A stretch of DNA of 64,000 nucleotides from Vibrio sp. ED004 (GTDB lineage Bacteria > Pseudomonadota > Gammaproteobacteria > Enterobacterales > Vibrionaceae). Position 1 is the stretch's first letter. Each line of letters starts with the position of its first letter. This document shows positions 1 to 64,000 of this stretch, piece by piece. A program made the translations under genes and the position numbers. The DNA lies in the NCBI RefSeq assembly GCF_023206395.1, contig NZ_CP066149.1, forward strand, positions 1,054,001 through 1,118,000, read 5' to 3'. The notes beneath the pieces were generated by a model, which was given only the letters and a program-made list of their open reading frames with translations, made no database searches and was not told the DNA's origin.

Positions 1-73
1 TATTTCTTAATCCAAACTTTTATCCAACCGAACATATTAACCTCACGCTTCCAACCTCAAATAGCACGTATTA

Positions 74-106
74 AAAAACGCCTATTGCAGAACAATAGAC
101 GTTTTT
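74..106 (-). terminator. Intrinsic terminator of prfC
   Basis: On the minus strand a hairpin with a roughly 10-bp stem (ACGTCTATTG paired with CAATAGGCGT, one G-U wobble) is followed by a run of T. It lies about 30 bases past the prfC stop. Confidence 0.8.
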
Positions 107-133
107 GTTTAACTCGAATAGAGCGCGGAGTAA

Positions 134-1714
134 TTAGTGCTCGCGCGTCGCTCGGAACTGAACTTCAGGGAAACGTTCAGAGGCTAGGTTCAAGTTCACC
201 ATAGTTGGTGCGATGTAAGACAGGTTGTCACCGCCATCTAGCGCAAGGTTAGATTGGTTCTTACGTTTGAACTCTTCCAGTTTCTTAGCGTCGTCACACT
301 CAACCCAGCGAGCTGTTGCAACGTTAACACCTTCGTAGATAGCTTCTACGTTGTATTCTGCTTTCAAGCGCGCTACAACCACGTCGAACTGAAGTACACC
401 AACCGCACCAACGATCAGGTCGTTGTTCTGCATTGGACGGAATACTTGTACCGCGCCCTCTTCTGAAAGCTGAACTAAGCCTTTTAGAAGTTGCTTCTGC
501 TTTAGTGGATCGCGTAGACGAATACGACGGAATAGTTCAGGTGCGAAGTTTGGAATACCAGAAAACTTCAGGCTTTCACCTTGAGTGAAGGTATCACCAA
601 TCTGGATTGTGCCGTGGTTATGCAAACCAATGATATCGCCCGCGTACGCTTTCTCAGCTCGCGCACGGTCACCCGCCATAAAGGTTACCGCATCAGAGAT
701 ACTTACGTTCTTGCCAGTACGAACATGGTTCATCTTCATACCTTGGTTGTAAGTACCCGATACGATACGCATGAATGCGATACGGTCACGGTGCTTAGGA
801 TCCATGTTTGCTTGGATCTTAAATACGAAGCCAGAAAACTTCTCTTCTGTCGCTACTACATCACGCTCATTAGCTTGGCGAGTTTGCGGTGCAGGAGCCC
901 ACTTCGTTAGGCCATCTAGCATATGGTCAACACCAAAGTTACCCAGTGCAGTACCGAAGTAAACAGGTGTTAGTTCACCAGCAAGGAACAGATCGTGATC
1001 AAATTCAGGACAAGCACCGATAACAAGCTCTAGCTCTTCACGTACGCTTTTTGCAAGATCGTCGCCTACCGCTTCATTTAGCTCAGGGTTGTCTAGACCT
1101 TTGATGATACGTACTTCTTGGATCTCATGACCGTGGCCAGATTCGTACAAGATCGTTTCATCACGGTGAATGTGGTAAACACCTTTAAATTCTTTACCAC
1201 AACCAATTGGCCATGAGATTGGAGAACAAGCCATACCCAGCTCGCTTTCCACTTCATCAAGCACTTCCATCGGGTCACGAACGTCACGGTCAAGTTTGTT
1301 CATAAACGTTACGATTGGCGTATCACGCAGGCGTGTTACTTCCATTAGCTTACGAGTACGATCCTCGACACCTTTCGCAGCATCGATAACCATCAAACAA
1401 GAGTCAACCGCAGTTAGTGTACGGTACGTATCTTCCGAGAAATCTTCGTGTCCTGGAGTATCTAGTAGGTTTACTAGGCAATCATTGTATGGGAATTGCA
1501 TTACCGACGTAGTTACCGAGATACCACGTTCTTTTTCCATCTCCATCCAGTCAGATTTAGCGTGCTGGTTAGAGCCACGGCCTTTTACGGTACCCGCTTT
1601 CTGAATCGCGTTTCCGAATAAAAGAACTTTTTCAGTAATCGTGGTTTTACCCGCATCCGGGTGAGAGATAATTGCAAACGTTCTACGTTTGCTCACTTCT
1701 TGTTGGAAAGACAT
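134..1714 (-). CDS. prfC: Peptide chain release factor 3 (RF3)
   Basis: This class II release factor is a translational GTPase that recycles RF1 and RF2 from the ribosome after peptide release. The 526-residue protein has the usual RF3 length. It begins [20 protein letters not shown] and carries the G1 loop (HPDAGKTT), the G3 motif DTPGHEDF and the G4 motif NKLDRD, followed by the elongation-factor-like domains II and III. The start ATG has an AGGG-like ribosome site just upstream. An intrinsic terminator lies only 27 bases before the start codon and a good -10 box lies before that terminator, so expression may be attenuated. It sits downstream of rimI and holD, as in many gammaproteobacteria. 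The identification is secure. Confidence 0.97.
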
Positions 1715-1740
1715 AGTCGCCCTTTGCTGATCTAAAGCGT

Positions 1741-1770
1741 AAAAAGGGCAAGTAGATAATACTTGCCCTT
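1741..1770 (-). terminator. Hairpin terminator between rimI and prfC
   Basis: A perfect 11-bp stem (AAGGGCAAGTA / TACTTGCCCTT, 5-nt loop) is followed by T residues on the minus strand. It ends rimI transcription, but it also lies inside the predicted prfC leader, between the promoter at 1786-1814 and the prfC start at 1714. Confidence 0.75.
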
Positions 1771-1785
1771 GAATTCTGTGTGCGG

Positions 1786-1814
1786 ATTATACAGAAAGCG
1801 TGTCACTTTCTAAA
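1786..1814 (-). promoter_or_regulatory. Predicted sigma-70 promoter of prfC
   Basis: The minus strand has a perfect -10 box TATAAT (1791-1786) and a TTTAGA -35-like hexamer (1814-1809) separated by 17 bp. The predicted start is near 1779, nine bases before the hairpin at 1770-1741. Confidence 0.5.
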
Positions 1815-1874
1815 GGGTCAGTTTGCACCCTATTTTATGGCTCATTATCTGCGTAGCGAAAAGACAAAATATAA

Positions 1875-2330
1875 CTAACTAAACGACATAAAAAGATAGC
1901 TCATAATGATCGCATCTTCATTGCCTTGCTTAGTTGGGTAATAGTTACGACGGCGGTCGACTTCGTTAAAACCCGCTTTCTCATACAAGTTAAACGCGTT
2001 CACGTTACTTTCGCGCACTTCTAGCCAAGCACTTTCCGCGTCAGCCTGTTCACACATATCAAGAAAATGCTCGGTCAGCGCCTTGCCATAACCTTTACCT
2101 TGCAGGCTTGGGTCGACAGCAATATTAAGCAGCGTGACTTCACCAACGATATTCTGCGCGAAGAAATACCCGACCACTTGCCCATCGACTTCAAGCACAT
2201 GGTGACAAGCACCTCGACTATCGAGATCGCGAATCATCGTTTCAGACCAAGGGTGAGAATGCGCTGTCTGTTCTATCTGCCAAATAGCGTCTAGGTGTTG
2301 CTGTGAAGTCGGTAAAAATTGATTAGTCAT
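1875..2330 (-). CDS. rimI: Ribosomal protein S18-alanine N-acetyltransferase RimI
   Basis: This GNAT-fold enzyme transfers acetyl from acetyl-CoA to the N-terminal alanine of ribosomal protein S18. The acetyl-CoA loop is visible as VDPSLQGKGYGKAL (Q/R-x-x-G-x-G/A type), followed by the family segment WLEVRESNVNAFNLYEKAGF and the terminal RRNYYP block typical of RimI. An in-frame ATG at 2378 exists, but it would add 16 residues that lie wholly inside holD. The ATG at 2330 gives 151 residues, close to the E. coli length, and overlaps the holD stop by 8 bases, suggesting translational coupling. It is cotranscribed with holD. Confidence 0.93.
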   Translation of the reverse strand: MTNQFLPTSQQHLDAIWQIEQTAHSHPWSETMIRDLDSRGACHHVLEVDGQVVGYFFAQNIVGEVTLLNIAVDPSLQGKGYGKALTEHFLDMCEQADAESAWLEVRESNVNAFNLYEKAGFNEVDRRRNYYPTKQGNEDAIIMSYLFMSFS

Positions 2331-2721
2331 AAGCACAAATTTGTTGCCATAAATCGCGGCGGTGTTGGTTATTACCATTGATGTCAGATAGTAATGGTGA
2401 TTGTAATGTTTTTGCTTTCAGCTCTTGGGCGGACTCACAACCTGCAAACCATACCCATTCAACATCACCGAGTTCGATAGAAGAAAGGTGTTGAGGCTGA
2501 ATATGTAAGGCTTGAGATAAGTCGAGTTTGATACTTTTGAGTACACGCTCAAACATCACGGCGAGGTCTTCCTGAGGTTTTTCAGGCGATACCAACAGTA
2601 ACTTGCAATCGTTAGAGAGCGGAGTCAATTCAAATTCATAGCCCGCCAAACGCTCTGAGTGGCTAAGCTCCCATTGGCTAATGCCCATCTCTTGCAGGTA
2701 TTGTGCATGTGTTTGTGACAT
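2323..2721 (-). CDS. holD: DNA polymerase III psi subunit
   Basis: Psi pairs with chi (HolC) in the clamp-loader complex and links it to single-strand-binding protein. The 132-residue protein starts MSQTHAQYLQEMGISQWEL, the conserved N-terminal helix that contacts chi, and continues with the short alpha/beta fold containing LLLVSPEKP and VEWVWFAGC. Length and position immediately before rimI match the family. Sequence conservation of psi is low, so the call rests on the N-terminal motif plus context. In E. coli rsmC is the divergent neighbour of holD; here rsmC lies 42 kb away at 44930. Confidence 0.9.
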   Translation of the reverse strand: MSQTHAQYLQEMGISQWELSHSERLAGYEFELTPLSNDCKLLLVSPEKPQEDLAVMFERVLKSIKLDLSQALHIQPQHLSSIELGDVEWVWFAGCESAQELKAKTLQSPLLSDINGNNQHRRDLWQQICAYD

Positions 2722-2811
2722 ATCTAGCAGTGTAACCTTAGGTTGATAGTGGGTGGCTTATTAGAGCAGAGTTAAAACGAGCTCATCAGAGTTGGGCTGA
2801 TACTAACAAAA

Positions 2812-2840
2812 AATAAAGGAGCATCAAGCTCCTTTATTTA
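2812..2840 (-). terminator. Intrinsic terminator after the GNAT gene
   Basis: A perfect stem AATAAAGGAGC / GCTCCTTTATT is followed by T residues on the minus strand. It lies about 40 bases past the stop at 2880 and separates the ubiT-yhbS unit from holD. Confidence 0.8.
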
Positions 2841-2879
2841 GACTAAATCAGTTTGCACCATATTGCGTGGGAAATAGGC

Positions 2880-3383
2880 TTATAAGTCGTTGAACTCAGG
2901 ACTGTAAGCAATCTCACCAGAATATCCCGCAAGCGCACCTTCAACTAACTCGATAGCTTGAAAGGCTCCCTCAGGCACATCCCAAGTGCAGCTCAAACCA
3001 AATTCACTCGCATCCTTGAAACCAAAGCGACCGTAATAGGCAGGATCACCAAGCACAACACAGGCAGGGTAACCGAAATCAACCAAAGTAGAGAAAGCAT
3101 CTTCAACCAGAGATTTAGCAATGCCTTGGTTGCGGAACTCTTCTTTCACAGCAAGTGGCGCAAGCCCCTGCCAGTTGTGATCGTCACCTTTAAGGGTAAT
3201 TGGGCTAAACATCAGGTGACCAACCACCTCGCCTTCGTCAGAACAAGCCACCAGCGATAGCGTTAAATGACTATTCTCACGCAAGCTCATAACCAAATTA
3301 GCTTCTGCATCCGTTTCAAAAACAGATTTCAATAGACGATCAATGACAAGTATATCTGCCGGTGCTTCAGTTCGAATAAGCAT
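2880..3383 (-). CDS. YhbS-like GNAT N-acetyltransferase
   Basis: This 167-residue protein has a single GNAT domain. The acetyl-CoA-binding segment reads PLAVKEEFRNQGIAKSLVEDA and is followed by CVVLGDPAYYGRFGF, the signature of the YhbS subgroup. The substrate is unknown. The gene overlaps the 3' end of ubiT by 17 bases and has its own GAGG ribosome site, so the two are co-transcribed and probably coupled. The same pairing (yhbT-yhbS) occurs in E. coli, which suggests a link with anaerobic ubiquinone synthesis or simple operon conservation; nothing in the protein shows this directly. Confidence 0.85.
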   Translation of the reverse strand: MLIRTEAPADILVIDRLLKSVFETDAEANLVMSLRENSHLTLSLVACSDEGEVVGHLMFSPITLKGDDHNWQGLAPLAVKEEFRNQGIAKSLVEDAFSTLVDFGYPACVVLGDPAYYGRFGFKDASEFGLSCTWDVPEGAFQAIELVEGALAGYSGEIAYSPEFNDL

Positions 3384-3894
3384 TCATTACCTCACTTTGT
3401 GTATCTGGGGATTGTACTCCCTTCTGCACAAAATCAGCTAATTGATTTAACAAAGTTTTCATAGGAGTCGGCAATAAGTCCAAATCTACGCTATCCATCA
3501 AGTTTTTGACCTCTAAACCGAGCTCTGTATCACCTTCAATAGACAGTCGACGTTGGAAGAAAAGCGTATCTGGGTCTTCTTTACGTCCCGCAATCAACAC
3601 AAGATCGTTAAGATTCCCGCTAAAACTGACATCTTCAGCGACTTCTTTATCAGCTACAACCAGTTGCTCATTTTCGTAACTAATACACCAACTTAACCCC
3701 ATATCTTTTATTGAAACTTTCAGCCACTTATCTTCTAAGAACTCAAAGTCACCGTCTTCTAAAGCTTCCTTGAAGACACTCTTCAGCGCTTCTAATAAGG
3801 CTCTTTTTTGTACTGTTTTAGGCAATAACTGGACTGGAGATCGCAAAATTGATGCGGCATTTTGAACTAGTTGAGTGCGAATCTTGTTTATCAC
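3367..3894 (-). CDS. ubiT: Anaerobic ubiquinone biosynthesis accessory factor UbiT (SCP2 domain)
   Basis: UbiT is the SCP2-domain lipid-binding protein needed, with UbiU and UbiV, for oxygen-independent ubiquinone synthesis. The core reads FEFLEDKWLKVSIKDMGL and DPDTLFFQRRLSIEGDTELG, then LMDSVDLDLLP, nearly the same as E. coli YhbT. The first in-frame ATG (3936) would precede the predicted transcription start. The GTG at 3894 gives 175 residues beginning MINKIRTQLV, matching the E. coli N-terminus and length, and has a GGA ribosome site 8 bases upstream, so I choose it. An FNR-like promoter lies directly upstream. rocS is divergent, and ubiU and ubiV lie beyond rocS. Confidence 0.92.
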   Translation of the reverse strand: MINKIRTQLVQNAASILRSPVQLLPKTVQKRALLEALKSVFKEALEDGDFEFLEDKWLKVSIKDMGLSWCISYENEQLVVADKEVAEDVSFSGNLNDLVLIAGRKEDPDTLFFQRRLSIEGDTELGLEVKNLMDSVDLDLLPTPMKTLLNQLADFVQKGVQSPDTQSEVMNAYSN

Positions 3895-3931
3895 GTGACT
3901 TATCCGTAACTTTGTCAATAATATGGAATGC

Positions 3932-3973
3932 ATCATAGATGATGTTGAGATCTCAGTTACTGTTATGTATCAA
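3932..3973 (-). promoter_or_regulatory. FNR-like class II promoter of ubiT
   Basis: On the minus strand the box TTGATACATAACAG (3973-3960) matches the FNR consensus TTGAT-N4-ATCAA at 8 of 10 positions. A TATGAT -10 box lies at 3937-3932. If transcription starts at 3925 the box centre is exactly at -41.5, the class II position. This is a pattern match, not shown by experiment. Confidence 0.6.
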
Positions 3974-4152
3974 ATTAACTTCTGTTTGATACTCGACCTT
4001 TAATATCCTGAAAATCACAGTTATAGTAACTCAGGTAATGAGAATTACAGCGGATCGCTGCACTCACAGGTAAATATCGATAACCACACAAAAAGTAATA
4101 AATATTTATCGATAGTGAATATTCAAGCTCTTGGAGAATTGGTAGTACTTTG

Positions 4153-6192
4153 ATGCCTCCCCAGCAACTACAACATTGGTTTACCCAGCTAACTGCAAAT
4201 AGTCCGTTCTTTTTTGCAGTACTTGATGCTCAACATAACTATTTTATGGTGAATGAGCGTTACTGCGATATTGCTGGTTTAAGCCAAACTGAGCTTGCAG
4301 GCATGAATGACCGCCAAACATTAGGCGAGCAGTTCTACCAACATCTTAAGCCTTACTATGAGCGTGCCTTCAATGGCGAAACAATTGAGGCCGAAGTTAC
4401 TCTCAACGAAACTGACCTCGATACCAGTCTTCATTTTAGCTTATCCCCTCTAGCAAACGGCAATAAAACCGACTACATCGTCTTTCATGCCTTCGATACA
4501 TCTGAGAACCAAGTCCTTGTCCGTTCTTTAGAAGAGTCCGAAGCAAAGTTCCATAAGCTCTCTCACCTACTCCCAGACGGATTACTGTTGGTTGAGAACG
4601 ACTACATCTTGTCATCCAACCCAGCCGCAGCTCGCTTGCTTGGTTTCAATTCCACCACTGAGTTGATTGGCGAAGAGTTAGGCCGCTTATTTATCGATGA
4701 ACAAACCAAAACAGTCTTCAATAATAGCCTGAGTTCTATTATTTCTGAGTCTGGTTTGGTTTGCTTAACGGGCGCTCGATGTGGCTTTGAACGTAAGGTT
4801 CAACTCAACATCGACTCAACGGCCATTCTCGGCAGTAGCACCCAACTAGTGCTTATCCAAGACGCGCAAGAAACCGCAAAACAATACACTCCGGCAAACA
4901 GTGAAGATGCTTACATCGACGCGTTAACCAAGCTCTATAACCGAGTTGGGTTTACCAAGCGCCTTGAGCAGTTCATTCACAACGATACGCCTGTTGTCAT
5001 GCTCTACTTAGACATTGATAACTTTAAAAATATCAATGACTCACTGGGTCATCACATCGGTGACAAGGTGATTAAAGAGGTCGCTTCGCGTCTTAAACGC
5101 TTACTGCCTCGTCAAGCCGTTATCGGTCATTTGGGTGGTGATGAATTTGGTATTATTCTCCCAGAGCCTGAACATCAGCGAACGCCTGAAATGCTCGCTG
5201 AAAAGATCATTTCCTTGATCAATCAACCGTTCGATCTTCACCACTTTAGTAAACGCTTAGCCTGCTCTATTGGTAGTGTAAGCTTTCCTCAAGATGGTAC
5301 TGATGCTCGCATCCTGCTTCAAAATGCCGACACTGCGATGTATGAGGCGAAAGATCGTGGTCGTAATCGCCTGATCAAGTTCAACGAACAGATGAACAAA
5401 GAAGCGCGCATGCGGCTGTGGCTTGAGATAGAGCTGCAGAAAGCGCTGCAACAAAACGGACTCGAGGTTTGGTATCAACCAAAAGTAAACGCACGTGACT
5501 TCACCATTAACGGTGCAGAAGCTCTAGTACGTTGGAAGCACCCAGTAGAAGGCTACATAAGCCCAGCTGCCTTCATCCCAGTTGCAGAACGTGCCGGTCT
5601 TATCGAGCAGCTTGGTCGTGTGGTGATGCGTGAAGTATTTGCGACAGTTAAACGCTGGAAGATGCAGGGGATCCTGCCTGGCCGCGTGGCAATCAACCTT
5701 TCTCCTGAACAGTTTGGTAATCCAAAGCTGATTGATTACATGGAAAAGCTGCTACGTTCGACAGAGCTAGACCCAAGTGCAATTACGTTTGAGCTGACAG
5801 AAAGTGCGGTGATGAGTGACAGTGAACACACACTGCAAATGCTCAACGCGATTAAAAAGCTTGGCTTCGCCCTATCGATTGATGATTTTGGTACCGGTTA
5901 TTCTTCTCTGTCTTACCTTGCTCGCTTCCCGATTGATGAGCTTAAGATCGACCGTGCTTTCATCTCAGATATCGATACCCTACCAAAGCAAATTACCGTG
6001 ATTGAAAACATCATCAACCTGGGTAAGTCTCTCGATTTAACCGTGGTTGCAGAAGGTGTCGAAACCAGTGAGCAAGCGACGCTGCTGTCGAACCTCAACT
6101 GTAGTTCCATTCAAGGCTTCCACTTCTATCGCCCACAACCTAAACAAGATGTTGAAGAGCTGTTCGCACAAAACCGCCGTCATAAGAACTGA
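4153..6192 (+). CDS. rocS: PAS-GGDEF-EAL cyclic-di-GMP protein, RocS type
   Basis: A cytoplasmic protein of 679 residues with two PAS-like segments (about 13-115 and 133-235), a GGDEF domain (GGDEF at 328-332) and an EAL domain (EAL at 456-458; DDFGTGYSSL at 577). All signature residues for both domains are present; the I-site RxxD before GGDEF is replaced by RQAV, so product inhibition is not expected. V. cholerae RocS, which occupies the same locus, acts as a phosphodiesterase lowering c-di-GMP and favouring motility over rugose biofilm. A TTG lies one codon upstream; the ATG at 4153 is preferred. It is divergent from ubiT and precedes ubiU. Confidence 0.9.
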   Translation: MPPQQLQHWFTQLTANSPFFFAVLDAQHNYFMVNERYCDIAGLSQTELAGMNDRQTLGEQFYQHLKPYYERAFNGETIEAEVTLNETDLDTSLHFSLSPLANGNKTDYIVFHAFDTSENQVLVRSLEESEAKFHKLSHLLPDGLLLVENDYILSSNPAAARLLGFNSTTELIGEELGRLFIDEQTKTVFNNSLSSIISESGLVCLTGARCGFERKVQLNIDSTAILGSSTQLVLIQDAQETAKQYTPANSEDAYIDALTKLYNRVGFTKRLEQFIHNDTPVVMLYLDIDNFKNINDSLGHHIGDKVIKEVASRLKRLLPRQAVIGHLGGDEFGIILPEPEHQRTPEMLAEKIISLINQPFDLHHFSKRLACSIGSVSFPQDGTDARILLQNADTAMYEAKDRGRNRLIKFNEQMNKEARMRLWLEIELQKALQQNGLEVWYQPKVNARDFTINGAEALVRWKHPVEGYISPAAFIPVAERAGLIEQLGRVVMREVFATVKRWKMQGILPGRVAINLSPEQFGNPKLIDYMEKLLRSTELDPSAITFELTESAVMSDSEHTLQMLNAIKKLGFALSIDDFGTGYSSLSYLARFPIDELKIDRAFISDIDTLPKQITVIENIINLGKSLDLTVVAEGVETSEQATLLSNLNCSSIQGFHFYRPQPKQDVEELFAQNRRHKN

Positions 6193-6295
6193 TTAGACGA
6201 TTCGAATACGCACCGCCTTCCAAGCCAAAACAACACACAAAACCACAGCTCGTCAGTACCTCAAACGGAGTAAAAGCAGATTTATCCATCTAAAC

Positions 6296-6337
6296 CTGCC
6301 TTATATCAATTCCGTCATTCATAATTCTTCATAAAAT
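6296..6337 (+). promoter_or_regulatory. FNR-like class II promoter of ubiUV
   Basis: The box CTGCCTTATATCAA (6296-6309) keeps a full ATCAA half-site and a poor left half (7 of 10 overall). The -10 box TAAAAT is at 6332-6337. A start at 6344 puts the box centre at -41.5 and leaves a 29-base leader before ubiU. It is weaker than the ubiT site but has the same spacing. Confidence 0.45.
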
Positions 6338-6372
6338 GCTCGCTTCAACTTAATTCTACTGGTAGTGAGCAA

Positions 6373-7386
6373 ATGGAACTCTTATGCCCAGCGGGTAACT
6401 TACCTGCTTTGAAAACCGCCATTGATTGCGGTGCGGATGCTGTCTATATCGGATTCAAAGACGATACCAATGCCCGACACTTTGCAGGCCTAAACTTTGC
6501 CGGTAAAAAGCTCGATCGTGCTGTGCAGTATGTGCATGACCGCAACAAGAAAATTCATGTTGCCTTAAATACGTTTGCTCACCCAAATGGCTTCGAACGC
6601 TGGACTAATGCTGTAGACAACGCAGCTGCGCTAGGTGTCGATGCGCTGATCATCGCAGACATCGCAGTACTCGAATATGCTGCAAACAAATATCCAGACC
6701 TTGAACTGCACTTATCTGTACAAGCATCTGCGACCAATGCCGCTGCTATCGACTTCTACCATAAAAACTTCAACGTTAAGCGTGTGGTATTACCCCGTGT
6801 ATTATCGATTCATCAGGTCAAACAGCTTTCTCGTAACATCACTTCTGACGTTGACCTTGAAGTATTCGCTTTCGGTAGTTTGTGTATCATGGCAGAAGGT
6901 CGCTGTTACCTATCTTCATACATGACAGGTGAATCACCAAATACGGTTGGCGCTTGCTCTCCTGCGAAATACGTTCGCTGGCAAGAAACAGAAACTGGCC
7001 TAGAGTCTCGCTTAAACGAAATCCTTATCGATAAGTATGAAGCGGGTGAGAACGCGGGCTACCCAACGCTGTGTAAAGGTCGCTTTGAAGCGGAGATCGA
7101 CGGTGAACGCAAGCGCTACCACGCACTTGAGGAGCCAACTAGCCTAAACACATTATCAATGCTTCCTGAGTTGTTCGCTGCGAATGTTGCTTCGGTGAAG
7201 ATTGAAGGTCGTCAGCGCAGCCCAGCTTATGTTGAACAAGTGACTCGCACTTGGCGCGCAGCCATCGACCGCTACTTAGCAAATCCTGAACAGTACCAAG
7301 TGGAACAAGCTTGGAATGCGACACTGGCGAATGTATCGGAAGGTACACAAACCACGCTTGGCGCTTATCACCGTAAATGGCAATAG
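6373..7386 (+). CDS. ubiU: O2-independent ubiquinone hydroxylation protein UbiU (peptidase U32 family)
   Basis: UbiU forms a heterodimer with UbiV that hydroxylates the ubiquinone ring without oxygen, using prephenate as the oxygen donor in E. coli. The U32-family sequence begins MELLCPAGNLPALK. Four cysteines for a 4Fe-4S cluster are visible: GSLCIMAEGRC (spacing Cx6C), the Cys 17 residues later in VGACSPAKY, and TLCKGRFE. The length of 337 residues is close to E. coli UbiU. Only 18 bases separate its stop from the ubiV start, so the two form an operon. An FNR-like promoter lies upstream. Confidence 0.95.
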   Translation: MELLCPAGNLPALKTAIDCGADAVYIGFKDDTNARHFAGLNFAGKKLDRAVQYVHDRNKKIHVALNTFAHPNGFERWTNAVDNAAALGVDALIIADIAVLEYAANKYPDLELHLSVQASATNAAAIDFYHKNFNVKRVVLPRVLSIHQVKQLSRNITSDVDLEVFAFGSLCIMAEGRCYLSSYMTGESPNTVGACSPAKYVRWQETETGLESRLNEILIDKYEAGENAGYPTLCKGRFEAEIDGERKRYHALEEPTSLNTLSMLPELFAANVASVKIEGRQRSPAYVEQVTRTWRAAIDRYLANPEQYQVEQAWNATLANVSEGTQTTLGAYHRKWQ

Positions 7387-7404
7387 AGCCAAATGGAGAA
7401 CTCA

Positions 7405-8283
7405 ATGAAATACGCATTAGGCCCTCTACTTTATTTCTGGCCAAAACAAGATGTTGAAAGCTTCTATGAGCAAGCGAAATCAAGCTCTGCTGATATCATC
7501 TACCTTGGTGAAGCCGTGTGTTCAAAGCGTCGTGAGATGAAAGCGAAACACTGGATGGACATCGCAAAAGAGCTGTCTGCTTCAGGTAAGCAAGTGGTAC
7601 TGTCGACCATGGCATTGTTAGAAGCGCCAAGCGAAGTCAACATCATGAAGAAGTACATTGATAACGGTGACTTCGCGATTGAAGCCAACGACGTGTCTGC
7701 TATTCAACTGGCAAGCGAAAGCAGAGTACCTTTCGTTGTCGGCCCAGCAGTAAACACCTACAACGCGCGCACGCTGAACCTGTTCTTGAAGCAAGGTATG
7801 ACACGTTGGTGTATGCCGGTTGAGCTGTCTCGTGAATGGCTAAGCAACGTCATGACACAGTGTGAAGAGCTCAATATTCGTAACAAGTTCGAAGTCGAAG
7901 TATTTAGCCACGGTTACTTGCCTCTTGCTTACTCAGCACGCTGCTTTACGGCTCGCGCAGAAAACAAAGCGAAAGACGATTGTGAAACCTGCTGTATCAA
8001 ATACCCAACCGGACTACAGGTCGAGAGCCAAGAAGGCCAATCGGTATTCAACCTTAACGGTATCCAGACCCAATCGGGTTACTGCTACAACCTAGTGAAT
8101 GATTTACCCAACATGCACGACTTGGTTGATGTGGTTCGTTTAAGCCCGCTCGGCATCGATACCTTCTCTGAAATTAATAACTTCAGAGCTAACGAACGAG
8201 GTCAAAACCCGATGAAGATTGAAAGCCGCCAATGTAATGGTTACTGGCATCAACTTGCAGGTTTAGACGTAAAAAACATCTAG
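7405..8283 (+). CDS. ubiV: O2-independent ubiquinone hydroxylation protein UbiV (peptidase U32 family)
   Basis: Partner of UbiU. The start MKYALGPLLYFWPK matches the E. coli protein and gives 292 residues, the E. coli length. An ATG at 7393 is in frame, but the GGAG ribosome site at 7395-7398 overlaps it and is correctly spaced for 7405. Cluster-binding cysteines are in YLGEAVCSKRR and in the cluster ARCFTARAENKAKDDCETCC. The C-terminus NGYWHQLAGL is also conserved. The gene is followed by a bidirectional terminator shared with the convergent MATE gene. Confidence 0.95.
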   Translation: MKYALGPLLYFWPKQDVESFYEQAKSSSADIIYLGEAVCSKRREMKAKHWMDIAKELSASGKQVVLSTMALLEAPSEVNIMKKYIDNGDFAIEANDVSAIQLASESRVPFVVGPAVNTYNARTLNLFLKQGMTRWCMPVELSREWLSNVMTQCEELNIRNKFEVEVFSHGYLPLAYSARCFTARAENKAKDDCETCCIKYPTGLQVESQEGQSVFNLNGIQTQSGYCYNLVNDLPNMHDLVDVVRLSPLGIDTFSEINNFRANERGQNPMKIESRQCNGYWHQLAGLDVKNI

Positions 8284-8314
8284 TTCGATAATTAAACCTA
8301 TCAGCTACAGATGC

Positions 8315-8344
8315 AAAAAAGGTCTAGCATTCGCTAGACCTTTT
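8315..8344. terminator. Bidirectional terminator between ubiV and the MATE gene
   Basis: The stem GGTCTAGC / GCTAGACC with loop ATTC is flanked by A6 and T4, so it can act on both convergent transcripts. An almost identical stem ends ompU at 30623-30650. Confidence 0.85.
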
Positions 8345-8366
8345 AGTTCGACTTAAGAAAAGCGAC

Positions 8367-9704
8367 CTATGCCGTCGCTGTTTCCATCAATGAAGCATCG
8401 AGCTTCTTTACGTCTTTGTAGAGCATCACCATCACCACCACGCTTAACGCAATGTTAGACAATGGGTACGCAATCCAGATCCCCGGCACACCGTACAACT
8501 TTGGCATGATGTACAAGAAAGGCAGCTGAATAAGCATATTGCCTATCGTCACAAACATCGCCTTGCTGCCCTTGTTCACTGCTTGGTAATAAGCGCCCGC
8601 TACCACTAAGAAACCATCAAGTGCCAATGCAAACATGTGTAGTCGAATACCCAATACTGTGTACTCTACTAGCTGTGGTTCGTCAGAGTTAAAGACTGAC
8701 ACGAACTCTCGAGGGAACGCGTTGAGAAGCAACACAAACGCTACACCGATCAATACTGAACTCAGCATCGCAATCTTAAGTAACTTACGAATATTCGCTT
8801 GGTTGCGCGCACCATGGTTGTAGCTCACTAATGGTTGCATACCGTTTGCGATACCTTCAGCCGTGAGGTAATAAACCGTCACGATATAGCCCAAGATAGC
8901 GTAAGCACCAATCATCAATTGGTCGCCATATTGAGAGAACAACGCGTTGTGCAATGCCACCATCATTGAACCATAGGCGTACATAAAGAAGCTTGATGTA
9001 CCAATCGCGAAGATCTGTGGGATAACCGATAGCTTCAGTCGCAGTTCATTCCAACGTAAGCGTAAGTTTGCTCGACGTGAGAAGAAGTAAGCCAGACCCA
9101 AGCCTGTTACCACAAATTGTGCAATTGCAGTGGCTAATGCCGCACCCATCAACTCCCAACCAAACTGAGCGATAAACAGGTAATCGAGAACGATATTAAT
9201 CACCGCACCGACAATCATCAGTATCGTGGCTAAGTTCGGGCTGTCATCGTTACGCAGCAGAAACGGCATCGCGATAGAACCCAAAGTGAAGACACTGGCA
9301 CCAATCAGGATGTGTAAATATTGCAGGCCAAGTTCGTACACACGCCCTTCTGCACCCTGCCAAAGCAAGAAGTTGTCGGCAAACAGATACAGTAACGCGG
9401 AAACAATCGGTGTTATCGCCAGCAGCAAAGTTAGACCGGTCGCCAGGATCTGTTTAGCACCTTGAGTATCTTTTTCACCTTGACGGATCGAGACAAGCGC
9501 ACCAGTACCTACGCCCACCAGCATACCAATACCGAGAATCGAACCAATCACAGGCCACGCGACGTTAATACCCGCGAGTCCATCAGCGCCAACATAGCGG
9601 CCAATGAAAATGCCATCCACCACTTGGTACAGGCCATTAACCAACATCGCTGCCACGGTAGGGATTGTGTATCGCCAAAATTGACGACTAATTGAGTTAC
9701 TCAT
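8367..9704 (-). CDS. MATE family multidrug exporter
   Basis: An inner-membrane cation/drug antiporter of 445 residues with about 12 hydrophobic helices in two repeats. The MATE signature is visible in the opening IPTVAAMLVNGLYQVVDGIFIG and at the repeat junction around SFFMYAYGSMMVALHNALF. It resembles the MepA/VmrA type of MATE protein (Na+-driven pumps) more than NorM. Its neighbour is a MarR repressor gene on the same strand, and the intergenic region holds an operator identical in form to the one before marR. The likely role is inducible export of toxic organic cations; the substrate cannot be told from sequence. Confidence 0.9.
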   Translation of the reverse strand: MSNSISRQFWRYTIPTVAAMLVNGLYQVVDGIFIGRYVGADGLAGINVAWPVIGSILGIGMLVGVGTGALVSIRQGEKDTQGAKQILATGLTLLLAITPIVSALLYLFADNFLLWQGAEGRVYELGLQYLHILIGASVFTLGSIAMPFLLRNDDSPNLATILMIVGAVINIVLDYLFIAQFGWELMGAALATAIAQFVVTGLGLAYFFSRRANLRLRWNELRLKLSVIPQIFAIGTSSFFMYAYGSMMVALHNALFSQYGDQLMIGAYAILGYIVTVYYLTAEGIANGMQPLVSYNHGARNQANIRKLLKIAMLSSVLIGVAFVLLLNAFPREFVSVFNSDEPQLVEYTVLGIRLHMFALALDGFLVVAGAYYQAVNKGSKAMFVTIGNMLIQLPFLYIMPKLYGVPGIWIAYPLSNIALSVVVMVMLYKDVKKLDASLMETATA

Positions 9705-9726
9705 TTCTTACTCTACTTTCATTTGT

Positions 9727-9753
9727 GAGTCGCATATCAACGAGATATGACTC
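9727..9753 (-). promoter_or_regulatory. Dyad in the 5' leader of the MATE gene
   Basis: The sequence GAGTCGCATATC-aacga-GATATGACTC can fold as a 10-bp stem with a 2-base bulge. It lies between the predicted promoter and the MATE start, so it is either an RNA hairpin in the leader or a second binding site. Confidence 0.4.
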
Positions 9754-9759
9754 GAAAAA

Positions 9760-9780
9760 TTAGTTAACAAGGCTAACTAA
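9760..9780. promoter_or_regulatory. MarR-type operator upstream of the MATE gene
   Basis: Perfect 7-bp inverted arms TTAGTTA and TAACTAA are separated by 7 bp (ACAAGGC). A -35-like TTGTTA on the minus strand lies inside it, so a bound repressor would block the MATE promoter. The same element recurs at 10226-10246. Confidence 0.7.
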
Positions 9781-9793
9781 ATATCTAAATTAT

Positions 9794-10225
9794 TTACTTC
9801 AAAGCTTTGTCTAATAATAGGTTCAGTTGCTTAGATTCTTGCTCAGACAAACGGCTTTCTAGTATTTGAGCCATCACTTGGTAGATCTTGCTCTCTTCTT
9901 CTAAACCCAACTCCGCTTTGTTGGTCAATACCACTAACTTGGATCTTGCATCTTCAAGTGACGCCTTACGCTCAACTAGGCCTTTTCTCTCAAGCCTTTG
10001 CACCATAGTGGTCGCTGAGGGCTTAGTCACCTGCATTTCAATGGCAAGATCGGTCAATCGAATCGGCTCTGGAGAAGCCTGAATGACCTTCAAATAGTCA
10101 TACTCATTGAAGCTCAATTGGCAGATAGGATCTTCATTCACCTGAGTGCGCCATATCTTAGAGGCGAAGCGCTCAATCTTTTCTAAATTCTGGTTTAGCA
10201 TACTCACCCAATCAAAGAATGGCAT
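9794..10225 (-). CDS. MarR family transcriptional repressor
   Basis: A 143-residue winged-helix regulator. The DNA-binding part reads LTDLAIEMQVTKPSATTMVQRLERKGLVER and is followed by the wing ASLEDARSKLVVLT. Two matching operators, one before this gene and one before the MATE gene, indicate that it represses itself and the exporter. The ATG at 10225 abuts the operator and has no clear ribosome site; an internal ATG at 10201 (MLNQNLEKIERF) has GGG five bases upstream and may be the true start. The ligand is unknown. Confidence 0.88.
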   Translation of the reverse strand: MPFFDWVSMLNQNLEKIERFASKIWRTQVNEDPICQLSFNEYDYLKVIQASPEPIRLTDLAIEMQVTKPSATTMVQRLERKGLVERKASLEDARSKLVVLTNKAELGLEEESKIYQVMAQILESRLSEQESKQLNLLLDKALK

Positions 10226-10246
10226 TTAGTTAGCAAGACTAACTAT
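10226..10246. promoter_or_regulatory. MarR-type operator upstream of marR
   Basis: The arms TTAGTTA and TAACTA(T) flank GCAAGAC; 18 of 21 positions match the operator at 9760-9780. On the minus strand TAAAAT just upstream is a plausible -10 box, so the operator covers the transcription start and the start codon region. Confidence 0.65.
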
Positions 10247-10306
10247 TTTAATATTGTTTAAATAAAAAGCAATCAAAACGAGATGAAGATCATAAAAAAT
10301 AGTCAT

Positions 10307-10320
10307 AAAAAAAGCCGCTG
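10307..10320 (-). terminator. Detached 3' half of the nlpI terminator
   Basis: On the minus strand this is the arm CAGCGGC followed by T7. Its partner arm lies at 11754-11760 on the far side of the insertion sequence. Removing the element and one copy of the CAG duplication restores a normal hairpin with loop CCTGT. Confidence 0.7.
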
Positions 10321-10324
10321 ACAG

Positions 10325-10349
10325 TGAACTGACCCCCAATAGTTGGACA
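10325..10349 (+). repeat. Left inverted repeat of the IS3-family element
   Basis: It begins TGAACTGACCCCCAATAG and ends GTTGGACA, matching the right end at 11725-11749 except at a few inner positions. Confidence 0.88.
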
Positions 10350-10370
10350 CCAATTATTGGGGGTCTTTTT
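10331..10370 (+). promoter_or_regulatory. Hairpin masking the orfA ribosome site
   Basis: An 11-bp perfect stem GACCCCCAATA (10331-10341) / TATTGGGGGTC (10355-10365) is followed by T5 and directly by the orfA ATG at 10371. The GGGGG in the right arm is the only Shine-Dalgarno-like sequence. Read-through transcripts from outside would terminate here or hide the ribosome site; transcripts started in the loop would not. Confidence 0.6.
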
Positions 10371-10880
10371 ATGTCCAAATATAGCCGAGAGCTAAAATGT
10401 ATCATTGCTAAGCAATACTTAGATGGCACGTCATCTCTCTACTTAGCCAAACAATATTCAATTTCGTCAAGACAGGTTCGGTATTGGGCTCAAGTGTTTG
10501 CCATCCACGGCACTGCTTCATTTTTACCAACTAAGCATGCTGCTACTGCTCAGACAAAACGAAAAGCATTGAATTTAATGTGGACGAATGAATGGTCTCT
10601 CACGCACACTAGCGCAGTATTAAACCTCTCATCCCCTGGGATACTCTCTGTCTGGCTCAAACGATTTAATGAGCTCGGTATCAAGGGGCTCAAAATGCGC
10701 CAGAAAGGAAGACCCTCAATGAAACAGCAACCTCAACGTACCACTAAGCCTGATAATGAAATGACACTTGAGGAGCTAAAAGAGGAGTTGGTCTACTTAC
10801 GAACCGAGAATGCCGTTCTAAAAAAGTTGGAAGAGTTGGAGCAGGGAAAAAACCGTCGAACAAAGAAAAAGCGGTCATAG
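10371..10880 (+). CDS. IS3-family transposase OrfA
   Basis: A 169-residue DNA-binding subunit of the transposase. It has an N-terminal helix-turn-helix (LAKQYSISSRQVRYWAQVF), a second one (SAVLNLSSPGILSVWLKRF) and a C-terminal leucine-zipper-like segment (LEELKEELVYLRTENAVLKK). It is intact. In the IS150 group OrfA joins OrfB by -1 ribosomal frameshifting; in-frame slippery heptamers A-AAA-AAG (10820-10826) and A-AAA-AAC (10847-10853) are present here, with the -1 frame open across both. Confidence 0.88.
   Translation: MSKYSRELKCIIAKQYLDGTSSLYLAKQYSISSRQVRYWAQVFAIHGTASFLPTKHAATAQTKRKALNLMWTNEWSLTHTSAVLNLSSPGILSVWLKRFNELGIKGLKMRQKGRPSMKQQPQRTTKPDNEMTLEELKEELVYLRTENAVLKKLEELEQGKNRRTKKKRS
10820..10853 (+). 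promoter_or_regulatory. Candidate -1 frameshift sites of the transposase
   Basis: Two in-frame slippery heptamers, A-AAA-AAG at 10820-10826 and A-AAA-AAC at 10847-10853, lie near the orfA 3' end. The -1 frame reads on without a stop as KEKAVIALTLKGQYPLKHLL, the expected OrfB start. Which heptamer is used cannot be decided by eye. Confidence 0.55.
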
Positions 10881-11718
10881 CTCTAACTCTTAAAGGTCAG
10901 TACCCGTTGAAGCACTTACTGCACACTCTACAGCTGGCAAAAAGTGTCTTTTATTATCAGGCTCAAACAAGCAAGCGCCCAAATAGCTACGAACGTGAGC
11001 TGCAGTTGATAAAGTCAATTTATCATGAACATAAGGGCCGATACGGCTACCGCCGTATTCACTTGGAATTAAAAAATCAGGGGTTCGTGCTCAATCACAA
11101 AACGGTTCAAAGGCTTATGGCTCAGCTCAACCTTAAATCGACGGTCAGGATTAAAAAGTATCGTTCATACCGAGGTGAGTCTGGAACAACTGCTCTAACG
11201 TGCTTGAAAGAGATTTTAGTGCGACTCAACCCGATGAAAAATGGGTAACTGATGTCACGGAGTTCAAAGTCAAAGAGCAGAAAGTATACTTGTCTCCCGT
11301 TGTCGACTTGTTTACTCAGGAAGTGGTTGCTTATAGAGTGGCCAAAAATGCTTGTTTGCCGCTTGTCACGGATATGCTGACGGAGGCTATATCTACGCTT
11401 AAACCCAACTCAAAGCCAATTATACATAGCGATCAAGGTTGGCAATATCGTCATCGACACTATCAGAAAAAGGTAGCGGAGAGTGGGTTAACGCAAAGCA
11501 TGTCGAGAAAAGGTAACTGCTTGGATAATGCGGTTGCTGAAAACTTTTTTGCTTTACTCAAAACAGAGATGTATCAAAACCAAAGCTTTGAAGATGCAGA
11601 TGCTCTGATAGAGCAAATTAAAGAATACATCGAGTACTACAATACCAAACGTATAAAAGTGAAACTAAAAGGCCTGACTCCGATGGAATATCGAACTCAG
11701 GCCTTGAAAGCCGCTTAA
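10853..11718 (+). pseudogene. IS3-family transposase OrfB, frameshifted
   Basis: This is the DDE integrase subunit. The first part (through KKYRSYRGESGTTA) is in one frame and the rest, from NVLERDFSATQPDEKWVTDV on, is in the next frame. One base is missing near 11195: GCTCTAAC where GCTCCTAAC would restore A-P-N-V. The catalytic triad is intact in the second frame: D in TDVTEF, D in HSDQGWQY and E in NAVAENFF. Without the deletion the protein would be a normal full-length OrfB. A sequencing error is the other explanation. Confidence 0.88.
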
Positions 11719-11724
11719 CAGAAA

Positions 11725-11749
11725 TGTCCAACTTTACGGGGTCACTTCA
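11725..11749 (-). repeat. Right inverted repeat of the IS3-family element
   Basis: Read on the minus strand it begins TGAAGTGACCCCG and ends AAAGTTGGACA, matching the left end. Confidence 0.88.
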
Positions 11750-11753
11750 CAGG

Positions 11754-11760
11754 CAGTGGC
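11754..11760 (-). terminator. Detached 5' arm of the nlpI terminator
   Basis: The minus-strand GCCACTG is complementary (one wobble) to CAGCGGC at 10320-10314, now 1.4 kb away across the insertion sequence. Confidence 0.65.
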
Positions 11761-11784
11761 TTCTTAATATTCACGGTGTATTGC

Positions 11785-12708
11785 TTATCGAGCGTTAGCT
11801 TCTTCTTCAGCCTCTGCCAACTTAGCTTGAGCTAGATGCTCAGCTTTAAGCGTAGTGAAGATACGGCTTAACTCTAAGAAAGAGTAACGGTGCTCTACGT
11901 ATTCATACACGTTGAAAGACACTGACAGCTTATACAAAGAGATCGCATTCGCGTAGTCACCATTCATGTGGTAACGCTTAGCTAAGTAGAAATAAGTCTC
12001 TGTTAGGCGCTGTGCCAATAATGTGTTGTCACGAGTACCGGTTAAGATAGCCTTGAAAGCCTGTTCTTCGGTAATGTCATCAAGCATGATGGCCACTAAC
12101 ACCCATCCCCACTGCTCATCACGGCTTTCGTAACGCTTTTGTAAATCAAGCTTAGCTTGTTCTGGCGTGAGTTCATGCTGAATGATGTACAACCATAGAG
12201 CACGGAACGGATCGCTAGGATCATCGGCGTAGTGCTTCATCATCTCTTCATTAGCTAAGTCGTAACGTTCGCCGTAGTAGAGAGCAATAGAGCGGTTTCT
12301 TTCTGCATAAGAGTTTGCAGGATCAAGCTCTAGCGTGGAATCAAACGATTCGTAAGCCGCATCAAACTCCCCTACCTGCGTAAAGTAAACACCCAAAAGA
12401 TTGAAGATATCAGGTTGAGCTGGGTTCAATGAAAGAGATTGGTTGAAGTCGAGGCGCGCTAAGTCACGCAGACCAACACTGTCGTAGTAGTTACCACGTT
12501 CAAACAGCATCTTAGCTCTAACTTCATCGTTCAAATCTGGGCGCTGCAATAACTGACTAAGGCGTGCAATTTGAACTTCTTGCTGAACGCTTGGTTGCAG
12601 TGGCACAGCCATTGGTGGATAAACCCAACGTGAGGCGTTATCTGATGTTGTTGCACAACCAGTTAGTACAAGCAGTAAACACATACTCGCGGTTTGAAAC
12701 CATTTCAC
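11785..12708 (-). CDS. nlpI: Outer-membrane lipoprotein NlpI (TPR protein)
   Basis: NlpI is an outer-membrane-anchored TPR adaptor that, in E. coli, binds the protease Prc and peptidoglycan hydrolases such as MepS. The 307-residue protein starts MKWFQTASMCLLLVLTGC, a lipoprotein signal with lipobox LTGC. TPR helices follow, for example ARLDFNQSLSLNPAQPDIFNLLGVYFTQ. It sits downstream of pnp on the same strand, the standard order, with a terminator between them. Its own terminator has been split by the insertion sequence, so its mRNA now probably runs into the element antisense. Confidence 0.94.
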   Translation of the reverse strand: MKWFQTASMCLLLVLTGCATTSDNASRWVYPPMAVPLQPSVQQEVQIARLSQLLQRPDLNDEVRAKMLFERGNYYDSVGLRDLARLDFNQSLSLNPAQPDIFNLLGVYFTQVGEFDAAYESFDSTLELDPANSYAERNRSIALYYGERYDLANEEMMKHYADDPSDPFRALWLYIIQHELTPEQAKLDLQKRYESRDEQWGWVLVAIMLDDITEEQAFKAILTGTRDNTLLAQRLTETYFYLAKRYHMNGDYANAISLYKLSVSFNVYEYVEHRYSFLELSRIFTTLKAEHLAQAKLAEAEEEANAR

Positions 12709-12736
12709 AAATAATTACTCCTGTTATGACCGCAAT

Positions 12737-12764
12737 AAAAAAGGGGAGCGATATGCTCCCCTTT
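12737..12764 (-). terminator. Intrinsic terminator of pnp
   Basis: The stem GGGGAGC / GCTCCCC is followed by T6 on the minus strand, between the pnp stop and the nlpI start. Confidence 0.85.
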
Positions 12765-12832
12765 ATAACATGCTTTGTTGACGATAGGTTAGAAATCACT
12801 AAAAAGCGATATCACCATCGACACACTGAGAA

Positions 12833-14953
12833 TTACTCAGCAGCAGGTGCTTCGCCTTCAGCTGGCGTTTCAACTGCTTCTTTCATGCTTAGACGTACAC
12901 GGCCTTGACGGTCAATTTCAAGAACCTTAACAGGCACTTCTTGACCTTCAGTTAGGTAGTCAGACACTTTCTCAACGCGCTTGTCAGCGATTTGAGAGAT
13001 GTGTACTAGACCATCTTTACCTGGAAGGATAGTTACGAATGCACCGAAGTCAGCTAGACGAGCAACTTTACCTTGGTAAATGCGGCCAACTTCAACTTCA
13101 GCTGTGATCTCTTCGATACGACGGATAGCTTCTTTAGCAGCTGCGCCTTCAGTAGCAGCAATCTTGATTGTGCCATCGTCTTCGATTTCGATTGTAGTAC
13201 CCGTTTCTTCACAAAGAGCACGGATAACTGCGCCGCCTTTACCGATAACATCTTTGATCTTGTCAGAGCTGATTTTCATTGTGTGGATACGTGGAGCGAA
13301 TTCAGAGATATCTTCACGAGCACCAGAGATAGCTTCATCCATTACAGAAAGGATGTGCTTACGTGCACCTTGCGCTTGGTTAAGAGCAATTTGCATGATC
13401 TCTTTAGTGATACCTTCGATCTTGATGTCCATTTGAAGAGCAGTGATACCTTCGTTAGTACCTGCTACTTTAAAGTCCATGTCACCTAGGTGATCTTCGT
13501 CGCCAAGGATGTCAGAAAGAACAACGAAGTCGTCGCCTTCTTTAACAAGACCCATTGCGATACCCGCAACAGAAGACTTGATTGGAACACCAGCATCCAT
13601 AAGCGCTAGAGATGTACCACATACAGAAGCCATTGAAGAAGAGCCGTTAGATTCAGTGATTTCCGATACAACACGAACTGTGTATGGGAATTCATCAACA
13701 GAAGGCATTACTGCAGCGATACCACGCTTAGCTAGCTTACCGTGGCCGATTTCACGACGCTTAGGAGAACCTACAAAACCAGTTTCGCCAACACAGTATG
13801 GAGGGAAGTTGTAGTGTAGTAGGAAGTTGTCTTTACGCTCGCCTGTTAGCTCATCGATGATTTGAGCATCACGTTGTGTGCCAAGAGTAGCAGTAACGAT
13901 AGCTTGAGTTTCACCACGAGTGAATAGAGAAGAACCGTGTGTACGAGGAAGAACACCAGTGCGTACGTCTAGCGCACGAACCATGTCTTTTTCACGGCCA
14001 TCAATACGTGGGTTGCCAGCGATGATGCGGCTACGTACAACGTTTTTCTCTAGAGAACCAAGCATGCCGCGGATTTCGCGCTCGTTTAGTTCTTCGTCTT
14101 GAGCTAGTAGTGCTTCAACAACGTCGTTCTTGATTGCGCCAACTTGCTCGTAACGAGCCATTTTCTCAGTGATTTGGTAAGCGTCAGATAAACGAGCTTC
14201 TGCAAGCTCAGCAACACGAGCTTTAAGCTCAGTGTTTACTACTGGTGCTTCCCAGTTCCACGCTGGAGTAGCAACTTCTGCTGCGAACTCGTTGATAGCG
14301 TTGATAACAACTTGTTGTTGATCGTGACCGAAAACAACTGCAGAAAGCATTTCTTCTTCAGTTAGGTTATCAGCTTCAGATTCAACCATAAGAACCGCGC
14401 CTTCAGTACCAGAAACCACTAGGTCTAGTTTAGACGTTTCAAGTTCAGTTGTGCTTGGGTTAAGAACAAGTTGACCGTCGATGTGACCTACGCGTGCAGC
14501 ACCGATTGGACCGTTGAACGGGATACCAGAGATAGCAAGAGCTGCTGAAGTACCGATCATTGTTACCATATCAGGTTGAACGTCTGGGTTTACAGACATT
14601 ACTGTAGCGATAACTTGAACTTCGTTCTTGAATGAATCTGGGAAAAGAGGACGAATTGGACGGTCGATTAGACGAGCCGTTAGTGTTTCGCCTTCAGATG
14701 GACGACCTTCACGCTTGAAGAAGCCACCTGGGATTTTACCAGCAGCGTATGTACGCTCTTGGTAGTTAACTGTTAGAGGGAAGAAGTCTTGACCTTCTAC
14801 CGCTTCTTTTTTACCAACAACAGATACGAATACTGAAGTATCGTCCATTGTTACCATAACTGCTGCAGTAGCTTGACGAGCAATAACGCCAGTTTCTAGA
14901 GTAACTGTGTGGTTACCGTACTGAAACGTTTTTACAACTGGTTTCTCAAACAT
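12833..14953 (-). CDS. pnp: Polyribonucleotide nucleotidyltransferase (PNPase)
   Basis: PNPase is the phosphorolytic 3'-5' exoribonuclease of the RNA degradosome. Domains in order are RNase PH 1 ([16 protein letters not shown] onward), RNase PH 2 (from about residue 320, with [19 protein letters not shown]), KH ([21 protein letters not shown]) and S1 ([18 protein letters not shown]). The ATG at 14953 has AAAGGAAA seven bases upstream and gives 706 residues; an upstream in-frame ATG at 15016 lies in the leader hairpin and is not credible. The gene follows rpsO as in E. coli. Confidence 0.97.
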
Positions 14954-15012
14954 TGTATTTCCTTTATCTAAAGAGTGTTCTTTAGAGTCAGTAAGTTGGA
15001 ACCCAAAAATCA

Positions 15013-15100
15013 CCAATCGCGACTAGTCAAAGCAGACGGAATTAATTCGTTATATCAAAAATACAACGAGCATCCACTTTGAATAGTCGCGACCTATTGG
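15013..15100 (-). promoter_or_regulatory. Long hairpin in the pnp leader, probable RNase III target
   Basis: The arms CCAATCGCGACTAGTCAAAG (15013-15032) and the inverse complement at 15077-15100 pair almost fully, with a small bulge. In E. coli the pnp leader is cut by RNase III in a similar stem, which starts PNPase autoregulation; the same is inferred here. The 14954-15305 gap holds this leader, an AT-rich promoter-like stretch (about 15120-15185) and the rpsO terminator, but no gene. Confidence 0.7.
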
Positions 15101-15249
15101 CCGACATCTGTGACTGTAACTTCTGGGTCGTATAATACCTATACAGATAGCTGTACAGGCGACGCATAGTATAAACTATTTTTATATACAGGGATATTTT
15201 CGCGCTGAAAAAGCTCCGTGAATTACTTCAAACTCTGTCTTTCAGGCAC

Positions 15250-15277
15250 AAAAAAAGGAGCAATAAATGCTCCTTTT
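15250..15277 (-). terminator. Intrinsic terminator of rpsO
   Basis: The stem AAAAGGAGCA / TGCTCCTTTT is followed by T residues on the minus strand, about 30 bases past the rpsO stop. Confidence 0.85.
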
Positions 15278-15305
15278 CTTCAAACAGTCTTTGCAGACAT
15301 CGCTA

Positions 15306-15575
15306 TTAGCGACGTAGGCCTAGGCGCTTGATTAGATCTTGGTAACGAGAAAGGTCTTTACCTTTCAGGTAGTCAAGAAGCTTACGACGGCTAGAAACCA
15401 TACGTAGAAGACCACGACGGCTGTGGTGATCGCCTTTGTGTGCTTTGAAGTGACCTTGAAGGTGGTTGATAGAAGCAGTTAGTAGTGCTACTTGTACTTC
15501 TGGTGAACCAGTATCGCCTTCAGCGCGTGCGTATTCTGCAACGATTGCTGCTTTAGTTTCTGCATTCAGAGACAT
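15306..15575 (-). CDS. rpsO: 30S ribosomal protein S15
   Basis: S15 binds the central domain of 16S rRNA and nucleates 30S assembly. The 89-residue protein has the S15 core [20 protein letters not shown] and [20 protein letters not shown]. An AGGAGA ribosome site precedes the ATG. It lies between truB and pnp and has its own terminator, so the three can be expressed separately. Confidence 0.98.
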
Positions 15576-15701
15576 AATTCTCTCCTGATAAGAGTAGTTT
15601 AATATTTGTAGCAGCCAATCTCTGATTCAGCCGCTACGCGAGCCGAGGATTATAGGGAAGTTTGTCAGTTGGTGCAATAACAATCGAACGCCTTAAAAAC
15701 G

Positions 15702-15737
15702 AAAAAAGCGAACTGCCTAAATTAGGCGTCCGCTTTC
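15702..15737 (-). terminator. Intrinsic terminator of the rimP-truB operon
   Basis: On the minus strand GAAAGCG and CGCTTTTTT enclose an inner GCCTAA / TTAGGC stem. It follows truB. Confidence 0.7.
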
Positions 15738-15786
15738 TGTCTTATTTGCTCGTCTTTAACGACTCAGCACGAATATTTCACTCGAT

Positions 15787-16746
15787 TTAAGCACTCGCTT
15801 GTGGTTCTTCATCTCTGAAAACAACCAAACGTTTCGGTGCTACTCGGCCATCTTCAGCAATTTGAGCAACGCCAACAAACAGCTTATCCTCACCGCTTGT
15901 CATGCGAACTGTACCATCCGTTGGAGCACCAGCAACTTGAACAGGCATACCGTGCTGAACTAGGTCAGTCAGTTCCGCATTCAGGTTTACTTCTGGTAGA
16001 TCTTCAACAGCAGTGTCCATTGGCATCAACAGTGGATCAAGCAGCTCTTTCGGTGCAATTTCTTGCGCCTGCGCTTGCTCTAAGATCTCGTTCAGTTGTT
16101 CCAAGGTTACCATACGCTCGTAAGGGTACTTTGCTACACCAGTACGACGAAGCATGGTCACGTGAGCACCACAACCTAGCATCTCACCAAGATCGTCGGT
16201 GATTGTGCGGATGTAAGTGCCTTTTGAACAATGCACTTCCATCTCAACTTCATCGCCTTCAAAGCGAAGCAGTTCAATAGAGTACACCATGATCTTACGA
16301 GACTCACGAGGAACCTCAATACCTGCACGTGCGTATTCATACAAAGGCTTACCTTGATATTTCAATGCAGAGAACATTGAAGGGATCTGGTCAGTTTCAC
16401 CTTTGAAGGTTTCGATACAGCGCTCAAGTTGTTCTTGAGTCACGTTTACATCACGTGTCTCTACCACTTCACCATCTGAGTCAGAGGTATTGGTACGCTC
16501 ACCAAGCTTAGCGATCACTACGTAGCGCTTATCAGAATCTAAAAGAAACTGAGAGAACTTCGTTGCTTCACCAAGACAAATTGGCAGCATGCCAGTCGCA
16601 AGAGGATCCAGAGCACCGGTGTGCCCTGCCTTCTCTGCAAAGTAAATACGCTTTACTTTTTGCAGTGCATCATTAGACGAAATGCCTGTTGGCTTATCTA
16701 ACAGAATTACCCCGTTAATAGGGCGACCTTTACGACGGCGAGCCAT
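15787..16746 (-). CDS. truB: tRNA pseudouridine(55) synthase TruB
   Basis: TruB isomerises U55 in the T-loop of tRNAs. The 319-residue protein has the conserved [13 protein letters not shown] opening ([18 protein letters not shown]), the catalytic aspartate in [14 protein letters not shown] and the KGTYIRTI motif, then a C-terminal PUA-like part. The start codon overlaps the rbfA stop, so translation is coupled. It is the last gene of the rimP-nusA-infB-rbfA-truB operon. Confidence 0.97.
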
Positions 16747-17159
16747 TACTCTTCGCCCTTAGACTGAGTTTCGTCAGTACGGCCAGCTTCTTGTTGCTTA
16801 CGCTTATCATCGTTTAGCACTTCACTTACCAGGTTAGACATGCGCATGCCTTCTACTAGTGTGTTGTCGTAAGTAAAACGAACTTCAGGCGTTAGACGGT
16901 GACGAATACGCTTGCCTAGTGCCATACGGATTGGCACTTCGTGCTCTTTAAGAGCAGCAAGACATGATTCAGGTGTCTGCTCACCAATACATAGGAAAGT
17001 AACGAATACTTTTGCGTAAGCAAGGTCACGAGACACTTCTACGTCTGAGATGGTTACCATACCGATACGTGAGTCACGAACTTCACGTTGTAGGATAAGT
17101 GCTAGCTCTTTTTGAAGCTGCTGAGACACACGTTGTGTGCGGCTAAATTCTTTTGACAT
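16746..17159 (-). CDS. rbfA: 30S ribosome-binding factor A
   Basis: RbfA is a KH-fold maturation factor that binds the 5' helix region of 16S rRNA and is needed for late 30S assembly and cold adaptation. Family motifs are [40 protein letters not shown] and the C-terminal [19 protein letters not shown]. The 137-residue length is normal. It overlaps truB and is separated from infB by a 134-base gap with a strong hairpin. Confidence 0.96.
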
Positions 17160-17181
17160 TTTCTTTTCTCACTTAGAAAGA

Positions 17182-17210
17182 TGGGGGGCTTGGTAATTAC
17201 CAGCCCCCCA
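17182..17210 (-). other. GC-rich hairpin between infB and rbfA
   Basis: TGGGGGGCT and (A)AGCCCCCCA flank the palindrome GGTAATTACC, giving a stem of about 13 bp. No convincing T-run follows on the minus strand, so it looks like an RNA processing or stabilising element rather than a full terminator. Confidence 0.6.
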
Positions 17211-17293
17211 TGGTGTATTCAACAACCGATTACTTATTACCTTTACTAGTAATGTTAGTAACCTTAGTCAATATGTCGAGTCGTACAGACTGA

Positions 17294-19984
17294 TTAGTCT
17301 AGAGTACGTTGAACCTCAACGATTTCGAATACTTCGATCTGGTCACCAACGCGTACGTCGTTGTAGTTCTTAACGCCAACACCACACTCGTAACCATTCT
17401 TAACTTCTTGAACATCGTCTTTAAAGCGACGAAGTGACTCTAGCTCACCTTCGTAGATAACAACGTTTTCACGAAGTACACGAATTGGGTTGCTACGCTT
17501 AATCGTACCTTCAGTAACGATACAACCAGCGATTGCACCAAGTTTAGGCGACTTAAATACGTCACGAACTTGAGCAAGACCAATGATCTCTTGACGGAAT
17601 TCAGGAGCAAGCATACCGCCCATTGCCTGTTTAACTTCGTCGATCAGTTGGTAAATGATTGAGTAGTAACGTAGATCTAGGTTTTCGTTCTGAACAGTGT
17701 TACGCGCAGTTGCGTCAGCACGAACGTTGAAACCAAGGATGATAGCGTTAGAAGCTGCTGCAAGTGTTGCATCAGTTTCAGTAATACCACCAACACCAGA
17801 ACCTACGATGTTCACTTTAACTTCGTCAGTAGACAGTTTCAGTAGAGAATCAGCGATTGCTTCTACAGAACCTTGAACGTCAGCTTTTAGTACTACGTTC
17901 AGTTCAGCAACTTCACCAGCAGCCATGTTCGCGAACATGTTTTCTAGTTTAGCTTTCTGTTGACGAGCTAGTTTAACATCACGGAATTTACCTTGACGGT
18001 AGTTCGCTACTTCACGTGCTTTACGCTCGTCACGAACAACAGTTGCTTCATCACCAGAAGCAGGAACGCCAGATAGACCTAGAATCTCTACAGGGATAGA
18101 AGGACCCGCTGTAGTTACTTCTTTACCGTTCTCATCGCGCATTGCACGAACACGGCCGTACTCTTGACCACAAAGAACGATGTCGCCTTTGTTTAGAGTA
18201 CCAGACTGTACTAGTACTGTTGCAACTGGACCGCGACCTTTATCAAGGCGAGATTCAACAACAACACCAGACGCCATGCCTTCTTTAACAGCTGTCAGTT
18301 CAAGAACTTCAGACTGAAGAAGGATAGCTTCTAGAAGACCATCGATGTTTGTACCCTGTTTAGCAGAGATGTGAACGAACATGTTCTCACCGCCCCATTC
18401 CTCAGGGATTACGTCGTATTGAGCTAGCTCATTCTTAACGTTGTCTGGGTTTGCACCCTCTTTATCGATCTTGTTCACAGCAACAATCAGAGGAACACCT
18501 GCCGCTTTCGCGTGCTGGATTGCTTCGATTGTTTGTGGCATTACGCCATCGTCTGCTGCAACTACTAGTACAACGATATCTGTCGCTTGAGCACCACGAG
18601 CACGCATAGCAGTAAACGCCGCGTGTCCAGGAGTATCAAGGAAAGTGATCATGCCGTTGTCAGTATCTACGTGGTAAGCACCGATGTGCTGCGTGATACC
18701 GCCAGCTTCGCCAGAAGCAACGTGTGCTTTACGAATGTAATCCAGTGTTGAAGTTTTACCGTGGTCAACGTGACCCATGATAGTAACAACAGGAGCACGA
18801 CCTTCAGCGATTGCATCGCTATCACGGTCAGCTAGTACTGCTTCTTCAAGTTCGTTTTCTTTACGTAGGATTACCTTGTGACCCATTTCTTCAGCAACAA
18901 GTTGTGCTGTTTCTTGGTCGATCACTTGGTTGATAGTCGCCATAGCGCCCATCTTCATCATTACTTTGATAACTTCAGTTGCTTTAACTGACATTTTGCT
19001 AGCCAGTTCAGAAACAACGATAGTCTCGCCGATAGCAACGTCAGATTTAGCAACAGTTGCTGACTTATCGAAGCCTTGCTGCATTGAAGTTGGTTTCGCA
19101 AGCTTACCTTTAGCGCCACGACCACGTTGGTTACGACCACCACGGTTGTTGCCAGGTTGGTTAGCTGGAGCTGCTTTCTTTTTACGACGACGAGGCGCTT
19201 TTTCTTCTTTCTGATCCGCTGCATCTTCAGCTTCACGCGCGTAAGTAGAAGTAGTCACGTGGTAGTCCGCAGACTTCTCTTGTTCTTTCTTCTTCTTCTC
19301 TTCTTCAGTCCAGCGAGCTTCGTTTTCTTCAGCTAGCTTACGAGCTTCCTCTACAAGCTTAGCTGCTTCAGCTTCGGCTTTACGAGTTGCTTCTTGCTCT
19401 TGACGAGCTTTTAGTTCATCCGCTTCTTTTTTCGCTTGTGCGTTAGCGTCTGCATTTTTTGAATTCATGTCTTTTTTAGCCTTTTCAGCTTGTGCGCGTT
19501 GAGCTTTTTCTTCAGCATCACGTTTTGCATCCGCTTCACGTTTTGCTTTCTCATCAGCTTCGCGCTGTGCTTTCTCTGCAGCTTCACGTTTCGCAAGCTC
19601 TTCAGCTTCTTGACGTGCTTTCTCTTCCGCTTCACGTGATGCTGCATCCTCAGCTTCACGTTTCGCTTCGTCTTCAATAGCGCTGCGCTTCACGTAAGTA
19701 CGTTTTTTACGTACCTCTACTTGAACATCCTTACTCTTACCGCCTCCAGCGGCAACACTTAGCGTGCTGCGGGTCTTGCGTTGAAGAGTTAAACGAGTCG
19801 GCTCTGCTTCACCAGAAGTATCGCCATGCTCCTTTTTAAGGTGCGTTAGCAATGTTTGCTTCTCTGAATCAGTTACTTGATCCGACCCTGATTTCTTCAT
19901 GCCTGCATCAGCAAGTTGTTCAATTAAGCGGTCAACTGGCGTACCAATCTCTTCACTCAGTGCTTTAACTGTTAATTGTGTCAT
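17294..19984 (-). CDS. infB: Translation initiation factor IF-2
   Basis: IF-2 is the GTPase that places initiator tRNA in the ribosomal P site. The 896-residue protein has an N-terminal IF2_N domain ([23 protein letters not shown]), a long Lys/Glu/Ala-rich charged linker (about 100-260), a second IF2_N segment, then the G domain with [16 protein letters not shown] and NKID, and the C-terminal fMet-tRNA-binding domains. The tRNA it delivers, fMet, is encoded at the head of the same cluster. It follows nusA by 22 bases. Confidence 0.98.
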
Positions 19985-20006
19985 ACCGCTTTCTCTCCTT
20001 GCTGAA

Positions 20007-21494
20007 TTATTCTTCGTCGCCGAACCAACAGATGTTACGCGCAGCCATAATTAGCTCGCCCGCACGCTCTGCAGTTAGGTCTTCAATGCCTTCTAGTTCA
20101 TCAACGCCTTGGTCAGCTAGGTCTTCCAATGTTGCCACGCCTTTAGCTGCCAGTTTGTAAGCCATTTCACGTTCTAGGCCTTCAAGTGCTAGCAAGTCTT
20201 CAGCAGGCTCAACACCGTCGAAAGTTTCTTCTTTCGCTAGTGCTAGAGTCGTTAGTGCATCTTTAGCACGGCTACGAAGTTCTTCAACGATGCCTTCGTC
20301 TAGGCCATCTACTTCAAGAAGTTCGTTTACTGGTACGTAAGCCACTTCTTCTAGTGTAGAGAAACCTTCTTCAACAAGCAGTTGAGCAAAGTCTTCTTCG
20401 ATGTCTAGGTGCTTCATGAAGTTTTCAATAGAAGCAACTGCTTCTTCTTGGTGTTTCTTCTGAAGATCTTCAACCGTCATTACGTTCAGTTCCCAACCAG
20501 TCAGTTGAGATGCTAGACGTACGTTTTGACCGCTACGGCCGATAGCTTGTGCTAGGTTATCCGCTTCAACAGCGATATCCATAGAGTGTGCATCTTCATC
20601 AACGATGATAGAAGCAACGTCAGCAGGAGCCATTGCGTTGATTACGAACTGAGCCGGGTTATCGTCCCAAAGTACGATATCGATACGCTCGCCGCCAAGC
20701 TCACCAGAAACAGCTTGTACACGTGCACCACGCATACCAACACACGCACCAACAGGGTCAATACGCTTGTCGTTTGTTTTCACAGCGATTTTAGCACGAG
20801 AACCAGCGTCACGTGCAGCACCTTTAAGTTCAATTAGCTCTTCGCCAATCTCAGGCACTTCAACGCGGAATAGTTCAGCAAGCATTTCAGGCTTAGAGCG
20901 AGTAATGAATAACTGGAAACCACGAGCTTCAGGCTTAACTGCGTATAGAAGACCACGAACACGGTCACCTGGACGGAAGTTTTCACGAGGAAGTTGGTCA
21001 TCACGAAGGATTACCGCTTCGGCGTTGTTACCTAGGTCTAGGATAATAGTGTCACGGTTAACTTTCTTAACAACACCAGTTACTAGCTCACCTTCGTTGT
21101 CGATGAACTGTTCAACGATTTGAGCACGCTCAGCTTCACGTACTTTCTGTACGATAACTTGCTTAGCTGTTTGAGTCGTAATACGGTCAAATGTAACTGA
21201 TTCGATGTCGTCTTCGATGAAACCGCCAAGTTCGATCTCTGGATCATCGTACTTTGCAGCTTCAAGAGAGATCTCTTTCGTTGGGAACTCAACTTCTTCA
21301 ACAGCTTCCCAGCGACGGAAGGTTTCAAAATCACCCGTTTTACGGTCGATTTCAACACGAACTTCAATTTCTAGTTCGCTTTTCTTTTTAGTTGCTGTTG
21401 CAAGCGCGATTTCAAGCGCTTCAAAAATACGCTCACGAGGAACTGCTTTCTCGTTAGAAACAGCTTCTACTACCGCCAAAATTTCTTTGTTCAT
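20007..21494 (-). CDS. nusA: Transcription termination/antitermination factor NusA
   Basis: NusA binds RNA polymerase and modulates pausing, termination and antitermination. The 495-residue protein has the N-terminal polymerase-binding domain, an S1 domain ([21 protein letters not shown]), two KH domains ([37 protein letters not shown]) and two acidic C-terminal repeats, the gammaproteobacterial form. It lies between rimP and infB. The hairpins before rimP are natural targets for NusA autoregulation, as known for the E. coli operon. Confidence 0.98.
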
Positions 21495-21529
21495 TAATCT
21501 AGCCTCTTAAGCTCTTCTCTCTAGGAGAA

Positions 21530-21985
21530 CTAAAATTTAGGGATCAGGTTCGCTTTCGCAATATTGCTCAGGACGAATTCTTCTTCTTGTCCTTCAACCA
21601 ATACTTTTACTGTCTCGCCTTCAATAGATTGGATATCACCTTTCCATTTACGACGGTTGCCGACAGCCATTTTCAAAACGATGCTTACCTCGTGACCAAT
21701 AAATTGTTGGTAATGCTCTGCTTTGAACAGTGGTCTCTCTAAACCTGGTGAAGACACTTCAAGGTTATAAGCCACTGAAATTGGATCTTCAACGTCCATT
21801 ACGGCACTTACTTGGTGACTAACTTCAGCGCAATCATCTACATTGATACCGTTTGGTGAATCGATGTAAATACGTAGCGTTGAGTGCTCACCAGCACGAA
21901 TAAATTCTAATCCAACTAACTCATAACCTGATGCTGCTACTGGAGCGTCAAGCATTTCAGTAAGTTGTCTTTCTAAACCAGTCAT
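21530..21985 (-). CDS. rimP: Ribosome maturation factor RimP
   Basis: RimP is needed for 30S subunit maturation. The 151-residue protein shows the family blocks [43 protein letters not shown] and [13 protein letters not shown]. An intrinsic-terminator-like hairpin ends 17 bases before its start codon, with a GGAG ribosome site between them. It is the first protein gene of the operon that runs through nusA, infB, rbfA and truB. Confidence 0.96.
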
Positions 21986-22002
21986 TTAACCACTCCAGAA
22001 AC

Positions 22003-22022
22003 AAAAAAAGGGCTCAAAGCCC
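22003..22022 (-). terminator. Terminator-like hairpin in the rimP leader
   Basis: The stem GGGCT / AGCCC is followed by T7 on the minus strand, ending just upstream of the rimP ribosome site. Read-through past it is needed to express the operon, so it is a candidate attenuator. Confidence 0.6.
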
Positions 22023-22043
22023 AATTTAAATTCCAAGCAAACA

Positions 22044-22075
22044 TTATCTAAATACATTTACAAATGCTTAGATAA
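22044..22075 (-). promoter_or_regulatory. Dyad upstream of rimP
   Basis: The arms TTATCTAA...CATTT and AAATG...TTAGATAA form an interrupted inverted repeat of 32 bp between the tRNA terminator and the rimP attenuator. It may be an RNA hairpin or an operator. Confidence 0.45.
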
Positions 22076-22076
22076 C

Positions 22077-22104
22077 AAAAAACCCCGTATAAGCCGGGGT
22101 TTTT
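22077..22104. terminator. Intrinsic terminator after the tRNA-fMet gene
   Basis: CCCCG / CGGGG with a 7-base loop is flanked by A6 and T5, so it works in either direction. On the minus strand it ends the secG-leuU-metY transcript before rimP. Confidence 0.75.
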
Positions 22105-22219
22105 GTTGCTGGACCCTTATATGCTAAGTGCCATCACATTCGATATCGCACTTAACTCACAGTGAGGTTCACACTGTGCAAACTTGCTACCAATACAAGC
22201 TATATAATAGCATTGAAAT

Positions 22220-22296
<77 letters not shown>

Positions 22297-22349
22297 TCCG
22301 ACTTGCGAGCATTATACGCCCAACAAGATGTTTTACAAGTTTGTAAACA

Positions 22350-22434
22350 TGGTGCCGAGAGAGGGACTCGAACCCTCACACCCTAAGGCACTAGCACCTC
22401 ATGCTAGCGTGTCTACCAATTTCACCATCTCGGC
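22350..22434 (-). tRNA. leuU: tRNA-Leu (GAG)
   Basis: An 85-nt class II tRNA starting GCCGAGATGGTGAAATTGG, with a long variable arm and encoded CCA. The anticodon stem CTAGC/GCTAG encloses the loop ATGAGGT, giving anticodon GAG. It lies directly after secG, the same place as leuU in E. coli. Confidence 0.95.
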
Positions 22435-22450
22435 ATCAAATCTTTACAGA

Positions 22451-22783
22451 TTATTGTGGAATTTCATCGCCTTGCGATGGAACTTCACTCACTGCATCAT
22501 CAGCTTGCTGAATTACCTGACCTTGGGTCGGGTCAATCCACTGTGACTCAGTCTTATGTGTAGACATATTACCAAGCACTAAGCTAAGGATAAAAAATGT
22601 AGTTGCAAAAATTGCAGTCATTCGGGTAAGGAAATTTCCTGAGCCACCAGCACCAAACACAGTGTTTGAAGCGCCAGCACCGAAAGAGGCTCCCATATCT
22701 GCGCCTTTACCTTGTTGAATCAACACTAGGCCAATTACACCAAGCGCTGCCAACAGGTAAATCACAAGTAGAACTGTAAACAT
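22451..22783 (-). CDS. secG: Preprotein translocase subunit SecG
   Basis: SecG is the small accessory subunit of the SecYEG translocon. It has two membrane helices ([20 protein letters not shown] and the segment from [17 protein letters not shown]), joined by the conserved loop [20 protein letters not shown]. The ATG at 22783 has GGTGG upstream and gives 110 residues; an upstream start at 22825 would add an atypical N-terminus. The tRNA-Leu gene follows 16 bases after the stop. Confidence 0.95.
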
Positions 22784-22947
22784 TTTTCCACCTATGTTCC
22801 TAATTGTTGAGCCAGCGCCGTTCAAAAAACTATTTTTAAGAACAAGGCTAGCGACCTCCTAACTGAAGGCCGAGCAATACTAGCGAATGCGACGAGGGCT
22901 GACAAGGAGAATTTGCTAAAAAATAAGCCTTTACCAAGTGAATGGTC

Positions 22948-22995
22948 AAAAAAAGGTCAAAAGCGACACAAAACTCATTTGCGTCTCTTTTGACC
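22948..22995 (-). terminator. Terminator of glmM
   Basis: A long stem GGTCAAAAG...GAC / GTC...CTTTTGACC is followed by T7 on the minus strand, between glmM and secG. Confidence 0.75.
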
Positions 22996-23077
22996 GTTAT
23001 ATCTCTTGCCCGTTATATAAGTCAATCACTTCAAATCACAGGTGCTCTTCCGTACGCCTGTTCATTAAAAGGTTAAA

Positions 23078-24418
23078 TTAGCAGTTTGCTTTTACCGCAT
23101 CAGCAATCTTAAGTGCAGATGCTTGAACAAGATCGGCATCTTCACCTTCAACCATCACACGTAGCAATGGCTCAGTACCAGATTTACGTAATAGCACACG
23201 ACCTTTTTCACCAAGCTCAGCTTCTACTTCAACAACTGCGGCTTTCACTGCTTCTGCTTCTAATGGATTTGAATCACCGCTGAAACGAACGTTTTCCAGA
23301 ACCTGAGGGTATAGAGTCATACCTTGCGAAAGCTCGTTCAGTGTCATTTCACTGTCTACAACCGAAGCCAAAACTTGCAGTGCAGCAACGATAGCATCAC
23401 CGGTTGTCACTTTATCTAATAGGATAACGTGACCCGAGTTTTCAGCACCGATCTTCCAGCCTTTAGCCAGAAGCTGCTCCATCACGTAACGGTCACCAAC
23501 AGCGGCACGCACAAATGGAATACCTAGCTGCTTAAGGCCGTTCTCCATGCCAAGGTTCGTCATTAGCGTACCAACAACACCACCTTTCAACTCACCACGA
23601 CGCAATGCATCACGTGCAATGATGTAAGCGATTTGGTCACCATCAACTTTGTTGCCTAGCTCGTCGACCATAATGATACGGTCACCGTCACCATCAAAGC
23701 CAAGGCCTAGCGCAGCTTTCTCTTCAACCACTTTTGCTTGCAGAGCTCGCACATCTGTTGCGCCAACTTCATGGTTGATGTTGGTGCCGTTTGGTTCAAC
23801 GCCAATAGCAATCACTTCAGCGCCCAACTCTTTAAATACCGCAGGAGCGATATGGTAAGTTGCGCCGTGTGCACAATCGACAACAATCTTCATTCCAGCA
23901 AGTGTCATCTGATTTGGAAATGTGCTCTTACAGAATTCAATGTAACGACCAGCTGCATCGTTTAAACGTACTGCTTTACCTAGCTCAGAAGAATCAACAC
24001 ACTCAATGTCTTTATCAAGTTCAGCTTCAATTGCTAGCTCGATATCGTCTGGAAGTTTTGTACCTTCAGAAGAGAAAAACTTGATACCGTTATCGTAGTA
24101 AGGGTTATGCGATGCAGAGATAACAATCCCCGCTTCTGCGCGAAATGTCTGTGTTAGGTATGCAACTGCAGGTGTTGGCATTGGGCCTGTAAATGTAGCT
24201 TGAAGGCCAGCAGCAGCAAGGCCTGCTTCTAAAGCAGATTCAAGCATGTAGCCAGAGATACGAGTATCTTTACCAATGATCACTTTCTTTGTGCCCTGCT
24301 TTGCAAGAACACGACCCGCAGCCCAGCCAAGCTTCAGAACAAAATCAGGTGTAATAGGGTACTGGCCTACTTTGCCACGCACACCATCTGTGCCGAAGTA
24401 ACGTCTTTTATCAGACAT
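23078..24418 (-). CDS. glmM: Phosphoglucosamine mutase
   Basis: GlmM converts glucosamine-6-phosphate to glucosamine-1-phosphate on the way to UDP-GlcNAc. The 446-residue protein has the phosphoserine loop [19 protein letters not shown], the metal-binding DGDGDR and the sugar-binding GEENSGH-like motif (GAENSGHVI). It follows folP closely on the same strand. It is distinct from the second phosphohexomutase of the window, the partial gene at 63466. Confidence 0.97.
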
Positions 24419-24438
24419 GTTGATTTCCTTAATTATGA

Positions 24439-25269
24439 TTAGTGATTGTTATTCATCACTTCGATTATCTTCATCGCTTCCAATGTATCTTCGACATCGT
24501 GAACGCGAATAATTTGTGCACCTTTCATTGCAGCGATGGTAGCGCACGTTACGCTTGCTACCATGCAATCAGCAGGCGCCTTGTCTAGTAGCTTAAAGAT
24601 CATCGATTTTCTCGACATTCCTGCCAAGACAGGCAAGCCTAACGTATGAAACTTCTCAAGGTGCGCTAATAGGTGGTAATTGTGTTCGATGGTTTTACCA
24701 AAACCAAAACCTGGGTCTAGAATCAGCTGTTCTTTTGAGATACCAACCGCCTCACAAGCTTCAACCCTTTCTTGCAAGAATGCTTCTACATCCTGAAGAA
24801 CATCATCATAACTTGGGTTAGTTTGCATGGTTCTCGGCTGGCCTTTCATGTGCATCAGACAAATCGGAACCTTCGCATCAGCAGCGACTTGCAATGCTCC
24901 AGGCTCTTGTAACGCGCGCACATCATTGATCAAATCTGCACCTGCTTCAACTGCTTGGCGCATCACTTCCGCTTTACTAGTATCAATAGAGATCCAAACA
25001 TCAAACTTAGCGCGAATCGCTTTAATTGCTGGGATAACTCGAGCTAACTCTTCCTCTAGGGAAACGTCAGGAGCACCGGGCCGAGTCGACTCACCACCAA
25101 TATCAATAATGCTAACGCCAGCTTGAATCATGCGTTCAGCTTGCAGTAAGGCATTATCTAGTGAATTGAATTTTCCGCCATCTGAGAAAGAATCAGGCGT
25201 GACATTGAGGATACCCATCACATGTGGGCGATCTAAAACGAGTGTTTTATTGTGTGCTTTTAATATCAT
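24439..25269 (-). CDS. folP: Dihydropteroate synthase
   Basis: This folate enzyme joins p-aminobenzoate to dihydropterin pyrophosphate and is the sulfonamide target. Signatures are [17 protein letters not shown] and [14 protein letters not shown], with the later DPGFGFGKT block and the GMSRKSMI motif. The 276-residue length is typical. It lies between ftsH and glmM as in E. coli, but a strong terminator separates it from ftsH. Confidence 0.97.
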
Positions 25270-25314
25270 GAAAGGCGGGTCTTAAAAGGTAAAAACATCT
25301 TGGGCTATAAACAG

Positions 25315-25341
25315 AAAAACCCTGAGCGTACTCAGGGTTTT
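25315..25341. terminator. Terminator between ftsH and folP
   Basis: The stem AAAACCCTGAG / CTCAGGGTTTT with loop CGTA is symmetric, with A and T runs on both sides. Confidence 0.85.
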
Positions 25342-25358
25342 AATTTATAACTTAGCGA

Positions 25359-27335
25359 TTAAGAATCTTTGTTTTGAGCATCATCTGTTTCAGATTTAAC
25401 TTCTTCAACTTTCGACTCTTCAGCTTTTGGTGAGGCTGCAGCTTCTTCTGATTTGACTTCAGGTTTAGCTTCTTCCTTTGCAGGTTCTGCTTTCACCTGA
25501 TCACCCCAACCAGCAGGCTCACGAATGTCGTCTTTACGTTCCATCAAGTCATCAATTTGACCTGCATCGATCGTTTCAAACTTCATTAGCGCATCTTTCA
25601 TCGAGTGCATGATATCCATGTTCTCTTCAAGAATTTGCTTCGCACGAGCGTAGTTGCGGTCGATTAGAATACGAATTTCTTCATCGATAAGCTTAGTTGT
25701 ATCGTCTGAAACATGCTTAGCTTGACTCATGCCGCGACCTAGGAAAACTTCACCTTCTTCTTCAGCATAAAGAAGAGGACCCAGTTTTTCAGAGAAGCCC
25801 CATTGCGTTACCATCTTACGAGCAATATCAGTTGCACGTTCGATATCGTTAGACGCACCAGTCGACACTTTGTCTTTACCGTAGATAAGCTCTTCAGCAA
25901 GACGACCACCGTACAAGCTAGAAATCATTGATTCTAGATGTTGACGAGACATGCTTACGCGGTCTTGTTCAGGTAAGTACATTGTCACACCAAGTGCACG
26001 ACCACGTGGAATGATTGACACCTTGTACACTGGATCGTGTTCAGGTACCAAGCGACCAACAATCGCGTGACCCGCTTCGTGGTAAGCCGTTGACTCTTTC
26101 ACTTCTTCAGACATAACCATTGAACGGCGCTCGGCACCCATCATGATCTTATCTTTCGCAAGTTCAAACTCAACCATAGAGACATTGCGCTTGTTACCAC
26201 GAGCAGCAAATAGAGCCGCTTCGTTCACAAGGTTTGCAAGGTCTGCACCAGAGAAACCTGGAGTACCACGAGCAATCAGAGATGGTTCAACATCGCCAGA
26301 TAGTGGAACTTTACGCATGTGTACTTTAAGAATCTGTTCACGACCACGTACATCAGGTAGACCAACCACAACTTGACGGTCAAAACGACCTGGACGAAGT
26401 AGTGCTGGGTCTAGTACGTCTGGACGGTTAGTCGCGGCGATAACAATGATACCTTCGTTACCTTCGAAACCATCCATCTCAACCAGCATTTGGTTTAGTG
26501 TTTGTTCACGCTCATCGTGACCACCACCAACACCAGCGCCACGTTGACGACCTACCGCATCGATTTCATCGATAAAGATGATACAAGGTGCCGCTTTCTT
26601 CGCTTGTTCGAACATGTCACGTACACGAGATGCACCAACACCAACAAACATTTCAACGAAGTCAGAACCTGAAATTGTAAAGAACGGTACTTTCGCTTCA
26701 CCAGCAATCGCTTTTGCAAGCAATGTCTTACCAGTACCAGGAGGACCAACCAACAGGATACCTGTCGGGATCTTACCACCCAGCTTTTGGAAACGACTTG
26801 GGTCACGAAGGTAATCAACAAGCTCTTTCACGTCTTCTTTTGCTTCGTCACAACCAGCAACATCCGCAAATAACGTTTTGATTTGTTCTTCGCTCATCAT
26901 TCGAGCTTTACTCTTACCGAAAGACATAGCGCCTTTACCGCCGCCACCGCCTTGCATTTGACGCATGAAGAAAATCCACACACCAATCAGTAAGATCATT
27001 GGGAACCAAGAGATGAAGATAGTGCCAAGTAGGCTCTGCTCTTCAGGTGGTGTACCCTGAACTTTTACGTTTTGATTAATTAAGTCATCAAGTAGCTTTT
27101 GATCATAAACAGGCATGTAAGTTACATACTTAGAACCACCACCACGACGTGTGAAAGTGATTTCGCTGTTATTGAACTGTGCGTCTTGAATCTGGCCTTG
27201 GCCAACTTCCTGTACAAACGTGGTGTAATCTACTGCTCTGCCGTTACTTTCCCCAGGGCCGAAGCTCTGGAATACCGACATCAACACTACCGCGATAACA
27301 AGCCACAGAATTAAATTTTTTGCCATGTCACTCAA
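25359..27335 (-). CDS. ftsH: ATP-dependent zinc metalloprotease FtsH
   Basis: FtsH is the membrane-bound AAA+ protease that degrades proteins such as LpxC, sigma-32 and unassembled membrane subunits. It has a short N-terminal helix ([18 protein letters not shown]), a periplasmic segment, a second helix ([14 protein letters not shown]), the AAA domain with GPPGTGKT and [14 protein letters not shown], and the zinc motif HEAGH. The C-terminal 45 residues are a Lys/Glu/Ala-rich low-complexity tail, longer than in E. coli. Total length is 658 residues. Confidence 0.97.
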
Positions 27336-27433
27336 GGTGTAAGCCTCTCGATAACTAATTGTAATTAAAGGTAGGGTACTACAGTTTGTAACCTGTAGCC
27401 ATGTTGTTAACTCTCACTCTTGGAAGAGAATCG

Positions 27434-28063
27434 TTAACCTTTGTAACCAGTGGCTACGATGAACACTTCACGAGATCGAGCACGAGAAGAGTCGGGTTTT
27501 CTAACTTTGACTGTTTTAAACATCTCACGGACGTCTTTAACATATTGGTCAAAGCCTTCGCCTTGGAATACTTTTACAACAAAACTACCATTGGTAGCTA
27601 GAACTTGTCGACACATATCCAAAGCTAATTCAACTAAATACATAGCTCTTGGCTGATCTACAGAATTGTTGCCTGCTATATTAGGCGCCATATCTGACAT
27701 CACTACATCAACCATATTTGGTTGTATACGTTCCAATAGAGCTTCTAGCACAGCGTCTTCACGAAAATCGCCTTGTAAGAAGCTAACGCCAGCAATCGGA
27801 TCCATTGGTAACAAGTCACACGCAATGATTTGTCCGTTGTCTCCAACAATCTTAGCAGCATATTGAGACCAACCGCCAGGCGCTGCACCTAAATCCACAA
27901 TGGTCATCCCAGGAGACAGCAATTTATCTTTCGTTTGAATCTCTTCCATTTTGAAATAAGCACGTGAACGATAGCCTTTCTTTCTTGCTTCGTTTGCGTA
28001 CTTGTCGTCGAAGTGTTCCTTCAACCAACGGCCTGAACTGGCCGAGTGTTTCTGTTTGCTCAT
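27434..28063 (-). CDS. rlmE: 23S rRNA (uridine-2552-2'-O)-methyltransferase RlmE
   Basis: RlmE (FtsJ/RrmJ) methylates U2552 of 23S rRNA late in 50S assembly. The 209-residue Rossmann methyltransferase has the SAM motif [15 protein letters not shown], the catalytic K-D-K-E family residues (K in [12 protein letters not shown] in VMSDMAPN, K in [12 protein letters not shown]) and a basic N-terminus. It sits upstream of ftsH and is divergent from yhbY, the standard order. Confidence 0.97.
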
Positions 28064-28177
28064 TGGATACCTAAATTGGAGGAAAGTACTAATTGCTGAA
28101 TAAATTATAGTCTTCAGCTTTAGATGGCGTTAAAATAGGTTTTTTCAACCCTAATAGTAAAGAAAATTGGCCGCGTA

Positions 28178-28474
28178 ATGAACCTAAGTACCAAACAAAA
28201 GCAGCATCTAAAGGGCCTAGCTCACAGTTTAAAACCTGTTGTGCTAATGGGCGCAAATGGACTTACTGAAGCTGTTCTAGCGGAAATCGAATTAGCTCTA
28301 GACCACCACGAACTGATCAAGATTAAAGTTGCATCAGAAGACCGTGAGACTAAGCAACTGATTATCGATGCAATTGTACGTGAAACTAAAGCTGAGAAAG
28401 TACAGACTATCGGTAAAGTTCTAGTACTGTTCCGTCAGTCAGAAGCACGTAAAATCGAGATTCCACGTAAATAA
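28178..28474 (+). CDS. yhbY: Ribosome-associated RNA-binding protein YhbY (CRM domain)
   Basis: A 98-residue single-CRM-domain protein associated with pre-50S particles. The domain runs from LSTKQKQHLKGLAHSLKPVV through MGANGLTEAVLAEIELALDHHELIKIKV, which contains the GxxG-like RNA-binding loop. It is divergent from rlmE and convergent with greA, as in E. coli. Confidence 0.95.
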   Translation: MNLSTKQKQHLKGLAHSLKPVVLMGANGLTEAVLAEIELALDHHELIKIKVASEDRETKQLIIDAIVRETKAEKVQTIGKVLVLFRQSEARKIEIPRK

Positions 28475-28544
28475 GAGCTTAATATAAGCTAACTTCACCA
28501 AGAGAAAGCCACTGCGCTTATCTTTTAGTGTAGCGTGAGAAACG

Positions 28545-28571
28545 AAAAAGGTCGCATTAAGCGACCTTTTT
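28545..28571. terminator. Bidirectional terminator between yhbY and greA
   Basis: AAAAAGGTCGC / GCGACCTTTTT with loop ATTAA serves both convergent genes. Confidence 0.88.
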
Positions 28572-28597
28572 ACTTATCAGAAACAAAGAAAATTCAA

Positions 28598-29071
28598 TTA
28601 GATATATTCTACTTTGTCAATCTCGAAGTCTTTATCGCCACCAGGGGTAGAGATCATTACTTCGTCGCCTTCCATCTTACCGATAAGACCGCGAGCAATT
28701 GGTGATTTCACAGAAATACGGCCAGTCTTGATGTCAGCTTCATCTTCAGAAACGATTTGGTAGCGGAATTCTTCATCCGTATCCACATCAATCAAAGTCA
28801 CAGTCGTACCGAAGATAATCTTACCGGTGTTATCCATCTGAGTTACATCGATGATCTGAGCAAGTGATAGCTTGTATTCGATATCTCGAATTTGAGCTTC
28901 ACAGATACCCTGCTCTTCACGAGCCGCGTGGTATTCTGCGTTCTCTTTCAAGTCACCCAGTTCACGTGCTTCACCAATAGCTGCTGAAATAATAGGGCGC
29001 AGCTTAAGTAGGCGATCTAATTCATCACGTAGCTGCTGAGCGCCACGTACTGTCATTGGAACCTTTTCCAT
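28598..29071 (-). CDS. greA: Transcription elongation factor GreA
   Basis: GreA enters the secondary channel of RNA polymerase and stimulates cleavage of backtracked RNA. The coiled-coil domain includes [19 protein letters not shown] and the tip residues of the [14 protein letters not shown] motif (D and E needed for cleavage). The C-terminal FKBP-like domain ends [16 protein letters not shown]. The start ATG at 29071 gives 157 residues, as expected. Confidence 0.96.
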
Positions 29072-29585
29072 TTTTTACCTCTATGCCAAAACTTTCTTTG
29101 GCGAACATAAATACACCCAACGTATTTATTGGGTAGTAGAAACAAAACGATTTGGCTTAGTGTAAACAAACTTTATGGCTAAATCACCTTTATTCCACTT
29201 TGCGTTATAAAAGCTTTATCTAGGTCTAAATTACAGATATCACAAAAATGAATAATAACGACCTAATTAATAAGACAGCAAACAAATACATAAAAAAACA
29301 AAAAACAAACAAAACAAACACAGATCACACTTTTGTAAAAAACACTTTAAAACAAAGACTTAAATAACAAGGAATGTAATAAAACAGTGTTCATTTTTTA
29401 GTTTTATATCATTTTACTAACTGACTATGGAACTTTAGAGGTAAAAAGTAACCCATGGATTGCACTGGCATTTTTCAGACTTCTGTTCTAATCATGGTTA
29501 TGAAGCCTGATTAATACAGGCAATACACAAAAAGGATTCAAATCCTTATAAATACCTTTATGGACAGTAATTAGGAATTAATAAC
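29072..29585 (+). promoter_or_regulatory. AT-rich divergent region between greA and ompU
   Basis: This 514-base gap holds no gene I can support. It is rich in A-tracts on the plus strand (about 29270-29370). A perfect palindrome AAGGAT-TCAA-ATCCTT lies at 29532-29547 just before ompU, with TATAAA overlapping its end. In V. cholerae ompU is activated by ToxR binding to AT-rich upstream DNA; the same is plausible here but I could not pick out a specific ToxR box. The ribosome site is AGGA nine bases before the ATG. Confidence 0.5.
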
Positions 29586-30587
29586 ATGAATAACAAGACT
29601 CTGATCGCTCTAGCAGTAGCAGCAACAGTATCAGCTGGCGCAAATGCAGCTAACGTATACAGCCAAGATGGCACAGAACTAAACGTTGGTGGTCGCGCGG
29701 AATTCCGTGGTGATTTCATTGGTAACGGTGGTGAAGAAATCGAAGGCACTATGGCTAACAACAGCCGTTTCCGTCTTAACGTTGGTGGTACTACAGAAAT
29801 CAACGAATCACTAAGCGGCTTTGGTTTCTACGAAGCAGAACAAACAGTAAACTCTTCTAGCGACAATGACGCTAACGATACTTTCAAACAGCGTTACATG
29901 TTTGCAGGTCTTCAAGGTGAGTTCGGTGCCGTTTCTTTCGGTCGCCAAGATACAGCAGCAGTACAAATCTCTCAAATGTCTGACGTAACGACATTTACTG
30001 GTGCTCAAAAAGAATTCATCAGCGCTGGTAACGAGCAAATCAACAACACAATCCTTTACACTGGCGAATTTGACGCTCTAACAGTGAAAGCAAGTTTAGT
30101 TGCTGGTGAAGAAAAAGATACTGATGCTTATGGTGTTTCTGGTATCTACACTCTACCTATGGGTCTAGGCTTCGGTCTTGGCTACTCTGCTGGCGACAAT
30201 GGTGAAGGGGAAGGTTCTGGCGACGCTATCATCGCAGGTGTGAACTATACTCTTGATTCTCTATACCTAGCGGGTACATACACTACTGGTGAAGCAGATG
30301 ATAAAGACAAGTCAGACTTCAACGGTATGGAATTTTCTGCAGTATACGGCTTTGGTAACGGCTTCTCTCTAATGGGTGCTTACCAAAAAACAGATCTTAA
30401 AGTTAATGGTACTAAAGAAGACCAAAGCGATTTCTTCGAAATTACTGGTGACTATGCATTCAACAAAAATCTTAATGCTTACGTTGCTTACCAGTTAAAC
30501 AACCTAGATAGCCAATACTCTCAGGTTGGTAACAAGAAAATCGAAGGCGAAGATACGATGCGTCTAGGCCTAAAATACGCATTCTAA
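29586..30587 (+). CDS. ompU: Outer-membrane general porin OmpU
   Basis: A trimeric 16-stranded porin, usually the major outer-membrane protein of vibrios and linked to bile and antimicrobial-peptide resistance and host contact. The 333-residue precursor has a 21-residue signal peptide (MNNKTLIALAVAATVSAGANA, cleaved before ANVYSQDG), alternating beta strands such as LNVGGRAEFRGDF and the C-terminal LGLKYAF ending in Phe for Bam recognition. Acidic surface loops (GDNGEGEGSGD; EADDKDKSD) are typical of marine porins. A strong terminator follows. Confidence 0.94.
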   Translation: MNNKTLIALAVAATVSAGANAANVYSQDGTELNVGGRAEFRGDFIGNGGEEIEGTMANNSRFRLNVGGTTEINESLSGFGFYEAEQTVNSSSDNDANDTFKQRYMFAGLQGEFGAVSFGRQDTAAVQISQMSDVTTFTGAQKEFISAGNEQINNTILYTGEFDALTVKASLVAGEEKDTDAYGVSGIYTLPMGLGFGLGYSAGDNGEGEGSGDAIIAGVNYTLDSLYLAGTYTTGEADDKDKSDFNGMEFSAVYGFGNGFSLMGAYQKTDLKVNGTKEDQSDFFEITGDYAFNKNLNAYVAYQLNNLDSQYSQVGNKKIEGEDTMRLGLKYAF

Positions 30588-30622
30588 TCTGTTAACAAAC
30601 ATTCTATTTGTTATATGAAATC

Positions 30623-30650
30623 AAAGGTCTAGCCAACGCTAGACCTTTTT
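30623..30650 (+). terminator. Intrinsic terminator of ompU
   Basis: GGTCTAGC / GCTAGACC with loop CAAC is followed by T5, about 40 bases past the stop. Confidence 0.9.
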
Positions 30651-30787
30651 CATACTTACTCCTGCAGTTCCTAGCTCACCTTTAAAGTTTGTTCTTTGCA
30701 TTGAAACTTAGCTCACATACGTGACCTTTGAGCCATTGTGAGATAACTTGGCAATAGTTTTAAAACGATTCTCCTATTGGAACAAAC

Positions 30788-32206
30788 ATGTTCAAGTTTT
30801 ATCTACTTACAGCGTCCCTTATATCTTGCTCAGCACTCGCATACGCCCCTCTAGACAAACTGCCCGATGGTAGTAGCACAAGCTTAATCTTAGAGTCATT
30901 AAGTGGCAGTTCAAACAAAATGAATACCAACAGTGATGGCTTTTATCCACCAGCCAGCACTTTAAAACTGGTTACAGCTTTAGCGGCTAAATTGGAGTTG
31001 GGAAATGACTTTCACTATACAACCAGCATTACCCGTTCCAATAAGGATGTTGTGATCTCATTCAGCGGTGACCCAACACTACAGCGAGAAGATCTAAAAA
31101 GCCTTTTAGCTCAATACGCTAAGTCGCAATCTAGAACCATTAATGGCAACTTATACCTCGATAACTCGGCTTATACGGGCTATCAACGTGCCGTTGGTTG
31201 GCCTTGGGACATTCTAGGCGTTTGTTACAGCGCGCCTTCTAGCGCGATGACATTAGACAGCAACTGCGCACAAGCCTCTATTTATACGAAAGATAACGGG
31301 GCAACGCGCGTATATATCCCAGCTCATTATCCAATAGACGTGACAACCACCGCTGCCACCGTAACTCGTTCAGGTCAAAAGGCCACACAATGCGACTTAG
31401 AGCTCATTACTACTCCAGACAACGCTTACAAGCTCTCTGGTTGCTTGGTTGAGCGTAAGAAACCACTGCCACTCAAGTTTGCGATTCAAAATCCAGAGCT
31501 TTATACCTACCAAGTCGTGAGTTCACTGCTTAAAGAACTGAAAATCCAAGTTAAAGGTGATGTGATCCTTGGTAAAAAAGAGACAGCAGACAGAACAACG
31601 TTAGTCGCTAGCCACCATTCTGAAAAACTTCCAGAACTGCTCGATACCATGCTGAAGAAATCAGACAACCTAATTGCTGACAACCTTACCAAAACGCTAG
31701 GTGCGACATTTTATGTTCAACCGGGCAGCTTCAATAACGGCACTGAAGCGATAAAACAGATCTTACTGACTAAGGCCAACATTGATCTCAGCAAAGCGCA
31801 GCTAGTCGATGGTTCAGGTTTATCCAGAAATAACCGAATGAGATCGCAGACCATGGCACAGGTGCTTCGCTATATCTGGGAAAACGATCAACAACTCAAC
31901 CTAATTGATGCAATGCCAACGTCAGGTATTGATGGAACGCTTAAGTATCGTCAAAGCATGCGAAAAGCGCCGATTCAAGGCAACATCATTGCCAAAAGCG
32001 GCTCTTTATACGGCAGTTACAACATGGCAGGGTTTGGTTTAGATAAATCAGGTAATCCAAATTCAATCTTCGTGCAGTTTGTTCGTGATTATTTCCCTGA
32101 AAAGCCAGATCCTGATAAACCAGTGGAAGCACCGATCACTCAGTTTGAACGCGCTTTCTACAAAGATGTAGTCGAGTTCAGTCAAACACAAAGCAAATCT
32201 AAGTAA
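30788..32206 (+). CDS. dacB: D-alanyl-D-alanine carboxypeptidase/endopeptidase (PBP4)
   Basis: This periplasmic class C penicillin-binding protein trims D-Ala and cleaves D-Ala-mDAP crosslinks in peptidoglycan. The 472-residue precursor begins with a signal peptide (FKFYLLTASLISCSALAYA). The three active-site motifs are present: S57-T-L-K, S292-D-N and K403-S-G. Between the first two lies the large insert typical of PBP4. The gene is separated from ompU and read on its own; an IS200-type element lies just downstream. Confidence 0.93.
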   Translation: MFKFYLLTASLISCSALAYAPLDKLPDGSSTSLILESLSGSSNKMNTNSDGFYPPASTLKLVTALAAKLELGNDFHYTTSITRSNKDVVISFSGDPTLQREDLKSLLAQYAKSQSRTINGNLYLDNSAYTGYQRAVGWPWDILGVCYSAPSSAMTLDSNCAQASIYTKDNGATRVYIPAHYPIDVTTTAATVTRSGQKATQCDLELITTPDNAYKLSGCLVERKKPLPLKFAIQNPELYTYQVVSSLLKELKIQVKGDVILGKKETADRTTLVASHHSEKLPELLDTMLKKSDNLIADNLTKTLGATFYVQPGSFNNGTEAIKQILLTKANIDLSKAQLVDGSGLSRNNRMRSQTMAQVLRYIWENDQQLNLIDAMPTSGIDGTLKYRQSMRKAPIQGNIIAKSGSLYGSYNMAGFGLDKSGNPNSIFVQFVRDYFPEKPDPDKPVEAPITQFERAFYKDVVEFSQTQSKSK

Positions 32207-32246
32207 TGCTTAGCTCTGTGTAAACTTCTACTTTAATAGTAAATTA

Positions 32247-32266
32247 CCACCTTCTAAAGAAGGTGG
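32247..32266 (-). repeat. Right-end hairpin of the IS200-type element
   Basis: CCACCTTCT / AGAAGGTGG with a two-base loop, followed by GCTTTGTG. A second perfect hairpin GCCCCC / GGGGGC lies inward at 32277-32293. Confidence 0.7.
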
Positions 32267-32299
32267 CTTTGTGTGAGCCCCCTAAAAGGGGGCCTTTGT

Positions 32300-32734
32300 T
32301 TAGTCCAACGCCAGTTGCTGCTGCTCCACGCGCTCTTTTTTCTCTTGATGTCTTACATAGCGTCGAATTATTTCTTCATTAACCCCTACGCTATCGACAA
32401 AATAGCCCCTTTGCCAAAAATGGTTACCCCAGAGCTTGTTTCTCCTTAAATATGGAAATTTACTAAAGAGTTTTAAAGCTATTTTGCCTTTCAATACGCC
32501 CATCAACTTGGATATCGATAACTTAGGCGGAACTTTTACTACCAAGTGCACGTGGTCAACTTGAACGTTTAATTCAACGACTTCACATCCAAGTTGATTA
32601 CAGTAAACGTTTATACACCGATAAACTTCTTTACCTACATTGTTTTTCAAAATCCTAAATCGATACTTTGGTGTCCACACTATGTGATATTGACATCTCC
32701 AAAATACGTGGGAAGCTTGATTATATCTACTCAT
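32300..32734 (-). CDS. tnpA: IS200/IS605-family transposase TnpA
   Basis: A Y1 single-strand transposase of 144 residues. The HUH motif is H-V-H in VDHVHLVVKVPP, and the catalytic tyrosine is expected in the C-terminal helix IIRRYVRHQEKKER. The opening ASHVFWRCQYHIVWTPKYR is a family signature. The gene appears complete, with a GAGG ribosome site before the ATG. It peels single-stranded DNA from the lagging strand and needs the end hairpins found on both sides. Confidence 0.93.
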   Translation of the reverse strand: MSRYNQASHVFWRCQYHIVWTPKYRFRILKNNVGKEVYRCINVYCNQLGCEVVELNVQVDHVHLVVKVPPKLSISKLMGVLKGKIALKLFSKFPYLRRNKLWGNHFWQRGYFVDSVGVNEEIIRRYVRHQEKKERVEQQQLALD

Positions 32735-32817
32735 GTTATTTGTCCTCTTTGACTTCGCTAAAAATCAAGGGAGCATTTAACATGGGTAGAACTACAGGCA
32801 AAGCCAAACTGAATGAT

Positions 32818-32841
32818 AACCACCTACTGAAGTAGGTGGTT
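32818..32841 (-). repeat. Left-end hairpin of the IS200-type element
   Basis: AACCACCTACT / AGTAGGTGGTT, an 11-bp perfect stem, followed on the plus strand by TTGTTT. It matches the right-end hairpin at most positions. Confidence 0.7.
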
Positions 32842-32893
32842 TTGTTTCTAAGGTGTTTTTAGTTATTTTTACAGGTGCCTATTCTTATAGGAA

Positions 32894-33739
32894 CTAAGCG
32901 ATACCGAGGAAGGAATTCACGACAGTGAAATAGATCCACATTCCTGAGATATCGACTATCGATGCAAGTACTGGGCTCACTAACACCGCAGGATCAAGCT
33001 TAAATAGTCGAGCAACGATCGGCAACCCACCACCGAGCACCGTGGATATCGTCACCTGAATAAATAGTGCTACGGCAATCGCAAGTGCAATCATGTTGAT
33101 GTCATAACCGCCAGTTGATTGGTTTTCGCTAAACAGCAAAATACGACCAATCATCACCACTGCAATCGCAAGTGCTAAGCAGATAGCAACTCTAAACTCT
33201 TTCCATAAAACATTAGCCCATTGGCGTTTTTTCAACTCGCCGGTGGCTAAGGCTCTAATCACTAGAGTCGCAGCTTGTGTTCCGGTGTTACCACCCGCAG
33301 CAGCGATTACTGGCATATAAATCGCCAGAAGTACCAGCTGGCTAAGGATATCTTCATACTGAGCGATGATAAGCCCAGAAACGATACCCAGCAGTGCTAA
33401 GGCGATAATCCAACCTATGCGCTGTCTAACGTGGCTCATCACCCCAGTTGAAAGGTAACCCTGTTGAGGCTCAACCTCCGAGTAGATCAGCCCTAGTTGG
33501 TGAGCTAGATGTCGAGAGCGCTTCTCAAAGCCCTGCTCTTCTAGCTCACTAAGTAAAGTCTGAATCGTACTAAGAGAACATTGCCCAAGTACTATCACCG
33601 CATCTTCAAGCGGCATGCGGTTCAAAAGGTTAACTTGTTGTTCACGTCCATACTGTTGAAATGCATTCGATACAGCTTGGATGTCTTGCTCTGAGTACAG
33701 AGCTTCAATAGATAAAAAAGTGTTGTTCATTACCGTCAT
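32894..33739 (-). CDS. MgtE-like magnesium/cation transporter without CBS domains
   Basis: An inner-membrane protein of 281 residues. An N-terminal MgtE_N-like helical part (VSNAFQQYGREQQVNLLNRM) is followed by five membrane helices with the MgtE pore signature MPVIAAAGGNTGTQAATLVIRAL. The two CBS domains that gate full-length MgtE are absent, so Mg2+ gating must differ. The ATG at 33739 has GGGAG seven bases upstream; starts at 33760 and 33730 are also in frame. The long 5' region holds a 14-codon ORF, a terminator-like hairpin and four tandem repeats. It lies downstream of tyrS with its own promoter region. Confidence 0.85.
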   Translation of the reverse strand: MTVMNNTFLSIEALYSEQDIQAVSNAFQQYGREQQVNLLNRMPLEDAVIVLGQCSLSTIQTLLSELEEQGFEKRSRHLAHQLGLIYSEVEPQQGYLSTGVMSHVRQRIGWIIALALLGIVSGLIIAQYEDILSQLVLLAIYMPVIAAAGGNTGTQAATLVIRALATGELKKRQWANVLWKEFRVAICLALAIAVVMIGRILLFSENQSTGGYDINMIALAIAVALFIQVTISTVLGGGLPIVARLFKLDPAVLVSPVLASIVDISGMWIYFTVVNSFLGIA

Positions 33740-33798
33740 GGCGAATCTCCCGATTGGCAAAGGTAACGACCATCAAAACAAATAGCCTATAGCTAATA

Positions 33799-33873
33799 CA
33801 CCAAGGGCATATAATGTGTACACCAAGAGGATGTAGCCAAGCGCACCAAGAACGTATAACTAGGCGCACCAAA
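33799..33873 (-). repeat. Four tandem 22-23 bp repeats upstream of the mgtE-like gene
   Basis: The plus strand carries CACCAAR at 33799, 33821, 33844 and 33867, spaced 22, 23 and 23 bp. The units are loosely alike beyond the core (for example GCGCACCAAG, GTACACCAAG). An inverted GGTG follows at 33888. They lie in the predicted mgtE leader, 60-130 bp before the start. Confidence 0.7.
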
Positions 33874-33933
33874 AGCTGAAAACTACTGGTGTGTCTACTT
33901 GTTAGAATCTAGAGTGTGGAAAAGAATGAGGGG

Positions 33934-33965
33934 AAAAAACAAAGATACCCTACCTGAACGGCAGG
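33934..33965 (-). terminator. Terminator-like hairpin in the mgtE leader
   Basis: On the minus strand CCTGCC / GGTAGG (loop GTTCA, one G-U pair) is followed after GTATC by TTTG and T6. It lies between the leader ORF and the gene, the position of an attenuator. The stem is short, so strength is uncertain. Confidence 0.45.
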
Positions 33966-33989
33966 ACAATAGATCAATACCGAGACAGG

Positions 33990-34034
33990 TTATTCTTCTC
34001 CATTCAAACTAGGAGGATGGTCGGTATTGTTCAT
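33990..34034 (-). CDS. Putative 14-residue leader peptide of the mgtE-like gene
   Basis: The ATG at 34034 has an ideal GGAG ribosome site six bases upstream and opens MNNTDHPPSLNGEE, then TAA. It has a proline pair next to an acidic residue and ends in two glutamates. In enterobacteria the short proline- and acid-containing MgtL peptide controls mgtA through ribosome instability at low Mg2+; this ORF has no sequence match to MgtL, only similar position and composition. Its codons 2-5 (CAATACCGA) can pair with TCGGTATTG just after its stop (33983-33975). The gap 33740-34166 holds this ORF, the hairpin, the repeats and a dyad; no other gene is seen. Confidence 0.5.
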   Translation of the reverse strand: MNNTDHPPSLNGEE

Positions 34035-34051
34035 AAAAATCTCCAGAATTA

Positions 34052-34066
34052 CTGTCAATTTGACAG
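34052..34066. promoter_or_regulatory. Perfect dyad upstream of the mgtE leader ORF
   Basis: CTGTCAA-T-TTGACAG, a 15-bp palindrome, lies just upstream of the leader ORF ribosome site. It may be an operator near the promoter or a hairpin at the 5' end of the transcript. Confidence 0.45.
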
Positions 34067-34118
34067 CGCGCATAGTGTAGCAATAGGCGTTTCAAAGTTT
34101 CGTCAGCTTTCTGTCAAT

Positions 34119-34144
34119 AAAAAAGGCATCCGTAGATGCCTTTT
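34119..34144 (-). terminator. Intrinsic terminator of tyrS
   Basis: AAAAGGCATC / GATGCCTTTT with loop CGTA is followed by T residues on the minus strand. Confidence 0.85.
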
Positions 34145-34166
34145 GTTCAATTATTGATGAGCGTTA

Positions 34167-35354
34167 TTACTTGATAGTAATGCGAGCAAACTTACGCTTA
34201 CCAACTTGGTAAACCGCAGTACCTGCTTCAGGTACGAATTTGCTGTCTTCGATCTTCTCGCCTTCAAGCTTAGCTGCGCCTTGCTTGATCATACGCATCG
34301 CATCAGAAGTCGAGTTTACTAGACCCGCTTCTTTTAGAACGTTAGCAATTGGTAAGCCTGCTTCGAATTCGAATTCAGGCATATCATCTGGCACTTGGTT
34401 CTTAGCAAAACGGTTAACGAACTCTTGCTCAGCTGCATCAGCATCCGCTTCAGAGTGGAAACGAGCAATGATCTCTTTCGCTAGAAGTACTTTCACGTCA
34501 CGCGGGTTTTTACCTGCATCAACGCCAGCTTTCAGTTCCGCAACTTCTTCAAGTGGACGGAAAGACAGTAGCTCGTAGTAGCTCCACATTAGATCGTCAG
34601 AGATAGACATGATCTTACCAAACATCTCGCTTGGTGCTTCGCTGATACCGATGTAGTTGTGCGCAGACTTAGACATCTTCTTAACGCCATCTAGACCTAC
34701 AAGTAGTGGCATCATCAGTACCGCTTGTGGTTTTTGACCTGCTGCTTTTTGCAGTTCACGACCCATTAGAAGATTAAACTTCTGGTCAGTACCGCCAAGC
34801 TCAACGTCGCTCTCTAGTGCAACAGAGTCGTGACCTTGAAGAAGTGGGTACATGAATTCGTGGATTGCGATCGGTTGACCACCAGCGTAACGCTTTTTAA
34901 AGTCATCACGCTCAAGCATACGAGCAACAGTTTGGTTAGAAGCAAGACGAATCATGCCTTCAGCACCAAGCTCAGATAGCCACTCAGAGTTGAAACGAAT
35001 TTGCGTTTTCGCAGGATCTAGAATCTTGAATACTTGCTCTTTGTAAGTTTCAGCATTCTTCAATACGTCTTCACGGCTTAGCGGTGGACGCGTTGAGTTT
35101 TTACCTGATGGGTCACCAACCATTGCAGTGAAATCACCGATAAGGAATGTCACTTCATGACCAAGCTCTTGGAAAGCACGAAGCTTGTTAAAGATAACCG
35201 TATGGCCTAGGTGGATATCTGGAGCTGTTGGATCGGCACCCAGCTTAATGCGTAAAGGACGACCTTCTTTTAATTTAGCAATCAGTTCGTCTTCTGGAAT
35301 CAGTTCTTCTACGCCACGTTTGATCTCGGCTAGTGCAGCTTCAATACTCGCCAT
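34167..35354 (-). CDS. tyrS: Tyrosyl-tRNA synthetase
   Basis: A class I aminoacyl-tRNA synthetase that charges tRNA-Tyr. The HIGH motif reads [13 protein letters not shown], the KMSKS motif is intact ([14 protein letters not shown]), and the C-terminal S4-like RNA-binding domain is present ([19 protein letters not shown]). The 395-residue length and the HLGH form fit the TyrRS of the second bacterial type (TyrZ-like) found in many vibrios rather than the E. coli K-12 type. It is divergent from the M23 peptidase gene. Confidence 0.95.
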
Positions 35355-35483
35355 TCTTGTTCACTCCCACAGATTTGGCAAAAATACATTAATTAGACAT
35401 CTTACTTGAATAGCGATGTATTTTGAAACCAGTTACACTATTCCGTCGTCGATTTTCATAATATTTACAGAACGAACCGGAAC

Positions 35484-36773
35484 ATGTTGTCTATTTTTGC
35501 ACGCCTTCCTATTTTGCACCGGGCTTTTATCGCATTTTTTAGTGCCGTAATTTTCGTCGCGATTTTCTTACTCCCCGACGTAAACAGTTTACGTGACGAT
35601 TCGGGTGCTTTAGTCGTGGGAAAACATTATCCACTGACTATCAATGCATCTGCGCTGGTTAGCTCAAGTGACGCACCACCAACGGCAGTACTCAATTGGG
35701 AAAAATACACCGTTCGTTCTGGTGAAAGCACCTCTGTTTTATTCGAGCGCATTGGCCTCTCATACCGCCTGTTAATCACGCTACTCAATACCAATAATGA
35801 TATTAAGAAACAGCTGTCTAACCTAAGACCTGGCGATGTATTGCAATTCGGCTTTGATGAAAACAACGACCTTATTCAGTTAAAACGACAACTTAGTGCT
35901 TTTGAAAGCTTCAAGATCACTAAATCTGGCGATTCGTTTTCTTCTAGCTTCGACAAGAAGGAAGTCGCCTATCAATACAACTATGCTGAAGCCAACATCA
36001 CGTCTAACTTCTGGAATGCCGGCGTCAGTGCAGGCCTAACTGCAAACCAAATCATGGAACTGGCGGGTATTTTCGGTTGGGATATCGACTTTGCGTTGGA
36101 TATTCGTAAGAACGACAGTTTCAAGATCTTGTATCAAGAGAAAGTGGTTGAAGGTGAAGTGATTGGTCGCGGTAAGATCATGGCAGCGGTGTTCAAAAAC
36201 CAAGGTGATTCATTTACCGCGGTATTGGATGACAAGAGCGGCAACTACTTCGATGAAAATGGTCGAGCAATGAAGAAAGCCTTCCTACGCTCTCCGATTG
36301 ATTTCCGTCGTGTAACATCGAACTTTAACCCACACAGAAAGCACCCCGTAACCGGTAAGGTTCGTGCTCACCGTGGTACTGACTATGCGGCTCCTGTTGG
36401 CACGCCTATCTGGGCTGCAGGCGATGGTATCGTGCAGAAGTCGGGTTATAACCAATTCAATGGTAATTACGTGTTCATCCGCCACAGCAACACCTACATC
36501 ACTAAATACCTGCACATGAAACGACGCATGGTGAAAACAGGTCAGCGCGTAAAACAAGGCCAAACCATTGGTACTCTGGGTGGTACAGGTCGTGTTACTG
36601 GTCCGCACTTACACTATGAATTCTTGGTTAATGGCGTTCACAAGAATGCACGTACCGTGAAATTGCCACAATCCAAATCGCTAACCGGTAAAGCAAAAGC
36701 TACTTTCATTGCGAATTCAGAGATTCGATTGAAGAACCTTGAGCGATACGGTCAGTTGCTAGCAACTAATTAG
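35484..36773 (+). CDS. M23-family peptidoglycan endopeptidase (MepM/Shy type)
   Basis: A bitopic periplasmic enzyme of 429 residues. It has an N-terminal membrane anchor (HRAFIAFFSAVIFVAIFLL), a LysM/OapA-like domain (YTVRSGESTSVLFERIGLSY to LRPGDVLQF) and a C-terminal LytM domain with zinc ligands H296 and D300 (HRGTD) and the HLH motif at 375-377. These enzymes cut peptide crosslinks to allow sidewall growth. The position next to tyrS matches the V. cholerae gene I recall as shyC, but I have not assigned the name. The protein looks catalytically complete. Confidence 0.9.
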   Translation: MLSIFARLPILHRAFIAFFSAVIFVAIFLLPDVNSLRDDSGALVVGKHYPLTINASALVSSSDAPPTAVLNWEKYTVRSGESTSVLFERIGLSYRLLITLLNTNNDIKKQLSNLRPGDVLQFGFDENNDLIQLKRQLSAFESFKITKSGDSFSSSFDKKEVAYQYNYAEANITSNFWNAGVSAGLTANQIMELAGIFGWDIDFALDIRKNDSFKILYQEKVVEGEVIGRGKIMAAVFKNQGDSFTAVLDDKSGNYFDENGRAMKKAFLRSPIDFRRVTSNFNPHRKHPVTGKVRAHRGTDYAAPVGTPIWAAGDGIVQKSGYNQFNGNYVFIRHSNTYITKYLHMKRRMVKTGQRVKQGQTIGTLGGTGRVTGPHLHYEFLVNGVHKNARTVKLPQSKSLTGKAKATFIANSEIRLKNLERYGQLLATN

Positions 36774-36802
36774 ATTGAATTAGCCTAATCACGATAAACA
36801 AT

Positions 36803-36832
36803 AAAAAGAGCGCCTATCTAGGCGCTCTTTTT
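36803..36832. terminator. Bidirectional terminator between the M23 and RND genes
   Basis: A nearly perfect palindrome AAAAAGAGCGCCTA / TAGGCGCTCTTTTT with a two-base loop serves both convergent genes. Confidence 0.9.
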
Positions 36833-36857
36833 ATTTTCGTTGAATCCGAATATTCTG

Positions 36858-39800
36858 TTATTTTTCAAACTTCTTTTCTCGACCTAGCATTAACAGACAC
36901 GGTGTTAGTACCAAGGTCAGTACCGTCGCAAACGCCAACCCGCCAGCAATAGCAGTCGCTAGCTGTGACCACCATTGTGTACTTGGCGCGCCAAATTCTA
37001 TCTTTTGATTAATCAGGTCGATGTTCATCTCTAACACCATCGGCATCAAACCCAAGATAGTCGTAACAGTCGTGAGCATGACCGGTCTTAGACGCTGAAC
37101 ACCGGTTCTTAGAATCGCATCTCGCTTGTCCAAACCTCTTTTAATCAATTGGTTATAGGTATCAATCAGCACGATGTTGTTGTTCACCACTATCCCTGCT
37201 AGTGCGATGACCCCGATACCCGACATAACAATGCCAAACGGACGCTGGAAGATAAGCAACCCAACAAACACACCAACCGTTGAGAACAATACGGCACTTA
37301 GAATCAAGAACGCTTGATAGAAACTGTTGAACTGAGTAATCAGAATCAAAGCCATTACCGCTAAAGCCACCAAGAAAGCACTTTGTAAGAAGGCTGACGA
37401 GTTCTCTTGTTCTTCGTTTTGGCCGCGGATCCGAAACTCAACACTACTCGGCAGCCCCAATTCACTTAACGCTTGCTCGATCTTTGGCAGTTCGAGCGCA
37501 AGGTTATAGCCCTCTTCCATATCCGCCATGATGTTCACCACACGCTTTCCATCGAGGCGCTTAATCGTGTCCTGTTTATGGTCGGGAACAATCTGAGCAA
37601 AGTTGGTGATTGGTACTAAGCCTGCTGGCGTTTTGACTCTTAACTGGTCAAAGCGTCCGATATCCCTCTTGTCATTAGGGTAACGCACCAAGATGTCGAC
37701 CTCTTCTGATGAGTCATCAGGCAGATAATCCCCAATCTTGAGACCGTTGGTAACGAATTGAACGGTATTGCCGACTAAAGTCGCGTCAGCTGCAAAACGT
37801 GCGGCATCATCACGGCTAATATCCACCTTCCAATCGATGCCATCTTTACTCGCAGTGTCGCTGATATTAGTCAGCGCTTGATTACCATCTGCCCAACCTC
37901 TTACGATCTTTGCTGCCTGATTGAGTTGCTCAGGTGTTTTAGCCGACAGCTCGATAACCAAGTCATTTTCAACTGGAGGCCCAGCATCGGGGAACTTGAA
38001 TTCAATCTCGACACCAGCATATTGATCGGTTTGCACCTTTAATTCATCAATGATCGCTTTAACACTGCGGCGGTATTGCCAATCGACAGGTGTAATTGAT
38101 ATCAAACCAATCTGGTCGTCACCACCGGTACGCGTATAAACGGTATCGAACTCGTCATGATTCAGCATCATCTGTTCAATATCGCGCATGATGTCATCTT
38201 TTTCTTGAATAGAAAGATCACCGTGCGAGCGCACTTTGACGTTAAAGAATGGCGGATCAACTTCAGGGAAAAACTCGGCACCGAGCCCCGCTTTTGAATA
38301 CGTGAAACCAACCGCAACCGCGAGCAGTATCGCACTGAACAGAATCTTAAATGGGTGCTTAATCGCAATCGACAGTGTGTGGTAATACGCCTTGGTTAAG
38401 CCAGTCGCCTCTGAGAAATCACCATTATGCAAAGCCACCATTCGAGCTTGGCTCTGAGACGAGACGTATTGCGGTTTGCCAATCAAACCACCCAACACTG
38501 GCACAAACAACAGCGCCATAATCAATGAAGCAGTCAACGTAGCGATCAGAGTGAGTGGCAGGAATTTCATGAATTCGCCTGTTACATCTGGCCAAAACAG
38601 GAGTGGAGCAAACGCCGCTAAAGTTGTAGCCGTTGATGCCGTTATAGGCCATGCCATTCGTTTAGCTGCATCTCGATAGGCCGCTTTACGCCCTTCCCCT
38701 TCTTGCATTCTCCGGTCGGCAAACTCAGTCACCACAATAGCGCCGTCTACTAGCATCCCCACCGCCATGATCAGAGAAAACAGCACCACGATGTTAACGG
38801 TTAAGCCGAATACAGACAGAACCAATAAACCCGTGAGGAATGATCCAGGAATTGAGATGCCCACCAATAACGCAGTACGCACACCAAGAATCGCGATGAT
38901 CACAATCACGACTAGAATAATGGCGGATAAGATATTGTTTTGCAGATCATTCAGCATGATCTTCACATCTTTAGATTCATCCCAGGTGTATTTAACCAAT
39001 AGATTGTTTGGCCATTCAGCTTGCTGCTGAGCCCCGGCCATTACCGCTTTCACTAACTCAACCGTTTCGATGATGTTCTCACCTGCGCGCTTCTTAATGT
39101 CCAACACAACCGCAGCTTTACCATCTAAACGCGCAAAACTCTCTGGATCTCGAAACGCTCGACGAACTGTCGCCACATCACCAAAAGTTACCACCTGCTT
39201 ACCATCCACTTTGATTGGTAGCTCAAGCACATCCTTTAACGAATTAAACACCGAAGGTACTTTGACCGAGAAACGACCATAGCCAGTATCGACAAAACCC
39301 GCGGCAACCACTCGGTTGTTCAAAGCGATCAGATTGTAGATATCAGCTTGATCTAGGCTGTAGCTCTCCATCAATAGAGGATCAACGATGATTTCAACGA
39401 TGTCTTCCCTATCACCCGCAATATCAACCTCTAATATCTGGCGATAGCTTTCGAGTTTATCTCCCACTTCTCGGGCAATTTGTACGATAGTGCGTTCAGG
39501 AACGGTGCCGAATAACACAACAGAAAGTACTGGCTGCTCAGAAGCGAGTGTGACTTCATTTACGGTTGGCTCATCACTGTCTTCTGGTAACTTTGGTTTG
39601 GCGAGATCAACGGCGTCACGAACATCCGCCATTGCCTTTGTTAGATCGACTCCAACATTAAACTCCAACACAACAGAGGCGTGGCCTTCTGCTGCGGTTG
39701 CCGTCATCTCTTTTACGCCCTCAATCGACCTCAGTTCTTGCTCGATAGGTCGAACTAAAAGACGCTCAGCATCCGTTGGCGAGATCCCTTGGTGCCCGAC

Positions 39801-39947
39801 TGAAACGTAGATAATCGGGATGGTAATGTCTGGGCTCGATTCTTTGGGGATCGTGATATAGGTAATGACACCTGCAACCAAGATGAGCGCCAAAAGAGAG
39901 AGCATTGTTCGAGCACGAGACAAGGCTGCATCAATAATTGAATACAT
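36858..39947 (-). CDS. RND-family efflux transporter permease
   Basis: An inner-membrane drug/proton antiporter-like protein of 1029 residues with 12 helices and two large periplasmic loops, of the AcrB superfamily. The opening RARTMLSLLALILVAGVITY and the duplicated layout are clear. The proton-relay positions differ from AcrB: the helix-4 pair is D401-G (VDGAIVV) instead of D-D, and the helix-10 lysine is replaced in GIVVNNNIVLID. It is the downstream partner of the adaptor gene (10-base gap). No outer-membrane channel gene is adjacent, so TolC is the likely partner. The substrate is unknown. Confidence 0.92.
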   Translation of the reverse strand: MYSIIDAALSRARTMLSLLALILVAGVITYITIPKESSPDITIPIIYVSVGHQGISPTDAERLLVRPIEQELRSIEGVKEMTATAAEGHASVVLEFNVGVDLTKAMADVRDAVDLAKPKLPEDSDEPTVNEVTLASEQPVLSVVLFGTVPERTIVQIAREVGDKLESYRQILEVDIAGDREDIVEIIVDPLLMESYSLDQADIYNLIALNNRVVAAGFVDTGYGRFSVKVPSVFNSLKDVLELPIKVDGKQVVTFGDVATVRRAFRDPESFARLDGKAAVVLDIKKRAGENIIETVELVKAVMAGAQQQAEWPNNLLVKYTWDESKDVKIMLNDLQNNILSAIILVVIVIIAILGVRTALLVGISIPGSFLTGLLVLSVFGLTVNIVVLFSLIMAVGMLVDGAIVVTEFADRRMQEGEGRKAAYRDAAKRMAWPITASTATTLAAFAPLLFWPDVTGEFMKFLPLTLIATLTASLIMALLFVPVLGGLIGKPQYVSSQSQARMVALHNGDFSEATGLTKAYYHTLSIAIKHPFKILFSAILLAVAVGFTYSKAGLGAEFFPEVDPPFFNVKVRSHGDLSIQEKDDIMRDIEQMMLNHDEFDTVYTRTGGDDQIGLISITPVDWQYRRSVKAIIDELKVQTDQYAGVEIEFKFPDAGPPVENDLVIELSAKTPEQLNQAAKIVRGWADGNQALTNISDTASKDGIDWKVDISRDDAARFAADATLVGNTVQFVTNGLKIGDYLPDDSSEEVDILVRYPNDKRDIGRFDQLRVKTPAGLVPITNFAQIVPDHKQDTIKRLDGKRVVNIMADMEEGYNLALELPKIEQALSELGLPSSVEFRIRGQNEEQENSSAFLQSAFLVALAVMALILITQFNSFYQAFLILSAVLFSTVGVFVGLLIFQRPFGIVMSGIGVIALAGIVVNNNIVLIDTYNQLIKRGLDKRDAILRTGVQRLRPVMLTTVTTILGLMPMVLEMNIDLINQKIEFGAPSTQWWSQLATAIAGGLAFATVLTLVLTPCLLMLGREKKFEK

Positions 39948-39957
39948 CTGTTATCTC

Positions 39958-41082
39958 CTACTCAGTTGTTACGTTTGAGAGTTCAGCACCTTGCTCGACC
40001 GCAATCACCGAATCACCATCACGCACAAACCCTTGTCCTACAGTGATGATATCGACCCGTTGACCTAAACCCGTGAGCCATACACCATCTTGTTCTGCCT
40101 TAACTAGCTGAATACCGACAAATTTCACGATTGGTGAGTCATCGACTGAAACCAACGTTTTGACCCCAAGGTTACCCGCCTCATCCAAAGCCAACATCGC
40201 AGGTGTCACCTTGATTGCGTCTCTTGTTTCTAGGTTGAGTTTCACTTCAGCGCTAACCCCAGCAGGTAATAGGCCTTCAGAATTATCGATTTCAATCTCG
40301 ATTGGGAAAGTATTGGTTGAGGCCGAAGAAATTCGAGACACATAACGCAAGCGCCCTTCAGCTTCTTCTCTTCCAAGTAAGCGGACCACAGCAGATTGGT
40401 TGACTAACAGATGTTGGATATGGCGCTCACTGACATCGGCCTCAATAACCAGAGGGTCAAGGTCAATCACGCCTGCGACTGGGTCGCCTATACCAACGAA
40501 ATCACCCAACTCGACCATCAAATCTTGAACCACACCCGAAAAAGGCGATGTAATCACAGTATTCTTTAAAGCCAATTCTGCATTGCGCATCATGGCTTTT
40601 GCTTCAGTTAAGGATGCCTCAGCGGTGGTATAAGCGATCTCACCTTGCAGGCCCCTTTTCTTCAGTGACTGCGCCGCTTTGAACTCTTTCTGCTTCAAAC
40701 GATACAGAGCCGATGCTCGCTCTAACTGTATTTCCAAATCACCTTTATCTATCTGAGCAATAGCCTGCCCTGCTTTAACCACATCGCCCTTCACAACGTT
40801 CAATCGAACAATCTTGCCCGCGACTTCCGCCCCTAATCTCGCATGCCTGTCGGGTGCCGTTCGACCGTATAAATCAATGGTTTTAAAGGTGGGTGATGAG
40901 GTGAATGTTTGAAAAGAGACCTTGGCCAACGGGATTTCTGTCGCTGTTTTCTCTGGCGACTCTTCTGCTTGCCCCACTCCTAGGCCAAGCCAGATAGACA
41001 ACAACATCACTAAAATCAGAGACACCAGCCACGGCTGTTTCAGCTTCTGAAAAAGTGGTGAGTTAGAAAATAGAGTGGGCAT
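39958..41082 (-). CDS. RND periplasmic adaptor (membrane fusion protein)
   Basis: The adaptor of the RND pump, 374 residues. It has an N-terminal membrane anchor (PWLVSLILVMLLSIWLGLGV), a lipoyl-like half (VAGKIVRLNVVKGDVVKAGQ), a short alpha-hairpin (LERASALYRLKQKEFKAAQSL) and the matching half (ITSPFSGVVQDLMVELGDFV), then a beta barrel. The 374-base upstream gap (41083-41456) has no regulator gene; it contains the erpA terminator and an imperfect dyad around 41269-41293. Confidence 0.92.
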   Translation of the reverse strand: MPTLFSNSPLFQKLKQPWLVSLILVMLLSIWLGLGVGQAEESPEKTATEIPLAKVSFQTFTSSPTFKTIDLYGRTAPDRHARLGAEVAGKIVRLNVVKGDVVKAGQAIAQIDKGDLEIQLERASALYRLKQKEFKAAQSLKKRGLQGEIAYTTAEASLTEAKAMMRNAELALKNTVITSPFSGVVQDLMVELGDFVGIGDPVAGVIDLDPLVIEADVSERHIQHLLVNQSAVVRLLGREEAEGRLRYVSRISSASTNTFPIEIEIDNSEGLLPAGVSAEVKLNLETRDAIKVTPAMLALDEAGNLGVKTLVSVDDSPIVKFVGIQLVKAEQDGVWLTGLGQRVDIITVGQGFVRDGDSVIAVEQGAELSNVTTE

Positions 41083-41370
41083 AACAAATCCTTTTGTCCG
41101 ATGTGATTAAGGCGCGCTAAATGGCTAAACACTGTCATGTGCAACTTCCTGATACACATAGGTAACCTTAACAGACCAAAACCAAACGAAGTTGGACGCT
41201 ATCGACAGTTTAAAAAATATGCCGTGTACTAAAAATGACAAAATAGAGGGTTGGAATGGTTTTAAAAGCAATGACTTAATATGTCTTAGCAATTTTGAGG
41301 CTGCGTGAAAAACAAAAGCCTTGATCAGAGCCGAGCTTTGTTATGAAGAGAAATTTGGGGATATAAAAAC

Positions 41371-41398
41371 AAAAACGCCGAACATAAGTTCGGCGTTT
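41371..41398 (-). terminator. Intrinsic terminator of erpA
   Basis: AAACGCCGAAC / GTTCGGCGTTT is followed by more T on the minus strand. Confidence 0.88.
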
Positions 41399-41456
41399 CA
41401 ACCTTCTGGCGTAGCTTTCAGCTAAAGCTGTCTTTTAACTCTAGCTATCTTTCAAG

Positions 41457-41798
41457 CTATACGCTGAATGATGCGCCACAGCCACATGTTGTTGTAGCGT
41501 TCGGGTTGTTCACAAAGAAGCGTGCGCCTTCTAGGCCTTCTGTGTAATCAACCATGCCGCCCATAAGGTATTGTAGGCTCATTGGGTCAACAACCAGCGT
41601 TACACCGCTGTTTACAATCGTAGTGTCGCCATCATTTACTTTTTCATCAAATGTGAAGCCGTATTGGAAACCACTACAACCACCACCTGTAATGTATACA
41701 CGTAGTTTTAGTTCTGGGTTTTCTTCTTCAGCGATTAGCGTTTGTACGCGGGTAGCTGCTGCATCAGAAAAAGACAATGGGATATTTACTTCGCTCAC
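41457..41798 (-). CDS. erpA: Iron-sulfur cluster insertion protein ErpA
   Basis: ErpA is an A-type carrier that delivers Fe-S clusters to apoproteins, including those of isoprenoid synthesis. The three ligand cysteines are C41 ([11 protein letters not shown]), C105 and C107 (TTCGCGASF). An upstream in-frame ATG (41831) would add 11 residues; the GTG at 41798 has GAGG six bases upstream and gives the usual 113-residue protein beginning M(V)[14 protein letters not shown]. It is divergent from hemL. Confidence 0.95.
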
Positions 41799-42094
41799 GA
41801 CAACCTCTCTTACCTGTGTCAAAAACAACATGATACAAATCTAATTCGAGACCAGTGTTGTTGAGTATTTTCTTATATTCGGGGGATTATCTAATACCTG
41901 ACTGAAACGTTCAAGTATTCACCACCGGATCCTTCCTTTTACTGCTGTAAACTCGTCAATATCTGGCAATTAAAACGTGTAACCACACAAAACAACCAGA
42001 TTCGGGCGATTATCTGGGCGAAAGCATTCCTAGTTGGATTAGGGATAGGTACAATGCGTGCCAATTGGTCCGACAGTCAAAAGAGGATATATCA

Positions 42095-43390
42095 ATGACC
42101 AAATCAGCAGAGCTGTACGAAAAAGCACAGCAAACTATTCCTGGTGGCGTAAACTCTCCAGTTCGTGCATTCAATGGCGTAGGTGGTTCTCCAATCTTCG
42201 TTGAACGCGCTGATGGCCCACTTATTTTTGATGCTGATGGTAAAGCATATATCGATTACGTTGGCTCTTGGGGTCCAATGATCCTTGGTCACAACCACGT
42301 TGTTATCCGTGATGCCGTTATTGAAGCAGCTCAACGCGGCCTTAGCTTCGGTGCTCCAACCGAAACTGAAATCAAAATGGCTGAGCTTGTATCTGAGATG
42401 GTCCCATCAATGGAACAGCTACGTATGGTTAGCTCAGGTACAGAAGCAACAATGAGTGCGATTCGTCTTGCTCGTGGCTTCACAGGTCGTGACAAAATTC
42501 TTAAGTTTGAAGGCTGCTACCACGGCCACGCAGACAGCCTACTTGTAAAAGCAGGTTCTGGTGCACTGACTTTAGGTCAACCTAGCTCTCCAGGCGTCCC
42601 AGCTGATTTTGCTAAGCACACGCTTACAGCAACCTTCAACAACCTAGATTCAGTACGTGAGCTATTCGCAGCGAACAAAGGCGAGATCTCGTGCATCATC
42701 GTTGAGCCAGTTGCGGGCAACATGAACTGTATCCCACCCGTAGAAGGCTTCCACGAAGGTCTACGTGAAATCTGTGACCAAGAAGGTGCATTGCTGATCT
42801 TTGATGAAGTAATGACAGGTTTCCGCGTTGCTGAAGGCTGCGCGCAGGCTTACTACAACATCAAACCAGACTTAACATGTCTTGGTAAAGTTATCGGCGG
42901 CGGTATGCCTGTGGGTGCTTTTGGTGGTCGTAAAGAAGTAATGCAATACATCGCACCAACTGGCCCAGTTTACCAAGCAGGTACGCTTTCAGGTAACCCT
43001 GTTGCAATGGCTGCTGGCTACGCATGTTTGAACCTTCTACGTGAAGAAGGCAACGAAAAGCGTCTAGCTTCAAAAACTAAGCAGCTAGCGAATGGCTTTA
43101 AGCAACTTGCTGACAAGCACGGCATCCCGATGCTAGTACACCGAGTTGGTGGTATGTTTGGTTTCTTCTTCACAGACCAAGAAACTGTAACGTGCTACGA
43201 AGATGTAACTAAGTGTGATGTAGAACGCTTCAAGCGCTTCTTCCACTTAATGCTGGATCACGGTGTTTACCTTGCTCCTTCAGCATTCGAAGCAAGCTTT
43301 ACTTCTCTTGCTCATGGTTCAAAAGAGCTGGATGCGACATTAGAAGCCGCTGACCGTTCTCTTGCTATCATTGCTGCTGAAAGCAAATAA
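42095..43390 (+). CDS. hemL: Glutamate-1-semialdehyde 2,1-aminomutase
   Basis: This PLP enzyme makes 5-aminolevulinate in the C5 haem pathway. The PLP lysine lies in [17 protein letters not shown], and the aminotransferase segments [17 protein letters not shown] and [10 protein letters not shown] are present. The ATG at 42095 has AGAGG upstream and gives 431 residues; the in-frame codon at 42065 would add ten residues without family support. Confidence 0.97.
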
Positions 43391-43429
43391 TCGAAAGCAC
43401 TTTATAAGTCGCTAACCGATTGAATTTAG

Positions 43430-43453
43430 GGCTGCATTAACGCAGCCCTTTTT
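43430..43453 (+). terminator. Intrinsic terminator of hemL
   Basis: GGGCTGC / GCAGCCC with a 5-base loop is followed by T5. The hairpin could also serve the small gene read from the other side, with a weaker T-run. Confidence 0.85.
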
Positions 43454-43531
43454 AATGCATCGACTAAATTAAACTCGAGTATTTCCGCTTAGATTACCCG
43501 TCAATTTGTTCGAAAATTTAACGAAGAGCGT

Positions 43532-43657
43532 CTAACGTTCCCAGAAAAGGAAAACCAACAACATCAGCGTACCAAGGAACATTCTGAACCAAGGGATCTC
43601 TTTTTTTGTTTGCTGTTGTTCGTCTTGGCATTTCTTATCTTTATCACAGCATCCCAT
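43532..43657 (-). CDS. 41-residue Cys-rich small membrane protein, unknown function
   Basis: A short gene between hemL and the PerM-family gene, on the minus strand. It starts MGCCDKDKKCQ, continues with a Gln/Lys-rich stretch and ends in a single predicted membrane helix (MFLGTLMLLVFLFWER). An excellent ribosome site GAGGAG lies eight bases before the ATG, and a perfect -10 box TATAAT is on the minus strand at 43702-43697, giving a leader of about 33 bases. Three cysteines near the N-terminus (C3, C4, C10) could bind metal or be modified. I do not recognise the family. The overlapping plus-strand frame (43610-43834) is not supported. Confidence 0.7.
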   Translation of the reverse strand: MGCCDKDKKCQDEQQQTKKEIPWFRMFLGTLMLLVFLFWER

Positions 43658-43733
43658 AATCAAAACTCCTCATTGCTAACTCTCTGTTTTGCAGCCATTA
43701 TAAACTCAGAACGCAAATATAGAGACCATTACC

Positions 43734-44819
43734 GTGTCAGAAAAAATCAAAATCAATTCCAGCCACTGGGTGATCATCATTGCCCTGCTTGCGGCGGCTT
43801 ATGCTTGTTACCTGCTTATCGAACCATACGTTAACTCGATAGTGATGGCCTTTATCATTTCACTTTTAATGTTCCCAATCCATGAGTGGCTTGAAAAAAA
43901 GATACCGAATAAAGAAAACGTGGTCTCCCTACTTTCTTGTGTCATCTTAACCTTTATTATCGTAATCCCTTTGTTGGCGGTGTTTGCAGCTATCGTGCAG
44001 CAAGGTTCTTTGTTCTCTCAGAACACCTACCAATGGGTAACACACGGCGGCATTCAAACTCTGTTCGAACACCCTTTAGTTGTGAAAGCCCTATCGTTCG
44101 TGAACAACTATCTGCCTTTTGACAATATTGAACCTCAAGCGATCGCACAAAAGGTCGGTGAATTCGCAACAAGCTTTGGTTCTAAACTTGTTGGAATCAG
44201 CGCAAAAATCCTTGGTGATGCGACCAACTTCTTGATGGATTTCTTCTTGATGTTGTTTGTTCTGTTCTTCTTGTTGAGAGATCACGACAAAATCATCAGT
44301 GTGGTTCGTCATATTCTTCCGCTATCTCGCAGCCAAGAAGACAAACTTCTCACTGAGATTGAGCAAGTTTCTAAATCAGCAGTTATGGGCTCATTCTTAA
44401 CGGCGATTGCACAAGGTTTTGCCGGCGGCTTAGGTATGTGGATTGCAGGTTTCCCAGGGCTCTTCTGGGGCACAATGATGGGCTTCGCCTCGTTCATCCC
44501 TGTGGTCGGTACCGCACTAATCTGGATCCCAGCGGCGACCTACTTATTCCTAACAGGTGATACTACGTGGGCCATTTTCCTAACGGTCTACTGTGTGGCG
44601 ATCGTTGGCTCAATTGACAACCTTCTGCGTCCGCTTCTAATGCAAGGCAGCGCGGGCATGAACACCCTAATGATCTTCTTCTCGCTACTGGGTGGTATCC
44701 AACTATTCGGCTTGATTGGTCTTATCTACGGCCCACTGATTTTTGCGATTACCATTGTTCTATTTAACATCTACGATGAAGAGTTTAAGGACTTTTTAAA
44801 TCAGCAAGACAAGAGTTAA
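43734..44819 (+). CDS. AI-2E transporter family (PerM-like) membrane protein
   Basis: An inner-membrane protein of 361 residues with about eight helices (for example WVIIIALLAAAYACYLLIEPYV and NVVSLLSCVILTFIIVIPLL). The family signature GFASFIPVVGTALIWIPAATYLF is present. Members include permease-like PerM/YdiK proteins and the TqsA exporter; the substrate is not known for this subgroup. The start is GTG at 43734. It is followed by a terminator and rsmC. Confidence 0.85.
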   Translation: MSEKIKINSSHWVIIIALLAAAYACYLLIEPYVNSIVMAFIISLLMFPIHEWLEKKIPNKENVVSLLSCVILTFIIVIPLLAVFAAIVQQGSLFSQNTYQWVTHGGIQTLFEHPLVVKALSFVNNYLPFDNIEPQAIAQKVGEFATSFGSKLVGISAKILGDATNFLMDFFLMLFVLFFLLRDHDKIISVVRHILPLSRSQEDKLLTEIEQVSKSAVMGSFLTAIAQGFAGGLGMWIAGFPGLFWGTMMGFASFIPVVGTALIWIPAATYLFLTGDTTWAIFLTVYCVAIVGSIDNLLRPLLMQGSAGMNTLMIFFSLLGGIQLFGLIGLIYGPLIFAITIVLFNIYDEEFKDFLNQQDKS

Positions 44820-44871
44820 ACCGCTCTTCAATCACTTACTTGCCGAACGAGTATTAAACACTTCAAGCTTT

Positions 44872-44905
44872 GGGCGGATTATGCGAAAATCCGCCCTCAT
44901 TTTTT
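44872..44905 (+). terminator. Intrinsic terminator before rsmC
   Basis: GGGCGGATT / AATCCGCCC with a 7-base loop is followed by TCA and T6, about 50 bases past the PerM-family stop and 25 bases before rsmC. Confidence 0.8.
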
Positions 44906-44929
44906 GCTAACGATTCAATAGAGTGTCCT

Positions 44930-45952
44930 ATGTCAGCTTATATTGCCCCAAGCCAGATTGCTGAGCGCCAACTTGCCTACTTTGAAGGCAAACATGTTTT
45001 AGTTGCCGGTGAGGCTGAAGATTTGTTCCCTGTTGAATTAGCAAAGCACTGTGAATCTGTCTCTGTGTTTACCTCTAATTACAGCTACTACCGTCAGCTT
45101 GAAGGTTATAGCACCATCCAACGTTTTTACGGTGCTGAGTTTACCGAAGAGACCAAAGCTGACCTAGTGATGCTCTACTGGCCGAAAGCCAAGGCAGAAG
45201 CTGAGTATTTGTTAGCTATGTTGTTTGCAAAGCTAGGCAAAGATACCGAGATTGTCGTAGTTGGTGAAAACCGCTCTGGCGTGAAAAGTGTTGAGAAGAT
45301 GTTTATGCCTTACGGCAAGGTCGTAAAATACGATTCAGCGCGTCGCTGTTCTTTCTACTGGGGCCAATGCTTCGAGCAGCCACAAGCTTTCAACTTACAA
45401 GACTGGTTTAAAACCTACACGGTGAACATTGGTGAGCAATCACTTACTGTGAAAAGCCTTCCTGGCGTATTCAGCCACGGCGAGTTCGATGTGGGTAGTC
45501 AACTACTGCTGGATACTTTGCCAAAACTGAAAGGCAAAGTACTGGACTTCGGTTGTGGTGCTGGCGTGTTAGGCGCTGTAATGGCATCTCGTAACCCTGA
45601 TATCGAGCTAGAAATGTGCGATATCAGTGCATTTGCCGTAGCATCAAGCCAAGCCACACTGGAAGCGAATGGTTTAACAGGCAAAGTCTTCGCGTCAGAT
45701 GTTTATTCTGATACAGCACAAGACTACCAATTCATCATCAGTAACCCACCATTCCACTCAGGTTTAGACACCAGTTATAGCGCGACTGAGACCTTACTTG
45801 CGCAGGCACCTAAACATTTGAAGCGTTCTGGTGAGATGATTATTGTCGCGAACAGTTTCTTAAAATACATCCCAATTATTGAGCAAGCGTTTGGAAAATG
45901 CGCGACTCTAAATAAGACCACCAAATTCGCGATCTACCACGCAAGTAAGTAG
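44930..45952 (+). CDS. rsmC: 16S rRNA (guanine-1207-N2)-methyltransferase RsmC
   Basis: RsmC methylates G1207 of 16S rRNA in assembled 30S subunits. The 340-residue protein is a tandem methyltransferase: a degenerate N-terminal half and a C-terminal half with the SAM motif [16 protein letters not shown] and the catalytic ISNPPFHSG. The ATG at 44930 is chosen over an in-frame codon at 44870, because the extra 20 residues are encoded by the terminator hairpin. The homologous start [14 protein letters not shown] supports this. Confidence 0.94.
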
Positions 45953-45962
45953 CCTCTCTAGC

Positions 45963-45989
45963 ACAGCGCAGGGTCATTATCTGCGCTGT
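45963..45989 (+). terminator. Probable terminator of rsmC
   Basis: ACAGCGCAG / CTGCGCTGT with a 9-base loop; a T-rich stretch follows a few bases later. The remaining gap to chiS shows no gene. Confidence 0.6.
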
Positions 45990-46168
45990 CTGTTCATATT
46001 TTTATCAAAAGTCTATAAAAGTGAGCTTTTGCACACGCTTTAAATACCACTTACTTGTCAAAGTAAAAAAACTCGTTAATTTCGTTAAATTGGAAACCAT
46101 TAATTCTATTCTCTGTACTTGTTTTCGCCCCTTTTAGCAGTACATCAAAGGAAAGTAGTACCAAATTT

Positions 46169-49100
46169 ATGTTTAGATTTTATCGTAAGCAGAAGTTTAA
46201 GCGCCTTCAAAATACCCTAATGCTGGCATTTCTTGTCCTCAGTATTACTCCAGTGACACTTATCGCGATATTTTTCCTTCAATCGCACAGTCAGGATCTT
46301 CAGGAACAAAGTACCTCACACCTTGTTTCAGTCCGTGATACTAAGCAACAGCAAATTGTCGATTACCTGCAAGCTCAAGAATCCCAAGTGATGGGCTTTG
46401 TTCGCTCAGAATTAGCCAATGCCAGTGGCGGTCGATTCTATGGTTTGATCAATGCCTTCCAGCGACTTGGTCTAGATATTGACGAAGCACGCAGTAATGC
46501 GCAGCAACGCTACATTCAAGGATCGGGCGATCAAATCAAAACATCGATTCTTCCTGAGTCGAGTAGCTACATTGGCAGTGAGCGTTATCGCCTACTGCAC
46601 AAGCGCTACCATAACGCTTACCTAGAGCTGCTTAAACGCTCCGATTTTGACGATATTCTATTGGTTGATATCAACGGTAACGTTGCTTACTCCGTCTTTA
46701 AAAATGACGATTACGGCACTAACTTACTGACAGGTAAGTATAAAGATTCAAACCTAGGCGTTACCTTTCAACGACTCGCTAAAGATGTCACCGACCGACG
46801 TAAATCCAATGAAGATTACACACCAGTTATTGTGTCGGACTTTAAAGACGAGAACGGTAAACAGACGGCATGGCTAGGTGCGCCTATCGTACAGCAGGGC
46901 TATCTGCACAGTTATGCGATGTTCAGGCTACCGATCAACGGTATTACCAAGCTTATTGCTGATCTCAACAAGAGCTCAAATATTCAAACGCTTCTTGTAG
47001 GTAGCGACCACTTACCTCGTAGCCTTGCGCACTCTCAAGAGTCGATTAACTTAAGCCTAGACGTGGTTGATAAAGCACTTGCGGGCGAAACAGCCGTAGG
47101 CACATTTGATAACACTCTAGATCAGGCGATCATCGCGGCCTATACACCAATTGAACTTAAGTACGCGACTTGGGCTCTCGTTGTCGAGCTTCCTGAAAAA
47201 GAAGCATTTGCCCGTATTCATCAACTAGAAAAGATCTTCGTGATCGTGATGCTAACTGCGATCATTCTGGTTGTTGTCGCATCACACTATCTCTCTAACT
47301 TCATCACCTCACCACTGCTTAAATTGACATGGGCTGCCGAGAAAGTTTCTGCTGGTGATCTTGATGAGACAATGATCAACACCGAACGTAAAGATGAAAT
47401 CGGTCGCTTGGCGGTCAGCTTTGAACGAATGCAACGCTCTATTCGTGAAAAAATGCAGCTCATCAAGAGCCAAAATGATGAGCTGGAAGACAACCTCAAG
47501 ACCATTCAAAAACAAAACGAAGAGTTACAGCTGGCTAACAAACTCAAAGATGAGTTCTTAGCGACCACCTCTCACGAATTGAGAACACCACTGCATGGCA
47601 TGGTTGGTATTGCTGAAGCACTGATATCTGGCGCGAATGGTCCTATTCCGGCTAACCAGAAGTACCAGTTAGATATCATCATCAATAGTGGTCAAAGGTT
47701 GGCTACACTGGTTGATGACTTGCTTGATTACCACAAGATGCGTTACGGCAGCTTAGATATTAAGAAATCTGCGGTTGATCTGTCAGCTGCCACCAGCTTG
47801 GTGCTTGAGTTATCTCATCACCTGCTAGGTAACAAACCAATCCGTATTATCAACCAAGTTCCAAGCGATCTAGGGCTCGTCTCATCCGATCCTCAACGAC
47901 TTGAGCAAGTGATGTATAACTTGGTCGGCAATGCCATCAAGTACACATCCGAAGGTAAGATCGTTATCTCGGCAAGCGTTATCGATGACAACATCCGTGT
48001 ACAAGTGGTCGACACTGGCCAAGGCATACCAGCAGAGTACCTTGAGCACATCTTTGAACCGCTGATTCAAGCAGGCCAAGATGCGAGTAACTATCGCCAA
48101 GGTGCGGGGCTTGGGTTATCGATCAGTCGTCAGCTAATCGAGCTAATGGGTGGTTCTCTGTACGTGAGCAGCCAACCTATGCTTGGCACCACGTTCAGCT
48201 TTACTCTGCCTTTGGCGACAGAAGAAGAACTTAAGAACTACAACGAATCAGGCAGCTACTCACACTTCCAAGCACCTGATTTGATTGATAACGCGCAGCA
48301 AGAGAACAGTGTTATCAGTGAGAACCCTGATGGCCCACTACTGGTTATCGCTGATGATGAGCCAGTCAACCTACGAGTATTGGACAGCTTCTTGAAATTA
48401 GAAGGCTATCGAGTACGCACAGCCTGTGACGGACCTGAAACTATTGAATTGATTGAGAAAGAGAAGCCAGAACTACTTCTACTCGACATCATGATGCCGG
48501 GCATGAGTGGCTATCAAGTGTGTGAATCGCTGCGTAAGCAATATGACCATGCACAGTTGCCAATCATCATGCTGACGGCACTCAACCAAGCAGAAGACCG
48601 TGTTCGCGGTTTCGAAGCAGGTGCTAATGATTACTTATCTAAGCCGTTCAACAAACAGGAACTGGCTGCGCGAATCACGGCTCACTTATCAGCAAGTAAA
48701 GCCGAACAAAGACGCCTTGAGAATGACCAATTGCAACTTGAGCTCAAGCACAGAGCCATGGTTGAAGCTAACCTGCTAGAAACTCAAGGACGTTTGCTAG
48801 AACAGTTAGAGTCGGCTCCAGAAGCCATCATCTGTATTCGTGATGATCAGCGTATTCGCTTTGCCAATGAAGCGGCAGCGAAACTGTTTAGACGTGGACA
48901 AGAACAACTTAAGCGCTCCATGGCCGATGAGATCATCGCACCTAAGTACCTTAAGGTGGAACAGGCACACTATTGTGGTGATATCGACATCTATATTGAC
49001 GATACCCGTCAGCGCATACCAAGTGACATCCTCAAGCTGCCAGAAGGTTCTGGGCTCGACACCATGTACATCTTCAATGTCGGTGGTGGCGTTAACTCAA

Positions 49101-49558
49101 ACCGTATCAATAACCTTGAGACGGCTGTTGAAGCACTCTCTAGCTATGCCTTTGAAGGTGATAAGGACAAGCTGCAACAACTCAAGGAGCTCGGTGGTGA
49201 ATTTACTCGCCTTGCAGATAAAGCGACTGGAGAAGGGAAAAACAAGCAAGAATTAATGCGTGAAGTCCTAGTGGATGCCATGACTAATGCCATCATCTAC
49301 TGGGAATCGGTGACTGGTGAAACCAAGTTTGCTTTCGCAGAAAAGAGTGGCTTATGGCGCGTCTATTTAGACCGCAGTACGCTTCAAACGCGAACATTAG
49401 ATAAATATCTACGCGTAGAAACGCTGCCGAAAACACCTCGCTGGCGAACGGTATTGAGCTCTATCGAATTCATACTCGAACACTGTAAAGAGCAGACACC
49501 AGAAAGAACACACATTGAGATGCTCAGAGACAAGCTACAGAAATTACTAACCAGCTAA
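46169..49558 (+). CDS. chiS: ChiS, chitin-responsive hybrid sensor kinase and DNA-binding regulator
   Basis: Membrane regulator of the chitin programme, 1129 residues. Order: TM1 (about 14-37), periplasmic sensor (to about 350), TM2, HAMP, HisKA with H469 (TSHELRTPLHG), HATPase (NLVGNAIKYTSEG, DTGQGIP, GAGLGLSISRQ), receiver with D773 (LLLDIMMPGMSG), coiled coil, PAS-like segment (LEQLESAPEAIICIRDDQ) and a C-terminal region of about 110 residues. In V. cholerae that C-terminal region binds DNA directly at the chitobiose promoter, and the periplasmic chitin-binding protein holds ChiS inactive until chitin oligosaccharides bind. That binding protein is encoded next door. All kinase and receiver residues are intact here. 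Confidence 0.95.
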   Translation: MFRFYRKQKFKRLQNTLMLAFLVLSITPVTLIAIFFLQSHSQDLQEQSTSHLVSVRDTKQQQIVDYLQAQESQVMGFVRSELANASGGRFYGLINAFQRLGLDIDEARSNAQQRYIQGSGDQIKTSILPESSSYIGSERYRLLHKRYHNAYLELLKRSDFDDILLVDINGNVAYSVFKNDDYGTNLLTGKYKDSNLGVTFQRLAKDVTDRRKSNEDYTPVIVSDFKDENGKQTAWLGAPIVQQGYLHSYAMFRLPINGITKLIADLNKSSNIQTLLVGSDHLPRSLAHSQESINLSLDVVDKALAGETAVGTFDNTLDQAIIAAYTPIELKYATWALVVELPEKEAFARIHQLEKIFVIVMLTAIILVVVASHYLSNFITSPLLKLTWAAEKVSAGDLDETMINTERKDEIGRLAVSFERMQRSIREKMQLIKSQNDELEDNLKTIQKQNEELQLANKLKDEFLATTSHELRTPLHGMVGIAEALISGANGPIPANQKYQLDIIINSGQRLATLVDDLLDYHKMRYGSLDIKKSAVDLSAATSLVLELSHHLLGNKPIRIINQVPSDLGLVSSDPQRLEQVMYNLVGNAIKYTSEGKIVISASVIDDNIRVQVVDTGQGIPAEYLEHIFEPLIQAGQDASNYRQGAGLGLSISRQLIELMGGSLYVSSQPMLGTTFSFTLPLATEEELKNYNESGSYSHFQAPDLIDNAQQENSVISENPDGPLLVIADDEPVNLRVLDSFLKLEGYRVRTACDGPETIELIEKEKPELLLLDIMMPGMSGYQVCESLRKQYDHAQLPIIMLTALNQAEDRVRGFEAGANDYLSKPFNKQELAARITAHLSASKAEQRRLENDQLQLELKHRAMVEANLLETQGRLLEQLESAPEAIICIRDDQRIRFANEAAAKLFRRGQEQLKRSMADEIIAPKYLKVEQAHYCGDIDIYIDDTRQRIPSDILKLPEGSGLDTMYIFNVGGGVNSNRINNLETAVEALSSYAFEGDKDKLQQLKELGGEFTRLADKATGEGKNKQELMREVLVDAMTNAIIYWESVTGETKFAFAEKSGLWRVYLDRSTLQTRTLDKYLRVETLPKTPRWRTVLSSIEFILEHCKEQTPERTHIEMLRDKLQKLLTS

Positions 49559-49592
49559 TCCTGAACTAACATCACGATACTTCGAATAATGA

Positions 49593-49616
49593 AGCCCACC
49601 TCGCGTGGGCTTTTTT
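49593..49616 (+). terminator. Intrinsic terminator of chiS
   Basis: AGCCCAC / GTGGGCT with loop CTCGC is followed by T6. Confidence 0.9.
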
Positions 49617-49916
49617 GTGCATGGCATTCCAGTAAAAGGCACAATAACACCTCCTTAAAACCACTTTTTTTACATCATTAAACAAGCGAAATATCACGTT
49701 ACTTGAGCTCAAACAGCACTGTTAAAATTCACGGTTACTTGCCCTTTTCTTCACCATTCTTAACCATTAGCTGACTCTTTGTTGCAGTTTGAGAAGCGAG
49801 TCACAACAGAACGGCAGATTTAATTTTCTAGGGAAATTTAACGTAAAACTAGCAAGTGACCAAGATCTACAATTACATTAAAACAGCACAAGGCTATATA
49901 ATAAAAAGGACAAAAA

Positions 49917-49928
49917 GTGAGTAAGCAC
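49917..49928. promoter_or_regulatory. SlmA-like site upstream of the chitobiose operon
   Basis: GTGAGTAAGCAC matches the SlmA consensus GTGAGTACTCAC at 10 of 12 positions. SlmA, the nucleoid-occlusion factor, is known to co-activate the V. cholerae chitobiose promoter with ChiS, so this location is meaningful. Confidence 0.5.
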
Positions 49929-49954
49929 TAACATCTAATTACCAATACAAATTC

Positions 49955-49976
49955 AATTGCGAGTCACATCACCATA
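49955..49976. promoter_or_regulatory. CRP-like site upstream of the chitobiose operon
   Basis: TGCGA-GTCACA-TCACC matches the CRP consensus TGTGA-N6-TCACA at 8 of 10 core positions. Chitin catabolism in vibrios depends on cAMP-CRP. The 49559-50268 gap (710 bp) also holds the chiS terminator, the SlmA-like site, two direct-repeat boxes and a structured leader; no other gene is supported. Confidence 0.5.
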
Positions 49977-50010
49977 ACAATTGCGTGCAAAAAACCATCA
50001 AACCACCCTA

Positions 50011-50027
50011 TTTTGACGTTAATGACG
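50011..50027 (+). promoter_or_regulatory. Direct-repeat box 1, candidate ChiS site
   Basis: TTTTGACGTTAATGACG contains TTGACG and ATGACG 9 bp apart. A second copy follows 30 bp later. I do not know the exact ChiS motif, so the link to ChiS is by position only. Confidence 0.45.
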
Positions 50028-50040
50028 TGTGGTTATGTGT

Positions 50041-50057
50041 TTTTAACGTTTTTGACG
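50041..50057 (+). promoter_or_regulatory. Direct-repeat box 2, candidate ChiS site
   Basis: TTTTAACGTTTTTGACG matches box 1 at 14 of 17 positions, in the same orientation and 30 bp downstream, close to three helical turns. Confidence 0.45.
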
Positions 50058-50106
50058 GGAAACGAGTTTGATTAATTCATCGATAAGGTGTTTTCTTACT
50101 CCTGCC

Positions 50107-50182
50107 AAAGGCCTACAGGCCACTCTTACCACTTCTCGGAATCAACGATGAATCTGGAGCAACGAAGAAGAGGTAGGCCTTT
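50107..50182 (+). promoter_or_regulatory. Long stem-loop in the leader of the chitobiose operon
   Basis: AAAGGCCTAC (50107-50116) pairs perfectly with GTAGGCCTTT (50173-50182), and inner segments (ACCACTTCT with AGAAGAGGT) can extend the stem. It ends about 87 bases before the binding-protein start. It suggests RNA-level control of the first gene. Confidence 0.5.
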
Positions 50183-50268
50183 AACTAGAGTGTGTATCTA
50201 CTAAACCATTTAGCGACAGATAACATTCAATCCATTAGTGAAATGAAAGCAAATAGTAAGGAACAGCT

Positions 50269-51951
50269 ATGCTTGCCAATATAAAAAAAACAGCAATAGC
50301 AACAGCAATTATTGCGACCGCTACAACAGGTTTTGCATCAGTAGCAACAGCTGCAGAACGCAGTGAACTGACCGTTCACCCGAAAGAGTACACTACATTC
50401 GTACGTAACTTTAACCCGTACCTTGGTGCTACTAACCTACATACTACAACTGACTTCATGTATGAGCCGCTAGTAGTATTTAACGAAATGCACGGTAACA
50501 CTCCAGTGTTCCGTCTAGCTGAAAACTTCAAGATGTCAGATGATCTGATGAGCGTAGTTTTCGACATTCGTAAGGGTGTTAAATGGTCTGACGGAGAAGC
50601 TTTCTCTGCTGATGATGTTGTTTTTTCTTTCAACCTTGTAAAAGAGAAGCCTGAGCTTGACCAATCTGGTATCAACTCTTGGGTAACTTCTGTAGAAAAA
50701 CTGAACGACAACCAAGTTAAGTTCAGCCTAACAGAAGCAAACTCGAACGTACCTTATGAGATTGCTAAAGTACCTGTAGTACCTAAGCACATCTGGAAAG
50801 ACGTTAAAGATCCATCAACGTTTACCAATGAAAATCCAGTTGGTTCTGGTCCGTTTACAGAAATCGATACGTTTACAGCGCAACTATACATCCAGTGTGC
50901 AAACCCGAACTACTGGGATGCAGACAACCTAGATGTTGACTGTCTACGTGTTCCACAAATTGCGAACAACGACCAGTTCCTAGGTAAAGTTGTAAACAGT
51001 GAAATGGACTGGACGTCTTCTTTCGTTCCAGATATCGACCGTACATACGCAGCAGCTAGCCCTAAACACCACTACTGGTACCCGCCAGCAGGTACACAGG
51101 CATTCATCGTTAACTTCAAACACCCTGATGCTGCGAAGCATGAAGCGTTGAGCAACGTTGACTTCCGTCGTGCTTTCTCTATGGCTCTTGACCGTCAAAC
51201 TATCATCGACATCGCATTCTACGGCGGCGGTACTGTGAACGATTTCGCATCGGGTCTTGGTTACGCGTTTGAAGCTTGGTCTGATGAAAAAACTCATGAC
51301 AAGTACAAAGGCTTCAACACTTACAACGCTGAAGGCGCGAAAAAGCTTCTTGCTGACGCTGGCTTCAAAGATGTAAACAAAGATGGTTTTGTTGACACTC
51401 CATCTGGCAAGTCTTTCGAACTAATGATCCAATCGCCAAACGGCTGGACTGATTTCAACAACACAGTTCAACTAGCGGTAGAACAGCTAAACGAAATCGG
51501 TATTAAAGCGAAAGCTCGTACGCCAGATTTCTCTGTGTACAACCAAGCAATGCTTGAAGGTACATACGACGTAGCATACACAAACTACTTCCACGGTGCG
51601 GATCCATACACGTACTGGAACAGTGCTTACAACTCGTCACTACAATCTGGTGATGGTATGCCTCGTTTCGCAATGCACTTCTACAAAAACGAAAAGCTAG
51701 ATGGTCTTCTAAACAGCTTCTACAAAACAGCTGATAAGAACGAGCAGCTAGATATTGCACACGGTATCCAGCAAATCATCGCTGCAGACCAAGTGACAAT
51801 CCCTGTGATGTCTGGTGCTTACATGTACCAATACAACACAACTCGCTTCACTGGTTGGTGGAACGAAGAAAATCCAAAAGGCCGTCCAAACATTTGGGCT
51901 GGTATTCCAGAGCGTCTACTTCATGTACTGGACCTAAAACCAGTTAAATAA
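50269..51951 (+). CDS. Periplasmic chitin-oligosaccharide-binding protein
   Basis: The solute-binding protein (SBP family 5, DppA/OppA fold) of the chitobiose ABC transporter, 560 residues. The signal peptide MLANIKKTAIATAIIATATT... ends near ATA-AERSEL. Family segments include MYEPLVVFNEM, WSDGEAFSADDVVFSFNLV and PVGSGPFTEID. In V. cholerae the ortholog (CBP, VC0620) binds (GlcNAc)2 and longer oligomers and also represses ChiS in the periplasm when unliganded. It heads the operon and is separated from the permease genes by two hairpins that probably lower downstream expression. Confidence 0.93.
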   Translation: MLANIKKTAIATAIIATATTGFASVATAAERSELTVHPKEYTTFVRNFNPYLGATNLHTTTDFMYEPLVVFNEMHGNTPVFRLAENFKMSDDLMSVVFDIRKGVKWSDGEAFSADDVVFSFNLVKEKPELDQSGINSWVTSVEKLNDNQVKFSLTEANSNVPYEIAKVPVVPKHIWKDVKDPSTFTNENPVGSGPFTEIDTFTAQLYIQCANPNYWDADNLDVDCLRVPQIANNDQFLGKVVNSEMDWTSSFVPDIDRTYAAASPKHHYWYPPAGTQAFIVNFKHPDAAKHEALSNVDFRRAFSMALDRQTIIDIAFYGGGTVNDFASGLGYAFEAWSDEKTHDKYKGFNTYNAEGAKKLLADAGFKDVNKDGFVDTPSGKSFELMIQSPNGWTDFNNTVQLAVEQLNEIGIKAKARTPDFSVYNQAMLEGTYDVAYTNYFHGADPYTYWNSAYNSSLQSGDGMPRFAMHFYKNEKLDGLLNSFYKTADKNEQLDIAHGIQQIIAADQVTIPVMSGAYMYQYNTTRFTGWWNEENPKGRPNIWAGIPERLLHVLDLKPVK

Positions 51952-51968
51952 GTAATCGTTCAATCCTT

Positions 51969-52048
51969 GCGGCGTAACCTCTTACGCCGCTTATAAAAAT
52001 CCCCACACTCTCAATTGAAAGTATGGCGCTAGTCGTCAGGGGATTTTT
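51969..52048 (+). terminator. Two hairpins between the binding-protein and permease genes
   Basis: GCGGCGTAA / TTACGCCGC (51969-51990) is followed by a second structure with AAAAATCCCC (51995-52004) and GGGGATTTTT (52039-52048). The latter resembles a partial terminator, which would give more binding protein than permease. Confidence 0.6.
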
Positions 52049-52120
52049 CGTTCCAAATTTCGCTAGGAGCGACCTGAATCCAGAAACAGGGAAACAATCT
52101 GGGTGAGTAAGGTGTGAGTT

Positions 52121-53107
52121 ATGGGTTATTTTTTAAGACGTTTGTCATTTTATTTTGTCGCGCTATTAGTTGCTGCGACGTTAAACTTTATTATTCCAAG
52201 AGCAATGCCTGGTGACCCAGTTACCATGATGTTTGCGAACGCTTCTGTACAAGTTACTCCAGAGCGTATTGCTGCAATGAAAGAACTATTAGGCTTCGTT
52301 GATGGTGGCTTACTGGTTCAATACGTAGCGTACATGAAGAACATTCTGAGCTGGGAACTTGGTACATCAATTCAATTCTACCCACTTTCTGTAAACACAC
52401 TGTTGGGCGGAGCATTCGGTTGGTCGCTTTTCTTAGCTGGCACCGCAGTTATTCTTTCTTTCTCGATTGGTTCAATCCTAGGTATTTTCGCAGCGTGGAA
52501 ACGTGGCAGTAAATACGATGCCTTCGTAACGCCAGGGATGCTGATTCTACAAGCCGTTCCTCAAGTTGTTATCGCGATGATTGCACTATTTACCTTTGCG
52601 ATTGGCTTGAAGTGGTTCCCAACTGGTTATGCCTACACCGCAGGTACTATGCCTGATTGGACAAGCTGGGCATTCATTAAAGATGTCGCTTACCACGCCT
52701 TCTTACCACTGTTCTGTGCTTCTGTTGTTCAAATTGGTGGCTTCCTAGTAAACATGCGTAACAACATGATCAACCTACTAGCAGAAGACTACATCACCAT
52801 GGCGAAAGGCAAAGGCCTGAGCGAAAACCGAGTGGTATTCAACTACGCAGCTCGTAACGCGATGCTACCAAGTGTGACAGCACTTTCAATGTCACTAGGT
52901 ATGGCAATCGGTGGTCAGTTAATTATCGAAATCATCTTTAACTACCCTGGTCTTGGCAGCGTACTTTTCAACGCAATTAACGCTCGTGACTACCAAGTAC
53001 TGCAAGGTCAACTACTTATCATGACGCTATTCATGCTGTTCTTTAACCTAGTTGCAGACATGCTTTACGTTGTTCTTGACCCTCGTCTTCGTAAGGGTGG
53101 TAAATAA
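52121..53107 (+). CDS. Chitooligosaccharide ABC transporter permease 1 (DppB-like)
   Basis: The first permease of the transporter, 328 residues with six helices. The N-terminus LRRLSFYFVALLVAATLNFIIPRAMPGDPV is the DppB/OppB signature, and the EAA-loop region reads EDYITMAKGKGLSENRVV, the coupling site for the ATPases. It follows the binding-protein gene and precedes the second permease by 2 bases. Confidence 0.92.
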   Translation: MGYFLRRLSFYFVALLVAATLNFIIPRAMPGDPVTMMFANASVQVTPERIAAMKELLGFVDGGLLVQYVAYMKNILSWELGTSIQFYPLSVNTLLGGAFGWSLFLAGTAVILSFSIGSILGIFAAWKRGSKYDAFVTPGMLILQAVPQVVIAMIALFTFAIGLKWFPTGYAYTAGTMPDWTSWAFIKDVAYHAFLPLFCASVVQIGGFLVNMRNNMINLLAEDYITMAKGKGLSENRVVFNYAARNAMLPSVTALSMSLGMAIGGQLIIEIIFNYPGLGSVLFNAINARDYQVLQGQLLIMTLFMLFFNLVADMLYVVLDPRLRKGGK

Positions 53108-53109
53108 TC

Positions 53110-54135
53110 ATGAAAGACTTTCTAAAACTCATTTGGCGTAACCCGATGGCACTAACAGGCGTCATCATCCTAAGTATTTTCATCCTTGGCGCACTTGCTG
53201 CTCCATTGATCACTAAACATGTACCAGACAAGCGTACAGGTAATCCACACGAATACCCTGGCTTCGTTGTTAAATCAGCACAAACTAACCCTGATGGCTG
53301 GGTTGCTCAAAACCTAGCAGATGACCGTCGTACATTGATTATGTCTAAAAAGGCAGACCACGTACTTGGTACAACTCGTATGGGGCGTGACGTTTGGTCT
53401 CAAGTGGTATACGGCGCACGCGTATCTCTTGCTGTAGGTTTTGGTGCGGGTCTAACCGTATGTCTATTAGCAACTGTTATTGGTGTTTCTGCAGGCTACT
53501 TCGGTGGGCGTGTCGATGACGTTCTAACCGCCGCAATGAACATTATGTTGGTTATCCCTCAATACCCACTGCTGTTCGTCGTTGCAGCCTTTATAGGTGA
53601 GGCAGGGCCACTCACCATAACCTTGGTTATCGGCTTTATGTCCTGGGCTTGGGGCGCCCGTGTTGTTCGCTCCCAAACCTTAGCTTTACGTGAAAAAGAA
53701 TTTGTAAAAGCTGCAGAAGTTTTGGGTGAATCTTCATTCCGTATCATCTTCGTAGAGATTCTGCCAAACCTTATCTCTATCGTTGGTGCGAGTTTCATCG
53801 GCTCGGTGATGTACGCAATCATGATGGAAGCTACGATTTCGTTCCTAGGTCTTGGTGACCCGAACACAATCAGCTGGGGCATCATGCTTTACAACGTTCA
53901 AACCTCTTCATCAATGCTGATTGGCGCTTGGTGGGAACTGTTGGCTCCTTGTATCGCACTGACATTACTCGTAACGGGTCTTGCTCTGCTTAACTTTGCT
54001 GTCGATGAAATTGCTAACCCGCAACTGCGTTCTCACAAAGGCATGAAGCGTTGGAAGAAACTAGCAGCTCAAGACAAAGAAGAACGTGAACCAGAACTAC
54101 CACCACAAAATGCACTTTGGAGCGGAGATAAATAA
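53110..54135 (+). CDS. Chitooligosaccharide ABC transporter permease 2 (DppC-like)
   Basis: The second permease, 341 residues. It has the DppC-type N-terminal helix (PMALTGVIILSIFILGALAAPLI), a long periplasmic loop, the segment VLGTTRMGRDVWSQVVYGARVSL and the EAA loop LREKEFVKAAEVLGESSFRI. The C-terminus is a charged cytoplasmic tail. The ATPase gene begins 2 bases after its stop. Confidence 0.92.
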   Translation: MKDFLKLIWRNPMALTGVIILSIFILGALAAPLITKHVPDKRTGNPHEYPGFVVKSAQTNPDGWVAQNLADDRRTLIMSKKADHVLGTTRMGRDVWSQVVYGARVSLAVGFGAGLTVCLLATVIGVSAGYFGGRVDDVLTAAMNIMLVIPQYPLLFVVAAFIGEAGPLTITLVIGFMSWAWGARVVRSQTLALREKEFVKAAEVLGESSFRIIFVEILPNLISIVGASFIGSVMYAIMMEATISFLGLGDPNTISWGIMLYNVQTSSSMLIGAWWELLAPCIALTLLVTGLALLNFAVDEIANPQLRSHKGMKRWKKLAAQDKEEREPELPPQNALWSGDK

Positions 54136-54137
54136 TC

Positions 54138-55121
54138 ATGTCTGAACCACTAATTTCTATCCGCAACTTATGCGTGGATTACATCACAGAGTCTGGCGAT
54201 GTTCGTGCGTGTAACAACGTAAGCTTCGATATCGCGCCAGGTGAAGTATTCGGCTTAGCTGGTGAGTCTGGCTGTGGTAAATCAACCGTTGCTTTCTCGC
54301 TAATGCGTCTACATAAGCCGCCTGCTTACATCAGTGGTGGTGAGGTTATCTTCAACGGTGAGAACATCCTTGAGTACAGTGATGACCGCATGCAAGCGTT
54401 CCGTTGGAGCGAGATGTCGATGGTATTCCAGAGTGCGATGAACGCGCTCAACCCAGTACTACCAATGGAAGAGCAGTTCTGTGACGTAATCATGCGTCAC
54501 ACCAACATGACTCGTGAGCAAGCTAAACAACGTGCGGAAGGTCTACTAGAAATCGTAGATATTCACCCAAGCCGATTGAGTGACTACCCTCACCAATTCT
54601 CTGGTGGCATGCGTCAACGTTTGGTTATTGCTATCGCATTAGCACTGAATCCAAAGCTGATCATTATGGATGAGCCAACGACAGCGCTTGATGTGGTTGT
54701 TCAACGCGAAATCCTACAAAAGATCTATGCACTGAAAGAAGAGTTTGGCTTCTCGATTCTGTTCATCACCCATGACTTGTCATTGATGGTCGAGTTCTCT
54801 GACCGCATCGGCATCATGTACTCAGGTGAGCTCATCGAGGTCGCTAAATCTCAAGATATTCTAGAAAACCCTTACCACCCTTACACCAAAGGGCTGGGAA
54901 GTTCTTTCCCTCCACTAACAGGGCCAAAGACAAAACTAGCAGGTATTCCGGGCAACCCTCTGAACCTATTAGAGATTCCTGAAGGATGTCGCTTCCAAGC
55001 TCGTTGTGACCGTGTACATGAAACCTGTACCAAGGTACCAACCAAGCTGCGTTCTATCGAACCGGGACATTTGTCTAACTGCCACCTGTACGGCGACCCA
55101 ATAGTACAAAGGAAGCTATAG
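54138..55121 (+). CDS. Chitooligosaccharide ABC transporter ATPase 1 (DppD-like)
   Basis: An ABC ATPase of 327 residues: Walker A GESGCGKST, signature FSGGMRQRLVIAIAL, Walker B KLIIMDEPTTALDV and the switch histidine in FITHDLSL. The C-terminal oligopeptide/dipeptide extension with conserved cysteines (GCRFQARCDRVHETC) is present; in some family members it binds an Fe-S cluster. It pairs with the ATPase at 55209. Confidence 0.93.
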   Translation: MSEPLISIRNLCVDYITESGDVRACNNVSFDIAPGEVFGLAGESGCGKSTVAFSLMRLHKPPAYISGGEVIFNGENILEYSDDRMQAFRWSEMSMVFQSAMNALNPVLPMEEQFCDVIMRHTNMTREQAKQRAEGLLEIVDIHPSRLSDYPHQFSGGMRQRLVIAIALALNPKLIIMDEPTTALDVVVQREILQKIYALKEEFGFSILFITHDLSLMVEFSDRIGIMYSGELIEVAKSQDILENPYHPYTKGLGSSFPPLTGPKTKLAGIPGNPLNLLEIPEGCRFQARCDRVHETCTKVPTKLRSIEPGHLSNCHLYGDPIVQRKL

Positions 55122-55152
55122 CTTGCACGCTTTCTCAGCGTGAATAACTAAA

Positions 55153-55169
55153 CAGGCGGCTCGACCGCC
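55153..55169 (+). other. Intercistronic hairpin between the two ATPase genes
   Basis: AGGCGG / CCGCCT with a 5-base loop and no T-run; likely an RNA stability or processing element. Confidence 0.5.
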
Positions 55170-55208
55170 TAAAAACAAGCAAAGCGAACAAGGATTCTGG
55201 AGACAATT

Positions 55209-56204
55209 ATGAGCAAAGATTTCGGTCAATTATTGGTAGAAGGTAAGAATGTCGTAAAAGACTTCCCAATAAGCAGTACCACTATTCAAACCCCAATGAT
55301 GCGTGCAATCAACGACGTGTCATTCAAGATGTACAAAAGCCGTGGTTTAGCGGTCGTTGGTGAATCGGGTTCAGGCAAATCAACAACAGCAAAAATGATC
55401 GCAAAGATGTACGCGCCTTCAGGCGGTACGATTGAATACAAAGGCCGCGATATCCAAGAGATCTCAAGCAGAAAAGATCTTATGCACTACCGTGAGGGTG
55501 TGCAGATGGTATGGCAAGACCCGTTTGGTTCACTCAACCCAACACACAATATCTTCCACCACATTGCTCGACCACTCCTGATCCACAAGAAGGTAACTCC
55601 GGGCAATAAGAGAGAACTAGAAGAACGCGTTTACGATCTTTTAGAGCAAGTGGGCCTGATCCCACCAAAAGAGACAGCGAAGAAGTACCCTCACCAACTG
55701 TCTGGCGGCCAGCGTCAACGTGTCAACCTAGCACGTAATATCGCGGTTGGTGCTGAGGTTGTTCTAGCGGATGAACCAACTTCAATGCTAGACGTTTCAA
55801 TTCGTGCTGGTGTTTTGAACCTGATGGAAGAGATGAAGTTCGAGAAGCAAATGTCTCTGCTTTACATCACTCACGACATCGCTACGGCTCGTTATATTGC
55901 TGAGGATCTTTCAGTGATGTACGTCGGCCATATGGTGGAATGGGGCGATACCGATGACGTTATTGCTAACCCTCAACACCCTTACACTCAACTATTGGTT
56001 TCTGCGGTTCCAGATCCTAAGAAATCGATCCACGAACAATTGGCAGGTAACAAAGGTGAGATTCCACTTTGGACTCCAGTATCCGCAGGTTGCCCGTTTG
56101 CAGGTCGTTGTACTCACGCAATGGACAAGTGTAAAGAGCAGCTGCCAGGTGTGACTCAATTAGCCGATAACCACTTTGTTCGTTGTTACCTACACGAAAG
56201 CTAA
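55209..56204 (+). CDS. Chitooligosaccharide ABC transporter ATPase 2 (DppF-like)
   Basis: The second ABC ATPase, 331 residues: Walker A GESGSGKST, signature LSGGQRQRVNLARN, Walker B VVLADEPTSMLDV and YITHDIATARY. The C-terminus has the same Cys-containing extension (GCPFAGRCTHAMDKC). It completes the four-gene transporter. A GGAG ribosome site precedes the ATG. Confidence 0.93.
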   Translation: MSKDFGQLLVEGKNVVKDFPISSTTIQTPMMRAINDVSFKMYKSRGLAVVGESGSGKSTTAKMIAKMYAPSGGTIEYKGRDIQEISSRKDLMHYREGVQMVWQDPFGSLNPTHNIFHHIARPLLIHKKVTPGNKRELEERVYDLLEQVGLIPPKETAKKYPHQLSGGQRQRVNLARNIAVGAEVVLADEPTSMLDVSIRAGVLNLMEEMKFEKQMSLLYITHDIATARYIAEDLSVMYVGHMVEWGDTDDVIANPQHPYTQLLVSAVPDPKKSIHEQLAGNKGEIPLWTPVSAGCPFAGRCTHAMDKCKEQLPGVTQLADNHFVRCYLHES

Positions 56205-56217
56205 ACATTAAGACTGA

Positions 56218-56239
56218 GTTAGGGTCTGCGGACCCTAAC
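56218..56239 (+). other. Intercistronic hairpin before the GH9 gene
   Basis: GTTAGGGTC / GACCCTAAC with loop TGCG and no T-run; it separates the transport genes from the enzyme genes. Confidence 0.5.
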
Positions 56240-56302
56240 TACTCATATCCAAACTAATTCAGGTACCTAGCCAAAAGAAACTAGGACCTTTGGAGAACAT
56301 TG

Positions 56303-58024
56303 ATGCTGTTATTGACCAACCATATTGGCTACGAATCTTCGGCTCCCAAGCAGGCGATCTTACAAACTAAAAAGGCTCGTTTATCGAGTACGACTGCACT
56401 TTTGGTGTGTGCAGACAACCACATTACCGTGGGCAACTTTGATGTTGTAAAACAAGGCCGCGTAGCAAACTGGCATCAAGGACAATTCTTCACAATCGAT
56501 TTCAGTTCATTTACCGAATCCGGCCGCTACTACATGCGCTTTGATAACCTACGCTCAGAAGTGTTTGAGATTGGCAGCAACCTATTAATGAACCACACCT
56601 TTTCTGATGTGCTTCATTACTTTAAGTCTCAACGTTGTGGCGGTACTTTTGACAAAAAAGATCGACAAGCACAAATTCTCGGCACCGACAGATACGTCGA
56701 TGTCCATGGTGGTTGGTACGATGCATCAGGTGATGTAAGTAAGTACTTTAGCCACCTGTCTTATGGCAACTACCTCAACCCGCAACAGATTCCTATGGTG
56801 GTTTGGAACATGCTTAAAAGCGTGCGCTTAACCAGCAACAATCCAGACTTCCCTAAATTCTCCATGACTCGCCTAACAGAAGAAGCGCTATTCGGTGCTG
56901 ATTTCTTGGTTCGTATGCAAGACGCGACTGGATACTTCTACATGACAGTATTCGACAAGTGGAGCAAAGATATCAACCAACGCGATATCTGCGCGTACGC
57001 CACTCAAGAAGGCCATAAATCAACAGATTTGCAAGCAGGGTATCGACAAGGTGCAGGTGTGGCAATTGCGGCACTCGCAGCGGCTTCTGAGCTTGAAGTT
57101 TCAGGCAGCTACTCTAGCCAAACCTATCTTGATACCGCAACCAAAGGTTACTGGCATCTTAAAGAGTACAACCTGCAATACCTAAACGATGGTGAAGAGA
57201 ACATCATTGATGAGTATTGCGCCCTACTCGCAGCCAATGAGCTGTACCGAGTAACACAAGACGAACAATACCTTTCAGAAGCAAGGACTTGGGCAACTCG
57301 TTTAATCTCTCGCCAACAGTCAGATGATTCATTTGAGCACTTCTGGTCAGCAAACTCTGATGGCTCTCGCCCATACTTTCATGCAGCTGAAGCCGGCCTT
57401 CCAGTAATAGCTCTATGTGAGTACATCGACAATGAAACCGATACAGAGCTGCAAGAACAAGCTCGCATTGTTGTTGAACAAGCGTGTCAGTTCGAAATCA
57501 ACATCACCGATAAAGTCACCAACCCATTTGGCTACCCAAGACAGTACGTTAAAAATGTTGATGGTGATAAGCGCGATGCTTTCTTCGTCGCTCAGAAGAA
57601 CGAAACAGGCTACTGGTGGCAAGGCGAGAACGCACGTCTTGGTTCAATCGCAACCATGGCGTACTTAGCTCAGCCACACATTCAAGACAGCGAACTTCAA
57701 AAGCGTTTAATCCAACTTTCACAGAACAGCCTAGATTGGATTTTAGGCCTCAATCCATACCACATGTGCATGCTTGATGGTCATGGTCATAACAACCCTG
57801 ACTACCTACCGCAACTTGGTTTTTTCAATGCAAAGGGCGGTATCTGTAACGGCATCACTGCAGGTTTTGAAGATGATCAAGACATTGCATTCAATCCACC
57901 AGCGCAAAAAGATGACATGCTCCAAAACTGGCGCTGGGGCGAGCAATGGATCCCTCACGGCGCTTGGTTCCTATTGGCAACCGCTGCGCAGTTCAATTTC
58001 TTAACACAGTGTAAGGAGCAATAA
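56303..58024 (+). CDS. GH9 family glycosidase, probable exo-beta-D-glucosaminidase
   Basis: A cytosolic enzyme of 573 residues without signal peptide. An N-terminal Ig-like domain (LLLTNHIGYESSAPKQAILQ) precedes the GH9 barrel, with the nucleophile region GGWYDASGDVSKYFSH and the C-terminal acid region around DQDIAFNPP. GH9 is mainly a cellulase family, but the ortholog in Photobacterium profundum was shown to be an exo-beta-D-glucosaminidase, which fits the chitobiose operon: it would process deacetylated (GlcN-containing) oligomers. A TTG one codon earlier is rejected; ATG at 56303 has GGAG upstream. The next gene starts 2 bases after the stop. Confidence 0.88.
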   Translation: MLLLTNHIGYESSAPKQAILQTKKARLSSTTALLVCADNHITVGNFDVVKQGRVANWHQGQFFTIDFSSFTESGRYYMRFDNLRSEVFEIGSNLLMNHTFSDVLHYFKSQRCGGTFDKKDRQAQILGTDRYVDVHGGWYDASGDVSKYFSHLSYGNYLNPQQIPMVVWNMLKSVRLTSNNPDFPKFSMTRLTEEALFGADFLVRMQDATGYFYMTVFDKWSKDINQRDICAYATQEGHKSTDLQAGYRQGAGVAIAALAAASELEVSGSYSSQTYLDTATKGYWHLKEYNLQYLNDGEENIIDEYCALLAANELYRVTQDEQYLSEARTWATRLISRQQSDDSFEHFWSANSDGSRPYFHAAEAGLPVIALCEYIDNETDTELQEQARIVVEQACQFEINITDKVTNPFGYPRQYVKNVDGDKRDAFFVAQKNETGYWWQGENARLGSIATMAYLAQPHIQDSELQKRLIQLSQNSLDWILGLNPYHMCMLDGHGHNNPDYLPQLGFFNAKGGICNGITAGFEDDQDIAFNPPAQKDDMLQNWRWGEQWIPHGAWFLLATAAQFNFLTQCKEQ

Positions 58025-58026
58025 TC

Positions 58027-58911
58027 ATGACTCTTTACTACGTAGGTATTGATGGTGGTGGCACTTCTTGTCGTGCGCGTATTCGTGATAACCAAGGCGC
58101 ACTCATTGGTGAAGCGAAAAGTGGCAGTGCCAACATCCTTTTGGGTGTTGATGTTGCGATGAGCTCAATTGTTGATGCGATTACTCAAGCGGCACAACAA
58201 GGGCAACTCGACTCAAATCATTTTTCCAATATGCATGTCGGCCTTGCACTGGCTGGCGCTGAGCAAAAATCGGTATGGTTCGATTTCATGGCTCAACCAC
58301 ACCCTTTCGCAAGTATGACGCTCAACACTGACGCTTACGGTGCTTGTATTGGTGCCCACAATGGCCAAAACGGCGCGATCATGATAGGTGGAACTGGCTC
58401 ATGCGGCATCTACCTACAAGATGGTGAGCAGCACGTGGTTGGCGGTCGTGAATTCCCAATTTCTGACCAAGGTGGCGGTGCTGTGATGGGCCTTCGCTTG
58501 ATTCAACAAGTTCTGCTTGCTGAAGATGGTATTCGCAACAAGACACCACTGACTCAACACGTGATGAACCACTTTGGCAATGATGTTGATGCCATCGTCG
58601 AATGGTCCAAAGGCGCTATTCCAAAAGACTACGGTCAATTCTCGCCAGTGATTTTTCAACTCGCTAACGAAGGCGATGAGCTAGCTATCGAGATGCTCAA
58701 GCAAACCGCAGCTGACATCGAAATGTTTGTGCTAGCACTTCATCGCAAAGGTGCGGACAAGGTATGCCTGATGGGCAGTATCGCTGAGCGCATTCTCAAC
58801 TGGCTATCACCACCAGTACAACAATGGATCGTTGAACCTCAATTTGACGCTATCGAAGGCGCATTGATGTTTGCCGGTAAACCACAACACAACTTGTATC
58901 AACAGGCTTAG
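58027..58911 (+). CDS. ATP-dependent N-acetylglucosamine kinase (BadF/BadG family)
   Basis: A sugar kinase of 294 residues of the ASKHA fold. The phosphate-1 motif is YYVGIDGGGTSCRARI, and the second glycine-rich motif is GAIMIGGTGSCGIYL. In Vibrio furnissii and V. cholerae the corresponding enzyme phosphorylates GlcNAc released in the cytosol to GlcNAc-6-P. It is tightly packed between the GH9 and GH20 genes, so it is part of the same transcript. Confidence 0.9.
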   Translation: MTLYYVGIDGGGTSCRARIRDNQGALIGEAKSGSANILLGVDVAMSSIVDAITQAAQQGQLDSNHFSNMHVGLALAGAEQKSVWFDFMAQPHPFASMTLNTDAYGACIGAHNGQNGAIMIGGTGSCGIYLQDGEQHVVGGREFPISDQGGGAVMGLRLIQQVLLAEDGIRNKTPLTQHVMNHFGNDVDAIVEWSKGAIPKDYGQFSPVIFQLANEGDELAIEMLKQTAADIEMFVLALHRKGADKVCLMGSIAERILNWLSPPVQQWIVEPQFDAIEGALMFAGKPQHNLYQQA

Positions 58912-58923
58912 CAGGGAAGTTAT

Positions 58924-60858
58924 ATGAATTATCGCATCGACTTAGCTGTTCTTTCTGAACAAAAAAATAACTGCCGATTTGGCCTTACGGTACATAACTT
59001 AAGTGATCTTGACGTAACAGATTGGTCACTGCATTTTGCGTTTGACCGATTCATCCTTCAGGAGAGTCTGTCGCAAGGCGAGCTAACTCAAGTTGGCAGC
59101 TTTTGTTCGTTCAAACCAAGTTCGTCAGTGTTAGAAGCGAACAACCATTACTACCTTGAATTCAGCATTCAAAGCGCCCCATTTCGCTTCTATTCTGATG
59201 GCCTTAATGATGCATTTATCCAATCACATCATGATGGAGAAACATCGGTACTGCCTGTCGCGATATCACCGATTTTTTTGGCTTCGCCATACCGTGAACG
59301 CAATCAGATACCTGAAGTGAACGCTGCTGAGGTGGCATTAATTCCTCAGTCGAACCAGATCGAACTTAAGCAAGGTAGCTTCGCGTTAAATAGTAAATGC
59401 AAGATTGAGGTTCAATCTCACCTTGCAGATAAAGCCGTCACTTGGCTAAAACAAGAATTACTCTCAACCTTTGAACTGTCGATTTCGAATCTGCTTCCAG
59501 CAGAAAAAAGCGGCAACATTCTGTTTCGCAGTAACCCGACTTTAGACGAAGCCGAATACAAACTCCTCATTATTGAACAACAGATAATTGTTGAATCAGG
59601 CAGCCAATCTGGTTTCACACACGCCGTGGCAAGTCTGATTCAATTGGTTCAACAACAGGATGCCGAAAGCTTCTCTGTGCCATGCTGCAAAATCGCCGAC
59701 CAACCACGCTTCAAATACCGTGGCATGATGTTGGACTGCGCTCGTCACTTCCATTCAGTGGAGCAAGTGAAGCGCTTAATCAACCAATTAGCGCACTACA
59801 AGTTCAACGTTTTTCATTGGCACCTAACCGATGATGAAGGTTGGAGAATCGAGATAAAGAGACTACCTCAACTCACTGAAATCGGTGCTTGGCGTGGTCC
59901 TGATCATGCATTGGAACCGCAATATACCCATATTGCAGAAAACTATGGCGGCTTCTACACACAGCAACAGATTCGTGAAGTCATTGAATACGCAGAACAG
60001 CGCAGCATCACGGTTATCCCTGAGATCGATATCCCGGGACACTGCCGCGCCGCGATCAAATCACTGCCTGAGATGTTGGTAGAGCAAGCTGACACCACTC
60101 AATACAAGAGTATTCAGCACTACAACGACAATGTGCTAAACCCAGGCTTGCCAGGCACTTACCAATTCTTAGATGCGGTTATTGAAGAAGTTGCAGAGCT
60201 ATTCCCTAGCGAATTGATTCACATGGGCGCAGACGAAGTACCACCGGGCGTGTGGACTAACAGCCCTGCCGCTCAAGCGCTAATGAAAGAGCATCAGTAC
60301 CAAGACAGCAAAGACTTGCAAGGTCACCTATTCCGCTATGCCGAGAACAAACTTAAGCAACTCGGCAAGCGCATGGTCGGCTGGGAAGAAGCACAGCACG
60401 GCGACAAGGTGAGCAAAGAGACCATCATCTACTCGTGGCTCAGCGAAGAGGCCGCTGTGAACTGTGCACGCCAAGGCTTTGATGTGGTACTGCAACCTGC
60501 ACAATTTACCTATCTCGACATGACCCAAGATTATGCACCGGAAGAGCCGGGCGTAGATTGGGCTGCCGTTATCCCATTAGAACAAGCTTATACCTACGAA
60601 GCGCTTGCTGAGATATCCGACAACGACCCAATTCGTAAGCGGATCCGCGGAATTCAGTGTGCTTTATGGTGTGAGATCGTCACCAACCAAAAGCGTATGG
60701 ATTACATGGTATTTCCAAGAATTAGCGCTTTAGCTGAAGGATGTTGGACACATAAAAACAACCGAAACTGGCTAGATTACCTATCTCGCCTAAAGGGTCA
60801 CTTGCCACTACTCGACAGGCTCAATGTTGATTATCGCAACCCTTGGAAAGCTGAATAA
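58924..60858 (+). CDS. GH20 exo-beta-N-acetylhexosaminidase
   Basis: A cytosolic hexosaminidase of 644 residues without signal peptide. An N-terminal carbohydrate-binding-like domain (DVTDWSLHFAF) is followed by the GH20b domain (FTHAVASLIQLVQ) and the catalytic barrel with the D437-E438 pair in HMGADEVPPGVW. It removes terminal GlcNAc from chitooligosaccharides by substrate-assisted catalysis. Its start lies 13 bases after the kinase stop. It complements the phosphorylase encoded next. Confidence 0.93.
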   Translation: MNYRIDLAVLSEQKNNCRFGLTVHNLSDLDVTDWSLHFAFDRFILQESLSQGELTQVGSFCSFKPSSSVLEANNHYYLEFSIQSAPFRFYSDGLNDAFIQSHHDGETSVLPVAISPIFLASPYRERNQIPEVNAAEVALIPQSNQIELKQGSFALNSKCKIEVQSHLADKAVTWLKQELLSTFELSISNLLPAEKSGNILFRSNPTLDEAEYKLLIIEQQIIVESGSQSGFTHAVASLIQLVQQQDAESFSVPCCKIADQPRFKYRGMMLDCARHFHSVEQVKRLINQLAHYKFNVFHWHLTDDEGWRIEIKRLPQLTEIGAWRGPDHALEPQYTHIAENYGGFYTQQQIREVIEYAEQRSITVIPEIDIPGHCRAAIKSLPEMLVEQADTTQYKSIQHYNDNVLNPGLPGTYQFLDAVIEEVAELFPSELIHMGADEVPPGVWTNSPAAQALMKEHQYQDSKDLQGHLFRYAENKLKQLGKRMVGWEEAQHGDKVSKETIIYSWLSEEAAVNCARQGFDVVLQPAQFTYLDMTQDYAPEEPGVDWAAVIPLEQAYTYEALAEISDNDPIRKRIRGIQCALWCEIVTNQKRMDYMVFPRISALAEGCWTHKNNRNWLDYLSRLKGHLPLLDRLNVDYRNPWKAE

Positions 60859-60985
60859 AACAAAACCACAGCACACTCACATCAAGTGATTGCTGACTCA
60901 AATTAAGGTGCTCAGTCTAATAAAACTCAGCATCACTATTTAAAAATTAGCTGCATAGATGCAGTTTGTTAAAAAGGAAATGACA

Positions 60986-63391
60986 ATGAAATACGGCTAT
61001 TTCGATAACGACAATCGCGAATACGTCATCACTCGCCCTGATGTACCAGCACCTTGGACCAACTACCTAGGTACTGAAAAGTTTTGTACCGTGATTTCGC
61101 ACAATGCGGGCGGTTACTCGTTCTACAATTCTCCGGAATACAACCGTGTTAGTAAATTCCGTCCAAACGGCACCTTTGACCGCCCAGGACACTATGTTTA
61201 CCTGCGTGATGATGAGACAGGTGATTACTGGTCTATCTCTTGGCAGCCTGTGGCAAAAAGTCTAGATGAAGCGAATTACGAAGTTCGTCACGGCCTGTCA
61301 TATTCAAAGTTCAAGTGTGAATACAGCGGCATTACCGCGACCAAAACACTATTCGTACCTAAAGGCGAAGATGCAGAAGTTTGGGACGTTGTCCTAAAGA
61401 ACAACACTGATAAGCCTCGTACTATCAGCACATTCTCATTTGTTGAGTTCTCGTTCAGTCACATCCAATCGGATAACCAGAATCACCAGATGTCTTTGTA
61501 CTCAGCAGGCACGTCTTACCAAGAAGGTGTATTAGAGTACGACCTGTACTACAACACTAACGACTTTGAAGGCTTCTACTACCTAGCGTCAACCTTCTCA
61601 CCAGACAGCTACGACGGTCAACGTGACAACTTCCTAGGCATGTACCGTGATGAAGCTAACCCAATTGCAGTTGAAAACGGTAAATGTTCGAACAGCGCTC
61701 AAACCTGTTACAACCACTGTGGCTCTCTACACAAGCAATTTACGATTCAACCGGGTGAAGAAGTTCGCTTTGCATATGTACTAGGTATCGGTAAAGGCAA
61801 TGGTGAACGCCTACGTGAAAAATACCAAGACACAGCAAACGTAGATGCGGCGTTCCAAGGCATCAAAGATCACTGGGACGAGCGTTGCAACAAATTCCAA
61901 GTTAAGTCTCCAAACGAAGGCTTAGACACCATGATCAACACATGGACGCTATACCAAGCGGAAACCTGTGTGGTTTGGTCACGCTTTGCATCATTCATCG
62001 AAGTTGGCGGTCGTACCGGCCTTGGTTACCGTGATACGGCGCAAGATGCTATCTCAGTACCTCATGCCAACCCAAAAATGACCAAGAAGCGTATTATCGA
62101 CCTGCTTCGCGGCCAAGTGAAAGCGGGCTACGGTCTACACTTGTTCGATCCTGACTGGTTCGATCCAGAGAAAGCTGACGTTGAACCTTCAAAATCACCA
62201 ACGGTTGTTCCAACGCCGTCAGATGACGACAAGATCCACGGCATTGACGACACTTGTTCTGATGATCACTTGTGGATCGTACCAACCATCATCAAATACG
62301 TGATGGAAACTGGTGAGCACGACTTCTTTGATGAAGTAATTCCATACGCAGACGGCGGCGAAGCGACTGTTTACGAACACATGAAAGCGGCACTGAACTT
62401 CTCTGCTGAATACGTAGGTCAAACCGGTATCTGTAAAGGTCTACGTGCTGACTGGAATGACTGTTTGAACCTAGGTGGCGGTGAATCTTCAATGGTTTCA
62501 TTCCTACACTTCTGGGCTCTGCAAGAGTTCTTAGACCTGGCTAAGTTCCGCAATAACGATGCTGATGTTACTAAATACACTGAAATGGCAGCGAACGTTC
62601 GTGAAGCGTGTGAAACACACCTTTGGGATGACGAAGGCGGCTGGTACATCCGTGGTCTAACAAAGAATGGCGACAAGATCGGTACAGCTCAGCAAACTGA
62701 AGGTCGTGTACACCTTGAGTCAAACACACTAGCAGTTCTGTCTGGTGCTGTTTCTCAAGAGCGCGGAGAGAAAGCGATGGACGCAGTTGATGAGAACCTA
62801 TTCTCTGAATACGGCCTACACCTAAACTCTCCATCGTTCGCTACACCAAACGATGACATCGGCTTCGTAACTCGCGTGTACCAAGGCGTAAAAGAGAATG
62901 GCGCTATCTTCTCTCACCCGAACCCATGGGCTTGGGTAGCAGAAGCGAAACTTGGCCGTGGCGACCGTGCGATGAAATTCTACGATGCACTTAACCCGTA
63001 CAACCAAAACGACATGATTGAAACACGTTACGCAGAACCATACTCGTACGTGCAGTTCATCATGGGTAAAGACCACCAAGACCACGGCCGTGCAAACCAC
63101 CCATGGTTAACAGGTACTTCTGGTTGGGCTTACTTTGCGGTAACCAACTTCATTCTTGGTGTTCGAACAGGCTTCGAAGGCTTAACTGTCGATCCTTGTA
63201 TTCCGACGGATTGGCCAGAATTCGAAGTTACTCGTCAATGGCGCGGTGCGACTTACAACATCACAGTGCAAAACCCGAATGCAGTAAGCAAAGGCGTTGC
63301 TTCTATCACTATCAACGGTGAGTCAGTTGAAGGTGCAATTCCAGTACAAGCAGAAGGCAGCGTGAACGATGTTGTCGTTGTTCTAGGCTAG
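60986..63391 (+). CDS. chbP: N,N'-diacetylchitobiose phosphorylase (GH94)
   Basis: This enzyme phosphorolyses (GlcNAc)2 to GlcNAc-1-phosphate and GlcNAc, saving one ATP. From the ATG at 60986, which has AAAGGAAA upstream, the protein has 801 residues, the length of the Vibrio proteolyticus enzyme. The general-acid aspartate is D492 in GLRADWNDCLNLGGG. An in-frame codon at 60959 would add nine residues that overlap the ribosome site. GlcNAc-1-P is the substrate of the mutase encoded next. Confidence 0.95.
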   Translation: MKYGYFDNDNREYVITRPDVPAPWTNYLGTEKFCTVISHNAGGYSFYNSPEYNRVSKFRPNGTFDRPGHYVYLRDDETGDYWSISWQPVAKSLDEANYEVRHGLSYSKFKCEYSGITATKTLFVPKGEDAEVWDVVLKNNTDKPRTISTFSFVEFSFSHIQSDNQNHQMSLYSAGTSYQEGVLEYDLYYNTNDFEGFYYLASTFSPDSYDGQRDNFLGMYRDEANPIAVENGKCSNSAQTCYNHCGSLHKQFTIQPGEEVRFAYVLGIGKGNGERLREKYQDTANVDAAFQGIKDHWDERCNKFQVKSPNEGLDTMINTWTLYQAETCVVWSRFASFIEVGGRTGLGYRDTAQDAISVPHANPKMTKKRIIDLLRGQVKAGYGLHLFDPDWFDPEKADVEPSKSPTVVPTPSDDDKIHGIDDTCSDDHLWIVPTIIKYVMETGEHDFFDEVIPYADGGEATVYEHMKAALNFSAEYVGQTGICKGLRADWNDCLNLGGGESSMVSFLHFWALQEFLDLAKFRNNDADVTKYTEMAANVREACETHLWDDEGGWYIRGLTKNGDKIGTAQQTEGRVHLESNTLAVLSGAVSQERGEKAMDAVDENLFSEYGLHLNSPSFATPNDDIGFVTRVYQGVKENGAIFSHPNPWAWVAEAKLGRGDRAMKFYDALNPYNQNDMIETRYAEPYSYVQFIMGKDHQDHGRANHPWLTGTSGWAYFAVTNFILGVRTGFEGLTVDPCIPTDWPEFEVTRQWRGATYNITVQNPNAVSKGVASITINGESVEGAIPVQAEGSVNDVVVVLG

Positions 63392-63413
63392 TCACTCAAT
63401 TTAACGAACAGCT

Positions 63414-63446
63414 CTTGTCTCAAGTCTTTACAGGCTTGAGACAATG
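63414..63446 (+). other. Intercistronic hairpin before the mutase gene
   Basis: TTGTCTCAAG / CTTGAGACAA with a 10-base loop and no T-run; it lies between the phosphorylase and mutase genes and looks like a processing or stability element. Confidence 0.5.
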
Positions 63447-63465
63447 AGACTAAAAGGATTTTCTA

Positions 63466-64000
63466 ATGATTAAATTTGGTACAGGTGGCTGGCGCGCTTT
63501 AATTGGTGAAGAGTTCACGAGAGAAAATGTTCGTCTTGTAGCGCAAGCACTCGCAAACATCATCAACAATGAAAATGCAGCCAAAAACGGATTTGTGATC
63601 GGCTATGACCGTCGCTTCCTTTCAGATAAAGCCGCATGTTGGTTTGCTGAAGTATTAACGGCTAACAACATCAAAGTGAGCTTCATCGATAAGTTCGTTC
63701 CAACTCCTATCGTGATGTTCCAAGCGAAAGAGATGGGCTGCACCTACTCGGCATGTATTACCGCTTCTCACAATCCAGCGGACTACAACGGCATTAAAAT
63801 CTTCATTGAAGGTGGCCGTGATGCTGATGAGATCATCACCGAGAAGATCGAACAGCAAATCGCAACCTTAACCAACGAAGATGTTATTCGTGTCGATTTC
63901 GAGCAAGCGTTGAATGACAAAGAGATCGAAATCATTAACCCGATGAACGCCTTTGTTGATTCCATCATTAATGCCATCGATATTGAATCGATTAAGAAAG
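63466..64000 (+). CDS. Phosphohexomutase, probable GlcNAc-1-P/GlcNAc-6-P mutase (5' part only)
   Basis: The gene runs off the window; 178 codons are visible. It starts MIKFGTGGWRALIGEEF and carries the phosphoserine motif YSACITASHNPADYNGIKIF, which marks the alpha-D-phosphohexomutase family. Position at the end of the chitobiose operon predicts conversion of GlcNAc-1-phosphate to GlcNAc-6-phosphate. An AAAGGA ribosome site precedes the ATG. Confidence 0.88.
   Translation, partial: MIKFGTGGWRALIGEEFTRENVRLVAQALANIINNENAAKNGFVIGYDRRFLSDKAACWFAEVLTANNIKVSFIDKFVPTPIVMFQAKEMGCTYSACITASHNPADYNGIKIFIEGGRDADEIITEKIEQQIATLTNEDVIRVDFEQALNDKEIEIINPMNAFVDSIINAIDIESIKK

Follow-up and report, generated by a model that had tools for sequence, protein, structure and literature searches.

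A conserved leader RNA with a short, very probably translated open reading frame precedes a CBS-less MgtE-like gene in vibrios

In enteric bacteria, the Mg2+ transporter genes mgtA, mgtCBR, mgtB, and corA are accompanied by short leaders or intergenic open reading frames (ORFs) that are read by the ribosome. In the available portions of the reports on MgtL, slow or abortive translation of the leader is tied to higher expression of the transporter (PMC11282234, PMC11552253), and the available part of the report on MgtP draws the same link to higher expression, with a response to proline-charged tRNA (PMC3641672). For MgtQ, abortive translation is described, in the accessible part of the source, as altering RNA pairing and freeing the ribosome-binding site of the transporter gene (PMC8092293).

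Here, we describe a leader upstream of an MgtE-like gene in Vibrio sp. ED004. The window, that is, the whole stretch of DNA analyzed, spans 64,000 nucleotides (contig C1, 1054001-1118000) of a 5.8 Mb genome, the nearest named relatives of which, in the search for related loci, include Vibrio splendidus genomes with 99% protein identity. All elements of the locus are on the minus strand, and a gap of about 430 nt separates the MgtE-like gene from the gene at 34167-35354 (-), which we take, from its sequence, to be tyrS. An earlier note on this DNA had proposed a leader-peptide attenuator for the MgtE-like gene. Of that proposal, the regulatory leader, very probably translated, is retained, but intrinsic attenuation is unsupported as a common mechanism. 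The leader and its RNA stand beyond chance through conservation, and the terminator-like hairpin alone is no more than chance. We regard the presence of a conserved regulatory RNA upstream of the MgtE-like gene as nearly certain, and translation of the leader ORF as highly probable.

The 14-codon ORF with a good ribosome-binding site pointed out in the note was confirmed, its Shine-Dalgarno (SD) sequence GGAG, six bases upstream, being kept in 68 of 69 loci. A degenerate 23-base leader pattern (up to three mismatches) occurs once in the genome, at the leader site; the reversed control pattern also has one match, elsewhere. The predicted transcription start lies just 5' of the hairpin H0 and some 33 nt ahead of the leader, not downstream of 33990, in line with the earlier proposal. 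The extended -10 motif TGnTAnnnT was sought 30-50 nt before the leader ATG and found in 97 of the 122 unique loci, at 37-42 nt and in 76 loci at exactly 39 nt, compared with 4 when the sequence was reversed and 9 of 122 for a region farther downstream; the loci are related, and these counts are not independent. The features are listed in Table 1.

Table 1. Features of the leader and MgtE-like gene, in window coordinates
Feature	Position	Strand	Basis
Extended -10 TGCTACACT; predicted transcription start ~34067-34069	34074..34082	-	Motif counts
H0, 5' hairpin CTGTCAAATTGACAG	34052..34066	-	All 5 pairs show both-side changes; 79.5% paired cells, 57 rows
Leader SD GGAG, six bases 5' of ATG	34044-34041	-	
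Leader ORF MNNTDHPPSLNGEE plus stop; ATG 34034 to TAA 33990	33990..34034	-	14 codons; 68/69 loci, 122 unique loci tabulated
A, CAATACCGA, 5' arm of the hairpin predicted to hide the leader start	34021..34029	-	Helix counts and partner-swap energies
A', CGACCATC, complementary to F	34016..34023	-	Minimum-energy fold; codons 4-7
Pro7-Pro8 codons, kept as amino acids	34011..34016	-	Codon table and tree parsimony
B, GGAGAAGAATA, leader 3' end, pairs with E	33991..34001	-	Cells paired in 47 rows
C, TCGGTATTG, 3' arm, partner of A	33975..33983	-	Helix counts
D, hairpin TGTCCTGCC-GTTCA-GGTAGGGTA, resembling a terminator in some relatives only	33946..33968	-	Covariation; U-tract counts
E, pyrimidine tract ATTCTTTTCC, pairs with B	33918..33927	-	Window fold and paired-cell counts
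F, GATGGTCG, complementary to A'	33767..33774	-	Core kept, hardly varies
G, hairpin GTTACC...GGTAAT around the mgtE SD and start codon	33729..33767	-	Window fold
CBS-less MgtE-like protein, 281 aa, ATG 33739	32894..33739	-	PF01769, TIGR00400, 2yvx

The 69 named related loci all come from Vibrio, Salinivibrio, or genomes labelled Vibrionales, and a leader with its own SD and a peptide starting MN[NT][TI]DHPP was found in 68 of them, the sole miss being L062, which on visual inspection has CTG in place of the start codon. A family-wide search with the MgtE-like protein gave some match in 295 of 296 genomes, many of these matches being distant by E-value. Among 60 upstream regions picked from protein matches, which overlap the named loci, 57 carry leaders; loci called unique below are unique sequences. 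The three misses are L158, which is probably the same locus as L062, and the second MgtE copy of G274 (L167) and the copy on contig 12 of G148 (L164), neither with a leader by the pattern. Uniqueness was judged by sequence, and several entries repeat named loci (e.g. L245/L069, L246/L071, L242/L067, and L243/L066).

A covariance model of the element (R2) yielded one match each in 195 of the 296 family genomes, covering 6 of 13 genera, under strict filters with 10 candidates scored per genome; with looser settings, one match each was found in 20 of 24 chosen genomes. The other four of the 24 (G123, G132, G254, and G260) gave no leader in the looser search and nonetheless have MgtE-like matches of 1e-53 to 1e-104; thus, some short MgtE-like genes are without a detectable leader. 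Across 295 genomes of the order, R2 matched 16 of the window's genus and one from another family, G342 (locus L208), in which the leader MNDSDHPPSIKVGNNP is followed by a short MgtE with a 302-residue frame. Eight of the 11 genomes of that family match MgtE, the short form being confined to G342 and the other seven having 428-445 residues. Nothing in 274 genomes drawn from the class passed 1e-40 except the match in the window's own genome and a fragmentary one with a 191-residue frame. A weak R2 match in G455 (L209, E 8.8e-4), where a script found no leader, was not counted, and the same script found none at L229 (G230, R2 E 8.2e-9). In L155 and L156, F and the G arms are lost, there is no clear C, and His6 is replaced by Asn, with Pro-Pro kept. 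These two loci and L062 show apparent decay of the element.

The protein encoded downstream matches the MgtE membrane domain (PF01769, E 2e-33, 115.8 bits, cutoff 27.6) and falls outside the MgtE equivalog, scoring 150.8 bits against TIGR00400, below the 232.75 cutoff, and covering only profile positions 265-449. Residues 283-468 of the Thermus thermophilus MgtE (2yvx) align with it. All its domain matches are confined to the membrane domain, and no CBS domain was reported in profile searches; one truncated relative gave a sub-threshold MgtE_N match (16.4 bits vs 25.9). Judging by these matches, Mg2+ transport by the CBS-less protein is likely. Directly behind the gene lies an IS200/IS605 family transposase (NF033573; 32300-32734, -). 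Elsewhere in the window, Rfam identifies an S15 leader at 15519-15638 and a rimP leader at 22003-22135 (-).

The leader is also kept before genes that encode the N-domain and at most about one membrane helix (by eye), namely, Salinivibrio L069-L071 and L244, which shares their genus code (g10), with the same truncated type present in the window's genus (L237, L239, L240, and L241). These truncated frames have 94-131 residues, L245 and L246 being repeats of L069 and L071, and there is one full-length Salinivibrio relative (L063). For the four Salinivibrio-type truncated genes, dN/dS is about 0.11-0.17 in the four pairs compared out of six (dN 0.070-0.224, dS 0.548-1.915), so that they look like living genes under purifying selection; for L063/L244, L239/L240, and L241/L064, dS is saturated and uninformative. 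The tree of truncations, with few columns and long branches, has up to three changes, and the truncation may have one origin. Other shortened frames stop near residue 204 (L066/L067), at 214 (L064), and at 254 (L059). A leader that outlives the transporter domain raises the question of the role of the N-domain alone.

Codon usage separates what is kept as peptide from what is kept as RNA. Over the 122 unique loci, codon 5 is invariably GAC, and codons 7 and 8 invariably encode Pro, codon 7 as CCT (91) or CCC (31) and codon 8 with all four third bases (CCT 80, CCC 18, CCA 6, CCG 18). The residue at codon 3 varies (N 100, D 14, T 7, H 1), as does that at codon 4 (T 102, I 18, N 1, A 1). Under parsimony on a rough FastTree of the N-domain (88 of 89 rows with leader), codons 7 and 8 underwent at least 7 and at least 8 codon changes with no amino-acid change, and codons 3 and 4 at least 6 changes each, of which at least 5 and at least 6, respectively, alter the amino acid. 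With at least 15 codon changes and no amino-acid change, Pro7-Pro8 is held, by this comparative measure, as protein; the third base of codon 7 is only T or C, and a bias in base changes may help there. Codons 3-4 are, by the same measure, held mainly as RNA.

The conservation of leader codons that the note proposed as a check was thus observed, with Pro7-Pro8 kept as peptide, but most leader codons appear to be kept by RNA pairing rather than as peptide. Conservation of the acidic last codons was not supported by the comparison: the terminal Glu-Glu is not kept among the 122 unique loci, and the 3' codons vary in sequence and in length, from 11 to 19 codons. In L024 and L059, one base is lost right after Pro-Pro, leaving the peptide MNNTDHPPVAG. 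Where an otherwise intact leader has a differing start codon, it is GTG. Codon 9 (34010-34008) is AGT in 120 of 122 loci, with no AGC or TCN, and lies outside the described helices; no reason for this was found.

For the analysis of RNA structure, 117 unique regions were reduced to 58 representatives, and a 47-row alignment was built without the g8, g9, and g13 rows and L155, which have different spacing; a 57-row alignment used representatives chosen anew, with L123, L155, and L156 excluded. Duplex energies with native and exchanged partners were compared over 139 unique loci. The pairing of codons 2-5 with a 9-base segment after the stop, first seen in the single sequence, was upheld in relatives: A and C are paired in 93% of the cells of the 47 representatives and in 92.6% over 57 rows, where six rows show A-U to G-C changes on both sides. 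Also over 57 rows, the leader SD pairs with an adjoining anti-SD in 72.5% of cells, and the D stem is 91-95% paired, with four pairs changed on both sides. The structure as a whole is 88.8% paired in 47 rows, compared with 40-56% after the partners are shifted by 1-3 columns, and has 40 both-side-changed cells vs 14 in shuffles; the corresponding values in 57 rows are 85.5% vs 28-51% and 93 vs 29. Thirteen pairs have a both-side change in the 57 rows, a number reached by 18 of 500 shuffles. Unaided RNAalifold recovers the A:C core and D, and not B:E.

Partner exchange points to the same A:C helix. In 12 g3 loci, the native partner binds at -18.7 kcal/mol vs -13.6 for a partner from another genus, and the contrast is similar at the single loci of g7 (-21.7 vs -15.3), g13 (-22.9 vs -13.4), and f2 (-22.4 vs -17.6). 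Within g10 and g8 the foreign partner binds as well as the native one, and in g1 nearly so, in keeping with a helix that has changed little; shuffled partners are weaker by 6-7 kcal/mol in these three groups, and the native partner beats shuffled ones in all eight groups. The leader AUG, too, is covered by the partner in the duplexes listed for g7, for g13, and for two of the three g3 loci. Taken as a comparative result, codons 2-5 are half of a hairpin hiding the leader's own start.

Further pairings reach toward mgtE. The two halves of B:E are paired in 94% and 82.5% of cells (47 rows). Among the 139 unique loci, B:E is clearly above shuffled partners in g1, g10, and f2 and also at the lone loci of g7 and g9 (a partner from another genus equals the native one in g9), only slightly above them in g3, and not above them in g8 and g13. 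We regard complementarity of the leader's 3' end to E as established by comparison for the window's genus, g10, and the f2 locus. A':F, B:E, and the G hairpin all appear in the minimum-energy fold of the window RNA, where A':F is formed by CGACCAUC and GAUGGUCG, about 240 nt apart. The stability of this fold corresponds to a z-score of -1.84, with 5 of 100 shuffles as stable. The F core GGTCG is present in 132 of 139 unique loci, and A':F displays no covariation in this set, in which F hardly varies. The arms of G likewise vary little: both were lost together in L155/L156, they are still complementary in L208 after changes on both sides, and a pair is broken in some loci, e.g. with GTTACA in four and GTCACC in two. 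As A:C crosses A':F and B:E, these helices would be either alternatives or parts of a pseudoknotted whole. The spacer between E and F varies in length in near relatives, the distance from leader start to gene ranging over 225-292 nt in L003-L010. Within it, at 33795-33880, CTTGGTG-like words recur by eye about every 22 nt; Tandem Repeats Finder did not confirm them as a tandem repeat in that interval.

On balance, we favor a cis-acting mRNA leader of about 330 nt in which the translating ribosome serves as the sensor. A ribosome loading on the leader before C is made would melt A:C, and its speed through Asp-His-Pro-Pro-Ser would set the time during which A, A', and B are covered and, hence, which pairings form; once each ribosome leaves, the A:C hairpin would shut the leader again. 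That ribosome speed at Pro-Pro is what is sensed seems to us fairly probable. Slow passage or abortion there, at low Mg2+, poor charging of Pro-tRNA, or low EF-P, would lead to more expression, by analogy with mgtA, mgtC, and mgtB. By the same analogy, and tentatively, Mg2+ could be the main signal and could act by destabilizing ribosomes on the leader. The output would act mainly at mgtE initiation, where it is placed because the conserved F and the G hairpin sit at the mgtE start; we judge this placement slightly short of an even chance. In this model, comparison backs the sensor, and the output is inferred.

For 59 representatives, folding ensembles were computed nested-only and without kinetics, the ribosome being drawn as an unpaired stretch; the results are those of the listed rows and the means. 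B:E forms both on ribosome-free RNA and when the ribosome sits at the start codon. Placed at Pro8, the ribosome hides A' and most of B; placed at the stop, it hides B. Pairing is therefore lost in these two positions by construction, and this loss is not a result. With the ribosome at Pro8, the openness of the mgtE SD changes by a mean of -0.08 (down by more than 0.2 in 14 of 59 representatives and up in 3; p 0.14), and with the ribosome at the stop by -0.06 (12 down and 6 up of 59; p 0.26). The idea that C or E sequesters the mgtE SD while the leader is occupied was rejected, complementarity to the mgtE start being not above shuffles for C (native -14.4 vs -13.5, p 0.14) and weaker than in shuffles for E (-11.6 vs -12.3, p 0.015). 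With openness changes this small and inconsistent and no excess complementarity of C or E, no simple SD switch is seen.

A more specific version of this scheme, which we consider rather unlikely, is a switch independent of mgtL in which codons 2-6 act as RNA, hiding the leader start and reaching the mgtE start, and Pro-Pro at codons 7-8 acts as the speed sensor; the root product would be an MgtE-type N-domain, so that the controlled regulator protein need not be a transporter.

The strongest competitor places the output at Rho. Following the logic published for mgtA and corA, in the available portions of those reports (PMC11282234, PMC11552253), full translation of the leader would open the E stretch for Rho and stop transcription before mgtE, and abortion at Pro-Pro would let B:E close the stretch and permit read-through. 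This is consistent with the presence of B:E in the ribosome-free fold and with the covering of B when the ribosome has reached Pro8 or the stop; moreover, pyrimidines make up 65% of the 80 nt that follow D, with 24% C and 14% G. However, the C content is more than double the G content in only 44 of 139 loci, so that the rut-like make-up is not strong and the base composition after D is indecisive. Moreover, B:E is unsupported in g8, and the conserved F and G at the mgtE start go unexplained. We consider Rho control unlikely, although less so than the readings that follow.

Classic attenuation, with D and its T-run as an intrinsic terminator and A:C or B:E as the alternative fold, is the form in which the note had cast the locus, and here its claim divides. 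The hairpin is indeed conserved, with covariation, and in the window copy, 6 of the 8 nt that follow the stem are T. In contrast, a U-tract (at least 5 T in 8 nt) follows only 56 of 138 hairpins, a count on which an intrinsic terminator as the common output was rejected, and the occurrence in the window is at chance level: within 33500-34500, D (33968-33946) and its T-rich tail make up the one site resembling a terminator, and shuffles average 0.9. No conserved pairing able to disrupt D was noticed. With the hairpin kept and its U-tract present in fewer than half of the loci, we hold intrinsic attenuation to be improbable.

Equally improbable, in our estimate, is a riboswitch that senses Mg2+ or another ligand directly, with the ORF merely providing helix sequence. 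The highly conserved and partly crossing helices (A:C with B:E and A':F) and the retention of codons 2-6 as RNA would suit it. Against it, all changes at Pro7-Pro8 are synonymous, and of these two codons no base beyond the first of codon 7 falls within a described helix; in addition, the SD, start codon, and in-frame stop are kept despite varying stop position and 3' codons. Nor does any Rfam family reach its threshold in the leader region, where the M-box riboswitch, which we take to be RF00380, is absent among matches at gathering score or E up to 10. That the ORF encodes a micropeptide acting in trans, which the nearly fixed DHPPS core might suggest, is very improbable, given that residues 3, 4, and those beyond 9 vary, the length ranges from 11 to 19, the surrounding RNA is held, and the element in inspected loci always stands before the MgtE-like gene or its truncated form.

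We return to the leader with the ribosome as sensor, which seems to have evolved independently. If this reading is true, sensing of Mg2+ or proline supply by way of ribosome progress would have more than one origin, here in another transporter family and another bacterial family, and it would suggest how an MgtE without a CBS gate could still be controlled. Over a hundred natural leader variants are available for testing which residues matter. In the open-access literature searched on Vibrio mgtE leaders, MgtL-type leaders, Vibrio small proteins and structured RNAs, and the peptide string, no report of the element was found, and the available portions of PMC11109978, PMC8632094, and PMC9276622 contain no report of it.

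Among described systems, a more distant parallel is the Mycobacterium tuberculosis M-box with a uORF and Rho, as outlined in the accessible part of its report (PMC12810186). The mgtE motif SRC-65-1 of Thioalkalivibrio is likewise a candidate structured RNA before mgtE but is, in the available part of its description, a riboswitch candidate restricted to Thioalkalivibrio with no leader ORF described (PMC11109978). The available text on corL of corA presents a translated uORF, two RNA folds, and a Mg2+ transporter, all probable here too, along with a single Pro, Rho, and another gene (PMC11552253). A tiny ORF is likewise found in mgtQ, between mgtC and mgtB in Salmonella; unlike the vibrio element, a 5' leader with no simple SD switch found, it is intergenic and has 8 codons with Asp/Glu, according to the accessible portion of the source (PMC8092293).

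Another likeness is to mgtP in the Salmonella mgtCBR leader; the available portion of its report describes a short ORF in which Pro codons follow one another at the base of alternative stem-loops (PMC3641672). In the vibrio leader, the conserved Pro-Pro is placed between A and B, both covered by a ribosome at that point, but there are two Pro in a row instead of three, and the genes and the RNA are different. With mgtL of mgtA in Salmonella and E. coli, the vibrio leader shares, going by the available parts of the reports, a short leader with Pro and acidic codons, a gene for a Mg2+ transporter (in the vibrios a likely one), and predicted alternative folds (PMC11282234, PMC11552253); here, the ORF, SD, Pro7-Pro8, and Asp5 are conserved over the 122 unique loci, and translation is predicted. 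Unlike mgtL, which serves a P-type ATPase and has the destabilizing motif EPDP, the vibrio leader serves the MgtE family, has the core DHPPS, and is complementary in addition to the start region of the structural gene; it has no Rfam match, and Rho is only a candidate participant. The earlier note had claimed no homology to MgtL, and none of the tabulated leader peptides holds EPDP. The element, whose RNA architecture has no counterpart among the Rfam families, would, as read from comparative analysis, add to the known ribosome-read leaders of Mg2+ transporter genes.
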